From contig JAJYNX010000103.1 of NCBI GenBank assembly GCA_021786095.1, positions 1 through 50,297 on the forward strand: a DNA stretch of 50,297 nucleotides. Direction: 5' to 3'. A model generated the notes under the pieces. It did not search any database. It saw only the letters and a list, made by a program, of their open reading frames with translations, and was not told where the DNA came from. Position numbers and translations under genes: made by a program. This DNA comes from Actinomycetes bacterium (lineage in GTDB: Bacteria > Actinomycetota > Acidimicrobiia > Acidimicrobiales > RAAP-2). Shown piece by piece: positions 1-50,297 of this stretch; the stretch's first letter is position 1, and every line of letters begins with the position of its first letter.

Positions 1-191
1 GTTGGGGCAGCCCGGGTTGTGGACGCTGGTACTGGTTGGTCGTCACCGAACTCGTCCTCCTTCCTCCAGACTGGCACTCGTCTCCCCCCCAAGACTGGCA
101 CCGACGGAGGGGATTCGCCCTACGGGTCGACCCCGAGATTCCAATGGCCCTCTCAGGGTTTTCCCCCACGCGGCACGCTCGTTCCCGGCCG
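1..191. other. Leading intergenic stretch, no gene supported
   Basis: Short open frames exist on both strands here, but their translations are proline/arginine-rich with no recognisable motif and look like the byproduct of high GC. The end of any upstream gene lies outside the window. The last bases lead into the promoter of the PspC gene. Confidence 0.5.
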
Positions 192-197
192 TAGGTT
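192..197 (+). promoter_or_regulatory. -10 box TAGGTT of leaderless PspC gene
   Basis: TAGGTT is followed by exactly six bases (GGGCCC) and then the GTG start at 204. With a usual 6-7 base distance from -10 to the transcription start, the mRNA would begin at the start codon. No Shine-Dalgarno sequence is visible. Confidence 0.55.
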
Positions 198-203
198 GGG
201 CCC

Positions 204-1169
204 GTGACCAGCGCTCCGCAGCCCTCAACCCTCAATGAGACAGACGGGTCACCGCCGCGGCGCCTGGTGCGCGGCGTGAAAGGCGCACTTGTTGCCGGGG
301 TGGCACGGGGCGTGGCGGACCGCTTCGACGTCGACGCCAACATCGTGCGGGTCATCTTCGTCGTCCTGACGCTCTTCTGGGGTCTCGGTGCGGCGATCTA
401 CCTCATTTTGTGGGTCGTCCTACCCCGAGCCGGGGGTGAGGAAGCGGGTTCTGACCGCTCCGACCGCCCCCCGATGTCCACTTCGCACCGTCTGAGTACG
501 GCACTGTCCCTAGGGGCGCTCGTCGCGCTGGTGATGCTCGTCGCGGTGGCCACGGGGAGGAGCTACTCCCACCTGGCGCCGAATCTCGCGTTGGTGTGGC
601 TGGTCTTCCTGGTGGCGCTGGCGGCGGTGGCCACGCGCACCGCGGCCCGACGCCTCACGCTTCGCCGACTCGTCGCGGTGGTCGTTCTCGCCGGTCTGAG
701 CGTCCTGATTCTGGCGGTGGGGGCGCTGACGGCGTTCGTCGCCTCGACGGGGGTCCCGATGGCCGGTGGCAACGGGGTGCACGTGTGGCAGCCCACCACC
801 CTGCGCGTTGTGCGCCACCGCTACCTGACGAACATCGGCGCGGGCACCGTCGACCTGTCGGAGGTGTCCTTCGGGCCGGGCGACGTCGTCGTCAGCGCCT
901 CGGTTGCGGTGGGGACGCTACGCGTGGTGCTGCCGCGCGACGCCGTGGTGAGCGTGACCCCGCACGTGGGCGTCGGGACGGTTCACTACTTTCAGGGTTC
1001 CCTCGAGGTCGGTTCGTTCGACCCACAGCCCCCGGGTAGGTCCCCGACAGCCGGGGATCGGCCCGCGCACCTGACGATCAACGCTTCGGTGGGAGTCGGA
1101 TCCATCGACATCGTGCGCGCTGGTGCGGGCTCGACGTTCGGGTTGACCTCGTGGCGCCAGGGGAGGTAG
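204..1169 (+). CDS. PspC-domain membrane protein with LiaF-like C-terminus
   Basis: Predicted envelope-stress or cell-wall sensor of 321 aa. Residues about 18-78 form a PspC domain (RLVRGVKGALVAGVARGVAD, then a hydrophobic helix ending ILWVVLPRAG). Further membrane segments lie near 99-117, 125-143 and 156-180. Residues about 205-310 are beta-rich, with repeated 'VAVGTLRVVLP', 'VGVGTVHY' and 'VGVGSIDIV' units as in the LiaF/DUF2154 C-terminal domain. Start GTG 204 is chosen because of the TAGGTT box six bases upstream. It ends three bases before an ABC ATPase gene, so it is probably co-transcribed with the exporter and may report membrane state to it (inference). LiaF-like proteins elsewhere repress LiaRS-type kinases; no such kinase is adjacent. 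Confidence 0.8.
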   Translation: MTSAPQPSTLNETDGSPPRRLVRGVKGALVAGVARGVADRFDVDANIVRVIFVVLTLFWGLGAAIYLILWVVLPRAGGEEAGSDRSDRPPMSTSHRLSTALSLGALVALVMLVAVATGRSYSHLAPNLALVWLVFLVALAAVATRTAARRLTLRRLVAVVVLAGLSVLILAVGALTAFVASTGVPMAGGNGVHVWQPTTLRVVRHRYLTNIGAGTVDLSEVSFGPGDVVVSASVAVGTLRVVLPRDAVVSVTPHVGVGTVHYFQGSLEVGSFDPQPPGRSPTAGDRPAHLTINASVGVGSIDIVRAGAGSTFGLTSWRQGR

Positions 1170-1172
1170 GAC

Positions 1173-1901
1173 GTGAGTTTCCTGGAGATGCGCAACGTCT
1201 CGAAGGTCTATGGGACCGGTCCTACGGAGGTCCGCGCCCTGGTCGGTGTCGACCTGGAGGTGGATCGGGGCACGCTGGTCGCGGTCATGGGCCCGAGCGG
1301 CTCGGGCAAGTCGACTCTGCTCACCATCGCGGGGAGCCTCGAGGAGCCGACCGAGGGCGAGGTGGTCATCGACGGGGAGCCCCTTTCAGCGATGTCGCGC
1401 GACGACCGGGCTCGCCTGCGACGGCGCACGGTCGGGTACGTGTTCCAGGACTTCAACCTGCTGCCCGGTCTCACTGCAGTCGAGAACGTCACGCTGCCGC
1501 TGGAGCTCGACGGCGTCGCGGCCCATCGCGCGCGTGGCGTGGGGATGGCGGCCCTCGAGGAGCTCGGTCTGGCGCAGCGCGCGACACGCTTCCCCGACGA
1601 GCTCTCGGGCGGCGAGCGCCAGCGGGTGGCCATTGCGCGCGCGGTCGTCGGCCATCGCCAGCTGCTGCTCGCCGACGAGCCGTCGGGCGCCCTGGACTCG
1701 GTGAACGGCGAGGCGGTCATGGAGATGATCGTGGCCGCGTGTCACCGCGGCGTCGCGGCCGTCGTCGTGACCCACGACGCGAAGTTGGCCGCCTGGGCCG
1801 ATCGCGTGGTTCTCCTGCGCGACGGCCGCGTGGTGGATCAGACGGAGCCGTCGAGTCGGGAATCGGGGCCCGGACCCCACCCGCCGGTGTCGACCGAGTG
1901 A
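1173..1901 (+). CDS. ABC transporter ATP-binding protein (MacB/LolD type)
   Basis: Cytoplasmic ATPase of 242 aa. Walker A GPSGSGKST at about 40-48, a Q-loop in GYVFQDFNLLPG, signature LSGGERQR near 143 and Walker B LLLADEPSGALDS near 165 are all intact. The sequence resembles the LolD/MacB/FtsE class that pairs with FtsX-like permeases. The GTG start at 1173 lies three bases after the PspC stop, with GGGAGG upstream as ribosome site. The stop overlaps the permease start in a TGATG arrangement, implying translational coupling. Such pairs export lipids, peptides or drugs, or act as mechanotransmitters; the substrate cannot be told from sequence. Confidence 0.9.
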   Translation: MSFLEMRNVSKVYGTGPTEVRALVGVDLEVDRGTLVAVMGPSGSGKSTLLTIAGSLEEPTEGEVVIDGEPLSAMSRDDRARLRRRTVGYVFQDFNLLPGLTAVENVTLPLELDGVAAHRARGVGMAALEELGLAQRATRFPDELSGGERQRVAIARAVVGHRQLLLADEPSGALDSVNGEAVMEMIVAACHRGVAAVVVTHDAKLAAWADRVVLLRDGRVVDQTEPSSRESGPGPHPPVSTE

Positions 1902-4396
1902 TGAGCGACCCCCTCGACACGGTGGCCGATCGGCCGGCCCACGGCGGACTGCCCGCCCGACGAGCGATGATGCGATGGGCCTGGCGGCTGCTGCGCCGCG
2001 AGTGGCGCCAGCAGGCACTGGTGCTGGCACTGATCGTCGCGGCCGTCGCGACGACGACGGTCGGCGTGGGCGTCTCGACGAACACGCCACTGTCGCCCTA
2101 CGTCGGTTTCGGCACCGCGCACGACCTCGCCACGTTTGCCGGCGTGAGCTCGTCGGAGACGTCGGCGATCTCACGGTGGCACGAGCGATTCGGGCCCGTC
2201 GACGTCATCGAGAACCAGACCGTCTCGATTCCCGGCTCCATCGAGACCTTCGATCTTCGCTCCCAGAACGCGCGCGGCCCCTACGGCCAGTCCTTGCTCG
2301 CCCTGGTGTCGGGTCGCTATCCGACCAGCGCGCACCAGGTGGCTCTCACGTCGGGTGTCGCGACGTCGTTGGGCCTCGCGCTGGGCGACGTCTGGCGCGA
2401 GGGTGGTGTCGCTCGCCGCGTGGTCGGCATCGTCGAGAACCCCCGCGATCTCCTCGATGAGTTCGCGCTGGTCATCCCCGGTCAGGTGACCCAGCCCACC
2501 CAGGTCACGGTCCTCTTCGATGCTCCCGGCGTCGCCCCGAGCACGCTCGGCTCGAACGTCATCACGCCCGAGTCGGTGGCGCAGAGCAACCCCGTGAACC
2601 CCGAGACGATCTCCATCGCGCTCGTGACGCTCGCCATGCTCCTGATCGCCCTCGTGGCCGTGGCGGGCTTCACGGTGGTGGCCCAGCGGCGTCTGCGCTC
2701 GATTGGGATGCTGGAGGCCACTGGTGCCACCGACGCGAACATTCGACTCGTGGTGCGCGCCAACGGTGCGCTGGTGGGCGTCGTCGGTGCGCTGGTGGGC
2801 TTCGTCGTGGGATTCGCGGCCTGGCTCGCCTATCGACCGAGCCTCGAGACTAGTGCCCATCACGTGATCGGCGTCTTGCAGCTGCCGTGGGTCGTCATCA
2901 TCGTTGCCATGGCACTCGCGGTCGTCGCGGCCTATTTTGCCGCCACGAGACCGGCGAAGGCCCTGACGCGAATCTCCGTCGTCGCCGCGTTGTCGGGTCG
3001 TCCGGCGACGCCGAGGAGAGTTCGACGCACGCTCCTGCCGGGGGTGGTCGTCGCGGTGGTGGCGTTCGTCCTCCTCGGCGCCGCCGGCGCGAGCGGCGGC
3101 AATGGTGCGGGAGTGCTGGAGTTGGCCCTCGGCTTCGTCGCCCTGACCGTGTCAGTCGTGCTGTGGGCCCCGTTCTCCCTCACGGCGCTCAGTCGAGTGA
3201 CCCGGCGCGGTCCACTCGCCGTGCGAATGGCGACGCGCGACCTCGCCCGTTATCGCGCTCGTTCGGGGTCGGCGCTCGCGGCGATCAGCCTGGGTGTGCT
3301 CATCGCGGTGGTCGTCGTGGTGGCGTCGGCGGCGCGTTTCGGCAACGTCCTCGACTGGGCGGGGCCGAACCTGTCGCCGACGCAACTGATCATCTACACC
3401 CCGATCGGACCCTACGGGCCCGGTCCGGGCAACGCCAACGCGTCCCCGCCGACGTTCAATCTGGCGGCGATGGACCACGACGCGCACGTGATCGCCACGT
3501 CACTCGGAACTCGCGACATCGTTCAACTCGAGACGACCAGTGCGACTCTGCAGCACGCCGCCGCGGGGCGCAGCTACTCCGGCCCCCTCTACGTCGCCAC
3601 GCCGCAGTTGCTAAGGGCGTTCGCCATCCCGACGTCGTCGTTCAGTCCTACGGCCGACATCCTGTCGATGCGGCCCGGGTTCTCGTCGCTCACGGCGATG
3701 CAGTTGGTGTACGGCAACTACTTCGACCACGCGGGCCGTTCCGCCGCGAACCACTTCGTCTGCCCCACGAGCGACTGTCTCGCCAACCCGACGATTCAGG
3801 AGGTCACCGGGCTGCCGTCTGGGACGTCCGCCCCGAACACCGTCATCACCGAGTACGCGGTACACCACCTGGGATTGACCACCCTGGTGTCAGGCTGGTT
3901 GGTCCAGACCGCGCGGCCACTCGGCGCCCTGCAGATCACCGATGCGCGCAGCACCGCGGCGGCGGCGGGGATGAGCATCGAGACCAAGTCGAGCATGCCG
4001 ACGTCGGCGTCGATCATCGACTGGGCCACCCTCGTAGGCATCCTTCTCGCCCTGGGCATCCTCGCCATGTCGATCGGCCTGGTGCGAAGCGAGGCGGTCA
4101 GTGATCTGCGCATCCTCACCGCCGCTGGCGCGAGCAGCGTTCTGCGCCGGAACCTGACGGCGGTGACGGCGGGAGCGTTGGCGGCCCTCGGGGCCGTGGT
4201 GGGGACGGTCGCGGGCTACGTGGCCCTGATCGCCTTCTTTCGGACGAACACCCTCGACGGTCTCTCTGCGCTCGCCCACGTCCCTGTCCTGAACCTCCTC
4301 CTGCTCCTCCTCGCGATGCCCGCCGGTGCCACGGTCGGAGGGTGGCTGCTGGCGGGACGAGAGCCCGCGGCGTTCGCCCGTCAACCGCTCGAGTGA
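1901..4396 (+). CDS. FtsX-like ABC transporter permease, two-module
   Basis: Membrane permease partner of the preceding ATPase, 831 aa when started at ATG 1901, which overlaps the ATPase stop (TGATG). An N-terminal transmembrane helix (about residues 34-56) is followed by a large extracytoplasmic domain. A three-helix FtsX module begins near residue 235 (ISIALVTLAMLLIALVAVAG), then a second extracytoplasmic domain, and a last FtsX module near 705-825 (ATLVGILLALGILAMSIGLV). This is the duplicated FtsX/MacB-like layout of Gram-positive exporters. The open frame extends upstream to 1151, but that part reads through the ATPase in another frame and is not coding. Two GC hairpins follow the stop. 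Confidence 0.85.
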   Translation: MSDPLDTVADRPAHGGLPARRAMMRWAWRLLRREWRQQALVLALIVAAVATTTVGVGVSTNTPLSPYVGFGTAHDLATFAGVSSSETSAISRWHERFGPVDVIENQTVSIPGSIETFDLRSQNARGPYGQSLLALVSGRYPTSAHQVALTSGVATSLGLALGDVWREGGVARRVVGIVENPRDLLDEFALVIPGQVTQPTQVTVLFDAPGVAPSTLGSNVITPESVAQSNPVNPETISIALVTLAMLLIALVAVAGFTVVAQRRLRSIGMLEATGATDANIRLVVRANGALVGVVGALVGFVVGFAAWLAYRPSLETSAHHVIGVLQLPWVVIIVAMALAVVAAYFAATRPAKALTRISVVAALSGRPATPRRVRRTLLPGVVVAVVAFVLLGAAGASGGNGAGVLELALGFVALTVSVVLWAPFSLTALSRVTRRGPLAVRMATRDLARYRARSGSALAAISLGVLIAVVVVVASAARFGNVLDWAGPNLSPTQLIIYTPIGPYGPGPGNANASPPTFNLAAMDHDAHVIATSLGTRDIVQLETTSATLQHAAAGRSYSGPLYVATPQLLRAFAIPTSSFSPTADILSMRPGFSSLTAMQLVYGNYFDHAGRSAANHFVCPTSDCLANPTIQEVTGLPSGTSAPNTVITEYAVHHLGLTTLVSGWLVQTARPLGALQITDARSTAAAAGMSIETKSSMPTSASIIDWATLVGILLALGILAMSIGLVRSEAVSDLRILTAAGASSVLRRNLTAVTAGALAALGAVVGTVAGYVALIAFFRTNTLDGLSALAHVPVLNLLLLLLAMPAGATVGGWLLAGREPAAFARQPLE

Positions 4397-4397
4397 C

Positions 4398-4418
4398 GCC
4401 GCCGTGGTGTCCGGCGGC
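4398..4418 (+). terminator. GC hairpin directly after the ABC permease stop
   Basis: Perfect 7-bp stem GCCGCCG / CGGCGGC with a 7-base loop, starting two bases after the TGA at 4394-4396. There is no U-run, as is common for actinobacterial terminators. Confidence 0.5.
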
Positions 4419-4426
4419 GGGCTCGC

Positions 4427-4444
4427 GCCGTCGGGGGCGACGGC
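4427..4444 (+). terminator. Second GC hairpin in tandem
   Basis: Perfect 7-bp stem GCCGTCG / CGACGGC around a GGGG loop, following the first hairpin by eight bases. The tandem arrangement supports a terminator role. Confidence 0.45.
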
Positions 4445-4486
4445 ACGCGCGCGACGCGGCGTCACGACGATGATCCGTCGATCGAC

Positions 4487-4503
4487 CTACTCGAGAGTAG
4501 GGT
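4487..4503 (+). promoter_or_regulatory. Inverted repeat overlapping a TAGGGT -10 box
   Basis: CTACTC-GA-GAGTAG (4487-4500) is a perfect 6+6 inverted repeat whose right arm overlaps TAGGGT (4498-4503). It lies about 90 bases upstream of the carboxyltransferase gene and could be a promoter with an operator. This is inference from the sequence only. Confidence 0.35.
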
Positions 4504-4596
4504 GTCCACGCGCCGCGCCGCGCACGGGCTCGAGCGCTCGACGGCCGGGGTCCCCGGCGGTGGGTCGCGGGGGCAGTCGTGCCATACTGGACTTCC

Positions 4597-6435
4597 ATGG
4601 CTGACCCCACTACCCTCGGACAGTCCTCCGACGACGACTTCGACTTGCGATTCTTCGGTGAGGGCTTTCCCGCGGGGCTGCCGACCTTCGCCGAGGACGT
4701 CGAGCCGCACCTGCGCAATCGGCGCCACGTCAACAGCCCGACCCAGTTGCTCGAGTTGCAGACGCTGATGGAGTTCAAGGCGAGCCACGGGCGCTGGCGC
4801 ATCGCGCGCGACCTCGTGGGAATGGTTCGCCGGGGTCACGGCACCGAGCTCGACGAGTCCTACCAGGACAAGTTGCACCGCGAGACGAAGCGGGGCAAGT
4901 CGGAGTCCTCGACCTACGGCACGGCCACGGTGCGGGGCCGGCCGGTCGTGCTCTACGCGATGAACTGGGACTTCTTCGCCGGTTCGCTGGGCGTGGTCTC
5001 GGGCGAGAAGTTTCAGGCCGCGGCGGACCTGGCGATCGCCAAGCGGCTGCCGTTCATCACGGTGTACGCCTCCAGTGGCGTGCGCCAGCACGAGAACTTC
5101 GCGGGCCTGACCCAGATGACCCGGATGGTCGAGGCGATTCGCTTCTACAAGGAGAAGGTCAACCTCCCGCAGGTTGCCGTGCTGCTCGGCAACGTCTGGG
5201 GCGGCGTATCGGCGAGTGCGGTGCCCAACGCGGACCTGATCCTCGCGACGTCGGGCACCAACTTCGGCTTCGCGGGTCCCAACGTCATCGAGGCCTTCGA
5301 GGGGGCCAGCGTCCCCGTCGACTCCCAGAGCGCCGAGGCGAACCTGTTGGATCGCAACATCGACGTCGTGCTGTCCGACGTCGACGAGGTGGTCTGGTAC
5401 CTGGGTGAGCTGCTCGCGGCGACCGCGCGCCCGGCCAAGGGGCAGGAGTTGACGGCCGAGACCCTGCCAATGATCCGCAACGTGAGTGTCGAGGGGCAGC
5501 GGCGCGTGTTCACGTTCGGTCCTGACGGCATCCACGGTCCGCGCTTCAGCGAGGTCGCGGGGTCGCGCTCCGTGGAGCCGCCGCCGTCGCGCGTCGAGCG
5601 CACGACGGATCTGGCCGACGCGCTCATGAACCAGTACCAGGACCTGATGTCCGACGCCAACCGGCTCGACCTCGAGTTCATCATCCGCTACGGCTTCACC
5701 AACGCGATCGCCGTGTACAACAGCATCCACGAGGACGACGTGCGCCGCTACCCGGCGATCGTGGGCGCCTTCGCCAAGGTCAAGGAGCAGCCCTTCGTCG
5801 TCGTGGGCACCCAGCCGTCGTACCAACGTCTCGGCGAGCACGTCATCAAGCGGCCCGCGAACCCTGGCCCCGAGGACTTCGCCTTCATGGAGCGCATCTT
5901 GGACATGGGCGAGCGTCTCGGGCTGCCGGCGCTGTTCGTGACCGACACGTTGGGCGCCAAGCCGACTCTCGAGAGCGAGCGTCGGGGACAGTCGCGCGCG
6001 ATCGCGCAGTCGATCCTGAGCGGGATCAGCTATCGCTACCCGGTTCTGTCTCTGGTCACCGGCGCGCTCGGCAGTGGTGGGGGGCTCGCGACGACGCCGA
6101 TGGCCGATCACGTCATGATGCTGGAGAAGGCGATGGCCTACGTGGCCGAGCCGCGATCCGCTGCGTCGATCCTCTACCGCACGGCGAACCCGTCGCGCGA
6201 GCAGATCCGCACGACGCTCGCGACAATGCGATCGACGGCCAAGGACCAGCTCGAACTGGGCCTCATCGACGAGGTGATCCCCGAGGATGTGAATCCCTTT
6301 ACCACCGTGGAGAGCGTGAGCCGTTCGATCATGAGGGCCTACATCGAGCTCGCGGGACTCTCCGATCGCCGACTCGCGGCGCGGCGCCGCGAGCGGATCC
6401 GTTCGCTGCGCGCGTTCGAGATCATCCAGGAGTGA
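4597..6435 (+). CDS. Fused AccD-AccA-like acyl-CoA carboxyltransferase
   Basis: Predicted carboxyltransferase moving carboxybiotin CO2 to an acyl-CoA; 612 aa from ATG 4597 (GTG 4579 is an alternative with GGGGGCAG upstream). Residues about 100-270 match the AccD beta fold: GSLGVVSGEKFQAAADLA, a crotonase-like core, GGVSAS and NFGFAGPNVIE. Residues about 385-560 match AccA: FAFMERILDMGERLGLPALF, DTLGAKPTLESERRGQS and GSGGG. The AccD zinc-finger cysteines are absent and the usual DTPGA motif reads DTLGA, so it is a divergent beta-alpha fusion. No biotin carboxylase or BCCP gene is close, so partners must be encoded elsewhere. It could equally serve propionyl-CoA or another acyl-CoA. A CATACT box eight bases before ATG 4597 supports that start weakly. 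Confidence 0.8.
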   Translation: MADPTTLGQSSDDDFDLRFFGEGFPAGLPTFAEDVEPHLRNRRHVNSPTQLLELQTLMEFKASHGRWRIARDLVGMVRRGHGTELDESYQDKLHRETKRGKSESSTYGTATVRGRPVVLYAMNWDFFAGSLGVVSGEKFQAAADLAIAKRLPFITVYASSGVRQHENFAGLTQMTRMVEAIRFYKEKVNLPQVAVLLGNVWGGVSASAVPNADLILATSGTNFGFAGPNVIEAFEGASVPVDSQSAEANLLDRNIDVVLSDVDEVVWYLGELLAATARPAKGQELTAETLPMIRNVSVEGQRRVFTFGPDGIHGPRFSEVAGSRSVEPPPSRVERTTDLADALMNQYQDLMSDANRLDLEFIIRYGFTNAIAVYNSIHEDDVRRYPAIVGAFAKVKEQPFVVVGTQPSYQRLGEHVIKRPANPGPEDFAFMERILDMGERLGLPALFVTDTLGAKPTLESERRGQSRAIAQSILSGISYRYPVLSLVTGALGSGGGLATTPMADHVMMLEKAMAYVAEPRSAASILYRTANPSREQIRTTLATMRSTAKDQLELGLIDEVIPEDVNPFTTVESVSRSIMRAYIELAGLSDRRLAARRRERIRSLRAFEIIQE

Positions 6436-6448
6436 GGACCCGCCCGCC

Positions 6449-6454
6449 TAGGGT
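6449..6454 (+). promoter_or_regulatory. TAGGGT box upstream of flippase-like gene
   Basis: TAGGGT lies only three bases before the GTG at 6458, closer than at other genes here. Either the transcript starts just inside the gene or the true start is slightly downstream. Confidence 0.3.
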
Positions 6455-6457
6455 GGG

Positions 6458-7504
6458 GTGATCGGAACCAGGGTCACGCGACGTCGACTGAGCGCGAGGG
6501 TGCGCCGGGCCGCCACGGTCGTCGTGGCCGGTGTGACGCTCTACGTCGTGCTGCCCGCGACGGTTCACGTGGTGGCCGCCTGGCCGCGCCTGGCGAGTCT
6601 GCAGCTCTGGTGGCTGGCCGTCGCCATCGCGTCACAGGTCGTGAGCTTCACCTGCACCCTCGCGCTGTTGCGCGTCGTGCTGCACCGGCCCAGTTGGTTC
6701 GCGGTCGTGACCGCCGGCCTCGCGGGCAACGCCGTGACGAACACGTTGCCCGGCGGCGACGCCGTCGGGGCCGGCGTGCAGTATCGGATGCTGTCACGCG
6801 CGGGCGTGCGGCCCGAGGAGGCGGCGGGGGGCCTCGCGGCGTCGGCCATCATCGGCGTGGCGGGACTGTTCATCCTGCCGGTCTTCGCGCTGCCCGCCAT
6901 CGTCGGGGGCAGCGTGAATTCGGGCCTGGAACACGCCGCGGTTCTCGGACTCGTGGGATTCGTCCTGATCGTGGGGCTGAGTGCGGTGCTGCTCGCCAGT
7001 GACCGGGCCCTGACACTCTTCGCGCGGGGCCTCCAGTGGCTCCTGCACCTCGTGCGACGTCGCTCCTCACGCGGTGACCTCGTCGCCCGCTCGTTGGCCC
7101 AGCGCGACGTGCTGCGCGCGGATCTCGGGCGAAGCTGGTGGCGCGCGGTTCTCCTGATCGGTGGGCGGATCGGCTTCGACTACGGGAGCCTGCTGGCGGC
7201 GTTGCGCGCGACGGGCGACCGGGCCAACCCGTCCCTGGTGCTGCTGGCCTACGCGGCGACGGCCGTGGTGGCTCTCGTGCCGCTCACCCCCGGCGGCCTC
7301 GGCATCGTCGAGGCCAGTCTGAGCGGGCTGCTGGTGCTCGCGGGTGTTCCCGCGGCCCGCGCGGTGCTGGCCACGCTGGCCTACCGCGTGGGCTCCTACT
7401 GGCTGCCCATCGGGGCGGGGGGCGTGGCCTACGCGTCGTTCCGACGGCGCTACGGACCAGTGGGCGAGGAGTCCGATTCCAACGACACGGCGTCGCCGAC
7501 GTGA
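6458..7504 (+). CDS. LPG-synthase transmembrane-region family protein (UPF0104)
   Basis: Integral membrane protein of 348 aa with about eight hydrophobic helices, of the family that forms the N-terminal flippase half of MprF and also occurs alone. Diagnostic stretches are AGNAVTNTLPGGDAVGAGVQ near residue 90 and VALVPLTPGGLGIVEASLSG near 270, the conserved LPGG...G and P-GGLG-E signatures. No catalytic DUF2156 domain is attached. It is the first of two such proteins here; the second starts at 32212. A lipid-moving role in the cytoplasmic membrane is inferred from the family. The 22-base gap from the carboxyltransferase with its own TAGGGT box suggests separate transcription. Confidence 0.8.
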   Translation: MIGTRVTRRRLSARVRRAATVVVAGVTLYVVLPATVHVVAAWPRLASLQLWWLAVAIASQVVSFTCTLALLRVVLHRPSWFAVVTAGLAGNAVTNTLPGGDAVGAGVQYRMLSRAGVRPEEAAGGLAASAIIGVAGLFILPVFALPAIVGGSVNSGLEHAAVLGLVGFVLIVGLSAVLLASDRALTLFARGLQWLLHLVRRRSSRGDLVARSLAQRDVLRADLGRSWWRAVLLIGGRIGFDYGSLLAALRATGDRANPSLVLLAYAATAVVALVPLTPGGLGIVEASLSGLLVLAGVPAARAVLATLAYRVGSYWLPIGAGGVAYASFRRRYGPVGEESDSNDTASPT

Positions 7505-7563
7505 CGAGGCACGTGCGGCGTCGGCACTAGCGTGAGCGCTCGGGGGAAGGAAGTGGGCGGGTC

Positions 7564-8718
7564 GTGAGCGAGGGCGAAGGCGAGATCGAGGACGAGATCA
7601 CCAGTGGTGACTCGCGCCGCGCGCGCCTGCTGCGCCGTGCGGACGCGAGCAATGTGCCACTGCGTACGATTCTGGTCACGGTCTTCACCGTGGCCGGTGT
7701 GTACCTGGCCGGGCTGGTGCTGTACCGGCTGCGCGATCTCCTGCTCCTGATGCTGGTGGGGGGCTTCCTCGCGCTCATCCTCAATCCGTTGGTCGTGGGG
7801 CTGCAGCGCCTCGGTATCGGGCGTCGGGGTCCGGCCGTGGCGATCGTCGGGGTGGCGACGCTCGGCGTGTTCGTCGGGCTGGCGTTCGGCTTCGGGTACC
7901 CGCTGGTCAACGCGCTGACCCACCTCTCCCAGACCCTGCCGAACTACGTGCGTCACGCCCAGCACGGGACCGGGTGGATCGGTCACCTGATCCGCCGCTA
8001 CCACGTCGAGACGTGGGTGTCGAAGAACTCCGCCAAGCTGATCTCACTGGCCCAGGGGCTCAGCAAGCCGGCTCTGGCCCTCGGCCGCGGCGCGGTCTCG
8101 GTGTTGCTGGCCATGCTGCTGATCTTCACCCTGGTGCTGCTGCTGCTGATCGAGGGCCCGGTGCTGCGCGCCGCGGTGCTGAACTGGGTGTCGCCCGAGC
8201 GGGCGCAGCGCCTGGTGCGCGTCAGCACGCAGGTCAGCCGTTCCGCGGCCGGCTACGTGCTGGGCAACCTGGTGACCTCGCTCATCGCCGGGACGGTCGT
8301 GTTCGTCACCCTGCTGGTCGTGAGCGTCCCGTTCGCTCTGCTGTGGGGGCTATGGGTGGCTTTGGTGGACTTCCTGCCCACGATCGGCGGCGCGCTAGCC
8401 GGGATCCCGACGGTGCTCTTCGCCTTCGGCCACTCCCTGACGGCCGGACTGGTGACCCTGGTGGTGTTCGTCGTCTACACCCAGTTGGAGAATCACGTCT
8501 TGAATCCCGTGATCATGAGCCGGACCGTGCGCCTGAACCCGCTGAGCGTGTTCGTCGCGGTGCTGATCGGAGCGGAGGTCGGCTCGTGGGTGGGGGGGCT
8601 CTTCGGTGGCTTTGTGGGCGTGCTGCTGGCGGTGCCACTCGCCGCAGCGCTCCAGGCCGTCCTGCACGAGGTCGGGGGCCCTTCGCCCGCGGCGCGCGAG
8701 TCGTCGCCAGGCTCGTAA
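7564..8718 (+). CDS. AI-2E family transporter (PerM/TqsA-like membrane protein)
   Basis: Membrane protein of 384 aa with about eight helices. Typical family features are the early double helix followed by NPLVVGLQRLGIGRR, a central amphipathic region (LPNYVRHAQHG), and the C-terminal DFLPTIGGALAGIPTVLFAF and YTQLENHVLNPVIM signatures. Family members have been linked to autoinducer-2 export, Na+/H+ antiport and general permease roles, so the substrate is open. The GTG start at 7564 has purine-rich GGAAGG and GGGCGG upstream, and a TAGCGT box sits at 7528-7533, giving a short leader. The charged N-terminus (SEGEGEIEDEITSGDSRR) is cytoplasmic. Confidence 0.85.
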   Translation: MSEGEGEIEDEITSGDSRRARLLRRADASNVPLRTILVTVFTVAGVYLAGLVLYRLRDLLLLMLVGGFLALILNPLVVGLQRLGIGRRGPAVAIVGVATLGVFVGLAFGFGYPLVNALTHLSQTLPNYVRHAQHGTGWIGHLIRRYHVETWVSKNSAKLISLAQGLSKPALALGRGAVSVLLAMLLIFTLVLLLLIEGPVLRAAVLNWVSPERAQRLVRVSTQVSRSAAGYVLGNLVTSLIAGTVVFVTLLVVSVPFALLWGLWVALVDFLPTIGGALAGIPTVLFAFGHSLTAGLVTLVVFVVYTQLENHVLNPVIMSRTVRLNPLSVFVAVLIGAEVGSWVGGLFGGFVGVLLAVPLAAALQAVLHEVGGPSPAARESSPGS

Positions 8719-8723
8719 CGGCT

Positions 8724-8737
8724 GGGACGTTTGTCCC
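8724..8737. promoter_or_regulatory. DosR/DevR-like palindrome
   Basis: GGGACGTTTGTCCC has perfect GGGAC and GTCCC half sites around four bases, like the core of the mycobacterial DosR box (GGGACTWWAGTCCC). It is centred about 53 bases upstream of the GTG at 8784, a normal activator position for a leaderless gene. The genes downstream are of types known in the DosR regulon. Binding itself is inference. Confidence 0.55.
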
Positions 8738-8771
8738 TAGTGGGGGCGCGTGGACGCCGCCGTCGCGGGTG

Positions 8772-8777
8772 TAGTGC
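8772..8777 (+). promoter_or_regulatory. Candidate -10 box TAGTGC
   Basis: Six bases before the GTG at 8784, the same spacing as the TANNNT boxes elsewhere, but the final T is a C. A weak -10 is usual at activator-dependent promoters and fits control by the palindrome upstream. Confidence 0.35.
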
Positions 8778-8783
8778 GGGGAC

Positions 8784-10133
8784 GTGGACGGCTTCGTGGA
8801 CCGAGTTGACGCGGGACGCCAGTTGGCGGCGCGACTGGCGTCGTGGCGGGGGCGTGACGTCGTCGTCGCCGCTTTGCCCCGCGGCGGCGTGTCCGTCGCC
8901 TACGAGGTCGCCCTCTCCCTCGGGGCCCCTCTCGAGATCCTGGTCGTTCGCAAGATCGGCGTCCCCCACCAGCCCGAGGTGGCGATGGGGGCGTTGGGCG
9001 AGGACGGCATCGTCGTGGTCAATCACGACGTGGTGCGCGCGGCGGGAGTGGACCGCGAGCGCTTCGACGCCGTCGAGCGCCGCGAACGCGACGAGCTCGA
9101 ACGCCGCGTCGAGCTGTATCGGGGCAGCCGCCCCCCGGCGGATCTACGCGGACGCACGGTGCTGTTGGTCGACGACGGCGTGGCCACCGGGGCGACCGCG
9201 CGCGTGGCCGCGCGCGTGGCTCGCGCGCGCGGCGCCATCGCGGTCGTGCTCGTGACCCCCGTGGTCGCGGCGGACGCGGTGGACTCGTTGCGCGAGGACA
9301 TCGATGAGGTGATCGCGGTGAACGTCGCGCACGGGCCCTTCGCGGTCGGTCAGTGGTACCAGCGATTCGACCAGATCACCGACGAGGAGGTCCTGGACGA
9401 TCTGGGGCGTGCGGCGCGGCGTTTCGCGTCGCCGCGCGATGACGATCCGTGGACGGGTCCGGCGGAGGCGGTCGAGGTCGTCACGTCGACCGCGCGCCTC
9501 GGGGGCCACCTGAGCGTGCCCGACGCGGCGTCCACCCTGGTGCTGGTCGCCCACACCGGCGCTCACGAGGCGGCGCGCGAGCTGGCGCTGGCCGAGTCAC
9601 TGAATCGTCGAGGCCACGCGACGCTGCTGGTCGACCTGTTGGTCGACGACGAGCCACGAGATCGAACCGCCGCGAACGCCGAGCTGCTGGCGCGGCGGCT
9701 CGCAGAGGCGACGACCTGGGTCGGACGGCGCATGGGTGACGGTGTCGCCCTGGGCTACCTGGCCGCGGGAATCGGCGCCGCTGCGGCACTGCGCGCGGCC
9801 GCGGGCGTCCCCCCGCCCGTGGCCGCGGTGGTGTCGCTCGGGGGACGGGTCGATCTCGCCGGTGACACGGCACTGGGGCGACTGGCCGTGCCCACGCTGC
9901 TCATCGTCGGCGGCGACGATTCCTTCGCGGTGACGCTGGCCTCGGCGGCGCGCCGGCGACTGGTCTGCGAGAACCGCCTGGAGATCGTGGCGGGTGCCAC
10001 CACTCAGTTCAGCGAGCCGGGTGCGATGGAGCAGGCCACCCAGCTCGCGGGCGAGTGGCTCGACGCCTACCTGACGCGATCGCGACGCGGCCGCGTACGT
10101 GCGAGTGAGGAGGAGGGCAGATGGCGACGGTGA
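8784..10133 (+). CDS. Phosphoribosyltransferase fused to degenerate dienelactone-hydrolase-like domain
   Basis: 449 aa, two domains. Residues about 1-215 are a type I phosphoribosyltransferase: PRGGV near 33, RKIGVP near 57, and the PRPP loop VLLVDDGVATGAT near 125-137. Residues about 235-440 resemble the alpha/beta hydrolase domain of the same fusion proteins in mycobacteria, but the nucleophile elbow reads YLAAGIGAAAA (no Ser or Cys) and the region where the catalytic His is expected reads ATTQFSEPG, so hydrolase activity is doubtful. M. tuberculosis Rv0571c has this architecture and is DosR-controlled, consistent with the palindrome at 8724. The GTG start has TAGTGC six bases upstream. Its 3-prime end overlaps the next gene by 13 bases. 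Confidence 0.8.
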   Translation: MDGFVDRVDAGRQLAARLASWRGRDVVVAALPRGGVSVAYEVALSLGAPLEILVVRKIGVPHQPEVAMGALGEDGIVVVNHDVVRAAGVDRERFDAVERRERDELERRVELYRGSRPPADLRGRTVLLVDDGVATGATARVAARVARARGAIAVVLVTPVVAADAVDSLREDIDEVIAVNVAHGPFAVGQWYQRFDQITDEEVLDDLGRAARRFASPRDDDPWTGPAEAVEVVTSTARLGGHLSVPDAASTLVLVAHTGAHEAARELALAESLNRRGHATLLVDLLVDDEPRDRTAANAELLARRLAEATTWVGRRMGDGVALGYLAAGIGAAAALRAAAGVPPPVAAVVSLGGRVDLAGDTALGRLAVPTLLIVGGDDSFAVTLASAARRRLVCENRLEIVAGATTQFSEPGAMEQATQLAGEWLDAYLTRSRRGRVRASEEEGRWRR

Positions 10134-11452
10134 CGGGTGAGAGTCTGCGCGAGTCGGACGTGGTGCCCCTGTCGGGGGCGCCCCACGACCTCGACGCGCT
10201 GGTGGAGTGGATCGGCGATCGATCGATCGTGCTGCTGGGCGAGGCCAGTCACGGCAGCCACGAGTTCTACGCGACCCGGGCTCGCCTGACCCAGCGCCTG
10301 ATCCAGGAGAAGGGCTTCGTCGCGGTGGCGGTGGAGGCGGACTGGCCCGACGCCTACCGGGTCAACCGCTACGTGGCCGGCGGCGACCGGGACTACGACG
10401 CGGTGGCCTCGCTGTCGGACTTTCGTCGCTTCCCGGCGTGGATGTGGCGCAATCACGACGTGGTCGAGTTCGTGACGTGGTTGCGTTCGTACAACGAGCA
10501 CCACGTGGACCCGGCGCGACGGGTGCGCTTCTACGGGCTCGACCTGTACTCCCTGCGCGCCTCGATGGAGGCCGTGGTGTCCTATCTGGACTCGGTCGAG
10601 CCCGCGGCGGCGCGTCTCGCCCGCGAGTACTACTCCTGCTTCGACCTCATCGGCAGCGAGGGAGCCGCCTACGGCCACGCGGTCACGCGGGGACTGGCGT
10701 CCTCGTGCGAGGACGAGGTGGTCGCCGAGCTCATCGACCTGCGTCGGCGGGCGACGTCGCTGGTGGTGCACGACGGCGTGGTGGCCGAGGACGAGTACTT
10801 CTTCGCTGAGCAGAACGCCCTCGTGGTGCGTGACGCGGAGCGCTACTACCGGGCGATGTACGAGGGCCGGGTCTCGTCGTGGAACCTCCGCGACGAGCAC
10901 ATGACCCGCACGCTGCGTGACCTGGTCACCCACCTGCAACGAGTGGCGGGGTCGGCCAAGGTGGTGGTGTGGGAGCACAACTCCCACGTGGGCGACGCGC
11001 GCGCCACCGAGCTGGGTCGTGCGGGCGAGTGGAACGTCGGCCAGCTGGTGCGCACCACCTGGGGCCAGGACTGCTTCAGCGTGGGCTTCACGACCGACCA
11101 CGGTCGGGTGAGCGCGGCCTCGGACTGGGGCGGTCCGGTGGAGCGCAAGCACGTGCGCCCCGCCCTAGCCGGCAGCGTCGAGTCCCTGCTCCATGACGCA
11201 CCGGTGGAGGACTTCGTGGTGCGCCTCGGGCGCGACGCGCCGCCCGCGCTGCGAGCGACGCTGCTCGAACGGGCGATCGGGGTGATCTACCGGCCCGAGA
11301 CCGAGCGCACGAGCCACTGGTTCCACGCCGATGTGGCGTCGCAGTTCGACGCTCTGATTCACCTCGACCAGACCTCGGCGGTGCGACCGCTCGAGCGGAC
11401 CCTCCTCTGGGATCAGGGTGAGCCCCCCGAGACCTTCCCGTCGGGTCTCTAG
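10121..11452 (+). CDS. Erythromycin esterase family protein
   Basis: 443 aa enzyme of the EreA/EreB-like hydrolase family. Conserved features are LLGEASHGSHEFYATRARL near 36 (the Glu and His of the active site), AVEADWPDAYRVNRYV near 70 and VVVWEHNSHVGDAR near 285. All look intact, unlike the hydrolase domain of the gene before it. Most family members in soil and dormancy contexts are not proven macrolide esterases, so the substrate is open; in M. tuberculosis the DosR-induced Rv2030c joins this domain to a phosphoribosyltransferase, here split into two coupled genes. ATG 10121 follows GGAGGAGGG and lies inside the previous gene. The TAG stop overlaps the convergent aldo/keto reductase stop. 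Confidence 0.85.
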   Translation: MATVTGESLRESDVVPLSGAPHDLDALVEWIGDRSIVLLGEASHGSHEFYATRARLTQRLIQEKGFVAVAVEADWPDAYRVNRYVAGGDRDYDAVASLSDFRRFPAWMWRNHDVVEFVTWLRSYNEHHVDPARRVRFYGLDLYSLRASMEAVVSYLDSVEPAAARLAREYYSCFDLIGSEGAAYGHAVTRGLASSCEDEVVAELIDLRRRATSLVVHDGVVAEDEYFFAEQNALVVRDAERYYRAMYEGRVSSWNLRDEHMTRTLRDLVTHLQRVAGSAKVVVWEHNSHVGDARATELGRAGEWNVGQLVRTTWGQDCFSVGFTTDHGRVSAASDWGGPVERKHVRPALAGSVESLLHDAPVEDFVVRLGRDAPPALRATLLERAIGVIYRPETERTSHWFHADVASQFDALIHLDQTSAVRPLERTLLWDQGEPPETFPSGL

Positions 11453-12501
11453 AACGCGGGCGTCGGACGACTCGTTCGGCGTCGGCGTCGGGCGGTCGCG
11501 TCGCTCAGTACCGCGGGGCTCCACCCGGCGTCGTCGGGGTTGACGTTCGTGCCGGGCGCGACGAGCGCGTCGATCCGGTCGAGGACGGCGTCGTCGAGGT
11601 AGATCGCGGGGGCGCCGAGCTGGGACTCGAGCTGGTCCATGGTCCGCGGGCCGATGATGGCCGCGCTGATGGCCGGGTGCTCGAGCACGAAGGCCAGCGC
11701 CAACTCGATCAGGGTCAGCCCCGCTTCGTCGGCGAGCTGGGAGAGCGCGGTGACGATCTCGAGCTTGCGCTGGTTGGCGGGCTGCGAGAGGTCGTAGCGG
11801 GCCGGGATCCGCTCGGCGCGACGGCTCTGGTTGTCACGTCCGACGCCGAAGCGGCCGGAGAGCCATCCTCCGGCGAGTGGGCTCCAGGGGATCACGCCCA
11901 GTCCGTAGGTGGCGGCGACGGGCAGCACGTCGCGTTCGATGCCGCGAACCAGGATCGAGTAGGGCGGCTGCTCGGTCATGAAGCGCTCGCGGCCCCGCCG
12001 CTCGGCCACCCACTGCGCCGCGACGATCTGCTCGGCCGGGAAGGTGGAGCTGCCGAAGGCGCGGATCTTGCCGGCGTGAACCAGGTCGCTCAACGCACCC
12101 AGGGTTTCGTCGATGTCGGTCAGCTCGTCGGGTCGGTGGATCTGGTACAGGTCGAGGTAGTCGGTGCCGAGACGGCGCAGGCTGTTGTCCACGGCGGCCA
12201 TGATCCAGCGCCGTGAGTTGCCGCGGGCGGCGGGGTCGTCGCCCATCGAGCCGTGGACCTTCGTGGCGACGACGACGCGTGAGCGGTCCACCTGCGCCAG
12301 GGCCTCGCCCACGATGATCTCGGACTCCCCCTGGGAGTAGACGTCGGCCGTGTCGATGAAGTTCACCCCGGCGTCCAGGGCGCGGTGGATGATGCGTACG
12401 GACTCCTCGTGGTCGGGGTTCCCCCACGCGCCGAACATCATGGCGCCCAGGCAGAGGGGACTGACGAGCACGCCGGTGCGGCCGAGGGGGCGAAGGTCCA
12501 C
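11449..12501 (-). CDS. Aldo/keto reductase
   Basis: 350 aa cytosolic NADPH-dependent oxidoreductase. The catalytic tetrad is visible: Asp and Tyr in FIDTADVYSQGESE near 47-60, Lys in VVATKVHG near 80, His in DLYQIHRPD near 121. The C-terminal cofactor stretch IIGPRTMDQLESQLGA near 283 is also typical. It resembles the YajO/AKR11-14 group acting on a range of aldehydes. Start GTG 12501 follows TAGGGT by six bases, so the mRNA is probably leaderless. It converges on and overlaps the esterase gene by four bases and is divergent from the SDR at 12593. Confidence 0.88.
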   Translation of the reverse strand: MDLRPLGRTGVLVSPLCLGAMMFGAWGNPDHEESVRIIHRALDAGVNFIDTADVYSQGESEIIVGEALAQVDRSRVVVATKVHGSMGDDPAARGNSRRWIMAAVDNSLRRLGTDYLDLYQIHRPDELTDIDETLGALSDLVHAGKIRAFGSSTFPAEQIVAAQWVAERRGRERFMTEQPPYSILVRGIERDVLPVAATYGLGVIPWSPLAGGWLSGRFGVGRDNQSRRAERIPARYDLSQPANQRKLEIVTALSQLADEAGLTLIELALAFVLEHPAISAAIIGPRTMDQLESQLGAPAIYLDDAVLDRIDALVAPGTNVNPDDAGWSPAVLSDATARRRRRTSRPTPAF

Positions 12502-12507
12502 GTCACC

Positions 12508-12513
12508 ACCCTA
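12508..12513 (-). promoter_or_regulatory. -10 box TAGGGT of leaderless aldo/keto reductase
   Basis: On the minus strand TAGGGT, then GGTGAC (6 bases), then the GTG start at 12501. No separate ribosome site is present. Confidence 0.55.
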
Positions 12514-12539
12514 CGGCGGCGGGCCGTGGGCGGCTGCGC

Positions 12540-12545
12540 TAGTTT
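12540..12545 (+). promoter_or_regulatory. -10 box TAGTTT of SDR gene
   Basis: TAGTTT 47 bases before the ATG at 12593 would give a leader of about 40 bases with GGGAGG as ribosome site. It forms a compact divergent promoter pair with the box at 12508. Confidence 0.4.
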
Positions 12546-12592
12546 TCGCTGCGACGCGACCGCGACCGCGGCGGGTCCGACGGGAGGTCGCG

Positions 12593-13372
12593 ATGATACC
12601 GGCGTTTGATCTGACGGGTCGTGTGGCGCTGGTCACCGGTGCGGGCAGCCCCCGCGGCATTGGCTTCGTCACCGCTCGGCTCCTGGCGTCGCTCGGGGCG
12701 AGCGTGCTGGTGACGGCGACCACGTCGCGAGTCGTCGAGCGCGCGAGCGAACTGCGCGCGAGTGGCGTCGACGCGTGGGCGACGACGGGCGACCTCACGG
12801 ATCCCGACGTCGCGGCGGCGCTCGTGCGTCTCGCTCTGGATCGGTGGGGGCGCCTCGACATTCTGGTGCAGAGCGCGGGGATGACCTCGCTCAGTGATCC
12901 CGCCGTACCCGGTCAGCCGCTCGGCGAGACGTCGTGGGAGAGCTGGCGATCGGGCGTGGCGCGCAACCTCGACACGACCTTCCTGGTCGTGCGCGCGGCG
13001 CTGGGCCCGATGGCCGAGGCGGGGTGGGGGCGGGTGGTGGTCGTGACGAGCGTGACGGGACCGGTGATGGCGATGCGTGCGGAGCCGGCCTACGCGGCCG
13101 CCAAGGCCGGTGTGGTGGGACTCGTGCGCAGCGTCGCGCTGGACTACGCCGCGCGTGGGATCACCGCGAACGCCGTGGCCCCCGGCTGGATCGCGACGGC
13201 GTCCCAGACGCCCTTCGAGGCCGACCAGGGACGGCTCGGTCCGATGGGGCGCAGCGCCGAGCCCGAGGAGGTGGCGGCGGTCATCGGGGGACTGGCCACG
13301 CCGGGAGCGTCGTACGTCACGGGCCAGTGCATCGTCGTGGATGGCGGCAACTCGATCGGCGAGGAGCGCTAG
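12593..13372 (+). CDS. Short-chain dehydrogenase/reductase (SDR)
   Basis: 259 aa oxidoreductase with an N-terminal Rossmann motif TGAGSPRGIG near 15-24, NAG-region equivalent QSAGMTS, catalytic Ser in VVVVTSVTG near 147, and YAAAK near 167-171. The C-terminal GASYVTGQCIVVDGGNS is the classical SDR ending of 3-oxoacyl-ACP-reductase-like enzymes. The ATG at 12593 is chosen because GGGAGG lies eight bases upstream and the fold begins at once; the same frame runs further upstream but there overlaps the divergent gene. Substrate is not evident. Unlike the SDR at 34911, the active site is complete. Confidence 0.88.
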   Translation: MIPAFDLTGRVALVTGAGSPRGIGFVTARLLASLGASVLVTATTSRVVERASELRASGVDAWATTGDLTDPDVAAALVRLALDRWGRLDILVQSAGMTSLSDPAVPGQPLGETSWESWRSGVARNLDTTFLVVRAALGPMAEAGWGRVVVVTSVTGPVMAMRAEPAYAAAKAGVVGLVRSVALDYAARGITANAVAPGWIATASQTPFEADQGRLGPMGRSAEPEEVAAVIGGLATPGASYVTGQCIVVDGGNSIGEER

Positions 13373-13423
13373 GACGCGGGTCCGCAGGTTGCCCGGCCGC
13401 GGCGGACCCGGCGACGCTGACGG

Positions 13424-13429
13424 TAGGGT
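13424..13429 (+). promoter_or_regulatory. -10 box TAGGGT of HAD phosphatase gene
   Basis: TAGGGT predicts a transcript starting near 13436, giving a leader of about 25 bases with GTGAGG just before ATG 13461. This rules out the in-frame ATG at 13431, which would be upstream of the transcript start. Confidence 0.45.
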
Positions 13430-13460
13430 CATGGGAGATCGATCAGGGGAGTGGGTGAGG

Positions 13461-14273
13461 ATGTCCGAGCAAGCGCATCATCGAGCGGCCATCAGTCACG
13501 CGACCCACGTCGAGTCGTGGCTCTTGGACATGGACGGTGTCCTACTGCGCGAGGAGCACCCCATCGAGGGCGCGACCACCTTCCTCGAGCGCCTGCGGGT
13601 GCGCGACACCCCGTTCCTCGTACTGACCAACAACTCGATGTACACGGGTCGCGACCTCAGTGCGCGCCTGCGTTGGAACGGTCTGGACGTGCCCGAGGAC
13701 CACATCTGGACCTCGGCGCTGGCGACCGCGGTCTTCCTCGACTCCCAGCGTCCCGGAGGGACGGCGTTCGTCATCGGCGAGGTGGGCCTGACGACGGCGC
13801 TGCACCAGATGGGCTACACGCTGTCGGAGAACGATCCGGACTACGTCGTCATCGGTGAGACCCGCAGCTACAGCTTCGAGCGCATCACGCGGGCGGTGCG
13901 CCTGGTTGGTGACGGGGCGCGCTTCATCGCCACCAATCCCGACCCCACGGGACCGAGCTTGGAGGGGCCCCTCCCGGCGACCGGGGCGGTCGCCGCACTG
14001 ATCAGCAAGGCCACCGGGCGTCAGCCCTACTTCGTCGGCAAGCCCAATCCCCTCATGATCCGCTCGGCTCTGCGCGAGCTGGCCGCGCACTCCGAGACCA
14101 CGGCGATGGTCGGGGACCGAATGGACACTGACGTGGTTGCGGGTCTCGAGGCCGGCCTCCACACGGTGCTGGTCCTCTCGGGCGTGTCCGACGCGGCGTC
14201 GGCCACCCGCTACCCCTACCGGCCCTCGCGCATCGTGTCGTCCATCGCCGAGCTGGCCGACGAACTGGCCTGA
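13461..14273 (+). CDS. HAD-superfamily class IIA phosphatase (NagD-like)
   Basis: 270 aa hydrolase acting on small phosphorylated metabolites. HAD motif I is LLDMDGVLL (D23 nucleophile, D25), motif II LTNNS near 53, and motif III/IV are GKPNPLMI near 193 and GDRMDTDVVAGLEAG near 219. The HPEGATTFLERLR-like segment and C2-type cap match NagD, 4-nitrophenylphosphatase and phosphoglycolate phosphatase relatives. ATG 13461 is preferred over ATG 13431 because of the promoter position and the GTGAGG ribosome site. It may be transcribed alone; the response regulator converges on it. Confidence 0.85.
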   Translation: MSEQAHHRAAISHATHVESWLLDMDGVLLREEHPIEGATTFLERLRVRDTPFLVLTNNSMYTGRDLSARLRWNGLDVPEDHIWTSALATAVFLDSQRPGGTAFVIGEVGLTTALHQMGYTLSENDPDYVVIGETRSYSFERITRAVRLVGDGARFIATNPDPTGPSLEGPLPATGAVAALISKATGRQPYFVGKPNPLMIRSALRELAAHSETTAMVGDRMDTDVVAGLEAGLHTVLVLSGVSDAASATRYPYRPSRIVSSIAELADELA

Positions 14274-14298
14274 CGGGGCCCGTACGGCGAGACGCTCG

Positions 14299-14958
14299 TC
14301 AGCCGGGCTCCACGAGGCCCGACTGGTAGGCGAGCACCACGAGTTGCGTGCGGTCGCGTGCGTCCAACTTGGACAGGACGCGGCTGACGTGGGTCTTGAC
14401 GGTGGCCAGGCTCATGTGCAGTTCCTCGCCGATCTCGGCGTTCGAGGCGCCGTGGGCGAGGGCGATTAGGACCTCACGTTCGCGGGCGGTGAGGGTGTGC
14501 AGGGGCACCTCGGCCCCCGACGGAGCCCGGCGCTGGGCGAAGGCGGCGATGAGCCGACGAGTGACGCGCGGCGCGAGAAGGGCGTCGCCGGCCGCGATCA
14601 CCCGGATGGCCTCGAGGAGGCTCTCGGGCGGCGTGTCCTTCAGCAGGAAGCCGCTCGCTCCCGCGCGCAGCGCGTCGAACACGTACTCGTCGAGGTCGAA
14701 GGTGGTCAGGATCAGGACTCGGGCGCCGCGGTCACCGGGATCCTGGGTGATGAGTCGGGTCGCGGCGATGCCGTCGAGCGTGGGCATGCGCACGTCCATC
14801 AGCACCACGTCGGGGCTGGTGTGGGCGACCACCGTCACCGCATCCGCCCCGTTGCTGGCTTCGCCCACGACCATGAGGTCAGGGGCGGAGTTCACCAGGA
14901 CGCTGAAGCCGGCGCGCACCAGGGCCTGATCATCGGCGATGACGACGCGGATCGTCAC
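14299..14958 (-). CDS. NarL/LuxR-family response regulator
   Basis: 219 aa DNA-binding regulator. The receiver domain has the acidic pair DD near 9-10, phospho-acceptor D55 in VVLMDVRMP, conserved Thr in LILTTFD and Lys in FLLKDTPPE. The C-terminal LuxR HTH is LTAREREVLIALAHGASNAE and TVKTHVSRVLSKL. The start overlaps the sensor-kinase stop by four bases (ATGA), so the two are translated together. By analogy with DesKR/LiaRS-like pairs it probably controls the divergent ABC exporter at 16331. Confidence 0.92.
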   Translation of the reverse strand: MTIRVVIADDQALVRAGFSVLVNSAPDLMVVGEASNGADAVTVVAHTSPDVVLMDVRMPTLDGIAATRLITQDPGDRGARVLILTTFDLDEYVFDALRAGASGFLLKDTPPESLLEAIRVIAAGDALLAPRVTRRLIAAFAQRRAPSGAEVPLHTLTAREREVLIALAHGASNAEIGEELHMSLATVKTHVSRVLSKLDARDRTQLVVLAYQSGLVEPG

Positions 14959-16163
14959 GCGTCGCTGCGGATCCGCAGGGTGGCGTGGACGCCGTAGCCG
15001 CCCCGCGCGTCCCTCGCCGCGCGCAGCGAACCACCGAACGCGCTGGCCCTTTCGCGCATGCCGATGAGACCGTGGCCGGCGGCGATCGGGTGGGGGGTGT
15101 CCGACGGCGATGGCGGCGCCTGATTGACGACGTCGATGGTCACCGCGTCGTGGTCGTAGCCCAGCGCGACCGTGGTCGGTGCGCCGGCGGCGTGCTTGAC
15201 CACGTTGGTGAGGGCCTCCTGGACGATGCGATAGACGGTCAGCTCGAGCCCCTGGGGCAGGTCACGGGGGCTGCCGCGGCGCACGAGGTCGATGGTCATG
15301 CCCGTGGCCCGTAGACGCGACGCGAGGTCGTCGAGGTCGGCGAGGGAGGGGGCCGGCTCGTGGGCGGCCTCGTCGTCGGCCCGACGGAGCACCGCGATCA
15401 CGTGGCGTAGTTCCTCGAGCGCCGAGCGGCTGGTCTCCTCGACCGCCACCAGGGCGCGTCGGGCCTCGACGGGTTGTTGGTCCATGACGTGGCGACCGAC
15501 TCCCGACTGAATGGCGATGACGCTGAGGCTGTGGGCCAGGATGTCGTGCAGCTCACGGGCGATGCTGAGCCGCTCGTCGATGATCTGTTGGTGGGCGCGC
15601 TCGATCTCGAGGCGCTGGTGCTCGGCGTTCTGTCGCGCGAGGCCCTCGCGATAGGCTCGCCGCGTCCGGATGCTGTCCCCAACGAACCAGGTGGCCAGGA
15701 CCAGGAACACGTTGAACGTGACGTCGCCCGTGGCGCGGTGATAGATGGCCGCCACCAGCAGCGCGACGCCGATGGAGAGTTCCACGCCGACTAACGCCGT
15801 GAGCGAGGTGCGTCGCGGGTGGGAGGTGGCCAACGTGTACAGGGGGATGGCCAGCAGCGGCGCGGGCGCCAGTGAGTGGCCGAGCGTGGTCGCCAGAGCC
15901 ACGGCCACGGCGATCACCACCATCACCGTGACCGGGTACCGACGGCGCAGGGCGATCGGGACGGTGGCGGCGAGGTAGAGGGGGGCGAGCACGCCGCGCG
16001 CGGTGATCGCGTGTGACGCGGAGCCGACGACCGGGAAGTACCAGAGGTGGACCATCACCCCCGTCGCGAAGAGGGCCGCGACGACCACGTCCACCCCGAT
16101 CCACTGTGTGGGGGAGATTCGCTCGAGCCACGGTGCTCGTCGCGGCGAGAGGACGGTGGTCAC
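14955..16163 (-). CDS. Sensor histidine kinase, HisKA_3 (DesK/NarX type)
   Basis: 402 aa membrane kinase. About five hydrophobic helices occupy residues 22-140 with no large sensor domain, as in intramembrane-sensing kinases. A coiled-coil linker leads to the dimerisation box RELHDILAHSLSVIAIQSG (H206), followed by N-box LTNVVKHA near 318 and G-box GHGLIGMRERASAFGG near 366. GTG 16163 is chosen because the minus strand reads TAACGT, six bases, GTG, implying a leaderless transcript; hydrophobic sequence follows soon after. It forms an operon with the response regulator and is divergent from an ABC transporter, the usual layout for membrane-stress or antimicrobial-peptide detoxification modules. 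Confidence 0.9.
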   Translation of the reverse strand: MTTVLSPRRAPWLERISPTQWIGVDVVVAALFATGVMVHLWYFPVVGSASHAITARGVLAPLYLAATVPIALRRRYPVTVMVVIAVAVALATTLGHSLAPAPLLAIPLYTLATSHPRRTSLTALVGVELSIGVALLVAAIYHRATGDVTFNVFLVLATWFVGDSIRTRRAYREGLARQNAEHQRLEIERAHQQIIDERLSIARELHDILAHSLSVIAIQSGVGRHVMDQQPVEARRALVAVEETSRSALEELRHVIAVLRRADDEAAHEPAPSLADLDDLASRLRATGMTIDLVRRGSPRDLPQGLELTVYRIVQEALTNVVKHAAGAPTTVALGYDHDAVTIDVVNQAPPSPSDTPHPIAAGHGLIGMRERASAFGGSLRAARDARGGYGVHATLRIRSDA

Positions 16164-16169
16164 GTCTCG

Positions 16170-16175
16170 ACGTTA
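16170..16175 (-). promoter_or_regulatory. -10 box TAACGT of leaderless sensor kinase
   Basis: Minus strand: TAACGT, CGAGAC (6 bases), GTG at 16163. The divergent region to 16330 should also hold the regulator-binding site; I could not identify one with confidence. Confidence 0.55.
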
Positions 16176-16330
16176 TCGACCGACGAGGGAGTTCGCCTCG
16201 GTCGCCGGTCGCGCGGGGGTCGGTCGCAGGGATGACCCGAAAAGGGTCGCGCGACCGAGCACGGCTCGCGCCGTACCCGCGACACTGGAGGAGCCACGAC
16301 TGGCCGTGGCGCACGAGTGAGGGGACCGGT

Positions 16331-17278
16331 GTGATTGACGTTCGCAGCATCACGAAGCGCTACGGCGACAAGGTGGCGGTCGACGGGCTCAGCTTCGAGC
16401 TGCCCGCCGGCGTGGTGACCGGCTTTCTAGGACCGAACGGCTCGGGGAAGTCGACCACCATGCGGGTGATCATGGGCCTGGACCGGCCCGACGAGGGATC
16501 CGCGACGATCGACGGGCGGCCCTACGCCGCGTTGAGCCAGCCATTGCGCGAGGTGGGTGCCCTGCTCGAGGCCAAGGCGATCCATCCGGGCCGTAGCGCC
16601 TTCAACCACTTGTGGTTCCTCGCCCAGACCAACGACATCCCTCGCCGACGCGTGAACGAGGTCATCGACCTGGTCGGTCTCTCCGACGTCGCCCACCAGC
16701 GGGTCGGCAAGTTCTCGTTGGGCATGGGTCAGCGACTGGGCATCGCCGCGGCGCTTCTCGGTGACCCCCATACGTTGCTGTTCGACGAGCCGATCAACGG
16801 GCTCGACCCCGAGGGCATCCTCTGGGTACGGACCCTCCTGCGCGGTCTGGCGAGCGAGGGCCGCACGGTGTTCGTCTCCAGCCACTTGATGGGCGAGATG
16901 GCGCTCACGGCCGATCGGCTGGTCGTGATCGGTCGCGGCCGACTGATCTCCACGGGCTCGGTGGCCGACTTCATCACCGACAACGCGGGCCAGTACGTCA
17001 CGGTTCGCACGCCGCGCCCCGACGAGCTCGAGGGTCTGCTGCGCGCCGCGGGCGGTCGGGTCGTGCGCGAGGCCGACGGGTCGCTCGCCGTGAGCGATCT
17101 GAGCGCGGAGGTGGTGGGACGAACGGCGGGTGAGGCCGGCATCTACCTCTACGAGCTCTCGCCGCAGTTGGCCTCCCTCGAGGACGCCTTCATGGAGATG
17201 ACCCGCACGAGCGTGGAGTACCACGGCCACGACCTCGCCGATCGTACGAATGACCCCGTTCCCACCCCCGGAAAGTAG
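16331..17278 (+). CDS. ABC transporter ATP-binding protein (BcrA-like)
   Basis: 315 aa ATPase of the bacitracin/lantibiotic-export type. Walker A GPNGSGKST at 34-42, signature FSLGMGQRLGIA near 131, Walker B TLLFDEPINGLDP near 153, and His in VSSHLMGEM near 190. The C-terminal 80 residues (YVTVRTPRPDELEGLLRAAG) form the extension seen in BcrA-like ATPases. GTG 16331 is selected because the protein fold begins immediately with VIDVRSITKRYG and GGGGACC precedes it; the frame is open further upstream without homology. The permease gene follows six bases after the stop. It is divergent from the sensor kinase, which likely controls it. Confidence 0.9.
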   Translation: MIDVRSITKRYGDKVAVDGLSFELPAGVVTGFLGPNGSGKSTTMRVIMGLDRPDEGSATIDGRPYAALSQPLREVGALLEAKAIHPGRSAFNHLWFLAQTNDIPRRRVNEVIDLVGLSDVAHQRVGKFSLGMGQRLGIAAALLGDPHTLLFDEPINGLDPEGILWVRTLLRGLASEGRTVFVSSHLMGEMALTADRLVVIGRGRLISTGSVADFITDNAGQYVTVRTPRPDELEGLLRAAGGRVVREADGSLAVSDLSAEVVGRTAGEAGIYLYELSPQLASLEDAFMEMTRTSVEYHGHDLADRTNDPVPTPGK

Positions 17279-17284
17279 CCCCCA

Positions 17285-18127
17285 ATGTCAACCCTGACCA
17301 CATCCTCTCCGTCCCCCGTATCGACCGTCGCGCTGGAGCCGGTGCGCCGTCAACGCCTGACGAGCCTGGCTCGGGCCGAGTGGACCAAGATGCGCAGCGT
17401 CCGCTCGACCATATGGACCATCGTCACCATGATCATCATCACGTTGGGCATCGCGACGATTGCCGGCGCCACGATCGCGAGTCGGTGGTCGACCTTCTCG
17501 CCGGTCCAGCAGGCGACCTTCGATCCCACCAAGATCTCCCTGCGCGGCCTGCTGTTCAGTCAACTCATTATTGGCGTGCTTGGCGTCTTGGTGATGAGCG
17601 CAGAGTACGGCACCGGAACCATTCGCGCGTCGCTGTCCGCGGTACCGCGTCGCGCCCGGGTTCTGGTGGCCAAGGCGGCCGTCTTCACCCTTGTCGCGTT
17701 CGTCGTGAGCGAGGTGCTGGCCTTCGGCGCGTTCTTCATCGGGCAGGCGCTGCTGACGAGTCCGGCCCCGCACGCCACATTGTCGCAGCCGGGCGTGCTA
17801 CGCGCGGTCGTGGGCGGTGGCCTCGTGGTGACGGTTCTGGGACTCGTGGCCCTAGGCCTGGCGACCATCATCCGTCACTCCGCCGGCGCCATCACGGCGT
17901 ACGTGGGCGTGCTCTTGGTGGCGCCCATCATCCTTCAGGCGCTGCCGTCGTCGGTGGGCCAGCCGATCCTGCGCTACATGCCCTTCACCATCAGTGACGC
18001 GATGACCTCGCCCACGGCCCACGCCACCTCGGCCTTCAGTCCGTGGGTCGGCTTTGCGGTGCTGGTCGTCTATGCGCTGGTGGCCCTGGGGGTCGGGGGC
18101 TGGCTGCTAGTGCGCCGCGACGCGTAG
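17285..18127 (+). CDS. ABC-2 type permease subunit
   Basis: 280 aa membrane protein with about six helices (near residues 41-60, 90-108, 135-158, 176-197, 202-220 and 247-270). The family-typical segment MSAEYGTGTIRASLSAVPRR near 105 is the conserved MxxEYxxGTIR motif of ABC-2 permeases for drug or lantibiotic export. ATG 17285 is six bases after the ATPase stop. Together they form an exporter half-pair; the functional unit would be two copies of each. A nested hairpin starts 29 bases after the stop. Confidence 0.88.
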   Translation: MSTLTTSSPSPVSTVALEPVRRQRLTSLARAEWTKMRSVRSTIWTIVTMIIITLGIATIAGATIASRWSTFSPVQQATFDPTKISLRGLLFSQLIIGVLGVLVMSAEYGTGTIRASLSAVPRRARVLVAKAAVFTLVAFVVSEVLAFGAFFIGQALLTSPAPHATLSQPGVLRAVVGGGLVVTVLGLVALGLATIIRHSAGAITAYVGVLLVAPIILQALPSSVGQPILRYMPFTISDAMTSPTAHATSAFSPWVGFAVLVVYALVALGVGGWLLVRRDA

Positions 18128-18156
18128 GACGGCGTGGCGGATCACCCGACGCGACG

Positions 18157-18200
18157 CCGGTTCGGGCGAGGGCGTCCGACGGTGCGGACGGGCGAACCGG
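18157..18200 (+). terminator. Nested perfect hairpin after ABC operon
   Basis: Outer arms CCGGTTCG (18157-18164) and CGAACCGG (18193-18200) pair perfectly and enclose inner arms CGTCCG / CGGACG with a 6-base loop. It may terminate the ABC operon. It also ends seven bases before the -10 box at 18208, so a regulatory role on that promoter is possible. Confidence 0.45.
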
Positions 18201-18207
18201 GTGGCGA

Positions 18208-18213
18208 TAACTT
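18208..18213 (+). promoter_or_regulatory. -10 box TAACTT of leaderless micro-ORF
   Basis: TAACTT is followed by seven bases and ATG 18221, the start of a 13-codon frame that overlaps the exonuclease start. Confidence 0.5.
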
Positions 18214-18220
18214 GGCGGGT

Positions 18221-18262
18221 ATGGCGTCGGGGTCACAGGGTCGGTCCAAGGTGGTGGTGTGA
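18221..18262 (+). CDS. Leaderless 13-codon upstream ORF coupled to exonuclease
   Basis: Reads MASGSQGRSKVVV and stops with TGA at 18260-18262, sharing one base with ATG 18262 of the exonuclease (TGATG). The predicted transcript begins at this ATG, so ribosomes could enter here without a Shine-Dalgarno sequence and re-initiate on the exonuclease, which itself lacks a good one. The peptide may have no role beyond coupling. Existence is inferred from promoter spacing and overlap only. Confidence 0.4.
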   Translation: MASGSQGRSKVVV

Positions 18263-18888
18263 TGAAGCCGCTCACCCGCGTGCCCGAGTTGGTCGTGGGC
18301 TTCGATACGGAGACGACCGGATTGGACGTGACCCGGGAGCAGGCGATCTCCTACGGCTTCTGCCTCTACCGGTACGGTCAGCCCGTCGACGTGCAGCACT
18401 TTTTCGTGCTGCCCGAGCGCCCGATCAGTGAGGGAGCTCGACGGGTCCACGGTCTGTCGCGCGACGACCTCGAGACGAAACGCGCGTCGCACGATGTACT
18501 GAGCGTCGCTCAGGGTGTGCGCCGCGCCGTGGCTCTTCTGGATCAGGTCTACGACGAAGGCGGGTTCGTCGTCGGCGCCAACGTGCGTCGCTTCGATCTG
18601 GCGATGTTGCGCCACACGTCGGTGGCCCTGTCTCGGGAGGAGGGCGTGGGGCCCTTCGACCCCGATCACCTACGAATCATCGACGTCATCGAGAACGATC
18701 TCGCCATCGACCCGGGTCGCGCGGTACGGCCCCGTCGGTCGTTGACGTACCTCTGCGCTCACTACGGGGTGTCAACGGGGGGGCACGACGCGGCCGGGGA
18801 CGCTCGCGCGGCCGTCGAGGTCTTGATCGAGCAGGTGGTACGGGTCAATGCCGGTCAGAGAGAGCTCGGACTGCTCCCGCCGCGCTGA
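18262..18888 (+). CDS. DEDDh 3'-5' exonuclease (DnaQ-like)
   Basis: 208 aa nuclease of the DnaQ/epsilon family, degrading single-stranded DNA or RNA ends with two metal ions. ExoI holds D15 and E17 in VVGFDTETTGLD; ExoII is the Asp in NVRRFDLAML near 112; ExoIII is HDAAGDARAA with His and Asp near 174-179. Length fits a stand-alone exonuclease rather than a polymerase fusion. ATG 18262 (GTG 18259 is one codon upstream) overlaps the stop of the micro-ORF. A compact hairpin overlaps the stop codon, and tRNA-Val follows 48 bases later. Confidence 0.88.
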   Translation: MKPLTRVPELVVGFDTETTGLDVTREQAISYGFCLYRYGQPVDVQHFFVLPERPISEGARRVHGLSRDDLETKRASHDVLSVAQGVRRAVALLDQVYDEGGFVVGANVRRFDLAMLRHTSVALSREEGVGPFDPDHLRIIDVIENDLAIDPGRAVRPRRSLTYLCAHYGVSTGGHDAAGDARAAVEVLIEQVVRVNAGQRELGLLPPR

Positions 18889-18901
18889 TCCCGTGGGGAT
18901 C
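18887..18901 (+). terminator. Short hairpin at exonuclease stop
   Basis: GATCCC-GTG-GGGATC is a perfect 6-bp stem that overlaps the TGA at 18886-18888. It would separate the exonuclease from the tRNA gene. Confidence 0.4.
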
Positions 18902-18936
18902 GGTGGGACCCCCCAGGTGGTAACGTGGCTCGCCAA

Positions 18937-19010
18937 GGGCCGTTGGCGCAGTCTGGTAGCGCACTTGCATGACACGCAAGGGGTCACAGGTTCAAGTCCT
19001 GTACGGCCCA
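18937..19010 (+). tRNA. tRNA-Val(GAC)
   Basis: 74 nt cloverleaf. Acceptor GGGCCGT pairs with ACGGCCC, D-arm GCGC...GCGC, anticodon stem CTTGC/GCAAG around loop ATGACAC giving anticodon GAC, T-arm ACAGG-TTCAAGT-CCTGT, discriminator A. CCA is not encoded (CCG follows). Position 32 is A where C or U is usual. A TAACGT box lies at 18921-18926, ten bases upstream. The sequence after the gene drops in GC, a common sign of tRNA-linked integration. Confidence 0.9.
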
Positions 19011-19058
19011 CCGCGAAGAGGTCATTAGTGGGATGGGATCACCCTCGAACGAGTGTGA

Positions 19059-20414
19059 TTAGCGGGTGTGACGGATTCGCAGGCTGTGGTGGTGCAGGTG
19101 GGCGTGCGCGCTCACCGGACGATGCGCGACGCCATCGGCGAAGGCTCTGGCGTCGATCCTCTTCATGGCGGGCAGGCCGGGTAACACCGCGAGCGTGATC
19201 ACCGCGCCGATGAGGGCGAGTCCGGTCCGTAGGCCCGTGACGTGGATGAGCACGGTCATGGCGAGCGACCCCACTGCCATTCCTCCGACCTCGCCCGCCT
19301 CGAGAGCGCCGAGGACGCGGCCGAGCGTGTCGTTGGGTACGACGTGTTGCAGGACCGTGATGGCGTTGACATCGACGAGCGAGTTGGCAGCACCGATGAG
19401 CCACATGGTGACCAGGGCCGCGCCGAGATCCGGCACAGCGGCGATGATGAGCAGGGGTGCCGCCCAGACCATGACGCCGAAGCCGAAGTGTGTGGCCAGC
19501 CGAGCCCGCGGCATCAGCATCAGCGCGATGAACCCTCCGATCAGACCGCCGACGCCGAGCGTCGACTCCATCAGGCCGAGTCCCGAGGTGCCGATGTGCA
19601 GGAGTCGTAGTGCAATCGCCACCGTGAACACTGCCGACGCGCCCGCCACGACGCACTGAAGGATGTAAAGGATCACCAGCGACTGCACGTCGCGATCGCC
19701 ACGAATGGCGCGAAAGCCCTGCGACGCTCGACGTAGGAATGGCTCGGCCGCACCTTCACGAGCGCTCGATGAGAGGAGCGCCTCCATCTCAGGAGACTGG
19801 TCTCGCGGCGCGAGGGGGGACACGGTCGCGACGAACAGGACCGACCACACGAACGTGGCGGCATCGAAGAAGTAGGCGGTGGCGATGTTGGCGTAGGCGA
19901 GGAGAAAGCCCGCGACCGCTGGTCCCGCGAAGAAGCCGACGCTCTCGATGGTGCTCGACACCACGTTGGAACCAGCTAACTCGTCAGGTCGTCGTGAGAG
20001 GGACGGCAGGATTGCCGCCTGGGCGGGACGAAACGGGGTTCCGGCGGCACCGACGGCGACGACCAGCGCGTAGACGTACCACTTCGGTGTGTGCGCGGCG
20101 ACGAGGAATGCGGCGACGAGGACCAGCGCCATTCGTGCCAGGTCCGAGGCGATCATGACACGTTTGCGACTGTACTGGTCGGCCAGGGTCGACGCGAATG
20201 GCGCGATCGCGGCGATCGCGACGTAGCGCGTGACGGCCAACAGGCCGACCGCTGTCGCGCCGCCTGTGCGGTATGCGTACACCGCGGCGCTGAGCGCGAA
20301 GACGCCGTCGCCGATCAGCGAGCCTCCGAAGGCGTAGAAGAGTCGCCGCAGCGACGGGTTGGCAGAGACGTTGGACAGTGCTTGGCGTGATGATCGCAAC
20401 TCTTCGCGGATCAT
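19059..20414 (-). CDS. MFS transporter (MFS_3 / EntS-like)
   Basis: 451 aa, about 12 helices. The N-terminal half has YAFGGSLIGDGVFALSAAVY and the motif-A-like loop LADQYSRKRVMIASDLARM near 80-98, typical of MFS_3 exporters related to EntS and macrolide-efflux proteins. ATG 20414 is set by a strong ribosome site AAGGAGGACC seven bases upstream, unlike most genes in the window, which lack one. Base composition is less GC-rich than in neighbours, and it sits next to a tRNA gene, so recent acquisition is plausible. Substrate unknown. A 13-base palindrome adjoins the ribosome site. Confidence 0.85.
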   Translation of the reverse strand: MIREELRSSRQALSNVSANPSLRRLFYAFGGSLIGDGVFALSAAVYAYRTGGATAVGLLAVTRYVAIAAIAPFASTLADQYSRKRVMIASDLARMALVLVAAFLVAAHTPKWYVYALVVAVGAAGTPFRPAQAAILPSLSRRPDELAGSNVVSSTIESVGFFAGPAVAGFLLAYANIATAYFFDAATFVWSVLFVATVSPLAPRDQSPEMEALLSSSAREGAAEPFLRRASQGFRAIRGDRDVQSLVILYILQCVVAGASAVFTVAIALRLLHIGTSGLGLMESTLGVGGLIGGFIALMLMPRARLATHFGFGVMVWAAPLLIIAAVPDLGAALVTMWLIGAANSLVDVNAITVLQHVVPNDTLGRVLGALEAGEVGGMAVGSLAMTVLIHVTGLRTGLALIGAVITLAVLPGLPAMKRIDARAFADGVAHRPVSAHAHLHHHSLRIRHTR

Positions 20415-20429
20415 GTCACTGGTCCTCCT

Positions 20430-20442
20430 TACGTGTCACGTA
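20430..20442. promoter_or_regulatory. 13-base palindrome upstream of MFS gene
   Basis: TACGTG-T-CACGTA is a perfect 6+6 inverted repeat abutting the ribosome site of the MFS gene. Two direct copies of CGTGACGTC occur upstream at 20473-20481 and 20527-20535. This may be an operator for a TetR- or MarR-like repressor; no regulator gene is adjacent. Confidence 0.4.
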
Positions 20443-20663
20443 CCAATGACGCGTACGGCTCGCGGGACAGTCCGTGACGTCCTCGCCTGAGGTACGAGGA
20501 GACCGTGTCGCGCGCCGACGTAGGAACGTGACGTCTAGTGAGTGCGAGCGACGCTGGTCGAACGAACGGCGAGTGAGCGTTGGCAGCGGTGAGCCGTCAC
20601 CAGTCGGTGAGGGTCAACGCGGATGGTTGAACCGTCGCACGAACCGGCGGTTGCGATGAACTC

Positions 20664-21005
20664 TCAGACCGCCGCTCGTGATGCCAGCGCCTCGAAGTGC
20701 TCGTAGAGGCGAGGATCGCCCATGTGCTCACGGACGTACCTGGCACCCGGGGCTACGCGCGACCACATGCCGTCGATCCAGAAGAGGTCACTGAGCAGGT
20801 CCCAGTCCAGCACGTTGTGCTTGACCAGGGTGCCCAGGGTTTCGCCGAAGTTCAAGATCGTGCGGACGGAGGGGTTTTCCGACGACCCGTCGCCGATGTC
20901 GAAATCGTCGGAGAAGATCTCCTTCATGGCGTCATCAACCTTCATCTCGTTGCTGAGACGCATCAGTTGAACCACCAGATGCGCGTCGTCATACGTTGCT
21001 ACCAC
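20664..21005 (-). CDS. Hypothetical protein, DUF4760-like
   Basis: 113 aa when started at GTG 21005, which has AAAGGGGGGCG upstream; a longer frame starts at 21035. The sequence begins VATYDDAHLVVQLMRLSNE and continues with FGETLGTLVKHNVLDWDLLS and YVREHMGDPRLYEHFEAL, which recalls the DUF4760 family: short, helical, soluble proteins of unknown role often found in accessory regions. No catalytic motif or membrane segment is seen. Codon use is markedly less GC-rich than in the core genes around it. It lies upstream of the MFS gene on the same strand, but 250 bases away. Confidence 0.6.
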   Translation of the reverse strand: MVATYDDAHLVVQLMRLSNEMKVDDAMKEIFSDDFDIGDGSSENPSVRTILNFGETLGTLVKHNVLDWDLLSDLFWIDGMWSRVAPGARYVREHMGDPRLYEHFEALASRAAV

Positions 21006-21347
21006 ACCGCCCCCCTTTGGGTGATTGCTGCACAATTGACACTCTGAATCACTGTCTATTCACTGCGCTGAGCCGTAACGCGGAACTCGAGATGGATGTC
21101 TCGTGGCTTCGTGTAGGGATCACCTTCACGGTGCATGTCTCAGTTGCGCTGAGTGTACATCTACATCATCACAATTCCTGAGAACTCTCACACGAATGAC
21201 CGCCGGTCTCAGCTTCGGTGTGATCCGCGTCTGGGTTCGTCCCTCGCTCGGTTCTCCGAGGTGCGCTCCGACGCATCGGCGATTCGTGAGGCGGGTCGGC
21301 GAGCGGATCGCGACGTGACGAGTGACAGTGGCGGCCTGCGCCCTCGC
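21006..21347. other. AT-richer gap without a gene
   Basis: GC in 21001-21180 is about 52 percent by hand count, clearly below the surrounding genes. Short open frames run through it but show no motif or ribosome site. With the DUF4760-like gene it looks like residual acquired DNA. I saw no repeat of the tRNA 3-prime end here. Confidence 0.5.
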
Positions 21348-21353
21348 TAGTCT
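21348..21353 (+). promoter_or_regulatory. -10 box TAGTCT of FAD oxidoreductase
   Basis: TAGTCT, seven bases, GTG 21361. This decides the start 13 codons downstream of the first possible one at 21322. Confidence 0.5.
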
Positions 21354-21360
21354 CGGGATC

Positions 21361-22623
21361 GTGTCTGCGGATCGCTACGACGTCGTGATCGTGGGGGCGG
21401 GTCTCGCTGGTCTGCGCGCGGCCCAGGTGCTGGATGGGCACGGTCTCAACGTTCTCCTCGTCGAGCGGGCTGCGCGGGTCGGTGGACGGGTCCACTCGTT
21501 CGAGGTCGACGGCTTCGTGGTCGACGAGGGCTTCCAGCTCGTCAATCCCTCGTACCCTGAGCTTCGTGCCACCGGAGTCGTCGAACAACTGGATCTGCGG
21601 GCCTTTCCCGGGATGGTGAGCTACGTCGGGGACGGGCTCCGCTGGACTCTGGCTGATCCGCGGCGATGGCCGCTACGAGCTCTCGGCGAACTGGTTCGCG
21701 GGCGGCCTCGTCTCGACGACGCGTGGCGCCTGGCTGGGCTGCTGGCCGTGGCGCGCGTCGCGTCGGCGTCGCACCTGACCTCGGTGCCCGACTGCTCGAC
21801 TCGTGAGGGGCTGCGAGCGGTGGGGCTGTCGGAGGCGTCGATCGAGTCGATCGTGGCGCCGTTTTTGCGGGGCGCCCTGCTCGACGACCAACTCGAGACG
21901 TCGTGGCGCTACACCCGTCTGCTGCTCAAGTCCTTCGTGTCGGGACTTCCCTCGACGCCGTCGAGCGGGATTCGCCAGCTTGCCCGCGCGATGGTCGCGA
22001 GCGTGCCGCGGGTCGATGTGCGTCTGGGTGAGAGAGTGCGTCGGGTCAGCGCAAACGTTGTGGACAGTGACGAGGGGCAGTGGCGAGCCCGGGCTGTCCT
22101 GGTCGCCACTGATCAAGACGGCGCGGCCACGCTCGTGGGCGGCTCCGCCGCGGGCTGGCGCTCGACGACGACGTGGTGGTTCGACGCCCCGCGGGTAGTC
22201 CACGGTGAGCGACTTCGAGTGGATGGCGGCGGTCACGCGCTTACGTCGATGCTCGACCTCGCGAGCGTCGCTCCAGAGCGGGCGCCGGCGGGTCGGTCGC
22301 TGATCGGCGTGGCGGTGAATGGACCCTACGACGCGGTCCGCGACGGCACGATCGCCGACGACGTCGCCCGCTTCTACGACCTTGATCGACGCGACGTGGA
22401 ACTCGTGGTGCGCACACCAGTGGAGCGGGCGCTGCCCCGCGTCGTCGCACCCCTTACCTTGACGAGGCCGTCGCGCCGCGGCGATGTCTTCGTCGCGGGG
22501 GACTATCTCCAGACGCCGTCGATTCAGGGAGCGCTCGTGAGTGGTCGCCGGGCCGCGGCCGCGGTCGTCGAGGCGTTGGGAGTGAGGAGTGACTCGCCGC
22601 GCGACCGGCGCCGTTGGCACTGA
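21361..22623 (+). CDS. FAD-dependent amine-oxidase-type oxidoreductase
   Basis: 420 aa flavoprotein. MSADRYDVVIVGAGLAGLRA carries the GxGxxG dinucleotide motif, followed by the acidic strand end VERAARVGGRVHSFEVDGF (the RxGGR motif) and the C-terminal FAD segment VFVAGDYLQTPSIQGALVSG. This layout is shared by protoporphyrinogen oxidases, phytoene desaturases and amine oxidases. The product VDEGFQLVNPSYPEL matches the NAD(P)-binding amine-oxidase group with unknown substrate. GTG 21361 is selected from the TAGTCT box seven bases upstream and because the fold begins at once. Confidence 0.8.
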   Translation: MSADRYDVVIVGAGLAGLRAAQVLDGHGLNVLLVERAARVGGRVHSFEVDGFVVDEGFQLVNPSYPELRATGVVEQLDLRAFPGMVSYVGDGLRWTLADPRRWPLRALGELVRGRPRLDDAWRLAGLLAVARVASASHLTSVPDCSTREGLRAVGLSEASIESIVAPFLRGALLDDQLETSWRYTRLLLKSFVSGLPSTPSSGIRQLARAMVASVPRVDVRLGERVRRVSANVVDSDEGQWRARAVLVATDQDGAATLVGGSAAGWRSTTTWWFDAPRVVHGERLRVDGGGHALTSMLDLASVAPERAPAGRSLIGVAVNGPYDAVRDGTIADDVARFYDLDRRDVELVVRTPVERALPRVVAPLTLTRPSRRGDVFVAGDYLQTPSIQGALVSGRRAAAAVVEALGVRSDSPRDRRRWH

Positions 22624-22775
22624 GCACCCCTCTGTGCGCGCGTCGCGGACATAGTGGGGCCGAGTCTGGCGAACGTCGAGTGTGGAGAGTCGCCGGAAGA
22701 GGGTGAGCGTCGTCGTGGCGGCGTCGCCCGGGTGGGTGCTGAGGCAATTTTCACGCTCGGCGGGGCGCGGGCGAG

Positions 22776-22781
22776 TACGCT
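22776..22781 (+). promoter_or_regulatory. -10 box TACGCT of cold-shock gene
   Basis: Predicts a transcript start near 22788 and a leader of about 49 bases that contains the hairpin at 22794-22814. Confidence 0.4.
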
Positions 22782-22793
22782 CGGTAACGCGAG

Positions 22794-22814
22794 GAGACCG
22801 AAATGGTTGGTCTC
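22794..22814 (+). promoter_or_regulatory. 5-prime UTR hairpin of cold-shock gene
   Basis: GAGACC / GGTCTC is a perfect 6-bp stem with a 9-base loop, in the leader of the cold-shock gene. Cold-shock mRNAs often carry structured leaders that change translation or stability with temperature; that role is inferred here. Confidence 0.45.
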
Positions 22815-22836
22815 TCGTTCAGAGAATTGAGTCTTC

Positions 22837-23037
22837 GTGGCACACGGTACAGTGAAGTTTTTCAATGCGGAAAAGGGATTCGGATTCATCTCGCGCGAGC
22901 AGGGCGACGACGTCTTCGTACACTTTTCCAACATTCAGGGTGATGGCTACAAGAGCCTGGACGAGGGTCAGCAGGTCGAGTTCGACGTGGCGCCCGGTAA
23001 GAAGGGCGAGGAAGCACTGAACGTCCGAGCGGTGTAG
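22837..23037 (+). CDS. Cold-shock protein (CspA family)
   Basis: 66 aa single cold-shock domain that binds single-stranded RNA/DNA. RNP1 is KGFGFI at 13-18 and RNP2 is VFVHF at 26-30; aromatic residues F8, F9, F15, F17, F27 and F30 form the binding face. The ending [16 protein letters not shown] is standard. The GTG start at 22837 has no clear Shine-Dalgarno sequence, but the protein aligns from its first residue. A structured leader precedes it and a strong hairpin follows 12 bases after the stop, so it is monocistronic. Confidence 0.95.
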
Positions 23038-23048
23038 TTGACGCCGCG

Positions 23049-23072
23049 GCCCGTCGTCGGATGGCGGCGGGC
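23049..23072 (+). terminator. Hairpin terminator of cold-shock gene
   Basis: Stem GCCCGTCGT / GCGGCGGGC of nine pairs (two G-T) with a six-base loop, 12 bases after the stop. No U-run follows. Confidence 0.55.
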
Positions 23073-23497
23073 TAGCGGAGGCGCACGACGGGCGTTCAGG
23101 AGTCGGGTGTCGCTCGGTCGCGGCGGTGAGTTCTTTTCGAGTTCATGGGTACGGTCACGCCTCCGGTTGATCAGTGCCGCGGGGTATCTCGGACGCGCAG
23201 TGGGTTGCCCGACAGTCGGGGGCCGGTGTGTCGCGGTTCGGGTTCGGCTGGTACGCCGTACCGAGTGACGGACGCCTGCGCGAGGCGGGAGCCCGTCGGA
23301 CCGCGGCGAACGGCCCCTCTCACGCATGATGAGGGGGCAGTGTCGCCCGTCGGGGACCAGTTCGCGCCGCGACGCACGACGACCAACGGACCTCGAGGTT
23401 CAGGGGAGTTGTCGCGCACGAGAACCGGCGTCGGGTCCGACGCTCGGAGGGGCGATCGTCGAGACCGGTGGAGGAGGACGTCTCGTCGCCGGGAGCG
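23073..23497. other. Intergenic region between convergent genes
   Basis: No gene is supported here. Frames on both strands lack motifs. The only structure seen is a CCCCTC / GAGGGG hairpin at 23324-23346. The length is unusual for this gene-dense window. Confidence 0.45.
23324..23346. terminator. Possible bidirectional hairpin
   Basis: CCCCTC / GAGGGG 6-bp stem with an 11-base loop in the convergent gap between the cold-shock gene and the DHA2 exporter. Weak evidence. Confidence 0.25.
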
Positions 23498-25108
23498 TCA
23501 GGGGGCGCCGGTGAGCGCCGGGCTCTCGTCGGCGATGTCCAAGCGCAGCGAGGTGCGGTAGGCCGTACCCAACGCCCACGTCGACGTGCTCAGGAAGCCG
23601 AGGAGGAGGACGAGCCCGCCGCAGGCGCTCAGCAGCCACCAGTCCTGGTGGGTCATCGAGGCGAAGTGTCGCGCGAGCCCCCCGCCGCCGAGTCCGACGG
23701 CGAGAGCAGATCCGACGATGCCGACACCGAGGGTCTGTCCAATCTGACGGCTCGTGGAGGCGATGGCCGACGCGACGCCCGCCTGACTGGCGGGCATGCC
23801 CGAGACGGCGGTATTGGTGATCGGGGCGTTGACGGTGCCGAACCCGATCCCGAAGATGACGTAGGCGACGAAGAGGTGGGTGAAGGAGGTGGTGGATGAC
23901 AGCGAGGTGAGGAGGTAGCTGCCGATCCCCATGGCGATGCCGGCGAGCACGAGTGAGGGGCGTGCGCCGAATCGGCCGACCACGCGGCCCGAGAGTGAGG
24001 AGAAGAGCGCCATCGCGCCGGCCATCGGTAGCGTGTCGACCCCCGCGGCGAGCGCGGAGAGACCTCGGGTGTCCTGTAGGTAGAGCGTGTTCAAGAAGAG
24101 GAAGCCACCGAAGGCGAAGAAGGAGGCGACGGCGATGAGGGTCGCCCCCGAAAAGGGGACACTCTTGAAGAAGCGAACCTCCACCAGCGCATCGTGGCGG
24201 CGCAGCTCGTAGGGTACGAGGGTCGCCAGTCCCGCGGCGGCCACGATGAAGAGCCCGACGATCTCGCCCGAGCTCCAACCGCGGCCCGGCCCCTCGATGA
24301 TGGCGTAGGTCGTGCTAGCGAGGATCAGAGTGACCAGCACTTGACCGACGGGGTCGAGCCGTCGAGGAGTGGGTGCGCGGGACTCGGGGATGTAGGCCGC
24401 GGTCAGGATGAAGGCGCTGACCCCGATCGGGATGTTGACCCAGAAGATCGACCGCCAGCCGACACTCTGGACCAACAGGCCGCCCAGGATGGGTCCGAGG
24501 GCGAGGGCGATGCCGGTGACCGCTCCCCAGATGCCGATGGCCCGCGCCCGTTCGCGAGGGTCGTCGAAGGTGTTGCGGATGATCGACATCGCCACCGGGT
24601 TCAGCATCGATCCGCCGACGGCCTGCAGCATTCGAAAGAAGACCAGCCATCCGAGACTGGGGGCGAGGCTGCAGGCGAGCGAGCCCAGGACGAAGAGGGA
24701 GAGACCGGTCATGAAGACGCGCCGGCGCCCCAGACGGTCGGCAGTCGAGCCCGCCAGCATGAAGAGGCTGGCCAGTACCAGGGTGTAGCCGTCCACGATC
24801 CACTTGAGACCGGGGAGGGTGGTGTGGAAGTCGCGTCCGATGGAGGGCAGGGCGACGTTCACGATCGTGTTGTCGATGAACACGATGAACAGGCTCGTGC
24901 AGCAGATCGCCAGGATCCCCAGTTGACGGCGATGGGTCACGGGAATCGTCGCCGACGGTGAGGATCGGGGCGCGCTTCGCGCCGCCGCCGCGTTGACGCG
25001 AGGAGCCGGCCCGGTCGAGTGCGCACGGTCCGAGACTACCGGTGGGACGCGCCCCGACAGCGGTGTCGACTGGTCGTAGGACGCCGTCAGGGGCTGAAAA
25101 GAGTTCAT
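23498..25108 (-). CDS. DHA2-family MFS exporter (EmrB/QacA type)
   Basis: 536 aa proton-driven exporter with about 14 helices. Diagnostic features: FIVFIDNTIVNVALPSIGRD near 65, motif A AGSTADRLGRRRVFM near 117, motif C region ALALGPILGGLLVQSVGWRS near 190, and NIPIG after it. The frame is open far upstream, but the ATG at 25108 (GGCGAGG upstream) is the first start giving a plausible cytosolic tail of about 50 residues before the first helix. It shares its family with the exporter at 46912 but the two are not close copies. No TetR gene is adjacent. Substrate unknown. Confidence 0.85.
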   Translation of the reverse strand: MNSFQPLTASYDQSTPLSGRVPPVVSDRAHSTGPAPRVNAAAARSAPRSSPSATIPVTHRRQLGILAICCTSLFIVFIDNTIVNVALPSIGRDFHTTLPGLKWIVDGYTLVLASLFMLAGSTADRLGRRRVFMTGLSLFVLGSLACSLAPSLGWLVFFRMLQAVGGSMLNPVAMSIIRNTFDDPRERARAIGIWGAVTGIALALGPILGGLLVQSVGWRSIFWVNIPIGVSAFILTAAYIPESRAPTPRRLDPVGQVLVTLILASTTYAIIEGPGRGWSSGEIVGLFIVAAAGLATLVPYELRRHDALVEVRFFKSVPFSGATLIAVASFFAFGGFLFLNTLYLQDTRGLSALAAGVDTLPMAGAMALFSSLSGRVVGRFGARPSLVLAGIAMGIGSYLLTSLSSTTSFTHLFVAYVIFGIGFGTVNAPITNTAVSGMPASQAGVASAIASTSRQIGQTLGVGIVGSALAVGLGGGGLARHFASMTHQDWWLLSACGGLVLLLGFLSTSTWALGTAYRTSLRLDIADESPALTGAP

Positions 25109-25237
25109 CGGAGCCTCGCCGGCGGAGGGTGGGCCGCGGCGCCGACCAGCGGGCGAGGGAGCGAGCCCCAATCCGGGTTGACCCGGTGATGTGCTGCCGG
25201 TGGGACCACGTGGTGACGGCACCACGACACTGGTGAG

Positions 25238-27184
25238 GTGACCCGACTCGATCCGTCGCAGCCGTCGGCCACGCGCACGCTGCACGACGCGCCTCGCGAG
25301 ACAGGCCCCGTTCGTGCTGACGGCGCGACCCTCGTGGGTGCCGAATCGCGCGCCCGGCAGCGGGCCGTGCACCTCTCGGCGTTGCTCGCCCTCGCCGTGA
25401 GCCTGGCCTACCTGGTCTGGCGGGTCGGGTGGACGCTCGGCACCTGGTGGATCGCGGTCCCGCTGTGGCTGCTCGAGGCGCACGCGGTGCTCGGCCTGGG
25501 GTTGTACACGTTCTCGCTCTGGAACCTGGACTCGGTGACGCCGACTGCTCCGGTCGCGACGATCGATCAGCGCGTGGCGGTCCTGATCACGACGTTCGAC
25601 GAGCCCCGTGAGGTCCTCCTGCCCACGATCGCGGCCGCGGTGGCGCTGGCACCGGCGCACGAGACGTGGGTGCTCGATGACGGCGAGCGCGAGTGGGTCC
25701 GTGACCTCGCGAGATCCCTTGGAGCCCGGTATCGCGCGCGGGCCACGCACGAGGGCGCGAAGGCCGGGAACCTCAACGACGCGTTGGCTCACGTCGAGGC
25801 CGACCTGATCGCGGTGCTCGACGCGGACCACATCGCCAGCGCCGACTTCTTGACCCACACCCTCGGCTACTTCGCCGACCCGCGGGTGGCGCTGGTGCAG
25901 ACGCCTCAGGACTTCTACAACCTGGACTCCTTCGAGCACGACCGCAATCGCTCGTGGCTGTGGCGCGAGCGTCGTGGCATCCCCTTCAACGAGCAGAGGC
26001 TGTTCTACCGCGCCATCCAGCCGGGCAAGAACCGCTGGGAAGCGGCGTTCTGGTGCGGGACCAACGCGGTGCTACGGGTCTCGGCGCTACGCGATGTGGG
26101 TGGTGTGGCCGCGCAGACGCTCACCGAGGACATCCATACCTCTTTGCGCCTGCACCGACGCGGGTGGCGCAGCGTGTACCACAACGAGGTGGTAGCTCGC
26201 GGCCTCGCGGCGCGCGACGCCGATCAGTACCAGGCCCAGCGCCTGCGCTGGGGCACCGGCGCAATGCAACTGCTGCGGGTGGACCACCCGCTCACCGCGC
26301 CCGGTCTGCGCCCCGCGCAGCGGATCGCCTACGCGTCGACGATTCTGGGGTGGTTCGACGCGTGGCGCTCCCTTGGGTACGTGATCATCCCCCTCGCGGT
26401 CCTCGTGACCGGTGCGGTGCCTATCCGGGCGCCGCTCGAACTGTTCACCCTGGTCTTCGCCGTGACGTTCCTCGTCCAGCGATTCGCCCTGGCGCAGCTC
26501 TCACGCGGCTACGCGCCACAGGGCTTGGCGGCGGTATTCGAACTGGTGCGCATGCAGGCGATCATCACGGCCACCCTGTACCACGTACGTCCGGGAACTC
26601 GGCACTTCACCGTCACCCCGAAGGCGGGGGCGCCCACGCGTCGCCGTACCGCCGCGCCGTGGCTGCTCTGGACCTTGTTGGGAGCGACGGTCGCCGCCCT
26701 GGCCTTCTACGCGTTGACGCGTGCGGGGCTGACGCCGGTGACGTATCCGGTGACGTGGACGGCCGATGGGGCGGCGTTGTGGGCTTTGGTCAACGGGGGA
26801 CTCCTCGTGGCCGCCCTGGCTCGGATCCGGTCCGAGCGCTTCGCGACCGATCGTCGCAGCGCGGTGCGCGTGCGCGTGCGTGGACGGGTGCGGCTGGATG
26901 AGTGCGTCGGTGAACTCGTGGACGTGTCCGTCGGTGGTGCGCTGGTGCGTTGCGCGACGCCGCCGCCGCCGGGGGCACACGTGTTGGTCGTGGCCGTTGA
27001 AGGGGAGGGTGAGACGAGGATTCGGGCGCAGGAGCGCTCGCGCCAGAGTGTCGGCGGCGGTGGTGTGCTCGTCAGTCTGCGCTTCGACGCCGATCAGAGC
27101 CGTGAGGTGGGATCCGTGGCCGCGGCACTGGTGGGCGGACGCCTCGGTCACGTCCGCCACCTCGTTGGGTCTCGATCCTCGTAG
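25238..27184 (+). CDS. Cellulose-synthase-like glycosyltransferase 2 with C-terminal PilZ domain
   Basis: 648 aa membrane polymerase. Two N-terminal helices lie near 46-90. The GT2 catalytic core holds DDG near 148, DAD near 193, TED near 296 and QRLRW near 333, the D,D,D,QxxRW set of processive synthases. Four to five helices follow between about 365 and 525, then a PilZ domain with an R-rich start (DRRSAVRVR) and DVSVGGALV near 560, the c-di-GMP binding signature. So polysaccharide synthesis is likely switched by c-di-GMP. There is no BcsB, BcsZ or cyclase gene nearby. GTG 25238 has a weak GACACT box six bases upstream. The 3-prime end is followed after seven bases by a 41-base repeat. Confidence 0.88.
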   Translation: MTRLDPSQPSATRTLHDAPRETGPVRADGATLVGAESRARQRAVHLSALLALAVSLAYLVWRVGWTLGTWWIAVPLWLLEAHAVLGLGLYTFSLWNLDSVTPTAPVATIDQRVAVLITTFDEPREVLLPTIAAAVALAPAHETWVLDDGEREWVRDLARSLGARYRARATHEGAKAGNLNDALAHVEADLIAVLDADHIASADFLTHTLGYFADPRVALVQTPQDFYNLDSFEHDRNRSWLWRERRGIPFNEQRLFYRAIQPGKNRWEAAFWCGTNAVLRVSALRDVGGVAAQTLTEDIHTSLRLHRRGWRSVYHNEVVARGLAARDADQYQAQRLRWGTGAMQLLRVDHPLTAPGLRPAQRIAYASTILGWFDAWRSLGYVIIPLAVLVTGAVPIRAPLELFTLVFAVTFLVQRFALAQLSRGYAPQGLAAVFELVRMQAIITATLYHVRPGTRHFTVTPKAGAPTRRRTAAPWLLWTLLGATVAALAFYALTRAGLTPVTYPVTWTADGAALWALVNGGLLVAALARIRSERFATDRRSAVRVRVRGRVRLDECVGELVDVSVGGALVRCATPPPPGAHVLVVAVEGEGETRIRAQERSRQSVGGGGVLVSLRFDADQSREVGSVAAALVGGRLGHVRHLVGSRSS

Positions 27185-27191
27185 TTTGCTC

Positions 27192-27232
27192 CCCCCACGG
27201 CAAAGTTGGTTGGCGAAGGAGTAAGGCAAATA
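27192..27232 (+). repeat. Left copy of 41-base inverted repeat
   Basis: Begins CCCCCACGGCA and matches 36 of 41 bases with the reverse complement of 28629-28669. Core AGTTGGTTGG is identical. It starts seven bases after the stop of the glycosyltransferase gene. Confidence 0.8.
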
Positions 27233-27270
27233 ACCGACTCCACCGTGCAACTGCTAGCCCGTGGTTTCTC

Positions 27271-28600
27271 CTACGCGCCGACGAGGGTCAGCGTTTCGGT
27301 TGACGCTTGATCGGGGCGAGCCGTGACGGAACGACTCCGTTGCGGTCTTACCTCACCTCGACGTCCAGCCACGGAGCGTGTCCCCGCAGAGGTGGGTTGA
27401 CTGGTCCACCTGGCCAGATTGACCGCGGCGTTGTGGTCGCGGCCCAGCGTGAGATCACGGGTCCCACAGTGATACGTCCTGATCTCGAGGGGCAGTTTGG
27501 CTTCCACTACCCCGCACGAGCGGCAGGTTGTACTTGACGGGAAGGATTGGTTGGGGCGCACCACCGTCGAGCCGTACCAGGTGCCCTTGTGCTTGAGTTG
27601 ACGCACGAACTCGAACCACGCGGCGTCACTGATGTGGTTAGCGAGCGAGTGGTTCTTCAACAGGCCCTGGACGTTGAGTTCCCCTCGACGACGATGCGGT
27701 CGTAGCTTTTCGCGAGCATCGTCGTGGTCTCGTGGATGAGGTCCTTCCTCGCGTTGGTGATGTCGGCGTGGACGTTCTGGGCTCTCTGGTTCGCGCGGCG
27801 CCACCGGTTCGACGGGGCGCCTCCCTTGCGAGGTCCCCGACGTCGTGAGGCCATGCGCTGCGCTCTGGCCAGCCTGGCTTGATGGCGTTGGTAGTGCCTC
27901 GGGTTCGCCACGGAGAGGACCTGCGCGCCGTCAGGCGTAGCCCCGGTGTAGAGGGTCGTGAGCCCCACGTCGATGCCGACCACCCGCTCGGGTGGTCGTG
28001 GCGCAGGGATAACGCGGTTCATCTCCGCGGTGAAGGCGAGCGTGTACTTCCCTCGGCGCTCGATGACCGTGGCCGACACGATCCGAGCGCTACCGCGCTC
28101 GAGGTGTCGGTAGAATTTGCGCATTGACTCGTAGGTCTTGACGTCGTCGACACGACTGAGTCGAACGTGGTGCGAATCAACGAGGCGAGTAGAACCGCCG
28201 GTCAGTGTGAAGGACTCACTTCGTCCCTTGGACTTGAACGTCGGCACCCGGGTGCGCCCGGTGAGGTAGTTGACGAACGACTGGGCGAGGTGTAGTTGGG
28301 CGTAGTTGTAGGTCGACGAGGCGTTCGAGGCGAACCACGGGGCGGACGCTACTCTGCGTTCGTACCAGAGATTCTGGAGGTCCAACTGACGAGTGTCGAG
28401 ATGACTCTCCCGGGTGACTTCCTCGCCGGCCTCCTTCCTCTCCCGGTTCTCCTTCCAGTTCGCGACGACAGTACCCAGCAGGAAGTTGTGACAGAACCGC
28501 CATGTCCCGTGTGGCTCGCGAGCAGCGCACGCTGATCGGGTGTGGGGTCACGTAGGTACGAGAAGCCCTGGTGCACCTTGATGAGCGTCGCCTCGGACAC
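27271..28600 (-). pseudogene. tnpB-like RNA-guided nuclease/transposon gene, frameshifted
   Basis: A TnpB reading can be pieced together from three frames. The N-terminus (from GTG 28600, KVHQGFSYLRDPTPDQRALL) shifts near 28505; the next frame continues from RFCHNFLLGTVVANW through RuvC-I GIDVGLTTLYTG to RIVVEG near 27680; the last frame resumes with LNVQGLLKNHSLANH and ends with RuvC-III LGRDHNAAVNLA. The zinc ribbon keeps CRSCG, but the second pair reads HCGTRD, with Arg where the second Cys is expected. About 440 codons in all, the normal TnpB size. No TnpA is present. Two frameshifts plus the damaged ribbon argue for a dead copy; a sequencing error cannot be excluded. Confidence 0.8.
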
Positions 28601-28628
28601 GCGATCGGTATCGCCTCGGGGTGTGACG

Positions 28629-28669
28629 TATGTGCCTTGCTCCTTCACCAACCAACTGTGCCGCGGGGG
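28629..28669 (-). repeat. Right copy of 41-base inverted repeat
   Basis: Minus-strand copy beginning CCCCCGCGGCA, 36/41 identical to 27192-27232. It lies eight bases after the stop of the convergent transferase gene, mirroring the left copy. Confidence 0.8.
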
Positions 28670-28677
28670 TCTTCGCT

Positions 28678-29736
28678 CTACCGGCGAGCCCACCCATTCC
28701 CCGGCCCGCGGGCGGTGTCGCCGGTTCCGGTCAGCAGTCGAGTCAGCGAGAGAGCCGTCAGGGGAGACGTGGCGCGACGCGACCACGCTACGTAGATTGG
28801 CTCGACGTGATCGGGGACGAACTTGACGCGAAACTGATTGATGGCCTGGAACTGGTAGCGCTGGTCGAAGTGGCGCACGATGCGGTCGCCCAGGGTTCCG
28901 AGGCTCTGGTTCGCGACGGGATCGTGGTGGGGGTGCCAGAAGGCCAGCGGGCCGTGGGACGCGCGCGAGAAGCCGTCGTCGCGAAGGGTGCTCAGCGCGA
29001 GTGCGATCGCTCCCTCGAGCGCCCCGCGTGGCGCAGTGGGGACGCGGACGAGGTCCTGGAGGTACCAGTCACGATCGTTGATCGGCGTGCAGGTCAGTGC
29101 CGCCACGGTCTCGTCATCCCGCTCGGCGACGAAGTAGCGGCGCCAGTCGAGCAGGTCGGTGAAGTCCGTGCGCAGGAAGGACGCCGTGCGCCGCGCGGGC
29201 CGCGCGGACTTCCAGTGCTCCTGCACCTCGGCCAGGGCGAGGTGGTCGGCGACTGACGTGCGTGGGGTGGCCTCGCGCCAGCGCAGTCCGGCTCGACGTC
29301 CGTAGTTGCAGGCCCAGCGCACCTTCTGTCGTGCGGTGCCGTCCAGCGACCAGCCCGGGAGATCGATGGTCGCCTCATTGCCGACCCACGTCGTGCGCAG
29401 GCCACCTTGCCGGGCCGCCTGCGCGACGGCGGCGTTGACCGGGACGGCCACCGCGGGGACGTGGAGGGTGCGCGCGTGGGCGATGAGCCGGTTGACCAGG
29501 GCGGGTTGCGCGTGGGGCGCGGCGACCGGCGAGCGCCACCCCAGCAGGACGCGCGACGTCTGCAGGAAGGCGACGAAGCCGTCGTGCTCGTGGTTCCAGA
29601 TGACGCGCCACGGGTCAGGTCCGAGCACGCTGTAGTGGCCCGCCTCACTCCCGTAGCGGGCGAGAGTGGCGGCAACAGCGTCACGGTGCTCACACGCTGG
29701 CTCGGAGGTGTCCTCCTCTCCGTGCGACCGTGTCAC
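28678..29736 (-). CDS. MprF catalytic-domain-like protein (DUF2156, GNAT fold)
   Basis: 352 aa soluble protein resembling the aminoacyl-tRNA-dependent transferase half of phosphatidylglycerol lysyltransferase. Matching features: DGTARQKVRWACNYGRRAGL near 132, LVRVPTAPRGALEGAIALAL near 230, the GPLAFW strand, and the ending YQFQAINQFRVKFVPDHVEP. There are no membrane helices, so a separate flippase-like partner would be needed; one is encoded at 32212. GTG 29736 is chosen as the first start after a TAGGGT box (minus strand, 29802-29797). It lies 80 bases downstream of the sulfatase on the same strand. Lysyl or alanyl transfer to lipid is inferred, not shown. Confidence 0.65.
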   Translation of the reverse strand: MTRSHGEEDTSEPACEHRDAVAATLARYGSEAGHYSVLGPDPWRVIWNHEHDGFVAFLQTSRVLLGWRSPVAAPHAQPALVNRLIAHARTLHVPAVAVPVNAAVAQAARQGGLRTTWVGNEATIDLPGWSLDGTARQKVRWACNYGRRAGLRWREATPRTSVADHLALAEVQEHWKSARPARRTASFLRTDFTDLLDWRRYFVAERDDETVAALTCTPINDRDWYLQDLVRVPTAPRGALEGAIALALSTLRDDGFSRASHGPLAFWHPHHDPVANQSLGTLGDRIVRHFDQRYQFQAINQFRVKFVPDHVEPIYVAWSRRATSPLTALSLTRLLTGTGDTARGPGNGWARR

Positions 29737-29815
29737 GACGGCGCACCGACGCGGGCGTCACCGACGGCGATGCCGAGGTCGTACGTGGTCCGGGCGACCC
29801 TACTCGTCGGAGTCG

Positions 29816-32107
29816 TCACTGCTGGGACAGTATCGCGTCGAGCTCGGCCAACGGGTCACGCACCACGGGCCCGGTCGTGATCACCCGCGCTCGCTGGATG
29901 ACACCGTTGAAGGGGAACGGCGCGCGGTAGCCGACGCCGATCGCCGGGCCCCACTCGTAACCGCAGGTGAGCCCGGCCCCGACGCCGTTGAACCCCGAGG
30001 GGGTGAAGCGCGGAATCACTCCCGACCCGATCTCCTCATCGTCGCAGCGCAGCACGCCGGTTCCGCCGAGTCCCTCGTCCTTGGTGAACTCGTAGCGCAA
30101 CACGTGGTCGCCCGCCGGTAGGAGTCGGTCGGCCTCGATCGTGTGGCGCTCCTTGCCGTAGAGGTTGTGCACGTAGCGCAGGTGGCCGTCCACTACGTGC
30201 AGGGACCACCCCCCGAGGGACGAGCCCAGCGCCAGGAGGACGCCGTTCGTGGAGTGGGGGTCGTCGATCGAGACGTCCACGACCAGCGCGTGGGAGCGAT
30301 TACGGACGTTCACCGCCACCGGCTCAGGCACGGGCGATGCGTCGGGGAAGTAGCGGAACTCGTCGCGCGGTGCGCGCGGATCGGGTCGCGGGTGGACCAG
30401 TGCCCACAGCACGCGATTGTCCAGCGGCAGCACGTCGTTGCGTTCGGCTTCGCGCCACCAGAGTGCCACCATGTCGCGCAGGCGCTCGGGATGGTCGGCG
30501 GCCAGGTCACGGGTCTCAGAGAGGTCGTCACTCACTCGGTAGAGCTCCCAGACGTCGTCGTCAAAGGACGCGTTGGGATCCTGATCGTCGTAGAGGGGAC
30601 CGACCGGGTGGAAGGTCACGGCCTTCCACCCCTGGTGGTAGATCGCCCGCGAGCCGAACATCTCGAAGTACTGGGTCTCGTGACGCTCCCTCGCCTCGGC
30701 TCCGTCCTCACCGAGCAGATACGCGAAGCTGACGCCGTCCACGGCGCTCTGGGCGACGCCGTCGATGGCGTCGGGCCAGGTCGCGCCGACTAGTTCGACG
30801 ATGGTGGGGGCGACGTCGATGGCGTGGGTGAACTGGTGGCGAATCGTCCCGCGGGCGACGCCGCCGCGCGGCCAGCGCACGATGCAGGGATCGGCGATCC
30901 CGCCCTGGTGCACCTCGCGCTTCCAGCGACGAAAGGGGGTGTTGCCGGCCATCGTCCAGCCCCACGGATAGTTGTTGTGGGTCGAGGCGGTGCCGATCTC
31001 GTCGAGGCGCGCGGCCATCTCGGCGGTGGTGGCGGGATCGAGGTTGGTGAGGCGTACGTCGTTGATGGAGCCGTCGGGTCCGCCCTCGGCGCTGGCGCCG
31101 TTGTCCGACACCACGACGACCAGCGTGTCGTCGGTCTCACCGATCTCGTCGAGGAAGGCGAGGACGCGGCCGAGCTGCTCATCGGCGTGGGACAGGAAGG
31201 CGGCGTAGACCTCCATGAAGCGGGCGGCGACGCGTTGCTCGGTCTCGTCGAGGTCGCGCCACGCCCGCACCCACGGCGGGCGCGGCGAGAGCGCGGTCGA
31301 CGGGGGGATGACGCCGGTGGCGCGTTGGCGCTCGACCACTCGTTCGCGCCACGCGTCCCACCCCTCGTCGAAGTGGCCCCGGTAGTGGTCGCGCCACCGT
31401 GGTGGAGGCTGGTGGGGCGAGTGGCACGCGCCGAAGGCGAGGTAGAGGAAGAAGGGCTGCTCGGCGTCGGCGGCGCGCAGGTCGGCGAGGAACGAGATCG
31501 CCCGCGACGCGAGGTCGTCGCTGAGGTGGTACTCCTGGCCCTCGGCGGGCGGGCGCAGCGAGTGGCTGTCCTCGAAGAGGGCCGGGAAGAACTGGCTGGT
31601 CTCGCCGCCGTGGAATCCGTACCACCGGTCGAAGCCGCGCGACAACGGCCACGTGGCGCGCGGGGCGGCCATGTGCGTCTCGTCGTCCGGCGTGAGGTGC
31701 CACTTGCCCACGGCGTACGTGGCGTACCCCTGGGCGCGCAGCACCTCGGAGAGGTAGCCGTTCTCCCGGGGCGGGCGGCCCCAGTAGCCCGGGAAGCCCA
31801 CCGCGAGGTCGGCGACGCGGCCCATCGCGTTGCGGTGATGGTTGCGGCCCGTCAGCAGGCACGCGCGCGTGGGTGAGCACAGTGACGTGGTGTGAAAGTT
31901 GGCCAGGCGCACGCCGTCGGCGGCGAGGGCGTCGATGACCGGGGTCGCGATCGTGGATCCGTAGCAACCGAGCTGAGCGAAGCCCACGTCGTCCAACACG
32001 ACCACCAGCACGTTGGGGGCGTGCGGCGGCGGCGTCGGGTCCGGCGGCCACCACGGTGTCGAGTCTCGCCAGTCGCGGCCAATTCGGCCCCGGAACTCCA
32101 CGGTCAC
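29816..32107 (-). CDS. Arylsulfatase-type sulfatase
   Basis: 763 aa hydrolase of sulfate esters. The formylglycine signature CSPTRACLLTGR near 58-69 carries the Cys that is modified by a formylglycine-generating enzyme. Metal ligands are in VVVLDDVGFAQLGCYG near 33, and the family features GKWHLT near 110 and VVSDNGASAEGG near 325 are present. No signal peptide is seen. Length and the C-terminal beta domain (after about 560) match mycobacterial AtsA/AtsD-type enzymes. GTG 32107 is preferred to an in-frame start at 32152 because GAAGGAG lies directly upstream and a TACGCT box is placed properly. It is divergent from the membrane protein at 32212. Confidence 0.85.
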   Translation of the reverse strand: MTVEFRGRIGRDWRDSTPWWPPDPTPPPHAPNVLVVVLDDVGFAQLGCYGSTIATPVIDALAADGVRLANFHTTSLCSPTRACLLTGRNHHRNAMGRVADLAVGFPGYWGRPPRENGYLSEVLRAQGYATYAVGKWHLTPDDETHMAAPRATWPLSRGFDRWYGFHGGETSQFFPALFEDSHSLRPPAEGQEYHLSDDLASRAISFLADLRAADAEQPFFLYLAFGACHSPHQPPPRWRDHYRGHFDEGWDAWRERVVERQRATGVIPPSTALSPRPPWVRAWRDLDETEQRVAARFMEVYAAFLSHADEQLGRVLAFLDEIGETDDTLVVVVSDNGASAEGGPDGSINDVRLTNLDPATTAEMAARLDEIGTASTHNNYPWGWTMAGNTPFRRWKREVHQGGIADPCIVRWPRGGVARGTIRHQFTHAIDVAPTIVELVGATWPDAIDGVAQSAVDGVSFAYLLGEDGAEARERHETQYFEMFGSRAIYHQGWKAVTFHPVGPLYDDQDPNASFDDDVWELYRVSDDLSETRDLAADHPERLRDMVALWWREAERNDVLPLDNRVLWALVHPRPDPRAPRDEFRYFPDASPVPEPVAVNVRNRSHALVVDVSIDDPHSTNGVLLALGSSLGGWSLHVVDGHLRYVHNLYGKERHTIEADRLLPAGDHVLRYEFTKDEGLGGTGVLRCDDEEIGSGVIPRFTPSGFNGVGAGLTCGYEWGPAIGVGYRAPFPFNGVIQRARVITTGPVVRDPLAELDAILSQQ

Positions 32108-32120
32108 GCTGCTCCTTCGT

Positions 32121-32134
32121 CGGACAACTGTCCC
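32121..32134. promoter_or_regulatory. DosR-like palindrome between divergent genes
   Basis: On the minus strand GGGACAGTTGTCCG, with the GGGAC-N4-GTCC pattern also seen at 8724. It lies in the sulfatase leader, just downstream of its TACGCT box, and 78 bases before the gene at 32212. Placement after a -10 would fit repression of the sulfatase or activation of the other gene. Confidence 0.35.
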
Positions 32135-32199
32135 AGCGTAGGACGGCGCCACGACCGGCGCCGCCGCCGGTGGCTCGGCGGCGGCGCGTGGTCGCGCAT

Positions 32200-32205
32200 T
32201 AGGTT
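32200..32205 (+). promoter_or_regulatory. -10 box TAGGTT of leaderless flippase-like gene
   Basis: TAGGTT, GAGCAC (6 bases), GTG 32212. Confidence 0.55.
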
Positions 32206-32211
32206 GAGCAC

Positions 32212-33312
32212 GTGGCCGGTCGTGACGTTCCCGCGGGCGCCGCGCGACGGGTCATCCACGCGGCACGCTACGTCGTGGCGGTGGCGCTCGGGGTCGCGGT
32301 GCTGGTCGCCCTCTACAGTCAGCGCGGCGACTTCACCGGCGCCCTGCGCCGCACGGCGCACGCCAACCCGTGGTGGAGCGTCGTGGCGGTGGCCAGTGAG
32401 GCGTCATCGCTGGTCGCCTACGCCGCTCTGCAGGGCCGCATCCTGGCGGCCGGCGCGGCCCACCCGCGCTTTCGCGCGCTGCTGGCCGTCACCCTGGCCA
32501 ACGACGCACTGGCTCTCACGGTGCCCGGCGAGATCGCCTTCGCCAGCCTCTTCCGCTACCGGCAGTACCGACACCGGGGCGCGAGCGAGGCGACGGCGGG
32601 CTGGACGGTGCTCACCTTGATGGTGGCCCAGGCCATCGGACTGTCGGCGCTGCTGCTGGTGGCGGTGGCGGTGTCGCTCGCGACCAGCACGAGTGCGGGC
32701 GCGACGGGGGCGGCCGTGGTGGGGTTGATCGTCGTGGTGGGGGCCGGCGTGGTCCTCGCGCGCCGTGACGTGGTCGTGCGGGTGCTCGACGCCCTGGTGC
32801 GCGCGAGTCGGCGCGTGAGCGGTCACCCCCGGGGCGATCTCGCCGCCCGCGTCGAGGGTGTGCTGGAGGACATGCGCGCCCACGAGATCTCGCGACGCGA
32901 CAAGCTCGTCGTCGTCGGGCTGGCCCTGGCGGCGTGGTGCTTCGATCTGGCTTGCCTGGTGAGCGCCTTCGCGGCCGTGGGTGAGCGCCCGCCGTGGCAC
33001 GGACTGCTCCTGGCCTACGGGGTGTCCCAGATCGTGGCGGTGCTGCCCATCGTGCCCGGGGGGCTCGGGTTGATGGAAGGCAGCCTGGCGGTGATCCTGG
33101 TGGGGTACGGCGCGTCGCGGGTGGCGGCGCTGGCCGCGGTGCTCGTGTACCGCCTGGTCAGCTACTGGCTCGCGGTCGTGGTGGGCTGGTCCACCTTCGC
33201 GGTGATGGTGGCGCGCCGTCGCCGGTCGGCCGGGTCGCCGGACGCTCGTCGCGCCGACGCCGGACTAGGACGGGTAGCGCCGTCCGACGGGGCCCTGACC
33301 GAAGACGCGTAG
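32212..33312 (+). CDS. LPG-synthase transmembrane-region family protein (second copy)
   Basis: 366 aa membrane protein with about eight helices, same family as the protein at 6458 but clearly divergent. Landmarks are ALTVPGEIAFASLFRYRQYR near 100, and IVAVLPIVPGGLGLMEGSLA near 275, the P-GGLG-E signature. It could be the membrane partner of the soluble MprF-like transferase at 28678, which lacks helices of its own; together they would make a split MprF (inference). GTG 32212 is set by TAGGTT six bases upstream. The last 48 bases overlap the 3-prime end of the convergent gene at 33265. Confidence 0.82.
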   Translation: MAGRDVPAGAARRVIHAARYVVAVALGVAVLVALYSQRGDFTGALRRTAHANPWWSVVAVASEASSLVAYAALQGRILAAGAAHPRFRALLAVTLANDALALTVPGEIAFASLFRYRQYRHRGASEATAGWTVLTLMVAQAIGLSALLLVAVAVSLATSTSAGATGAAVVGLIVVVGAGVVLARRDVVVRVLDALVRASRRVSGHPRGDLAARVEGVLEDMRAHEISRRDKLVVVGLALAAWCFDLACLVSAFAAVGERPPWHGLLLAYGVSQIVAVLPIVPGGLGLMEGSLAVILVGYGASRVAALAAVLVYRLVSYWLAVVVGWSTFAVMVARRRRSAGSPDARRADAGLGRVAPSDGALTEDA

Positions 33313-34845
33313 CAGGTTGCCGGTGAGCAGGCGCATGAGTCGCGTGGGGCACGGCGCGGTCGAGGCCGGGCAGCCCTGCAGGGAGGCGATCCAGCTGTTG
33401 GCCCCACTCTCGAAGACCCCCGCGCCGCCGTGGGGCATCGTGTAGTAGGTCGTGTCGGCGAAGTGGGCCCCCGGGGTCAGCACGCCGGTCACTGGAGAGT
33501 GGGCGAGGATCGCGACGCGAGCCGGGTTGCCGGCGCGGGCCGGGTTGTACATCTGGAAGTCCGTGCTGAGCACGCCGGGGATGTGCGCGCCTCGCGTGAG
33601 GCCGGTCCCGCGGAAGAGCCAGGAGGATGGATCGCTGACGACGAGCGGGAAGCTCTGGGCGTTGTTGAAGCCGATGTACTCGCCTCCCACCAGCGTGCTG
33701 GCCGGCAGGTTGGCGGGCGGCTGGCCCCACCAGTTCTGGGAGACCTGCGCGGGGTCCCTGGCGTACAGCGGATCCTGCTGGGGATCGCGGTAGTTCACGA
33801 TCTCGCGGTTGGCGCCGAGGGGGGAGGGCTGGAGGCGTACCTTGCGCAGAATGGGACTGGCGCCGAAGAAGATCAGGTTGACGCCCTCGTTGCGGGCTCG
33901 CAGCGCGGCCTCGCGCATCGAGAGCGACCACTCCTCGTCGTGACCGGGCGAGATCAGCACCGCATGGCGTGACAGGAGGGCACCGTGCGTGGCCAGGGTG
34001 ATGTCGGTCCAGTAGGTGACGTCGAGGCCGTGCTGCTCCATGAAGCGCGTGAGCGGGTAGAGCAACCCCAGGAAGCCGCCAGCCCCGTTGCCACTCGCGT
34101 AGGGGCGGTCGAAGGAGACCACGCGCGAACGGCTCGAACAGGGGTAGACGCCGGGGGCGCAGGCGGTCGCGCCCTGGTAGAGGTCGTAGCCGCCGTAGGC
34201 GTTGAACACCTGGTCGGTGAGCACGCCCGCCATGACGACGTAGGTCGCGCGACTCGCGGGGTCCCAGATCGTGAGGGGAACGTAACTCGCGCCGTCCGAC
34301 GGGCTCACCAGTTTGAGCAGGTACTCGCCCTGCACCCACGTCGGCGTGACGGTGAACGAGAGTGAGGCCCGCCAGTGGCACTGCACCATGTTGACGCCGG
34401 GCGTCACCGGACAGGCGGGTTGACGCGAGCCGGGGGTCACGGGGGACTGCCACACCAGGCGGCCCCCCTTGCCCTGGTAGTAGCCCATGCGGTAGGCGTC
34501 CACGCGAAAGCTCCGAGAGGTGGTGTCCACGTAGAGCGTGACGCGCTCGCCGATCCGCGCCTGGACCCGGCTGGCGTAGCCCGCGATCGTGGTAGGCCCC
34601 GCGGGGGTCCTGATTTGCCATGAGGTGGTGCCCGGTCGCCGATTCTCGGCCACCACCCACGACGCCACGACGCCGTCGGGACCCGGGTAGGTTGCGCGGC
34701 TCGTGGGGGACGAGGCGGCACTCGGCGTGGGCGTGCCGTGCGAGAGCACGGTCGCCAGAGCGAGCACCACGATCACGGCCAGGCTCAGCGCGACGACGAC
34801 CCCCCGGCGACCTCGACGTGCGGGTGCGGCGTGGCGGGGGCTCAC
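33265..34845 (-). CDS. Exported protein with N,N-dimethylformamidase beta-subunit-like domain
   Basis: 526 aa. An N-terminal signal (RRGRRGVVVALSLAVIVVLALATVL, positions about 10-34) directs it out of the cytoplasm, probably as an anchored or released protein. The remainder matches the DMFase-beta-like family: YASRVQARIGERVTLYVDTT, YRMGYYQGKGGRLVW, RFMEQHGLDVTYWTDI, and HAVLISPGHDEEWS, a class-I-glutamine-amidotransferase-like fold. The true DMFase alpha subunit is absent, so amidase activity is not implied; secreted actinobacterial homologues have unknown function. GTG 34845 has TAGCAT seven bases upstream. Its end overlaps the gene at 32212 by 48 bases, tail to tail. Confidence 0.75.
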   Translation of the reverse strand: MSPRHAAPARRGRRGVVVALSLAVIVVLALATVLSHGTPTPSAASSPTSRATYPGPDGVVASWVVAENRRPGTTSWQIRTPAGPTTIAGYASRVQARIGERVTLYVDTTSRSFRVDAYRMGYYQGKGGRLVWQSPVTPGSRQPACPVTPGVNMVQCHWRASLSFTVTPTWVQGEYLLKLVSPSDGASYVPLTIWDPASRATYVVMAGVLTDQVFNAYGGYDLYQGATACAPGVYPCSSRSRVVSFDRPYASGNGAGGFLGLLYPLTRFMEQHGLDVTYWTDITLATHGALLSRHAVLISPGHDEEWSLSMREAALRARNEGVNLIFFGASPILRKVRLQPSPLGANREIVNYRDPQQDPLYARDPAQVSQNWWGQPPANLPASTLVGGEYIGFNNAQSFPLVVSDPSSWLFRGTGLTRGAHIPGVLSTDFQMYNPARAGNPARVAILAHSPVTGVLTPGAHFADTTYYTMPHGGAGVFESGANSWIASLQGCPASTAPCPTRLMRLLTGNLLRVFGQGPVGRRYPS

Positions 34846-34852
34846 GGGCTCG

Positions 34853-34858
34853 ATGCTA
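34853..34858 (-). promoter_or_regulatory. -10 box TAGCAT of exported DMFase-like gene
   Basis: Minus strand: TAGCAT, seven bases, GTG 34845. Divergent from the box at 34899. Confidence 0.5.
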
Positions 34859-34898
34859 TCGAGCGGGTCACCCGCGCGTTCACCCAGGCGGCGATTCC

Positions 34899-34904
34899 TA
34901 GGAT
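34899..34904 (+). promoter_or_regulatory. -10 box TAGGAT of leaderless SDR gene
   Basis: TAGGAT, GGGAAA (6 bases), ATG 34911. Confidence 0.55.
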
Positions 34905-34910
34905 GGGAAA

Positions 34911-35678
34911 ATGGATCTGGAACTCGGCGGGCGAGCGTTTCTCATCACCGGTGGCACCGACGGCCTGGGGCTGGCGTTGGCTCGCCGCCTCGTGACCGAG
35001 GGTGCGCACGTGGCCGTCTGCGGCCGCGACGCGGCACGCCTGGCGCGAGCCCAGGAGGCGTTGGGTGCGGGTGCGCTGTGCGTCGAGGCGGACGTCACGC
35101 GATCCAGCGACGTGGAGGAGTTCGTGGCCGCGGCGAGGGCGCGCTTCGGTCGACTCGACGGCGTGGTCAACAATGCGGGCCGTTCGGCTGGCACGTTGGT
35201 GGCGGCGTCGAGCGACGACCAGTGGCGCGAGGACTATGAGCTCAAGGTCGTGGCGGCCCTTCGCCTCGCTCGCACGACTCTGGAGGACCTGGCCGCCACC
35301 GGAGGATCCATTGTGAACGTGCTCGCCATCATGGCGCGTACGCCGGGTGTGGGGTCGACCCCGACGTCGGCGTCGCGCGCGGCGGGGCTCGCGCTCACCA
35401 AGGCGCTCGCCGGGGAGATGGGTCCTCGGGGGGTGCGGGTGAACGCCGTGCTGATCGGACTGGTCGAGTCCGGACAGTGGGTGCGTCGTGCGCACGCCGC
35501 GGGCGCCGAACTGGCTAGCTTCTACGCCGACCTGGCGGTGTCGTCCGGTGTGCCACTCGGCCGGGTCGGGCGCGCCGAGGAGTTCGCCGACCTGGCGTCG
35601 TTCCTGCTGTCGTCGCGCGCTAGCTATCTCACCGGAGTGGGCATTAGCCTCGACGGGGGCCTCTCGCCGGTCATCTAG
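34911..35678 (+). CDS. SDR-family protein lacking the catalytic Tyr and Lys
   Basis: 255 aa Rossmann-fold protein. The cofactor motif TGGTDGLG (about 13-20), VCGRD, and NNAGRS near 86 are normal, and the C-terminus SYLTGVGISLDGGLSPV is standard. However, the active-site stretch reads TSASRAAGLALTKAL, with Thr and Arg where YxxxK is expected (about 154-158). NAD(P) binding is likely; classical dehydrogenase chemistry is not. The substitution may be shared by a subgroup of actinobacterial SDRs. ATG 34911 is supported by TAGGAT six bases upstream. It converges on the YbjQ operon with a six-base gap. Confidence 0.82.
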   Translation: MDLELGGRAFLITGGTDGLGLALARRLVTEGAHVAVCGRDAARLARAQEALGAGALCVEADVTRSSDVEEFVAAARARFGRLDGVVNNAGRSAGTLVAASSDDQWREDYELKVVAALRLARTTLEDLAATGGSIVNVLAIMARTPGVGSTPTSASRAAGLALTKALAGEMGPRGVRVNAVLIGLVESGQWVRRAHAAGAELASFYADLAVSSGVPLGRVGRAEEFADLASFLLSSRASYLTGVGISLDGGLSPVI

Positions 35679-35684
35679 GCGACG

Positions 35685-36527
35685 TCACGCGAGGGGCGCG
35701 ACGTCGAAGGCGTTCACCGCGTCGTCGAGTGACACGACGGTGAGCGGGTCGATCGTTTGGGAGCTCGACGCTGGGACGACGACGGTGCCCCAGGCCGTGA
35801 AGCCGATGGCGTGGGCCGCGAAGCGCAGCGGCCCCTCGGTCACGGTGACGTCGACGATTCCCGCGCCGTGGGCGTCGAGGGCGGCGCGCTGCATACGCTC
35901 CATTGCCGTGGAGCGGGCATCGTAGAGCGCCGCGGTGTAGTTGGTCAGTTCGACGTTCTGGGTCTGCTGGCGCAGGGCCGCCCCGACCGCGCGGCGCGGT
36001 GCGTAGGTGAAGCTCGCCCCAACCGCCAGGGCGACCGGTCGCCAGCCGCCCGCGAGGAGCAGAGCGAAGTCCCGCGCGGACAGGTCCGAGACGAAGACCT
36101 GTCCGTCGGGGATCCGGGGTGCGTCAGCGGGCGCCACGGCCGTACCGACCAGCTCGACCTCGATGTGTGAGGCCAGTATGCGCCGTTCGACGTGGACCCC
36201 CACGACACCGTGAGCCCCGACCGCCACGGCCTCCGCGTGCAGGCGCGCCACGGCGTGCGCGAAGGCGCGCGCGTGGGCGCGCGAGGCGAGTTCGATTTCG
36301 CCGCTGCCCCACGACCAGATCGACGAGGGTACCGACTGCACCGAGAGCCCGACCACGAGGTCGCGGGGGGCCCAGGCGACGCTGTGCAGGATCAGCGTCT
36401 CGTCGATGGTCAGGTCAGAGGTGAGTCCCGCGCGAGCGCCTCCGACGGGCTCGGCCACCGCGAGAGCCTGGCGCACGGCGGCGGGGAGGTCGCCGGACGC
36501 GTTGGGGGACGGTGCGGCGCCGGTCAC
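35685..36527 (-). CDS. Two-unit YbjQ-like (UPF0145) protein, last gene of operon
   Basis: 280 aa with two tandem YbjQ/DUF74 'heavy-metal-binding' units. Unit 1 (about 33-133): LTSDLTIDETLILHSV, AEAVAVGAHGVVGVHVER, ELVGTAVAP. Unit 2 (about 145-250): FVSDLSARDFALLLAGGW, QNVELTNYTAALYDARSTAM, then GFTAWGTVVVP. Stand-alone YbjQ proteins of about 105 aa form pentamers; their function is unproven. This gene starts inside the end of the preceding one (ATGA). No signal peptide or membrane segment is visible. Unit 1 is the more divergent half. Confidence 0.75.
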   Translation of the reverse strand: MTGAAPSPNASGDLPAAVRQALAVAEPVGGARAGLTSDLTIDETLILHSVAWAPRDLVVGLSVQSVPSSIWSWGSGEIELASRAHARAFAHAVARLHAEAVAVGAHGVVGVHVERRILASHIEVELVGTAVAPADAPRIPDGQVFVSDLSARDFALLLAGGWRPVALAVGASFTYAPRRAVGAALRQQTQNVELTNYTAALYDARSTAMERMQRAALDAHGAGIVDVTVTEGPLRFAAHAIGFTAWGTVVVPASSSQTIDPLTVVSLDDAVNAFDVAPLA

Positions 36528-37429
36528 GACAGCGCGACCGTGGGTCGAGGGAAGGTGAGTGGGTCGGCGGGCCGCGCGCGGCGCACCCGGTTGCCGCGCA
36601 GCTGCACCTCGATGTCGATGTCGCCGGGTCCGGGCTCTCGCTCACTCACGCGTAGGTCGACGCCGTGGAGCTCGTCGCCGCGAAGCTGGCTGCGCGCCCG
36701 CTCGCGCACGAGCTGGCGCGCGCGGGTGCGCGCGCTGACGAGCTGGTCGATCTCGACCGAGTCCGAGGGGGAGGACCACAGCCCGGCTCCCGAGCCCATG
36801 AAGTACTCGGTCATGCACGAGGCCCAGACGCGGACCGACGAGACGACGGCGATCGTCGAGACCGGCGCGTACCCCGCCTCGAAGAGCTTGGCTAGGCGCT
36901 GGCCAGCCAGCGAGCTCGTCCACGGCGTCGCCGGGCGCTCGAGGCCGCTCACGACCACCGCAGTGCCGAGCAGGTGGAACTCGACGACGCCGGACTCGAC
37001 GAGCGAGGCGACGGTGTCCACAACGCCGACGACGCCGTGGGCGCCGAGGGCGGTGGCCTCTTCGAGCATGCGGCGGCTAGCCGCGTCGTAGCCGTCGTGC
37101 CAACTCTGCTCGACCCACGTCTGCTCGTAGTTTTGGCCCCACTGGCGGTGTTCGGCGGACACCATGGCGTGGGGACACTGGTAGTTCTCCACGTACCCGC
37201 CGCGCGCCACGCTGGGTGCGAGACCCGACGCGAATCCCATACCCAGACCCCCGCCGAATCCCGTTCGCGCCGGGCCGTAGCCCCACTGCATCGCGCAGAA
37301 CCCCTGGACGAGCCCAACCGGCTCGAGGCCCATGGCGTGACACGCGGCCAAGTCCGCCACGCTCAGGCCGGAGGTGAACGCACCACCCTGGAGGCGGCCG
37401 TGTGCCGCTTCGGGCAGGTCGTCGCTCAT
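36524..37429 (-). CDS. Divergent two-unit YbjQ-like protein with Gly-rich insert
   Basis: 301 aa. Unit 1 opens with AFTSGLSVADLAACHAMGLE and ends LGAHGVVGVVDTVASL...FHLLGTAVV; between them is a Gly-rich insert (TGFGGGLGMGFASGLAP) not seen in the sister proteins. Unit 2 opens PWTSSLAGQRLAKLFEAGYA, but its second half (RARQLVRERARSQLRGDELHG) has lost the LGAxGVVG core. The ATG at 37429 shares a base with the upstream stop (TGATG), and its own stop overlaps the next start, so it is translationally coupled on both sides. The function is unknown; it looks like a specialised paralogue in a hetero-oligomer. Confidence 0.7.
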   Translation of the reverse strand: MSDDLPEAAHGRLQGGAFTSGLSVADLAACHAMGLEPVGLVQGFCAMQWGYGPARTGFGGGLGMGFASGLAPSVARGGYVENYQCPHAMVSAEHRQWGQNYEQTWVEQSWHDGYDAASRRMLEEATALGAHGVVGVVDTVASLVESGVVEFHLLGTAVVVSGLERPATPWTSSLAGQRLAKLFEAGYAPVSTIAVVSSVRVWASCMTEYFMGSGAGLWSSPSDSVEIDQLVSARTRARQLVRERARSQLRGDELHGVDLRVSEREPGPGDIDIEVQLRGNRVRRARPADPLTFPRPTVALS

Positions 37430-38226
37430 CAGTGGTCGAGGGAGATGATGGTCACGGGTGGGGTCAGCGTGATCTCGTCCGCCGTCCGGGTGACCGCCGT
37501 GCCCAGCGCCAGGAACTCGATCGTGTGCGACCCCCACTGGTGCGTCTTCTCCTCCAGGCGCGCGCCGACGACTCCCGCGGCCCCCAACTGACTCGCCTCG
37601 TCCTGCATACGCGTCATCGCCAGCTCGCGGGCCTCGTAGAGGGCTTGGGTGAAGTTGGGCAGCTCGACGTTCTGACCGGTGGTGGCCAGTGTCTGGCCCA
37701 GGCCCCGGTGGGCGATGTGGTAGACGCAAGTGCCCATGACCAGTCCCTGGGGGAGGTAGCCGGTGCGCAGGAGGGTCCAGAAGTCCTGCCCGGAGAGGTC
37801 CGACGTGAAGGGCTTGCCGAGGGCGTTGCGCCGAGAGACGCCGTCCTCGGCCTTTACCGCCGTGCCCACGGCGATGAACTCCGCGGCGTCCTTGCCCCAC
37901 TCGTAGTAGTTGACGTCGAGACGCACGCCGACGACACCGTCGGCACCCAACTCGCTGGCCTCCTCCTCCATCCGGGTCATGGCCAGCTCGCGGGCGTTGT
38001 ACATCGCCTCGGTGAGCTTGGTGAGCTCCTGGCTCTCACCCCACTTACGAGTCTGGAGTCCCGTGTGGTAGATCGACGAGCCCATCACCAGGCCGAGGGG
38101 GTGATATCCGGCCTCCTTGACCAGCAGGAACTCGTTCACCGAGAGGTCGGAGGTGAACAGGCCGTGCTCGATCTCCTCGAGGCGTCGTTCACTGGCCTCG
38201 GGCAGGTCCTTGGGTGCATCACTCAA
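37429..38226 (-). CDS. Canonical two-unit YbjQ-like (UPF0145) protein
   Basis: 265 aa and the best-conserved member. Both halves show the family pattern: FTSDLS(V/G)xxFxxL near 24 and 140, GYxPxGLVMG, (A/L)YxARELAMTRM(E/Q)(E/D)EAS near 77 and 195, LGAxGVVGxRL near 93 and 211, and EF(I/L)A(V/L)GTAV near 114 and 233. The two halves are clearly duplicates of one another. Starts inside the end of the preceding small gene (ATGA). Family knowledge: YbjQ proteins assemble as ring-like pentamers and are annotated as heavy-metal-binding without firm proof; there are no Cys/His clusters here to support metal binding. Confidence 0.82.
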   Translation of the reverse strand: MSDAPKDLPEASERRLEEIEHGLFTSDLSVNEFLLVKEAGYHPLGLVMGSSIYHTGLQTRKWGESQELTKLTEAMYNARELAMTRMEEEASELGADGVVGVRLDVNYYEWGKDAAEFIAVGTAVKAEDGVSRRNALGKPFTSDLSGQDFWTLLRTGYLPQGLVMGTCVYHIAHRGLGQTLATTGQNVELPNFTQALYEARELAMTRMQDEASQLGAAGVVGARLEEKTHQWGSHTIEFLALGTAVTRTADEITLTPPVTIISLDH

Positions 38227-38621
38227 CTGGTTCCCCCTATCACGATGTGTTCCAGCGCCGCGCGAGCCCGGTCGCTGTGGGCGGCCTCCTCACGCAGCGC
38301 GTCGAGCAGTCGCACCAGCCAGGACTGAAGGTCGAGGGCCTCGTTGCGAATCCTGATGCCGCCCGAGACGTGGGCGACCTGGCAGCGCACGTCTCCGTCG
38401 TCCAGCGCGGCGGTGAACTCGTCCGAGCCCAGCGCGACCGTCACGGCACTGACCGTCGCGTCGCGGCGCCGCCGGCCACCCCGCTGCACCCGAAGGCGCG
38501 TGCCCAGGGTGTCGGCGAGCTGGTCCGCGAGGCTCGTGAGCAGGGCGGTCAGGTCGGCGGCGTTGGCCCGAAGAGACGCGGCGGCCAGCGCCAGGTCGTA
38601 GGAGTCGTCGGGTGGCGCCAT
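38223..38621 (-). CDS. Conserved hypothetical protein, first gene of YbjQ operon
   Basis: 132 aa, not recognised. An N-terminal helical segment (LALAAASLRANAADLTALLTSLADQLADTL) is followed by a beta-rich part (VSAVTVALGSDEFTAALDDGDVRCQVAHVSGGI) and a C-terminal helix (WLVRLLDALREEAAHSDRARAALEHIV). This might be an adaptor or scaffold for the YbjQ proteins. ATG 38621 is chosen because TAAGGT lies eight bases upstream and the helix begins directly; its stop overlaps the next start by four bases. The tight coupling suggests a protein that works with the YbjQ products. Confidence 0.65.
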   Translation of the reverse strand: MAPPDDSYDLALAAASLRANAADLTALLTSLADQLADTLGTRLRVQRGGRRRRDATVSAVTVALGSDEFTAALDDGDVRCQVAHVSGGIRIRNEALDLQSWLVRLLDALREEAAHSDRARAALEHIVIGGTS

Positions 38622-38629
38622 CGTCGCCC

Positions 38630-38635
38630 ACCTTA
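38630..38635 (-). promoter_or_regulatory. -10 box TAAGGT of YbjQ operon
   Basis: Minus strand: TAAGGT, eight bases, ATG 38621. It is the only promoter-like box seen for the four overlapping genes. Confidence 0.45.
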
Positions 38636-38702
38636 CCGGGCCCGTCTTGCGCCGCGCGGGCGGGCGGCTGCGGCGTTTCACGTGGCGGGCTCGGTGGCTT
38701 GC

Positions 38703-38708
38703 TACTGT
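38703..38708 (+). promoter_or_regulatory. -10 box TACTGT of acyl-CoA synthetase gene
   Basis: Places the transcript start near 38715, with GGGTAGGGGG as ribosome site before ATG 38736. Divergent from the YbjQ operon. Confidence 0.45.
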
Positions 38709-38735
38709 CGGGACGAGGGCAGGGTAGGGGGTGCG

Positions 38736-40460
38736 ATGGCGACGGACACGACGCAGGCGGCTTCGGGATCTGGGGGGGAGGTACTTCGCTCGGCGCGCGA
38801 CTTCCTGGTGGCGGCGCGCGAGGACTACGCCGCGGCCCGCGAGGGTTTCCACTGGCCCCGTCCGGAGTACTTCAACTTCGCGCTGGACTGGTTCGATGGG
38901 GTCCTGGCCCGCGAGCGGGCCGACGAGCCCGCGTTGCGAATCATCGAGGACGACGGGCGTGACGCGTCCTACACCTTCGCCGAGTTGTCGGATCGCTCGA
39001 ACCAGCTCGCGGGGTGGCTGGCCTCACTCGGTGTGACGCGCGGCGCGCGGGTGCTGGTGCTGCTGGGCAACCAGGTCGAGCTGTGGGAGGTGACGCTGGC
39101 GGTGATGAAGCTCGGCGCCGTGATCATTCCGGCCAGCACGTTGCTGACGTCGGACGACCTGCGCGATCGGGTGGACCGGGCTCACGCCGCGGCCGTGGTC
39201 GCGCGCTCGGACATCACCGCGCGATTCGCCGATGTCGCGGGAACGTACGTCCGCGTCGCGGTAGGCCCGTCGGTTCCCGGATGGGTCGACTTCGCCGAGG
39301 CGCGTCAGTGGACGCGCCGCTTCGAAGTGGACGGGCCGACGCGCGCCAGCGACCCGCTGCTCGTCTACTTCACGTCGGGTACGACGGCGTTGCCGAAGAT
39401 GGTCGAGCACACGCACGCCAGCTACCCGATCGGTCACCTCTCAACGATGTACTGGATCGGTCTGCGCGAGGGGGACGTCCACCTGAACGTCTCCAGTCCC
39501 GGCTGGGCCAAGCACGCGTGGTCGTGCGTGTTCGCGCCGTGGCTCGCCGGCGCCACCGTGTGCATGTTCAACTTCGAGCGATTCGACGCGCGCGCCATGC
39601 TGGACGTGCTGCGCGACGCGCGAGTGACGACCTTCTGCGCGCCTCCCACGGTGTGGCGCATGTTGATCCAACAGGACCTGTCCTCGTGGCCGATGTCCCT
39701 GCGCGAGCTCGTCGCCGCCGGGGAGCCTCTCAATCCCGAGGTCATCAGTCAGGTCCAACGCGCGTGGGGGCTCACCATCCGCGACGGCTTCGGGCAGACC
39801 GAGACGACGGTGCAGGTCGGCAACTCGCCGTCTCAGGTCGTCAAGGCGGGCTCGATGGGTCGGCCGATCCCTGGTTTCGACATCGACCTGGTCGATCCGA
39901 TCACCGGGGAGGTGGCCGAGGAGGGCGAGATCTGCGTGCGACTCGCCCCGGAGCGGCCGGTGGGACTGATGGCGGGCTATCGCACGGCGAGCGGGGCCGA
40001 TGACGAGCGCAACGAGACCGCGTTCGCCGGGGGCTGGTACCACACTGGTGACGTCGCCAGTCGCGATGCCGACGGCTACATCACGTACGTCGGCCGCACC
40101 GACGACGTCTTCAAGTCCAGCGACTACCGCATCAGCCCCTTCGAGTTGGAGAGTGTGCTCATCGAGCACGCGGCCGTGGCCGAGGCCGCCGTCGTGCCGG
40201 CGCCCGACGCGATGCGTCTCTCGGTTCCCAAGGCGTACGTCGCGCTGGTGGCCGGACAGGTGCCGAGCCGGGAGCTGGCGGCGGACATCCTGCGTCACTG
40301 CCGAGAGCGTCTGGCTCCCTACAAGCGCGTGCGTCGCCTCGAGTTCGCCGAGCTCCCCAAGACCATCTCCGGAAAGATTCGCCGCGTCGAGTTGCGCACG
40401 ATCGAGGAGTCGGGTGGCGAGCGACGCAGCGAGGAGTACCGTGAGGAGGATTTCGCCTAG
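38736..40460 (+). CDS. AMP-forming acyl-CoA synthetase
   Basis: 574 aa ANL-superfamily ligase that activates a carboxylate to acyl-AMP and then acyl-CoA. The P-loop reads YFTSGTTALPK near 211 (Ala for the usual Gly), then AAGEPLNPEV near 329, GFGQTETT near 350, YHTGDVASRDADGYITYVGR near 435, and the catalytic Lys in LPKTISGKIRRVEL near 545. It resembles medium-chain acyl-CoA synthetases and acetyl-CoA-synthetase-like enzymes; EGFHWPRPEYFNFALDWFDG near the N-terminus is typical of that group. ATG 38736 has GGGGGTGCG upstream. It overlaps the convergent transporter gene by four bases. Confidence 0.88.
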   Translation: MATDTTQAASGSGGEVLRSARDFLVAAREDYAAAREGFHWPRPEYFNFALDWFDGVLARERADEPALRIIEDDGRDASYTFAELSDRSNQLAGWLASLGVTRGARVLVLLGNQVELWEVTLAVMKLGAVIIPASTLLTSDDLRDRVDRAHAAAVVARSDITARFADVAGTYVRVAVGPSVPGWVDFAEARQWTRRFEVDGPTRASDPLLVYFTSGTTALPKMVEHTHASYPIGHLSTMYWIGLREGDVHLNVSSPGWAKHAWSCVFAPWLAGATVCMFNFERFDARAMLDVLRDARVTTFCAPPTVWRMLIQQDLSSWPMSLRELVAAGEPLNPEVISQVQRAWGLTIRDGFGQTETTVQVGNSPSQVVKAGSMGRPIPGFDIDLVDPITGEVAEEGEICVRLAPERPVGLMAGYRTASGADDERNETAFAGGWYHTGDVASRDADGYITYVGRTDDVFKSSDYRISPFELESVLIEHAAVAEAAVVPAPDAMRLSVPKAYVALVAGQVPSRELAADILRHCRERLAPYKRVRRLEFAELPKTISGKIRRVELRTIEESGGERRSEEYREEDFA

Positions 40461-41329
40461 CGACGCTCTCGTTGCGGCTCCGACGGCTCCATGGTCGCCG
40501 GGGCGGTGCGTGAGAGGACGACGACGCCTAGTGCCATGAGGGCGAACGCGGCGGCGGCCAGGGGGGCCCGCGACGCACTGGTGGCCAGCTGCTCGCGGAA
40601 CAGCCAGACGCCAACGGCCACACTCGCCAGAGGGTCAACGATGACGATCAGGGGCTGGGAGACCTGGAGGGGGCCGACGTGAAGCGCCGTCTGCTCGCTG
40701 AGCAGACCCGCGACACCCGCGACGATCAGCGCGTAGACCGGCCAGTGGACGAAGAGACCGCCGTAGCCCGACGAGGTGATGACGTCGGTGGTGGCCTTGA
40801 TGAAGGCGGCCTCGATCGCCCACAGGACGGCGGTCGCGCTCGCGAAGAGGGCCGCGCGGCGTCGCGGGGAGCCCGTGCGGCCCGCCGCGGCGAGGGCGGC
40901 GGCGACCAGGGCGCTGGCGCCGCTGGCGCCAGCCCAACGCAGGGCCGAGGGTGGTCCAACGGCGGGGGCGTGCGGTGCGGCGAGCACGAGGAATCCCGCG
41001 AGGGCGACGACGGTGAGTAGGGCGCTGGCCCAGGCTGACGGGCGGATCCTCTGACGCAGCCAGGTGCGCCGCAAGATCAGCGCGATCACGAGCTCGCTGA
41101 CGAGGAGCGGCTGGACGAGGGACAGGGGTCCGAAGTGCAGCGCCAGGGCCTGGCCGACGAGCGACGCCACCATGGCGCCCCAGCCGAGCCACCATAGGGG
41201 GTGTCGCACCATGTGGGCGACGAGCCGCCAGAGCGAGAGTCCGCGGCGACTGGTGCTCGCGATGTGCTGGGCCGTCACCGCGAGCGCGTTGGCGGCCGCC
41301 GTCGCCAGGGCGAACAGGACACTCAGCAC
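40457..41329 (-). CDS. DMT-superfamily (EamA-like) transporter
   Basis: 290 aa, nine or ten hydrophobic helices making two EamA-like repeats, starting LSVLFALATAAANALAVTAQ and with repeat signatures FGPLSLVQPLLVSELVIALI near 68 and VGPLQVSQPLIVIVDPLASV near 217, characteristic of the DMT group often called NIPA-like or multidrug DMT permeases. Substrate not predictable. GTG 41329 has no Shine-Dalgarno site. Instead, a leaderless 18-codon micro-ORF starting at 41379 overlaps it by seven bases and probably delivers ribosomes to it. It ends tail to tail with the acyl-CoA synthetase. Confidence 0.8.
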   Translation of the reverse strand: MLSVLFALATAAANALAVTAQHIASTSRRGLSLWRLVAHMVRHPLWWLGWGAMVASLVGQALALHFGPLSLVQPLLVSELVIALILRRTWLRQRIRPSAWASALLTVVALAGFLVLAAPHAPAVGPPSALRWAGASGASALVAAALAAAGRTGSPRRRAALFASATAVLWAIEAAFIKATTDVITSSGYGGLFVHWPVYALIVAGVAGLLSEQTALHVGPLQVSQPLIVIVDPLASVAVGVWLFREQLATSASRAPLAAAAFALMALGVVVLSRTAPATMEPSEPQRERR

Positions 41330-41379
41330 GTCGAACCCGTTGCGCGATCGCGTACGTCTCGGGCCGTGGCGGGAGTCAC
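41323..41379 (-). CDS. Leaderless 18-codon upstream ORF coupled to DMT transporter
   Basis: Reads VTPATARDVRDRATGSTC from GTG 41379 and stops with TGA at 41325-41323, seven bases into the transporter gene in another frame. TAACGT sits seven bases upstream of its GTG. It mirrors the micro-ORF before the exonuclease. Whether the peptide itself matters is unknown. Confidence 0.4.
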   Translation of the reverse strand: MTPATARDVRDRATGSTC

Positions 41380-41386
41380 GTTGCGT

Positions 41387-41392
41387 ACGTTA
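41387..41392 (-). promoter_or_regulatory. -10 box TAACGT upstream of DMT micro-ORF
   Basis: Minus strand: TAACGT, seven bases, GTG 41379, the window's usual leaderless spacing. Confidence 0.5.
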
Positions 41393-41479
41393 GGGCGCCC
41401 TGGGAGCGCCGGGGCCCGGACACCTCGCCGCGCCCGTCGCTCGACTCCTTCGGCCCGGACGGGGCCGCGCCTCGACTGG

Positions 41480-41485
41480 TACAAT
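41480..41485 (+). promoter_or_regulatory. -10 box TACAAT of carbohydrate operon
   Basis: The closest match to TATAAT in the window. It gives a transcript start near 41492 and a leader of about 94 bases before GTG 41586. A T-rich stretch (ATTTTTCTTG) follows the start. Confidence 0.5.
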
Positions 41486-41585
41486 GGGTCAACGAACATT
41501 TTTCTTGATGAGACGACAAGTTCGAGTGGACGGCCCGGGGCCTGTCGCTCGTTCGGGCTCGACGGCTCCCGACCGTGGAGGTGAC

Positions 41586-42761
41586 GTGGGTACTCACGAG
41601 GAACAGGGACAGACCGGGGTGTCGCGACGTGTCGTGTCGGTAGGATTCGTGAGCACGGCGCTGCCGACGCCCTGCGGCATCGCCACCTTCACCACCGCTC
41701 TGGCGACTGCGCTGGAGCGTGGGGGCGTCGCGTGCTCGGTGGTGCGTGTGCTGGACACGCCGGAGCCGGCTCCGACGACGAGCGCCGTTCCGATCGTCGC
41801 CACCCTGGTGGCGTCGGACCGCTCGACGATCGCTTCGGCCGTGCGGGCGCTCAATCGACGTGACGTCGCCGTGATCCAGCACGAGTACGGCCTCTACGGG
41901 GGCGCGGACGGTGAGGACGTCCTGGATGTGATGGCGGGGGTGCGGGTGCCGATCATCACGATCCTGCACACGGTGTTGCCCCATCCGAGCGACCACCAGC
42001 GCTGGGTGCTCAACGAGGTGGTGCGACGCTCCGACGAGGTGGTGGTGATGTCGCGGACCGCGCGGGCCACGCTGAGCGAGGTCTACGAGATTGGCGCCAC
42101 CCCGATCAGCGTCATCGCCCACGGCGCGATGGTGATGCCGGCGACGACACCGGCTCGCGGCGCGCGCCCCCTGATCCTGACGTGGGGGCTCATTGGACCG
42201 GGTAAGGGGATCGAGTGGGCGATCGACGCGGTGGCGACGCTGCGCGACCTGGTGCCCCGGCCGCGCTACGTCGTAGCCGGGCGTACGCACCCCAAGGTGC
42301 TGGCCAACTCGGGTGACGCGTATCGCCGCTCGCTGGAGCGCCGGGTGCGCGAGCGCCACGCGGGCTCGATGGTGGAGTTCGACAACTCGTACCGCTCCCT
42401 CGACTCCCTCGAGCAGTTGATCGCGAGCGCCGACGTGGTGATCCTGCCCTACGACTCGCGCGAGCAGGCGACGTCGGGGGTGCTGGTGGACGCGGTCGCG
42501 GCGGGTCGACCCGTGGTGGCGACCGCCTTCCCCCACGCCGTCGAGTTGCTGTCGTCGGGCGCCGGACTCATCGTTGACCAGGGTGATGTCGCGGCGATGG
42601 CGTTCGCCCTGCGCCGGATCCTGACCGAGCCGGCGACCGCGGCCGCGATGCGCGCGGAGGCGGCGCGTCTGGCGCCGACGCTCAGCTGGGACGCGGTGGC
42701 GTTGCGCTACCGCGGTCTGATCGACTCGTTGGTGGACCGCGAGGTGGCGCACGTCTCATGA
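41586..42761 (+). CDS. Glycosyltransferase family 4 (GT-B)
   Basis: 391 aa sugar-nucleotide transferase. The N-terminal domain opens VSVGFVSTALPTPCGIATFT, and the C-terminal domain has LTWGLIGPGKGIEWAIDAVA near 193 and YDSREQATSGVLVDAVAAGRP near 298, the region holding the nucleotide-sugar binding acidic residue. GTG 41586 is preferred because GGAGGTG lies four bases upstream; ATG 41508 is an in-frame alternative, and ATG 41484 overlaps the -10 box so cannot be used. Its stop overlaps the next start (ATGA). With a barrel protein and a GH130 phosphorylase it forms an operon for making or turning over a mannose-type oligosaccharide (inference from GH130). Confidence 0.85.
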   Translation: MGTHEEQGQTGVSRRVVSVGFVSTALPTPCGIATFTTALATALERGGVACSVVRVLDTPEPAPTTSAVPIVATLVASDRSTIASAVRALNRRDVAVIQHEYGLYGGADGEDVLDVMAGVRVPIITILHTVLPHPSDHQRWVLNEVVRRSDEVVVMSRTARATLSEVYEIGATPISVIAHGAMVMPATTPARGARPLILTWGLIGPGKGIEWAIDAVATLRDLVPRPRYVVAGRTHPKVLANSGDAYRRSLERRVRERHAGSMVEFDNSYRSLDSLEQLIASADVVILPYDSREQATSGVLVDAVAAGRPVVATAFPHAVELLSSGAGLIVDQGDVAAMAFALRRILTEPATAAAMRAEAARLAPTLSWDAVALRYRGLIDSLVDREVAHVS

Positions 42762-43774
42762 CGGCGCCCGGGGTGAACTTCGCCCACTTGATCGCACTGT
42801 CCGACGAAATTGGGACGTTCGAGCACGCTCGTTTCGCAGTGCCGCGCCGCGAGCACGGCTACTGCACCGATGACGTGGCTCGCGTCGTCGTCGTCCTCGC
42901 TCGGGAGGGCGCGACGTCGGGGCCATTGCGCGAGCTGTTCGCACGTTCGCTGGACTTCCTCGCCCAGGCGCAGCACGCCGACGGGCGCTGTCGCAATCGT
43001 CGCGACAGTCACGGGCGCTGGAGTGGGGACTGGACGGTGGAGGACTGCTGGGGGCGGCTGCTGTGGGGGGCGGGAATCGCAGCCGCGCGGGCGGGCGACG
43101 AGTCCGAGCGTGACCGGGCCCTCGACCTGTTCGAGCGCGGCGCCCAGGTCCGTTCGCCGTGGTCACGGGCGACGGCCTTCGCCGCGTTGGGCGCCTTCGA
43201 GGTGCTGCGCCGCGACCCGTCGCACCAGTCCGCTCGCAGTCTCTTGTCGGACGCTCTGGTGAGGCTGTCGGGGCCCTGGGGCGGCCGGGAGTGGCGCTGG
43301 CCCGAGGCACGCTTGACCTACGCGAACGCCGCGCTCGCTCAGGCTCAGCTGGAGGCGGCCTGGGCTCTCGGTCGCGACGAGCACGTGGAGCGTGCCCTGG
43401 TCGAGCTCGAATGGCTGCTCGGGGTGGAGTCGTCGGCGACGTACCTGTCGGTCACCCCGGTTGGCGGTCGCGGTCCGGGCGAGAGGGGTCCGGGGTTCGA
43501 TCAGCAGCCGATCGAGGTGGCCGCGTTGGCTGACGCGTGTGCGAGCGCGTGGCGCCTGACCGGCGACCGGCGCTGGCGCGAGGGTATGGAGATGGCGGTC
43601 GGGTGGTTCGCCGGCGCGAACGACGTTGGCGTGGCCATGTACGACATCGTGACCGGCGGTGGCTACGATGGTCTCACGCAAAACGGACCAAATCTCAATC
43701 AGGGCGCGGAGTCGACGCTGGCCCTGCTCGCTACGCTCCAGCACGCACGTCTCCTCGAAGGTGTCGCATCGTAA
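42758..43774 (+). CDS. Alpha/alpha-barrel protein associated with GT4/GH130
   Basis: 338 aa, soluble. Repeated helical pairs with aromatic-rich loops (EHGYCTDDVARVVVVLAREG near 33, GDWTVEDCWGRLLWGAGIAA near 91, and ending FVAMYDIVTGGGYDGLT-like sequence with QGAESTLALLATLQHARL) suggest an (alpha/alpha)6 toroid as in glycoside hydrolases and epimerases. CTDDVAR and EDCWGRLLW are probably its sugar-binding acidic patches. No named activity can be assigned. It is commonly seen beside GT4 and GH130 genes, here coupled by ATGA to the GT4, and its own stop lies inside the proposed start region of the GH130 gene. Confidence 0.7.
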   Translation: MTAPGVNFAHLIALSDEIGTFEHARFAVPRREHGYCTDDVARVVVVLAREGATSGPLRELFARSLDFLAQAQHADGRCRNRRDSHGRWSGDWTVEDCWGRLLWGAGIAAARAGDESERDRALDLFERGAQVRSPWSRATAFAALGAFEVLRRDPSHQSARSLLSDALVRLSGPWGGREWRWPEARLTYANAALAQAQLEAAWALGRDEHVERALVELEWLLGVESSATYLSVTPVGGRGPGERGPGFDQQPIEVAALADACASAWRLTGDRRWREGMEMAVGWFAGANDVGVAMYDIVTGGGYDGLTQNGPNLNQGAESTLALLATLQHARLLEGVAS

Positions 43775-45261
43775 CTGAACCTGTTCTGGCGGTCCGCACG
43801 GGGATCTACCTTCGCGCCGACTCGGCGCGAGTGATCTCGCGTCTCTTCGTGCCCGGCAGCGAGTTGGTCGGCGGCGGAGAGGGGCGCGTGGACACGACGG
43901 TCGCGCGCGTGATGGCGCTGAGCGATGACGACGTCGACGCCGCGCTGACCGAACTTTTCGCTCGCTTCGCCCACCGCCACGAGGACCTCGCCGACGTCTT
44001 CGAGCGCCACGCCTCGATGGTGGCGCCGCAACTGGCCGCGACGCTGTCGCCCGCGCGCCGTCAGCTGCTCGGGGCCACGTTTACCCACGAGTACTCCCTC
44101 GAGGGTGCGTCGCTGACCAATCCCAGCATCGTGGCGCACCCCGACCAGTCGGGTCTGACCGACGGCGCTCTGCGCGTGATCGTGAGCTACCGCTCGATCG
44201 GTGAGGGGCACCACTCGTCGATCTGCTTTCGCACGGGCGAGATCGGAGCCGACGGCGAGCTGCACATGAACGACCCGCTGCCGTACCCAGTCGTGGGATC
44301 GGTGTCGGCGACGACGCCACCGCGCGACGAGTTGCTGGCGAGCCTGCGCGAGCGCGGTCAGGACGACGTGACGTTGCACGCCGCCCTCGGCGGGCTATCG
44401 CCCGAGTACACCTGGGAGGAGCTGGAGCGCTCCCTCGCCGACTTCGTGGCCGCGCGTGGGGACGCCGCGGGTGCGCACGAGGTCGTGGACCTCGTGCGCG
44501 AGGTGACGGCGTCGTGGTACGAGGCGGTCTTCGACGAGCGTGTGGACGTGTCGCGACGCACGCTCTGGCCGACCGCTCCCGCGGAGCGGCGCGGCATGGA
44601 GGACGCTCGTTTCGTCGCCTTCGATGACGATGGCGTGACGCGCTACCTGGCGTCGTACACCGCGTTCGACGGTCGCTCAATTCGTCAGCAGTTGCTGGAG
44701 ACCAGTGACTTTGTCACCTTCCACTCGTCGCCGCTGTCGGGGATCGGGGCGAGCAACAAGGGTTTGGCGTTCTTCCCCCGGCGGGTCAATGGTCGCTTCA
44801 CGGCGCTCTCGCGCCACGACCGCGAGACCAACGCGGTCGCGTTCTCCGACTCGCTCACGAGCTGGAACGAGGTGGCGCCGGCACAGATTCCCCAGCACCC
44901 CTGGGAGATCCTCCAGCTGGGCAACTGCGGATCACCGATCGAGTTGGCGGAGGGCTGGCTGGTTATCACCCACGGGGTGGGCCCGATGCGGACCTACGGG
45001 ATCGGCGCGCTGCTGTTGGATCTGGATGACCCGACTCGCGTGGTGGCGCAGCTGCGCCGACCTCTGCTGCTGCCCGATCCCGCGGAGCGTGACGGCTACG
45101 TGCCCAACGTGGTGTACTCGTGTGGCTCGCTCGTGCACGCGGGACGTCTCTACCTTCCCTACGGCGTGGCCGATCAGGCGGTCGGCTTCGCGACGGTGGC
45201 CATCGGGGACCTTCTGGCGGCGTTGGAGCCGGTGGACGACGCCCTGCGCACCGTCGCTTGA
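43768..45261 (+). CDS. GH130-family beta-mannoside phosphorylase/hydrolase
   Basis: 497 aa if started at ATC 43768. Five-bladed propeller features: LTNPSIVAHPDQ near 113, RVIVSYRSIGEGHHSS, MEDARFVAFDDDGVTRYLAS near 277, HPWEILQLGNCGSPIELAEG near 379, THGVGPMRTYGIGALLLDLD and YVPNVVYSCGSL. GH130 enzymes cleave beta-1,2- or beta-1,4-mannosides, usually by phosphorolysis. No ATG, GTG or TTG is found in frame near the expected N-terminus; the nearest in-frame GTG lies about 170 bases inside the previous gene. GAAGGTG sits four bases before the ATC, so an unusual AUC start is proposed. A sequencing error near the junction is the alternative. Confidence 0.8.
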   Translation: MVTEPVLAVRTGIYLRADSARVISRLFVPGSELVGGGEGRVDTTVARVMALSDDDVDAALTELFARFAHRHEDLADVFERHASMVAPQLAATLSPARRQLLGATFTHEYSLEGASLTNPSIVAHPDQSGLTDGALRVIVSYRSIGEGHHSSICFRTGEIGADGELHMNDPLPYPVVGSVSATTPPRDELLASLRERGQDDVTLHAALGGLSPEYTWEELERSLADFVAARGDAAGAHEVVDLVREVTASWYEAVFDERVDVSRRTLWPTAPAERRGMEDARFVAFDDDGVTRYLASYTAFDGRSIRQQLLETSDFVTFHSSPLSGIGASNKGLAFFPRRVNGRFTALSRHDRETNAVAFSDSLTSWNEVAPAQIPQHPWEILQLGNCGSPIELAEGWLVITHGVGPMRTYGIGALLLDLDDPTRVVAQLRRPLLLPDPAERDGYVPNVVYSCGSLVHAGRLYLPYGVADQAVGFATVAIGDLLAALEPVDDALRTVA

Positions 45262-45265
45262 GAGA

Positions 45266-46702
45266 TCACACCAGGGCGTCGGGACGCAGGTGCTCGATCA
45301 CGTCGAGCGCCCCGTAGGACGATCGGCCGGCGAGCAGCGTGACGACCTGGTCGAGGGCGTCGCCACTGGTCACGATGGGCGGTTCCTGACGTCCCCCGGA
45401 GCGGAACTGACCGAGCCCGGCCGTGGCCATCAACCCGTTGCACAGGCACGTGGTGCCCACGGTGCGCGCGCGTTCACCGCCCTTGCGCAGGAAGCTCGCC
45501 ACCGGCTCCGCGGCGCACCGGTACCCGATGGTGCCATCGGGCAACTCGTAGGCCTCGCGTAGGTAGCCCAGGTCGCAGTGGCGCCGGCGCGCGCGATAGA
45601 CACCTTCGTCGGCGACGGTGTCCGGCGTCACGACGACCTTGAAGGGGTACCCGGTCGAGGACGCGGTGGTGGAGGTTCGCACCTCGAGCGGGCCGTGGGT
45701 CAGCGCGGCCAGTATTCGCTCGCGCAGCGCGGCGCTCATCCCGGACTCGCGACAGTAGGCGAAGAGGGTGCCGACCTGGACACCGGTGGCTCCGTGGTCG
45801 ATGGCGTCGCGCACCTGTTCGCGCGAGGTGACGCCGCCCGCGATCCAGTAGGGCCGTCCGAGTTCGCCCAACGCGTCCAGATCGATGCGGTCGCGATCGC
45901 CGTAGATCGGGTTGCCGTGCTCGTCGATCTCCATTCGCCCGCGGGGCGGCGCGTTGTGACCACCGGCGGACGGGCGTTCGACGACGAACCCGTGTACGGG
46001 TCCGTTGCTGCGCCGGGCGAGGGCGGTGGCCAGGACGTGCGACGAGACGACGGCGATGAAGCGCGGCGTGGCGAGCGACGTCGCGGGTGCGTAGGGAGCG
46101 GGGTCGAAGGGTACGGTGTCGGTCCGCTCACCCGTCGCGGTGGCCACGGTCAGGGGCTCCTCCACGGCCTCACCCCGACTGAGCCGCGCGAGGAGGCCGG
46201 GGATGTGGGTCGGCACCCCGGCTCCCATGATCACGTAGTCGACGCCCGCCAGCAGGGCGCCGAAGAGGGTGGCCGCCGTCGGCAACTGGACCTTGGTAAG
46301 CAGGTTGATTCCGACGAGGCCGCCGTGACCCGCTTTGGCCATCGCGACCTCGGCGAAGGCCGCCAGCACCAGCACGTCCCACGACGCCGCGGGGCTGTCT
46401 CTCGTGAGCATCGGTAGCGTCCGATAGGGCTCGCGCGGGCGCCGCCGCACGGTCGCGAAGCGGCTGAGCACCTCGTCGACCATTCGGGGTACGGGGAAGT
46501 GACCGAGGACTCGTCGCAGGTCCTCATCGGCCCCTTCATCTTGGAGTCGTCGCACGAAGACGTTGTCGATCCCGGTTCCCGAGACCACGCCGAGCTGGCC
46601 GGCGCGCGCGACGGTGCTGGCGAGGCGCCAGCCGGAGACGGCGATGCCCATCCCCCCCTGGATCAGCCAGGGATGCGTGGGTTGGGCGGCGGAGACGGTC
46701 AC
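45266..46702 (-). CDS. Nitronate monooxygenase / 2-nitropropane dioxygenase-like flavoprotein
   Basis: 478 aa FMN-binding TIM barrel. IQGGMGIAVSGWRLASTVAR near 14, GHGGLVGINLLTK near 123, VERPSAGGHNAP near 236 (the substrate/FMN loop with His), YWIAGGVTSREQ near 280 and GATGVQVGTLFAYCRESG near 299. It is longer than typical 330-370 aa nitronate monooxygenases: after the barrel a Cys-containing tail (RRRHCDLGYL, GYRCAAEP, TTCLCNGLMA) resembles longer actinobacterial and PfaD-like homologues. Start GTG 46702 has GGAGGC three bases upstream. Converges on GH130 with a four-base gap. Confidence 0.8.
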   Translation of the reverse strand: MTVSAAQPTHPWLIQGGMGIAVSGWRLASTVARAGQLGVVSGTGIDNVFVRRLQDEGADEDLRRVLGHFPVPRMVDEVLSRFATVRRRPREPYRTLPMLTRDSPAASWDVLVLAAFAEVAMAKAGHGGLVGINLLTKVQLPTAATLFGALLAGVDYVIMGAGVPTHIPGLLARLSRGEAVEEPLTVATATGERTDTVPFDPAPYAPATSLATPRFIAVVSSHVLATALARRSNGPVHGFVVERPSAGGHNAPPRGRMEIDEHGNPIYGDRDRIDLDALGELGRPYWIAGGVTSREQVRDAIDHGATGVQVGTLFAYCRESGMSAALRERILAALTHGPLEVRTSTTASSTGYPFKVVVTPDTVADEGVYRARRRHCDLGYLREAYELPDGTIGYRCAAEPVASFLRKGGERARTVGTTCLCNGLMATAGLGQFRSGGRQEPPIVTSGDALDQVVTLLAGRSSYGALDVIEHLRPDALV

Positions 46703-46777
46703 GCCTCCAGTCTGCCCTACTTTGTCCTGGGCGCGAGGTCTGGTCCGTGGTTGAGGGGCCGCCCCGGCATCGTCACC

Positions 46778-46791
46778 GGGACTTTCTGCCC
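46778..46791. promoter_or_regulatory. Imperfect DosR-like palindrome
   Basis: GGGACTTTCTGCCC has GGGAC and a one-mismatch partner half site around four bases. It lies upstream of the DHA2 exporter's TAGCCT box at 46816-46821, an activator-like position. Weaker than the site at 8724. Confidence 0.3.
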
Positions 46792-46815
46792 TGGGCGCCT
46801 GGTCCTACTGGTACC

Positions 46816-46821
46816 TAGCCT
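46816..46821 (+). promoter_or_regulatory. -10 box TAGCCT of DHA2 exporter
   Basis: Predicts a transcript start near 46828, just before GGGAGGG and ATG 46838 of the micro-ORF. Confidence 0.4.
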
Positions 46822-46837
46822 CACCACGGGAGGGCGC

Positions 46838-46912
46838 ATGAACCAGTCACGGCCGGCCGCTCGCGCGACGGATCAACGCGTCCGGCCCGCTCACGTCAGG
46901 GGGAACGACTAG
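46838..46912 (+). CDS. 24-codon Arg-rich upstream ORF coupled to DHA2 exporter
   Basis: ATG 46838 follows GGGAGGGCGC, encodes 24 residues of which five are Arg, and stops with TAG at 46910-46912, sharing one base with the exporter's GTG. Ribosome stalling in such a leader can control efflux genes; that is an inference from placement and composition. Confidence 0.45.
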   Translation: MNQSRPAARATDQRVRPAHVRGND

Positions 46913-48471
46913 TGGCCACGCGAGACGTGGCGCCTGCCCGAGTGGGGAGCGGGGTGGCGCACTCCTCCGAGTCCCCGCGGCGGATTGTGATTCTGGCGGT
47001 GCTGTGTCTGTCGGTGTTGATCATCAATCTGGACGGCACGGTGCTGAACGTGGCCCTCCCGCGTATCGTCGCCACGCTGCACGTCGACGCGGCGCAGCTG
47101 CAGTGGATCGTCGACGCCTACGTCGTGGTCTTGGCGGGCCTCTTGCTCATCGCCGGCTCGCTGGGCGACCACCTCGGTCGCAAGTGGGTGTTCGTGGTGG
47201 GGCTGGTGATCTTCGCCACGGGCTCGGCTCTCTCGGCGTTCTCGCCGCGCGCGGCGGACCTGATTGCCGCGCGGGCCTTCATGGGCGTGGGGGCGGCCGC
47301 CATCATGCCCTCGACGCTGTCGATCCTCACGAACGTGTTCACGACTCCCCACGACCGGGCACGCGCCATCGGGCTGTGGTCGGGAACCAACGGCTTGGGC
47401 CTGGCGCTGGGTCCGATGATCGGTGGCTGGCTATTGGCCCACTACTGGTGGGGGTCAGTCTTTCTCATCAACGTGCCAATCGCGGCACTGGCGGTGGCGG
47501 TGGTGCTGTGGGTAGTGCCCAACTCGCGCAATCCGGTGGCGTCGCGCCCGGATCTGCCCGGCGCCGCGTTGGCCCTGGTTGGGGTGGCCGTCCTGCTGTG
47601 GGGGATCATCGAGGGTCCCGGGCGCGGGTGGGGGTCGATCGCGATCGTGGGCGCTCTGGGTGGGGCACTCGTGCTTCTCGGGGCGTTCGTGGCCCTGGAG
47701 CGCCACAGCACGCACCCGCTCCTGGAGCTGTCCTTCTTCCGCTCGCGGCGCTTCTCGGTGGCGATGAGTGCGCTGGCCCTCACCATCTTCGCCCTGTCGG
47801 GAGTGATGTTCTTGCTCACGCAGTTCTTCCAGTTCACCCTGGGGTACAGTCCCCTGGCGACGGGGCTGCGCATCACGCCGATCGCCGCGGTACTGGTGGT
47901 GGTGGCCGCGCTGTCGACGACGCTCGCGCGCGCGATCGGGACGCGAGTCGTCGTCTTCGTTGGAATGGTGCTGATCTCGCTGGGCCTGGCCCTGCTGTCG
48001 TTGGTGAGCGTGCACTCGAGCTACGTGAGCATGCTGCCCGCCTTCATGCTGTTGGGTGTCGGGACGGGACTGGCCGTCGCGCCCAGCACGGACTCGGTGA
48101 TGGGATCGGTACCCGTCGATCTGGCGGGGGTGGGGTCCGCCACCAACTCGACGGCGCTGCAGGTGGGCAGTGCCCTGGGGGTCGCCGTACTGGGGAGCTT
48201 GCTCTCGACGCACTACCAGGCGACGATGACGCGCCTCGTCACGGCGCGGGGCGTGCCGTCGGTGATCGCGCGCGCCATCGAGGGATCGCTGGGGGGTGCC
48301 CTGCTGGCCGCCGGCCGCGCTGGCGCGCTCGGCCCATCACTCGCGTTGGCCGCGCGCCAGGCCTACGTGAGCGCGATGATCTTTGCCGTGGACGTCGGGG
48401 CGCTCATCGTGGGCGTGGCGGCCGTGGTGGTGGCCCTGGCCCTGCCGGCGCGAGCCGAGGGCGACACCTAA
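46912..48471 (+). CDS. DHA2-family MFS exporter (EmrB/QacA type)
   Basis: 519 aa, about 14 helices. [20 protein letters not shown] near 34-53, motif [15 protein letters not shown] near 80, [20 protein letters not shown] near 160 (motif C), and INVPIAAL after it. The first residues ([20 protein letters not shown]) form a short cytosolic tail. GTG 46912 overlaps the micro-ORF stop (TAGTG) and follows GGGGGAAC. It ends tail to tail with the B12-binding subunit gene, overlapping by four bases. Substrate unknown; drugs or metabolites are typical. Confidence 0.88.
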
Positions 48472-48860
48472 CTCGAGTGGGGGGCCAACGCCGAGATAGC
48501 GGCCACGATCTCCTGGGCGCTGGCGCCGGGCCCGAAGACGTCGGCCACGCCGAGGGCGCGTAGCTCGTCGACGTCGTTGGCGGGGACGATGCCCCCCACG
48601 ATGACGGGGATGTCCGAGCCGCGCTCGCGCAGCGCCGTCACGACCAGTGGTGCCAGGGTCAGGTGCGCGCCCGAGAGCATGGATAGTCCGACGACGTCGA
48701 CGTCCTCCTGGATCGCCGCGACGGCGACGGACTCGGGCGTCTGGAAGAGACCGGTATAGACGACCTCCATCCCCGCATCGCGCAGTAGGCGGGCGACGAC
48801 CTTGATGCCCCGGTCGTGGCCGTCGAGCCCGACCTTGGCGACGAGCACGCGCACGCTCAC
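48468..48860 (-). CDS. Cobalamin-binding subunit of acyl-CoA mutase
   Basis: 130 aa B12-binding domain. DGHDRG at 13-18 is the DxHxxG motif whose His ligates cobalt; LSMLSGAH near 59 and [20 protein letters not shown] near 86 complete the Rossmann-like B12 fold (SxL and GG motifs). It corresponds to the small subunit of two-subunit mutases, which is the C-terminal domain in fused enzymes. The start overlaps the stop of the large-subunit gene by four bases (ATGA), so the two are made together. Confidence 0.92.
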
Positions 48861-50297
48861 AGCGACGGCACCTCGACGTAGCGCCCGAAGACGTTCACCA
48901 TCGCTCCCATCATCTCACCGACCGTGGCGTAGGCGCGCGCCGCGCCGATCAGGCTCTCCATCAGGTTGACGGTGGGGTCGGCGGCGTCGTGAGCGAGACG
49001 GGCGAGCGCGTCGCGTACCGCGTCGTCGTCGCGGGACTGGCGCACCTGCGCCAGGCGCGCGATCTGTCGGGACTCGTCCTCGTTGGTCACGCGAAGCAGC
49101 GTGAGATCGCTGTCGTCATTGCCCTCGGTGAAGGCGTTGACGCCCACTACGATCCGCTCACCCGCGTTGAAGGCGCGCTCGAGCTCGTAGGCGGAGTCGG
49201 CGATGTGGCCCTGGAACCAGTTGTCCTCGATGCCCTTGATGCAGCCCTCGAGCATTGAGCCTTGGCCCATCTCGACGATCTCGGCGAACAACGACTCCGC
49301 ACGCCGCTCCATCTCGTCGGTCAGCTCCTCGATGAACCACGAGCCCCCAAGGGGGTCGGCGACGTCCGCCACGTGCGTCTCGTAGGCCAGCACCTGCTGG
49401 GTGCGCAGGGCCAGGCGTGCGGCCTTCTGGGAGGGGAGTGCCAGCGCCTCGTCCATGGAGTTGGTGTGCAGCGACTGCGTGCCACCCAAGACCCCCGCCA
49501 GAGCCTCGATGGCGGTGCGGGCGAGGTTGACCTCGGGCTGCTGGGCGGTCAGCGACACCCCCGCCGTCTGGGTGTGGAAGCGCAACTGCCAGGAGCGTTC
49601 GTCGGTGGCACCGTAGTGGTGGCGCATCCAGGTAGCCCAGAGACGTCGCGCGGCCCGGTACTTGGCGATCTCCTCGAAGAAGTCGATGTGGGCGTTGAAG
49701 AAGAAGGAGAGGCGCGGGGCCACCGTGTCCACGCCGAGTCCGGCTTCGCGGGCCAGTTCGACGTAGGCGAAGCCGTTGGCCAGCGTGAAGGCCAGCTCCT
49801 CGGCGGCGGTGGACCCGGCCTCGCGGATGTGGTAGCCCGACACCGAGATCGAGTTCCACTTGGGCATCTCGGCCGCCGTGAAGGCCATGGTGTCGCGCAC
49901 CAGGCGCATGGACTGGCGCGGCGGGAAGATGAACTCCTTCTGGGCCTGGTACTCCTTCAAGATGTCGTTCTGCAGGGTGCCCCCGAGCCGCTCACGGGGC
50001 ACGCCGTGCGCCTCGGCGTTGGCGACGAAGAGGGCCAGCATCACCGCCGCGGGCGAGTTGATCGTCATCGAGGTGGTGATCGCGCCTAGATCGATGCCGT
50101 CGAAGAGGTCGGCCATGTCGGCGAGCGAATCGATGGCCACGCCGCAGCGACCCACCTCACCCCGGGCCATCGGGTCGTCGGAGTCGATGCCGAGCAGCGT
50201 CGGCATGTCGAAAGCCGTCGACAGTCCCGTGCCGCCGGCGTCGATGATCTCGCGAAAACGCTCGTTGGTGTCACGGGCGGTGCCGAAGCCGGCGAAC
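48857..50297 (-). CDS. Acyl-CoA mutase large subunit (methylmalonyl-CoA mutase family), partial
   Basis: About 480 codons are visible; the 5-prime end lies beyond 50297, where the frame is still open ([20 protein letters not shown]). The TIM-barrel subunit rearranges acyl-CoA carbon skeletons with adenosylcobalamin. Typical stretches: [78 protein letters not shown] and [19 protein letters not shown]. At the position of the methylmalonyl-CoA mutase active-site Tyr (GYDSD) this protein has GIDSD, while the Arg in SMR is kept. The substrate may therefore not be methylmalonyl-CoA. The domain without a fused B12 part fits the adjacent small subunit. Confidence 0.88.

Follow-up and report, generated by a model that had tools for sequence, protein, structure and literature searches.

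The YbjQ/UPF0145 family (DUF74, PF01906) is widespread, with a match in 11 of 14 control genomes, and structures of its members have been solved since 2005. No paper that settles the function of the family was found in the open-access PMC literature. The members with the structures 1y2i, 1vr4 and 3qkb are reported to be pentamers (PMC2954204, PMC4092069). Two other described groups bear on the locus presented here: the phage shock protein systems, in which PspA is combined with PspAA, CesT/Tir-like chaperones and band-7 proteins according to a paper whose main text does not contain the name YbjQ (PMC11237479), and RcsF (2y1b, 2l8y), an outer-membrane lipoprotein of one unit with an envelope-stress theme.

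The window that we analysed, a stretch of DNA of 50,297 nt, holds on its minus strand an operon of four genes in the order S-A-B-C. S (38621..38223, ATG start) encodes 132 residues, A (38226..37429, TTG start) 265 residues with two YbjQ units, B (37429..36524, ATG start) 301 residues with two diverged YbjQ units, and C (36527..35685, GTG start) 280 residues, again with two units. Lengths, order and positions of these overlapping genes are as the first-pass annotation had given them; of the junctions it had described as TGATG/ATGA, TGATG is present between A and B, whereas the others read TTGA (S/A) and GTGA (B/C) and not ATGA. The single TAAGGT box that it had placed ahead of the operon is present on the minus strand at 38635..38630, a -10-like sequence 8 nt upstream of the ATG of S, and from this position it would produce a leaderless transcript. 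Of 106 S genes, 64 have a TANNNT box 5-10 nt upstream of a start codon close to the one expected for S; for arbitrary start codons the figure is 35 of 2377 (1.5%), the chance level of the S-gene test itself being a few times higher than 1.5% because several start codons per gene were eligible.

Each of the three larger proteins consists of two YbjQ-like units, as had been proposed from the sequence. Against a curated Pfam cut-off of 23, PF01906 matched A at 1.2e-25 (90.6 bits, two stretches), C at 2.4e-12 (47.8 bits, two stretches) and B at 5.6e-6 (27.3 bits, one stretch). Pfam thus detects five of the six units, and the second unit of B was recovered by profile-profile comparison only, the two halves of B matching the A-unit profile with probabilities of 99.8% and 99.3%, respectively. 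On the minus strand, the units of A occupy 37846..38163 (about residues 22-127) and 37480..37818 (about residues 137-249), and those of C 36129..36431 (about residues 33-133) and 35760..36107 (about residues 141-256). In B, the Gly-rich insert and the degraded second unit described earlier are both present: the alignment places the insert, with a conserved C85-P-H, in unit 1 at 37148..37285, and unit 2 (36566..36937, about residues 165-288) has a conserved C205. In a tree, a single clade (support 0.884) unites the second units of A, B and C with those of lone double proteins, which indicates that the A, B and C genes descend from one double gene.

PF01906 matches all 35 A proteins of alignment A2, and the own assembly (96% complete) has five PF01906 matches, every one of them inside this operon. 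A is the most conserved subunit, with 34 relatives that are 49-84% identical to it. Of the three double proteins, A was modelled (pLDDT 83.5, pTM 0.81), and the closest solved folds are YbjQ 1y2i (Foldseek 2.6e-4) and 1vr4 (4.0e-4). RcsF has a similar fold over a single unit (Foldseek 9.8e-3; VIA Z 5.2, rmsd 3.6, 81 aligned), but A is a two-unit protein that lacks a hydrophobic segment; no long hydrophobic stretch occurs in S, A, B or C. The YbjQ-like domain (PF23025) of C2 domain-containing protein 5, a eukaryotic protein with a membrane role, matched A (0.073) and B (0.13) weakly and below the Pfam cut-off, while one relative of A matched it at 8.2e-5. Each half of A has the fold of YbjQ/UPF0145 proteins, and A, B and C all score above the Pfam cut-off. 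The three differ from the single-unit proteins in that each chain holds two units, an operon can encode up to three paralogues, S is a constant partner, and A has a set of Cys and His residues. Moreover, the GG that precedes a helix in 29 of 29 single-unit YbjQs is missing there in the alignment of A. Given two units per chain and the absence of this GG from A, the sequences mark A, B and C as multi-unit YbjQ relatives and not as standard members of the family.

The Cys-His set lies in unit 2 of A, in a stretch (37525..37728, minus strand) with C167, H170, H173, H229, W231 and H234 that we regard as a candidate metal or thiol site. C167, H170 and H229 occur without exception in the 115 A proteins and H234 in 114, with one gap, whereas each of the 29 single-unit YbjQ proteins (drawn from 30 loci, L207 having no unit match) departs from A in all four of these columns. 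The order of the strands suggests that the four side chains may meet in space. B and C keep the set only in part: 38 of 68 B proteins have a Cys aligned with C167, and in C most of the set is replaced, although 58 of 68 proteins have a His aligned with H234.

The first-pass annotation had raised co-occurrence of the four genes in other genomes as a point to check, and they do recur in order. A true C gene, defined by a C-profile score above 280 (L062, L147, L148 and L149, near 175, being put in the other class), is present in 67 of 119 related loci, in 66 of which S lies in the piece read, and the order S-A-B-C is kept there with overlaps or short gaps. This total, from which L081 was excluded as having no module gene, contains some repeats, as do the totals of 115, 106 and 134 used elsewhere in the text, with at least five duplicated contigs (judged by length, L141, L143, L149, L154 and L155 are the same contigs as L056, L048, L062, L052 and L051, respectively). 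From at least 567 relatives the 80 top-ranking ones were kept, so that the named loci lean to close relatives. Shorter forms (S-A, S-B-A and B-A-S) occur in Solirubrobacteraceae, in Dormibacterota-type genomes and on Streptomyces plasmids, L239, L240, L246 and L247 being two-gene S-A modules. The six units proposed earlier are therefore real in this operon but not constant, an S-A module having two and an S-B-A or B-A-S module four; six is the large form.

Among 296 Actinomycetota genomes, A was found in 10, including all eight with S. In 151 genomes of another phylum (that of genome G400), full-length A occurs in 26, S in 28 and both in 26, six genomes with a single-unit match only (about 1e-31) not being scored as A. 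A sample of 118 genomes of the order gave 33 matches to B (E <= 0.001; one of them, in G030, short and weak) and 37 to S (E <= 0.01), with both in 29; in the eight S-only genomes the S match is weaker than 1e-4 in six, 9.7e-5 in one and 3.4e-12 in G047. Chance or artefact was rejected, since the gene order and the co-occurrence hold in different families and phyla, and by sequence the gene set is real, old and spread beyond Actinomycetota. The idea that the module replaces ordinary YbjQ was rejected, since a single-unit YbjQ coexists with the module in some genomes, including G110 and G032.

The small partner S belongs to no recognised family, as the first reading had it: profile searches assigned it no Pfam or NCBIfam family, and NCBIfam gave four weak matches among 27 S proteins, each in a single member, the best (8.8e-4) to an RNA-binding protein model. 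Its predicted fold is a-a-b5-a-a. Foldseek against the PDB gave no match at 0.001 or better; VIA listed, at Z 6.0-6.7, entries that contain CBF-beta, frataxin or a subunit of Mediator (77-87 aligned, rmsd 3.3-4.1), which is within the tool's stated noise; the best BFVD match (2.0e-3, TM 0.31) was to an unnamed protein, and the best PDB sequence-profile match (0.015) was to FliE. S may still have a described fold that escaped these searches. We also considered S as PspAA (PF22743), which was not supported, hhalign against four PspAA tails only giving a probability of 0.1% over 8 columns; PF22743 is likewise absent from the families matched by 27 S proteins at E 0.1. For a CesT/Tir-like chaperone, no Pfam or NCBIfam chaperone match and no significant match in the fold searches was obtained. 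An extra VIGG-like tail on S accompanies true C, being present in 63 of 66 loci with true C versus 4 of 40 other loci.

PspA/IM30 is a well-studied ESCRT-III relative, and its gene is repeatedly joined to S. The module adjoins a pspA gene in 15 of 134 loci, against 0.52 expected at the PspA density of the own genome (a single genome), and the other 119 have no adjoining pspA. Ten of the 15 neighbours, checked separately, match PF04012 at 5.5e-25 to 8.6e-38. An in-frame start of S overlaps the pspA stop in six loci (L049, L059, L129, L130, L139 and L144), and in three of these the overlapping start is the only one near. These six do not include L105, where the nearest usable S start is 7 nt behind the pspA stop, or L124, where an overlap would need S to be extended by about 60 residues. 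In five of the 15, pspA is head-to-head or convergent with the module and not in one operon with it. With five cases, PF04012 leads the family tally of the immediate neighbours (102 of 104 were scanned, L237:2-4087 and L159:4738-5052 being left out), and BLAST clustering of flanking genes gave otherwise generic families and one cluster of 341 aa that is PspA. In the 118-genome sample, PspA is present in 31 of 33 genomes with a B match versus 60 of 85 others, and two PspA in 6 of 33 versus 1 of 85, statistics that ignore kinship. There is no pspA in the window, the single PspA of the genome being on another contig (C63), and PspA was not found in the module genomes G043 and G048 (93% and 90% complete). 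A PspA tree groups the own-genome protein broadly with the PspAs of modules (the nearest at 57%), but we draw no conclusion from it, because 14 of 41 PspA loci, which had no HMM match, are absent. We found no report of a YbjQ-PspA link in the open-access PMC literature; among the papers listed, PMC6414554 contains both names, with YbjQ in a proteome table.

The YbjQ-like halves, the co-occurrence of the four genes and the fixed partnership with S together make a dedicated hetero-oligomeric assembly a sound inference from sequence. We propose, tentatively and at something short of an even chance, that this is a multi-subunit assembly of YbjQ proteins and S with PspA as its likely client, at the cytoplasmic face of the membrane. 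The operon would give one soluble complex of double YbjQ proteins, in which A is the core, ligand-holding subunit, with its Cys-His set at one end of the second unit, B and C, degenerate copies that arose by duplication, pair with A, and S is an obligatory small partner that helps assembly or couples the complex to the client. That client would most likely be PspA, an ESCRT-III-like membrane-repair protein, which the assembly may regulate or scaffold under envelope stress, A perhaps sensing metal or redox state. The arrangement would resemble phage shock systems in that pspA is joined both to a small protein of no known enzyme family and to larger proteins that look like scaffolds, but would differ in that S matches neither PspAA by profile nor a Pfam chaperone family and that most modules have no adjoining pspA. 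A more specific picture, to which we give a chance of only about a third, is of a PspA-associated envelope-stress machine of stacked or ring-shaped hetero-oligomers, with ligand-gated core subunit A, degenerate structural subunits B and C and dedicated adaptor S, that controls PspA filament assembly across Actinomycetota, bacteria of the Dormibacterota type and possibly some Cyanobacteriota.

The Cys-His set also fits another explanation, unlikely in our view if well worth weighing, in which A holds a transition metal, selenium or a soft ligand through C167, H170, H229 and H234, B and C shape a cage or ring, S is a chaperone and the adjacency to pspA is secondary. Beyond the invariance of the set in A and its absence from the 29 single-unit proteins, this would account for the two cysteines retained by B (C85 in 97% and C205 in 99% of non-redundant B proteins), and it agrees with a pentameric selenium-binding protein of the same fold (PMC4092069) and with the Pfam name of the family, "putative heavy-metal-binding". 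No assay was found behind that name, however, the contact of the four side chains is deduced from strand order, the 25 neighbour families listed of 107 include no metal-transport or resistance family, and the pspA genes joined to S are left unexplained.

The partial distance correlations, in which the other two proteins are held fixed, are 0.55 for A-C, 0.47 for B-C and 0.19 for A-B, those of S being weak (S-A 0.08, S-B 0.24, S-C 0.26). The low values for S and A-B, together with the S-A modules, which indicate that S and A suffice in some genomes, would suit A, B and C as separate homo-oligomers for different ligands, with the operon as a mere expression unit and S serving A alone. We consider this improbable: B and C accompany A in the loci read, barring cut contigs and L065, where B is on a different contig from the A of the same genome; the gene order is conserved and the A-C and B-C correlations exceed that of A-B; the sites of B and C are degenerate, as expected of structural partners, though with the Cys of B and the His of C noted above; and the tail of S goes with true C. 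Two Streptomyces plasmids and a plasmid of Aulosira carry copies, which could point to a mobile conflict or defence module, yet this is very improbable given the order-wide presence of the genes in conserved order, the lack of a PHROG family for S, a single weak PADLOC match (type I specificity, 0.0065) among 27 members, and the lack, within the sensitivity of the tools, of any match to A among phage records and viral contigs.

The gene set is thus widespread and apparently undescribed in the open-access PMC literature. Beyond the first-pass annotation, the analysis adds the association with pspA, a Cys-His set that has its centre in A and the spread outside Actinomycetota. The module has a fixed partner family in S, its subunits form a hierarchy that includes a candidate active site, and its genes are repeatedly linked to pspA; these features open the orphan YbjQ fold to direct tests, for which Streptomyces strains with annotated B-A-S copies, such as NBC_01294 and NBC_01276, are possible hosts. 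If the PspA-associated envelope-stress machine outlined above is real, it would place the widespread YbjQ/UPF0145 proteins in a physiological context for a first time.

The operon (minus strand, 35685-38635) encodes a small protein, S (132 aa), and three double-YbjQ proteins, A (265 aa), B (301 aa) and C (280 aa), and our sequence check placed all four genes where the first-pass annotation had put them. Start and stop codons overlap at the gene junctions (TTGA, TGATG and GTGA). A TAAGGT box on the minus strand (38635-38630) lies 8 nt ahead of the first ATG (38621), a spacing that, judged from sequence, is the layout of a leaderless transcript. Of 106 relatives, 64 have a TANNNT pattern 5-10 nt from a start codon close to where S should begin, a test with several candidate starts for S, versus 35 of 2377 arbitrary start codons in the control.

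A, B and C all pass the Pfam cut-off for YbjQ (PF01906/UPF0145). Both halves of A and of C match, but of B the first half alone; in profile comparisons with the A unit, B's first half, which is broken by a Gly-rich insert, scored 99.8% and its second half 99.3%. Since Pfam and the A-unit profile together cover both halves of each protein, the proposed six YbjQ-like units are confirmed, five by PF01906 and the last by the A-unit profile. All five PF01906 matches in the assembly lie inside the operon. In a tree built from 96 units before short rows were removed, 12 single-unit YbjQs separated from the other units, and one clade (support 0.884) gathered the second units from A, B, C, the lone proteins and two B-like proteins; first units were poorly resolved. 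This topology agrees with a single internal duplication and gene duplications after it. One locus (L241, G459:C1:947000-957000) encodes a single-unit protein of ~215 aa that closely resembles A's second unit, and six genomes of a Dormibacterota-type phylum have a match of this kind only; such a protein may resemble the ancestor predating the internal duplication. Another actinobacterial family (f90) has paired adjacent single-unit YbjQ matches (G354:C2:217926-218761 and G273:C4:335446-336236).

The module, S with one or more double-YbjQ genes, recurs widely. In a sample of 118 genomes of the order, 33 encode B-like proteins (E <= 0.001) and 37 encode S-like proteins (E <= 0.01), with 29 genomes common to both. 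Reading 40 loci from this sample and 80 named loci (the top 80 among at least 567) yielded 119 that carry genes of the module. A true C (a third gene scoring >280 with the C profile) is present in 67, and in 66 of these the stretch read includes S; B plus an A-like or intermediate third gene occurs in 20, only two double genes in 23, and 9 are other or cut. S usually lies ahead of A and at times after it; two loci (L161 and L235) have a tandem S pair ahead of A, then B and an A-like gene. Across 296 Actinomycetota, A occurs in 10 genomes and S in 8, all among those with A; the two with A alone (G209 and G261) carry a lone subfamily. In 151 genomes of the Dormibacterota-type phylum, full-length A occurs in 26, S in 28 and both in 26 (simple hypergeometric 3e-27, uncorrected for kinship). 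The minimal form is S-A alone (L239, L240, L246 and L247). Two Streptomyces plasmids carry B-A-S, with A and B annotated as 'heavy metal-binding domain-containing protein' and S as 'hypothetical protein', and an Aulosira laxa plasmid has S-like and A-like stretches, the latter (L222, 8634-9723) not open in the printed frame and annotated only as short hypothetical genes. Searching phage records and viral contigs with A gave 0 matches. Lone double YbjQ proteins without B, C or an adjoining S (L078, L082, L072, L243 and L244) occur in several genomes, two of them of ~5 Mb (G209 and G261); in one (L173, the gene of L244) the second unit retains the equivalents of A's C167, H170, W231 and H234. 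In G032, a one-contig genome of 2158157 bases, ~40 kb separate S from the double YbjQ gene (L078 and L245).

Against 34 relatives, the window's A shows 49-84% identity. C167, H170 and H229 (numbered as in the window's A) are present in 115 of 115 A proteins, and H234, W231 and E237 in 114, the remaining one having a gap. None of 29 single-unit YbjQs from Actinomycetota has any of C167, H170, H229 and H234; 10 have Glu at the E237 position. The 20 third genes other than true C retain C167 in 16, H170 in 10, H229 in 16 and H234 in 13. In C, Ser stands in place of C167 in 63 of 68 proteins and H170 and H229 are usually substituted, but 58 have His at the H234 column. Of 68 B proteins, 38 have Cys at the C167 column, with the other positions scattered; B retains C85 (97%) and C205 (99%). 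In the AlphaFold model of A, strands 157-170, 218-228 and 235-247 lie around helix 190-213, a strand-helix-strand crossover that would make the first two strands parallel, so that residues 167-173 and the 229-234 hairpin are inferred to sit at the same end of A.

S gave no convincing family when 27 members were searched against Pfam, nor against NCBIfam, PADLOC or PHROG. Its model (pLDDT 82, pTM 0.70) has two helices, five strands and two helices, and fold searches returned no reliable match. An extra tail with a VIGG-like motif is found in 63 of 66 true-C loci versus 4 of 40 elsewhere, and because the tail tracks true C, its distribution suggests that it contacts C; this distribution may also reflect a single inherited event.

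PspA/IM30 (PF04012), an ESCRT-III-like membrane-repair protein, was the family found most often when 102 immediate neighbours were scanned with Pfam (5; next families <=3). Profile searches of the flanks found pspA in 15 of 134 loci, adjoining the module in every one, and PF04012 was separately confirmed for 10 of the 15; about 0.5 would be expected, because the flanks total 1.10 Mb and our genome carries a single PspA in 2.1 Mb. Ten loci have pspA upstream of S in the same orientation. In six of them (L049, L059, L129, L130, L139 and L144) the pspA stop shares bases with an in-frame start of S (ATGA or GTGA), and L049, L059 and L139 offer no other start nearby; the gap is 7 to ~44 nt in L105, L050 and L152, and ~180 nt to the aligned S start in L124. 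Other loci are head-to-head (L055, L083 and L237) or have a convergent pspA at the module's far end (L161 and L235). The joining of pspA to S recurs in several lineages. In the order sample, 5 of 33 module genomes, from four families, have an adjoining pspA (G020, G049, G092, G105 and G109). Of the 33 module genomes, 6 have two PspA genes and 31 have at least one, versus 1 and 60 of the 85 others, both comparisons uncorrected for kinship. Speaking against the link, the PspA search found none in two module genomes (G043 and G048).

No paper on multi-unit YbjQ operons was found in the open-access literature searched. The enzyme with thiamin phosphate synthase activity is YjbQ, which is unrelated to YbjQ despite the resemblance of the names. 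PMC7084401 credits this activity to YbjQ. Two sources describe YbjQ pentamers and a fold that YbjQ has in common with RcsF, DUF1471 and a selenium-binding protein (PMC2954204; PMC4092069). A, B and C might form separate homo-oligomers, which we hold to be improbable. That the proteins form a metal or metalloid complex with no PspA role is also unlikely, if less so; the invariant Cys-His set of A speaks for it and the recurrent pspA junction against it. Most modules, the window's included, have no adjoining pspA, which counts against a role with PspA. The partners listed in a PSP survey (PMC11237479) are PspAA, CesT/Tir, band-7 and Toastrack, and the word YbjQ is absent from its main text.

The best-supported reading, which we favour tentatively, is a soluble hetero-oligomer. 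A would be the core subunit and hold a ligand, B and C would be its degenerate partners, and S would serve as an obligatory adaptor or chaperone. The assembly would cooperate with PspA at the membrane.
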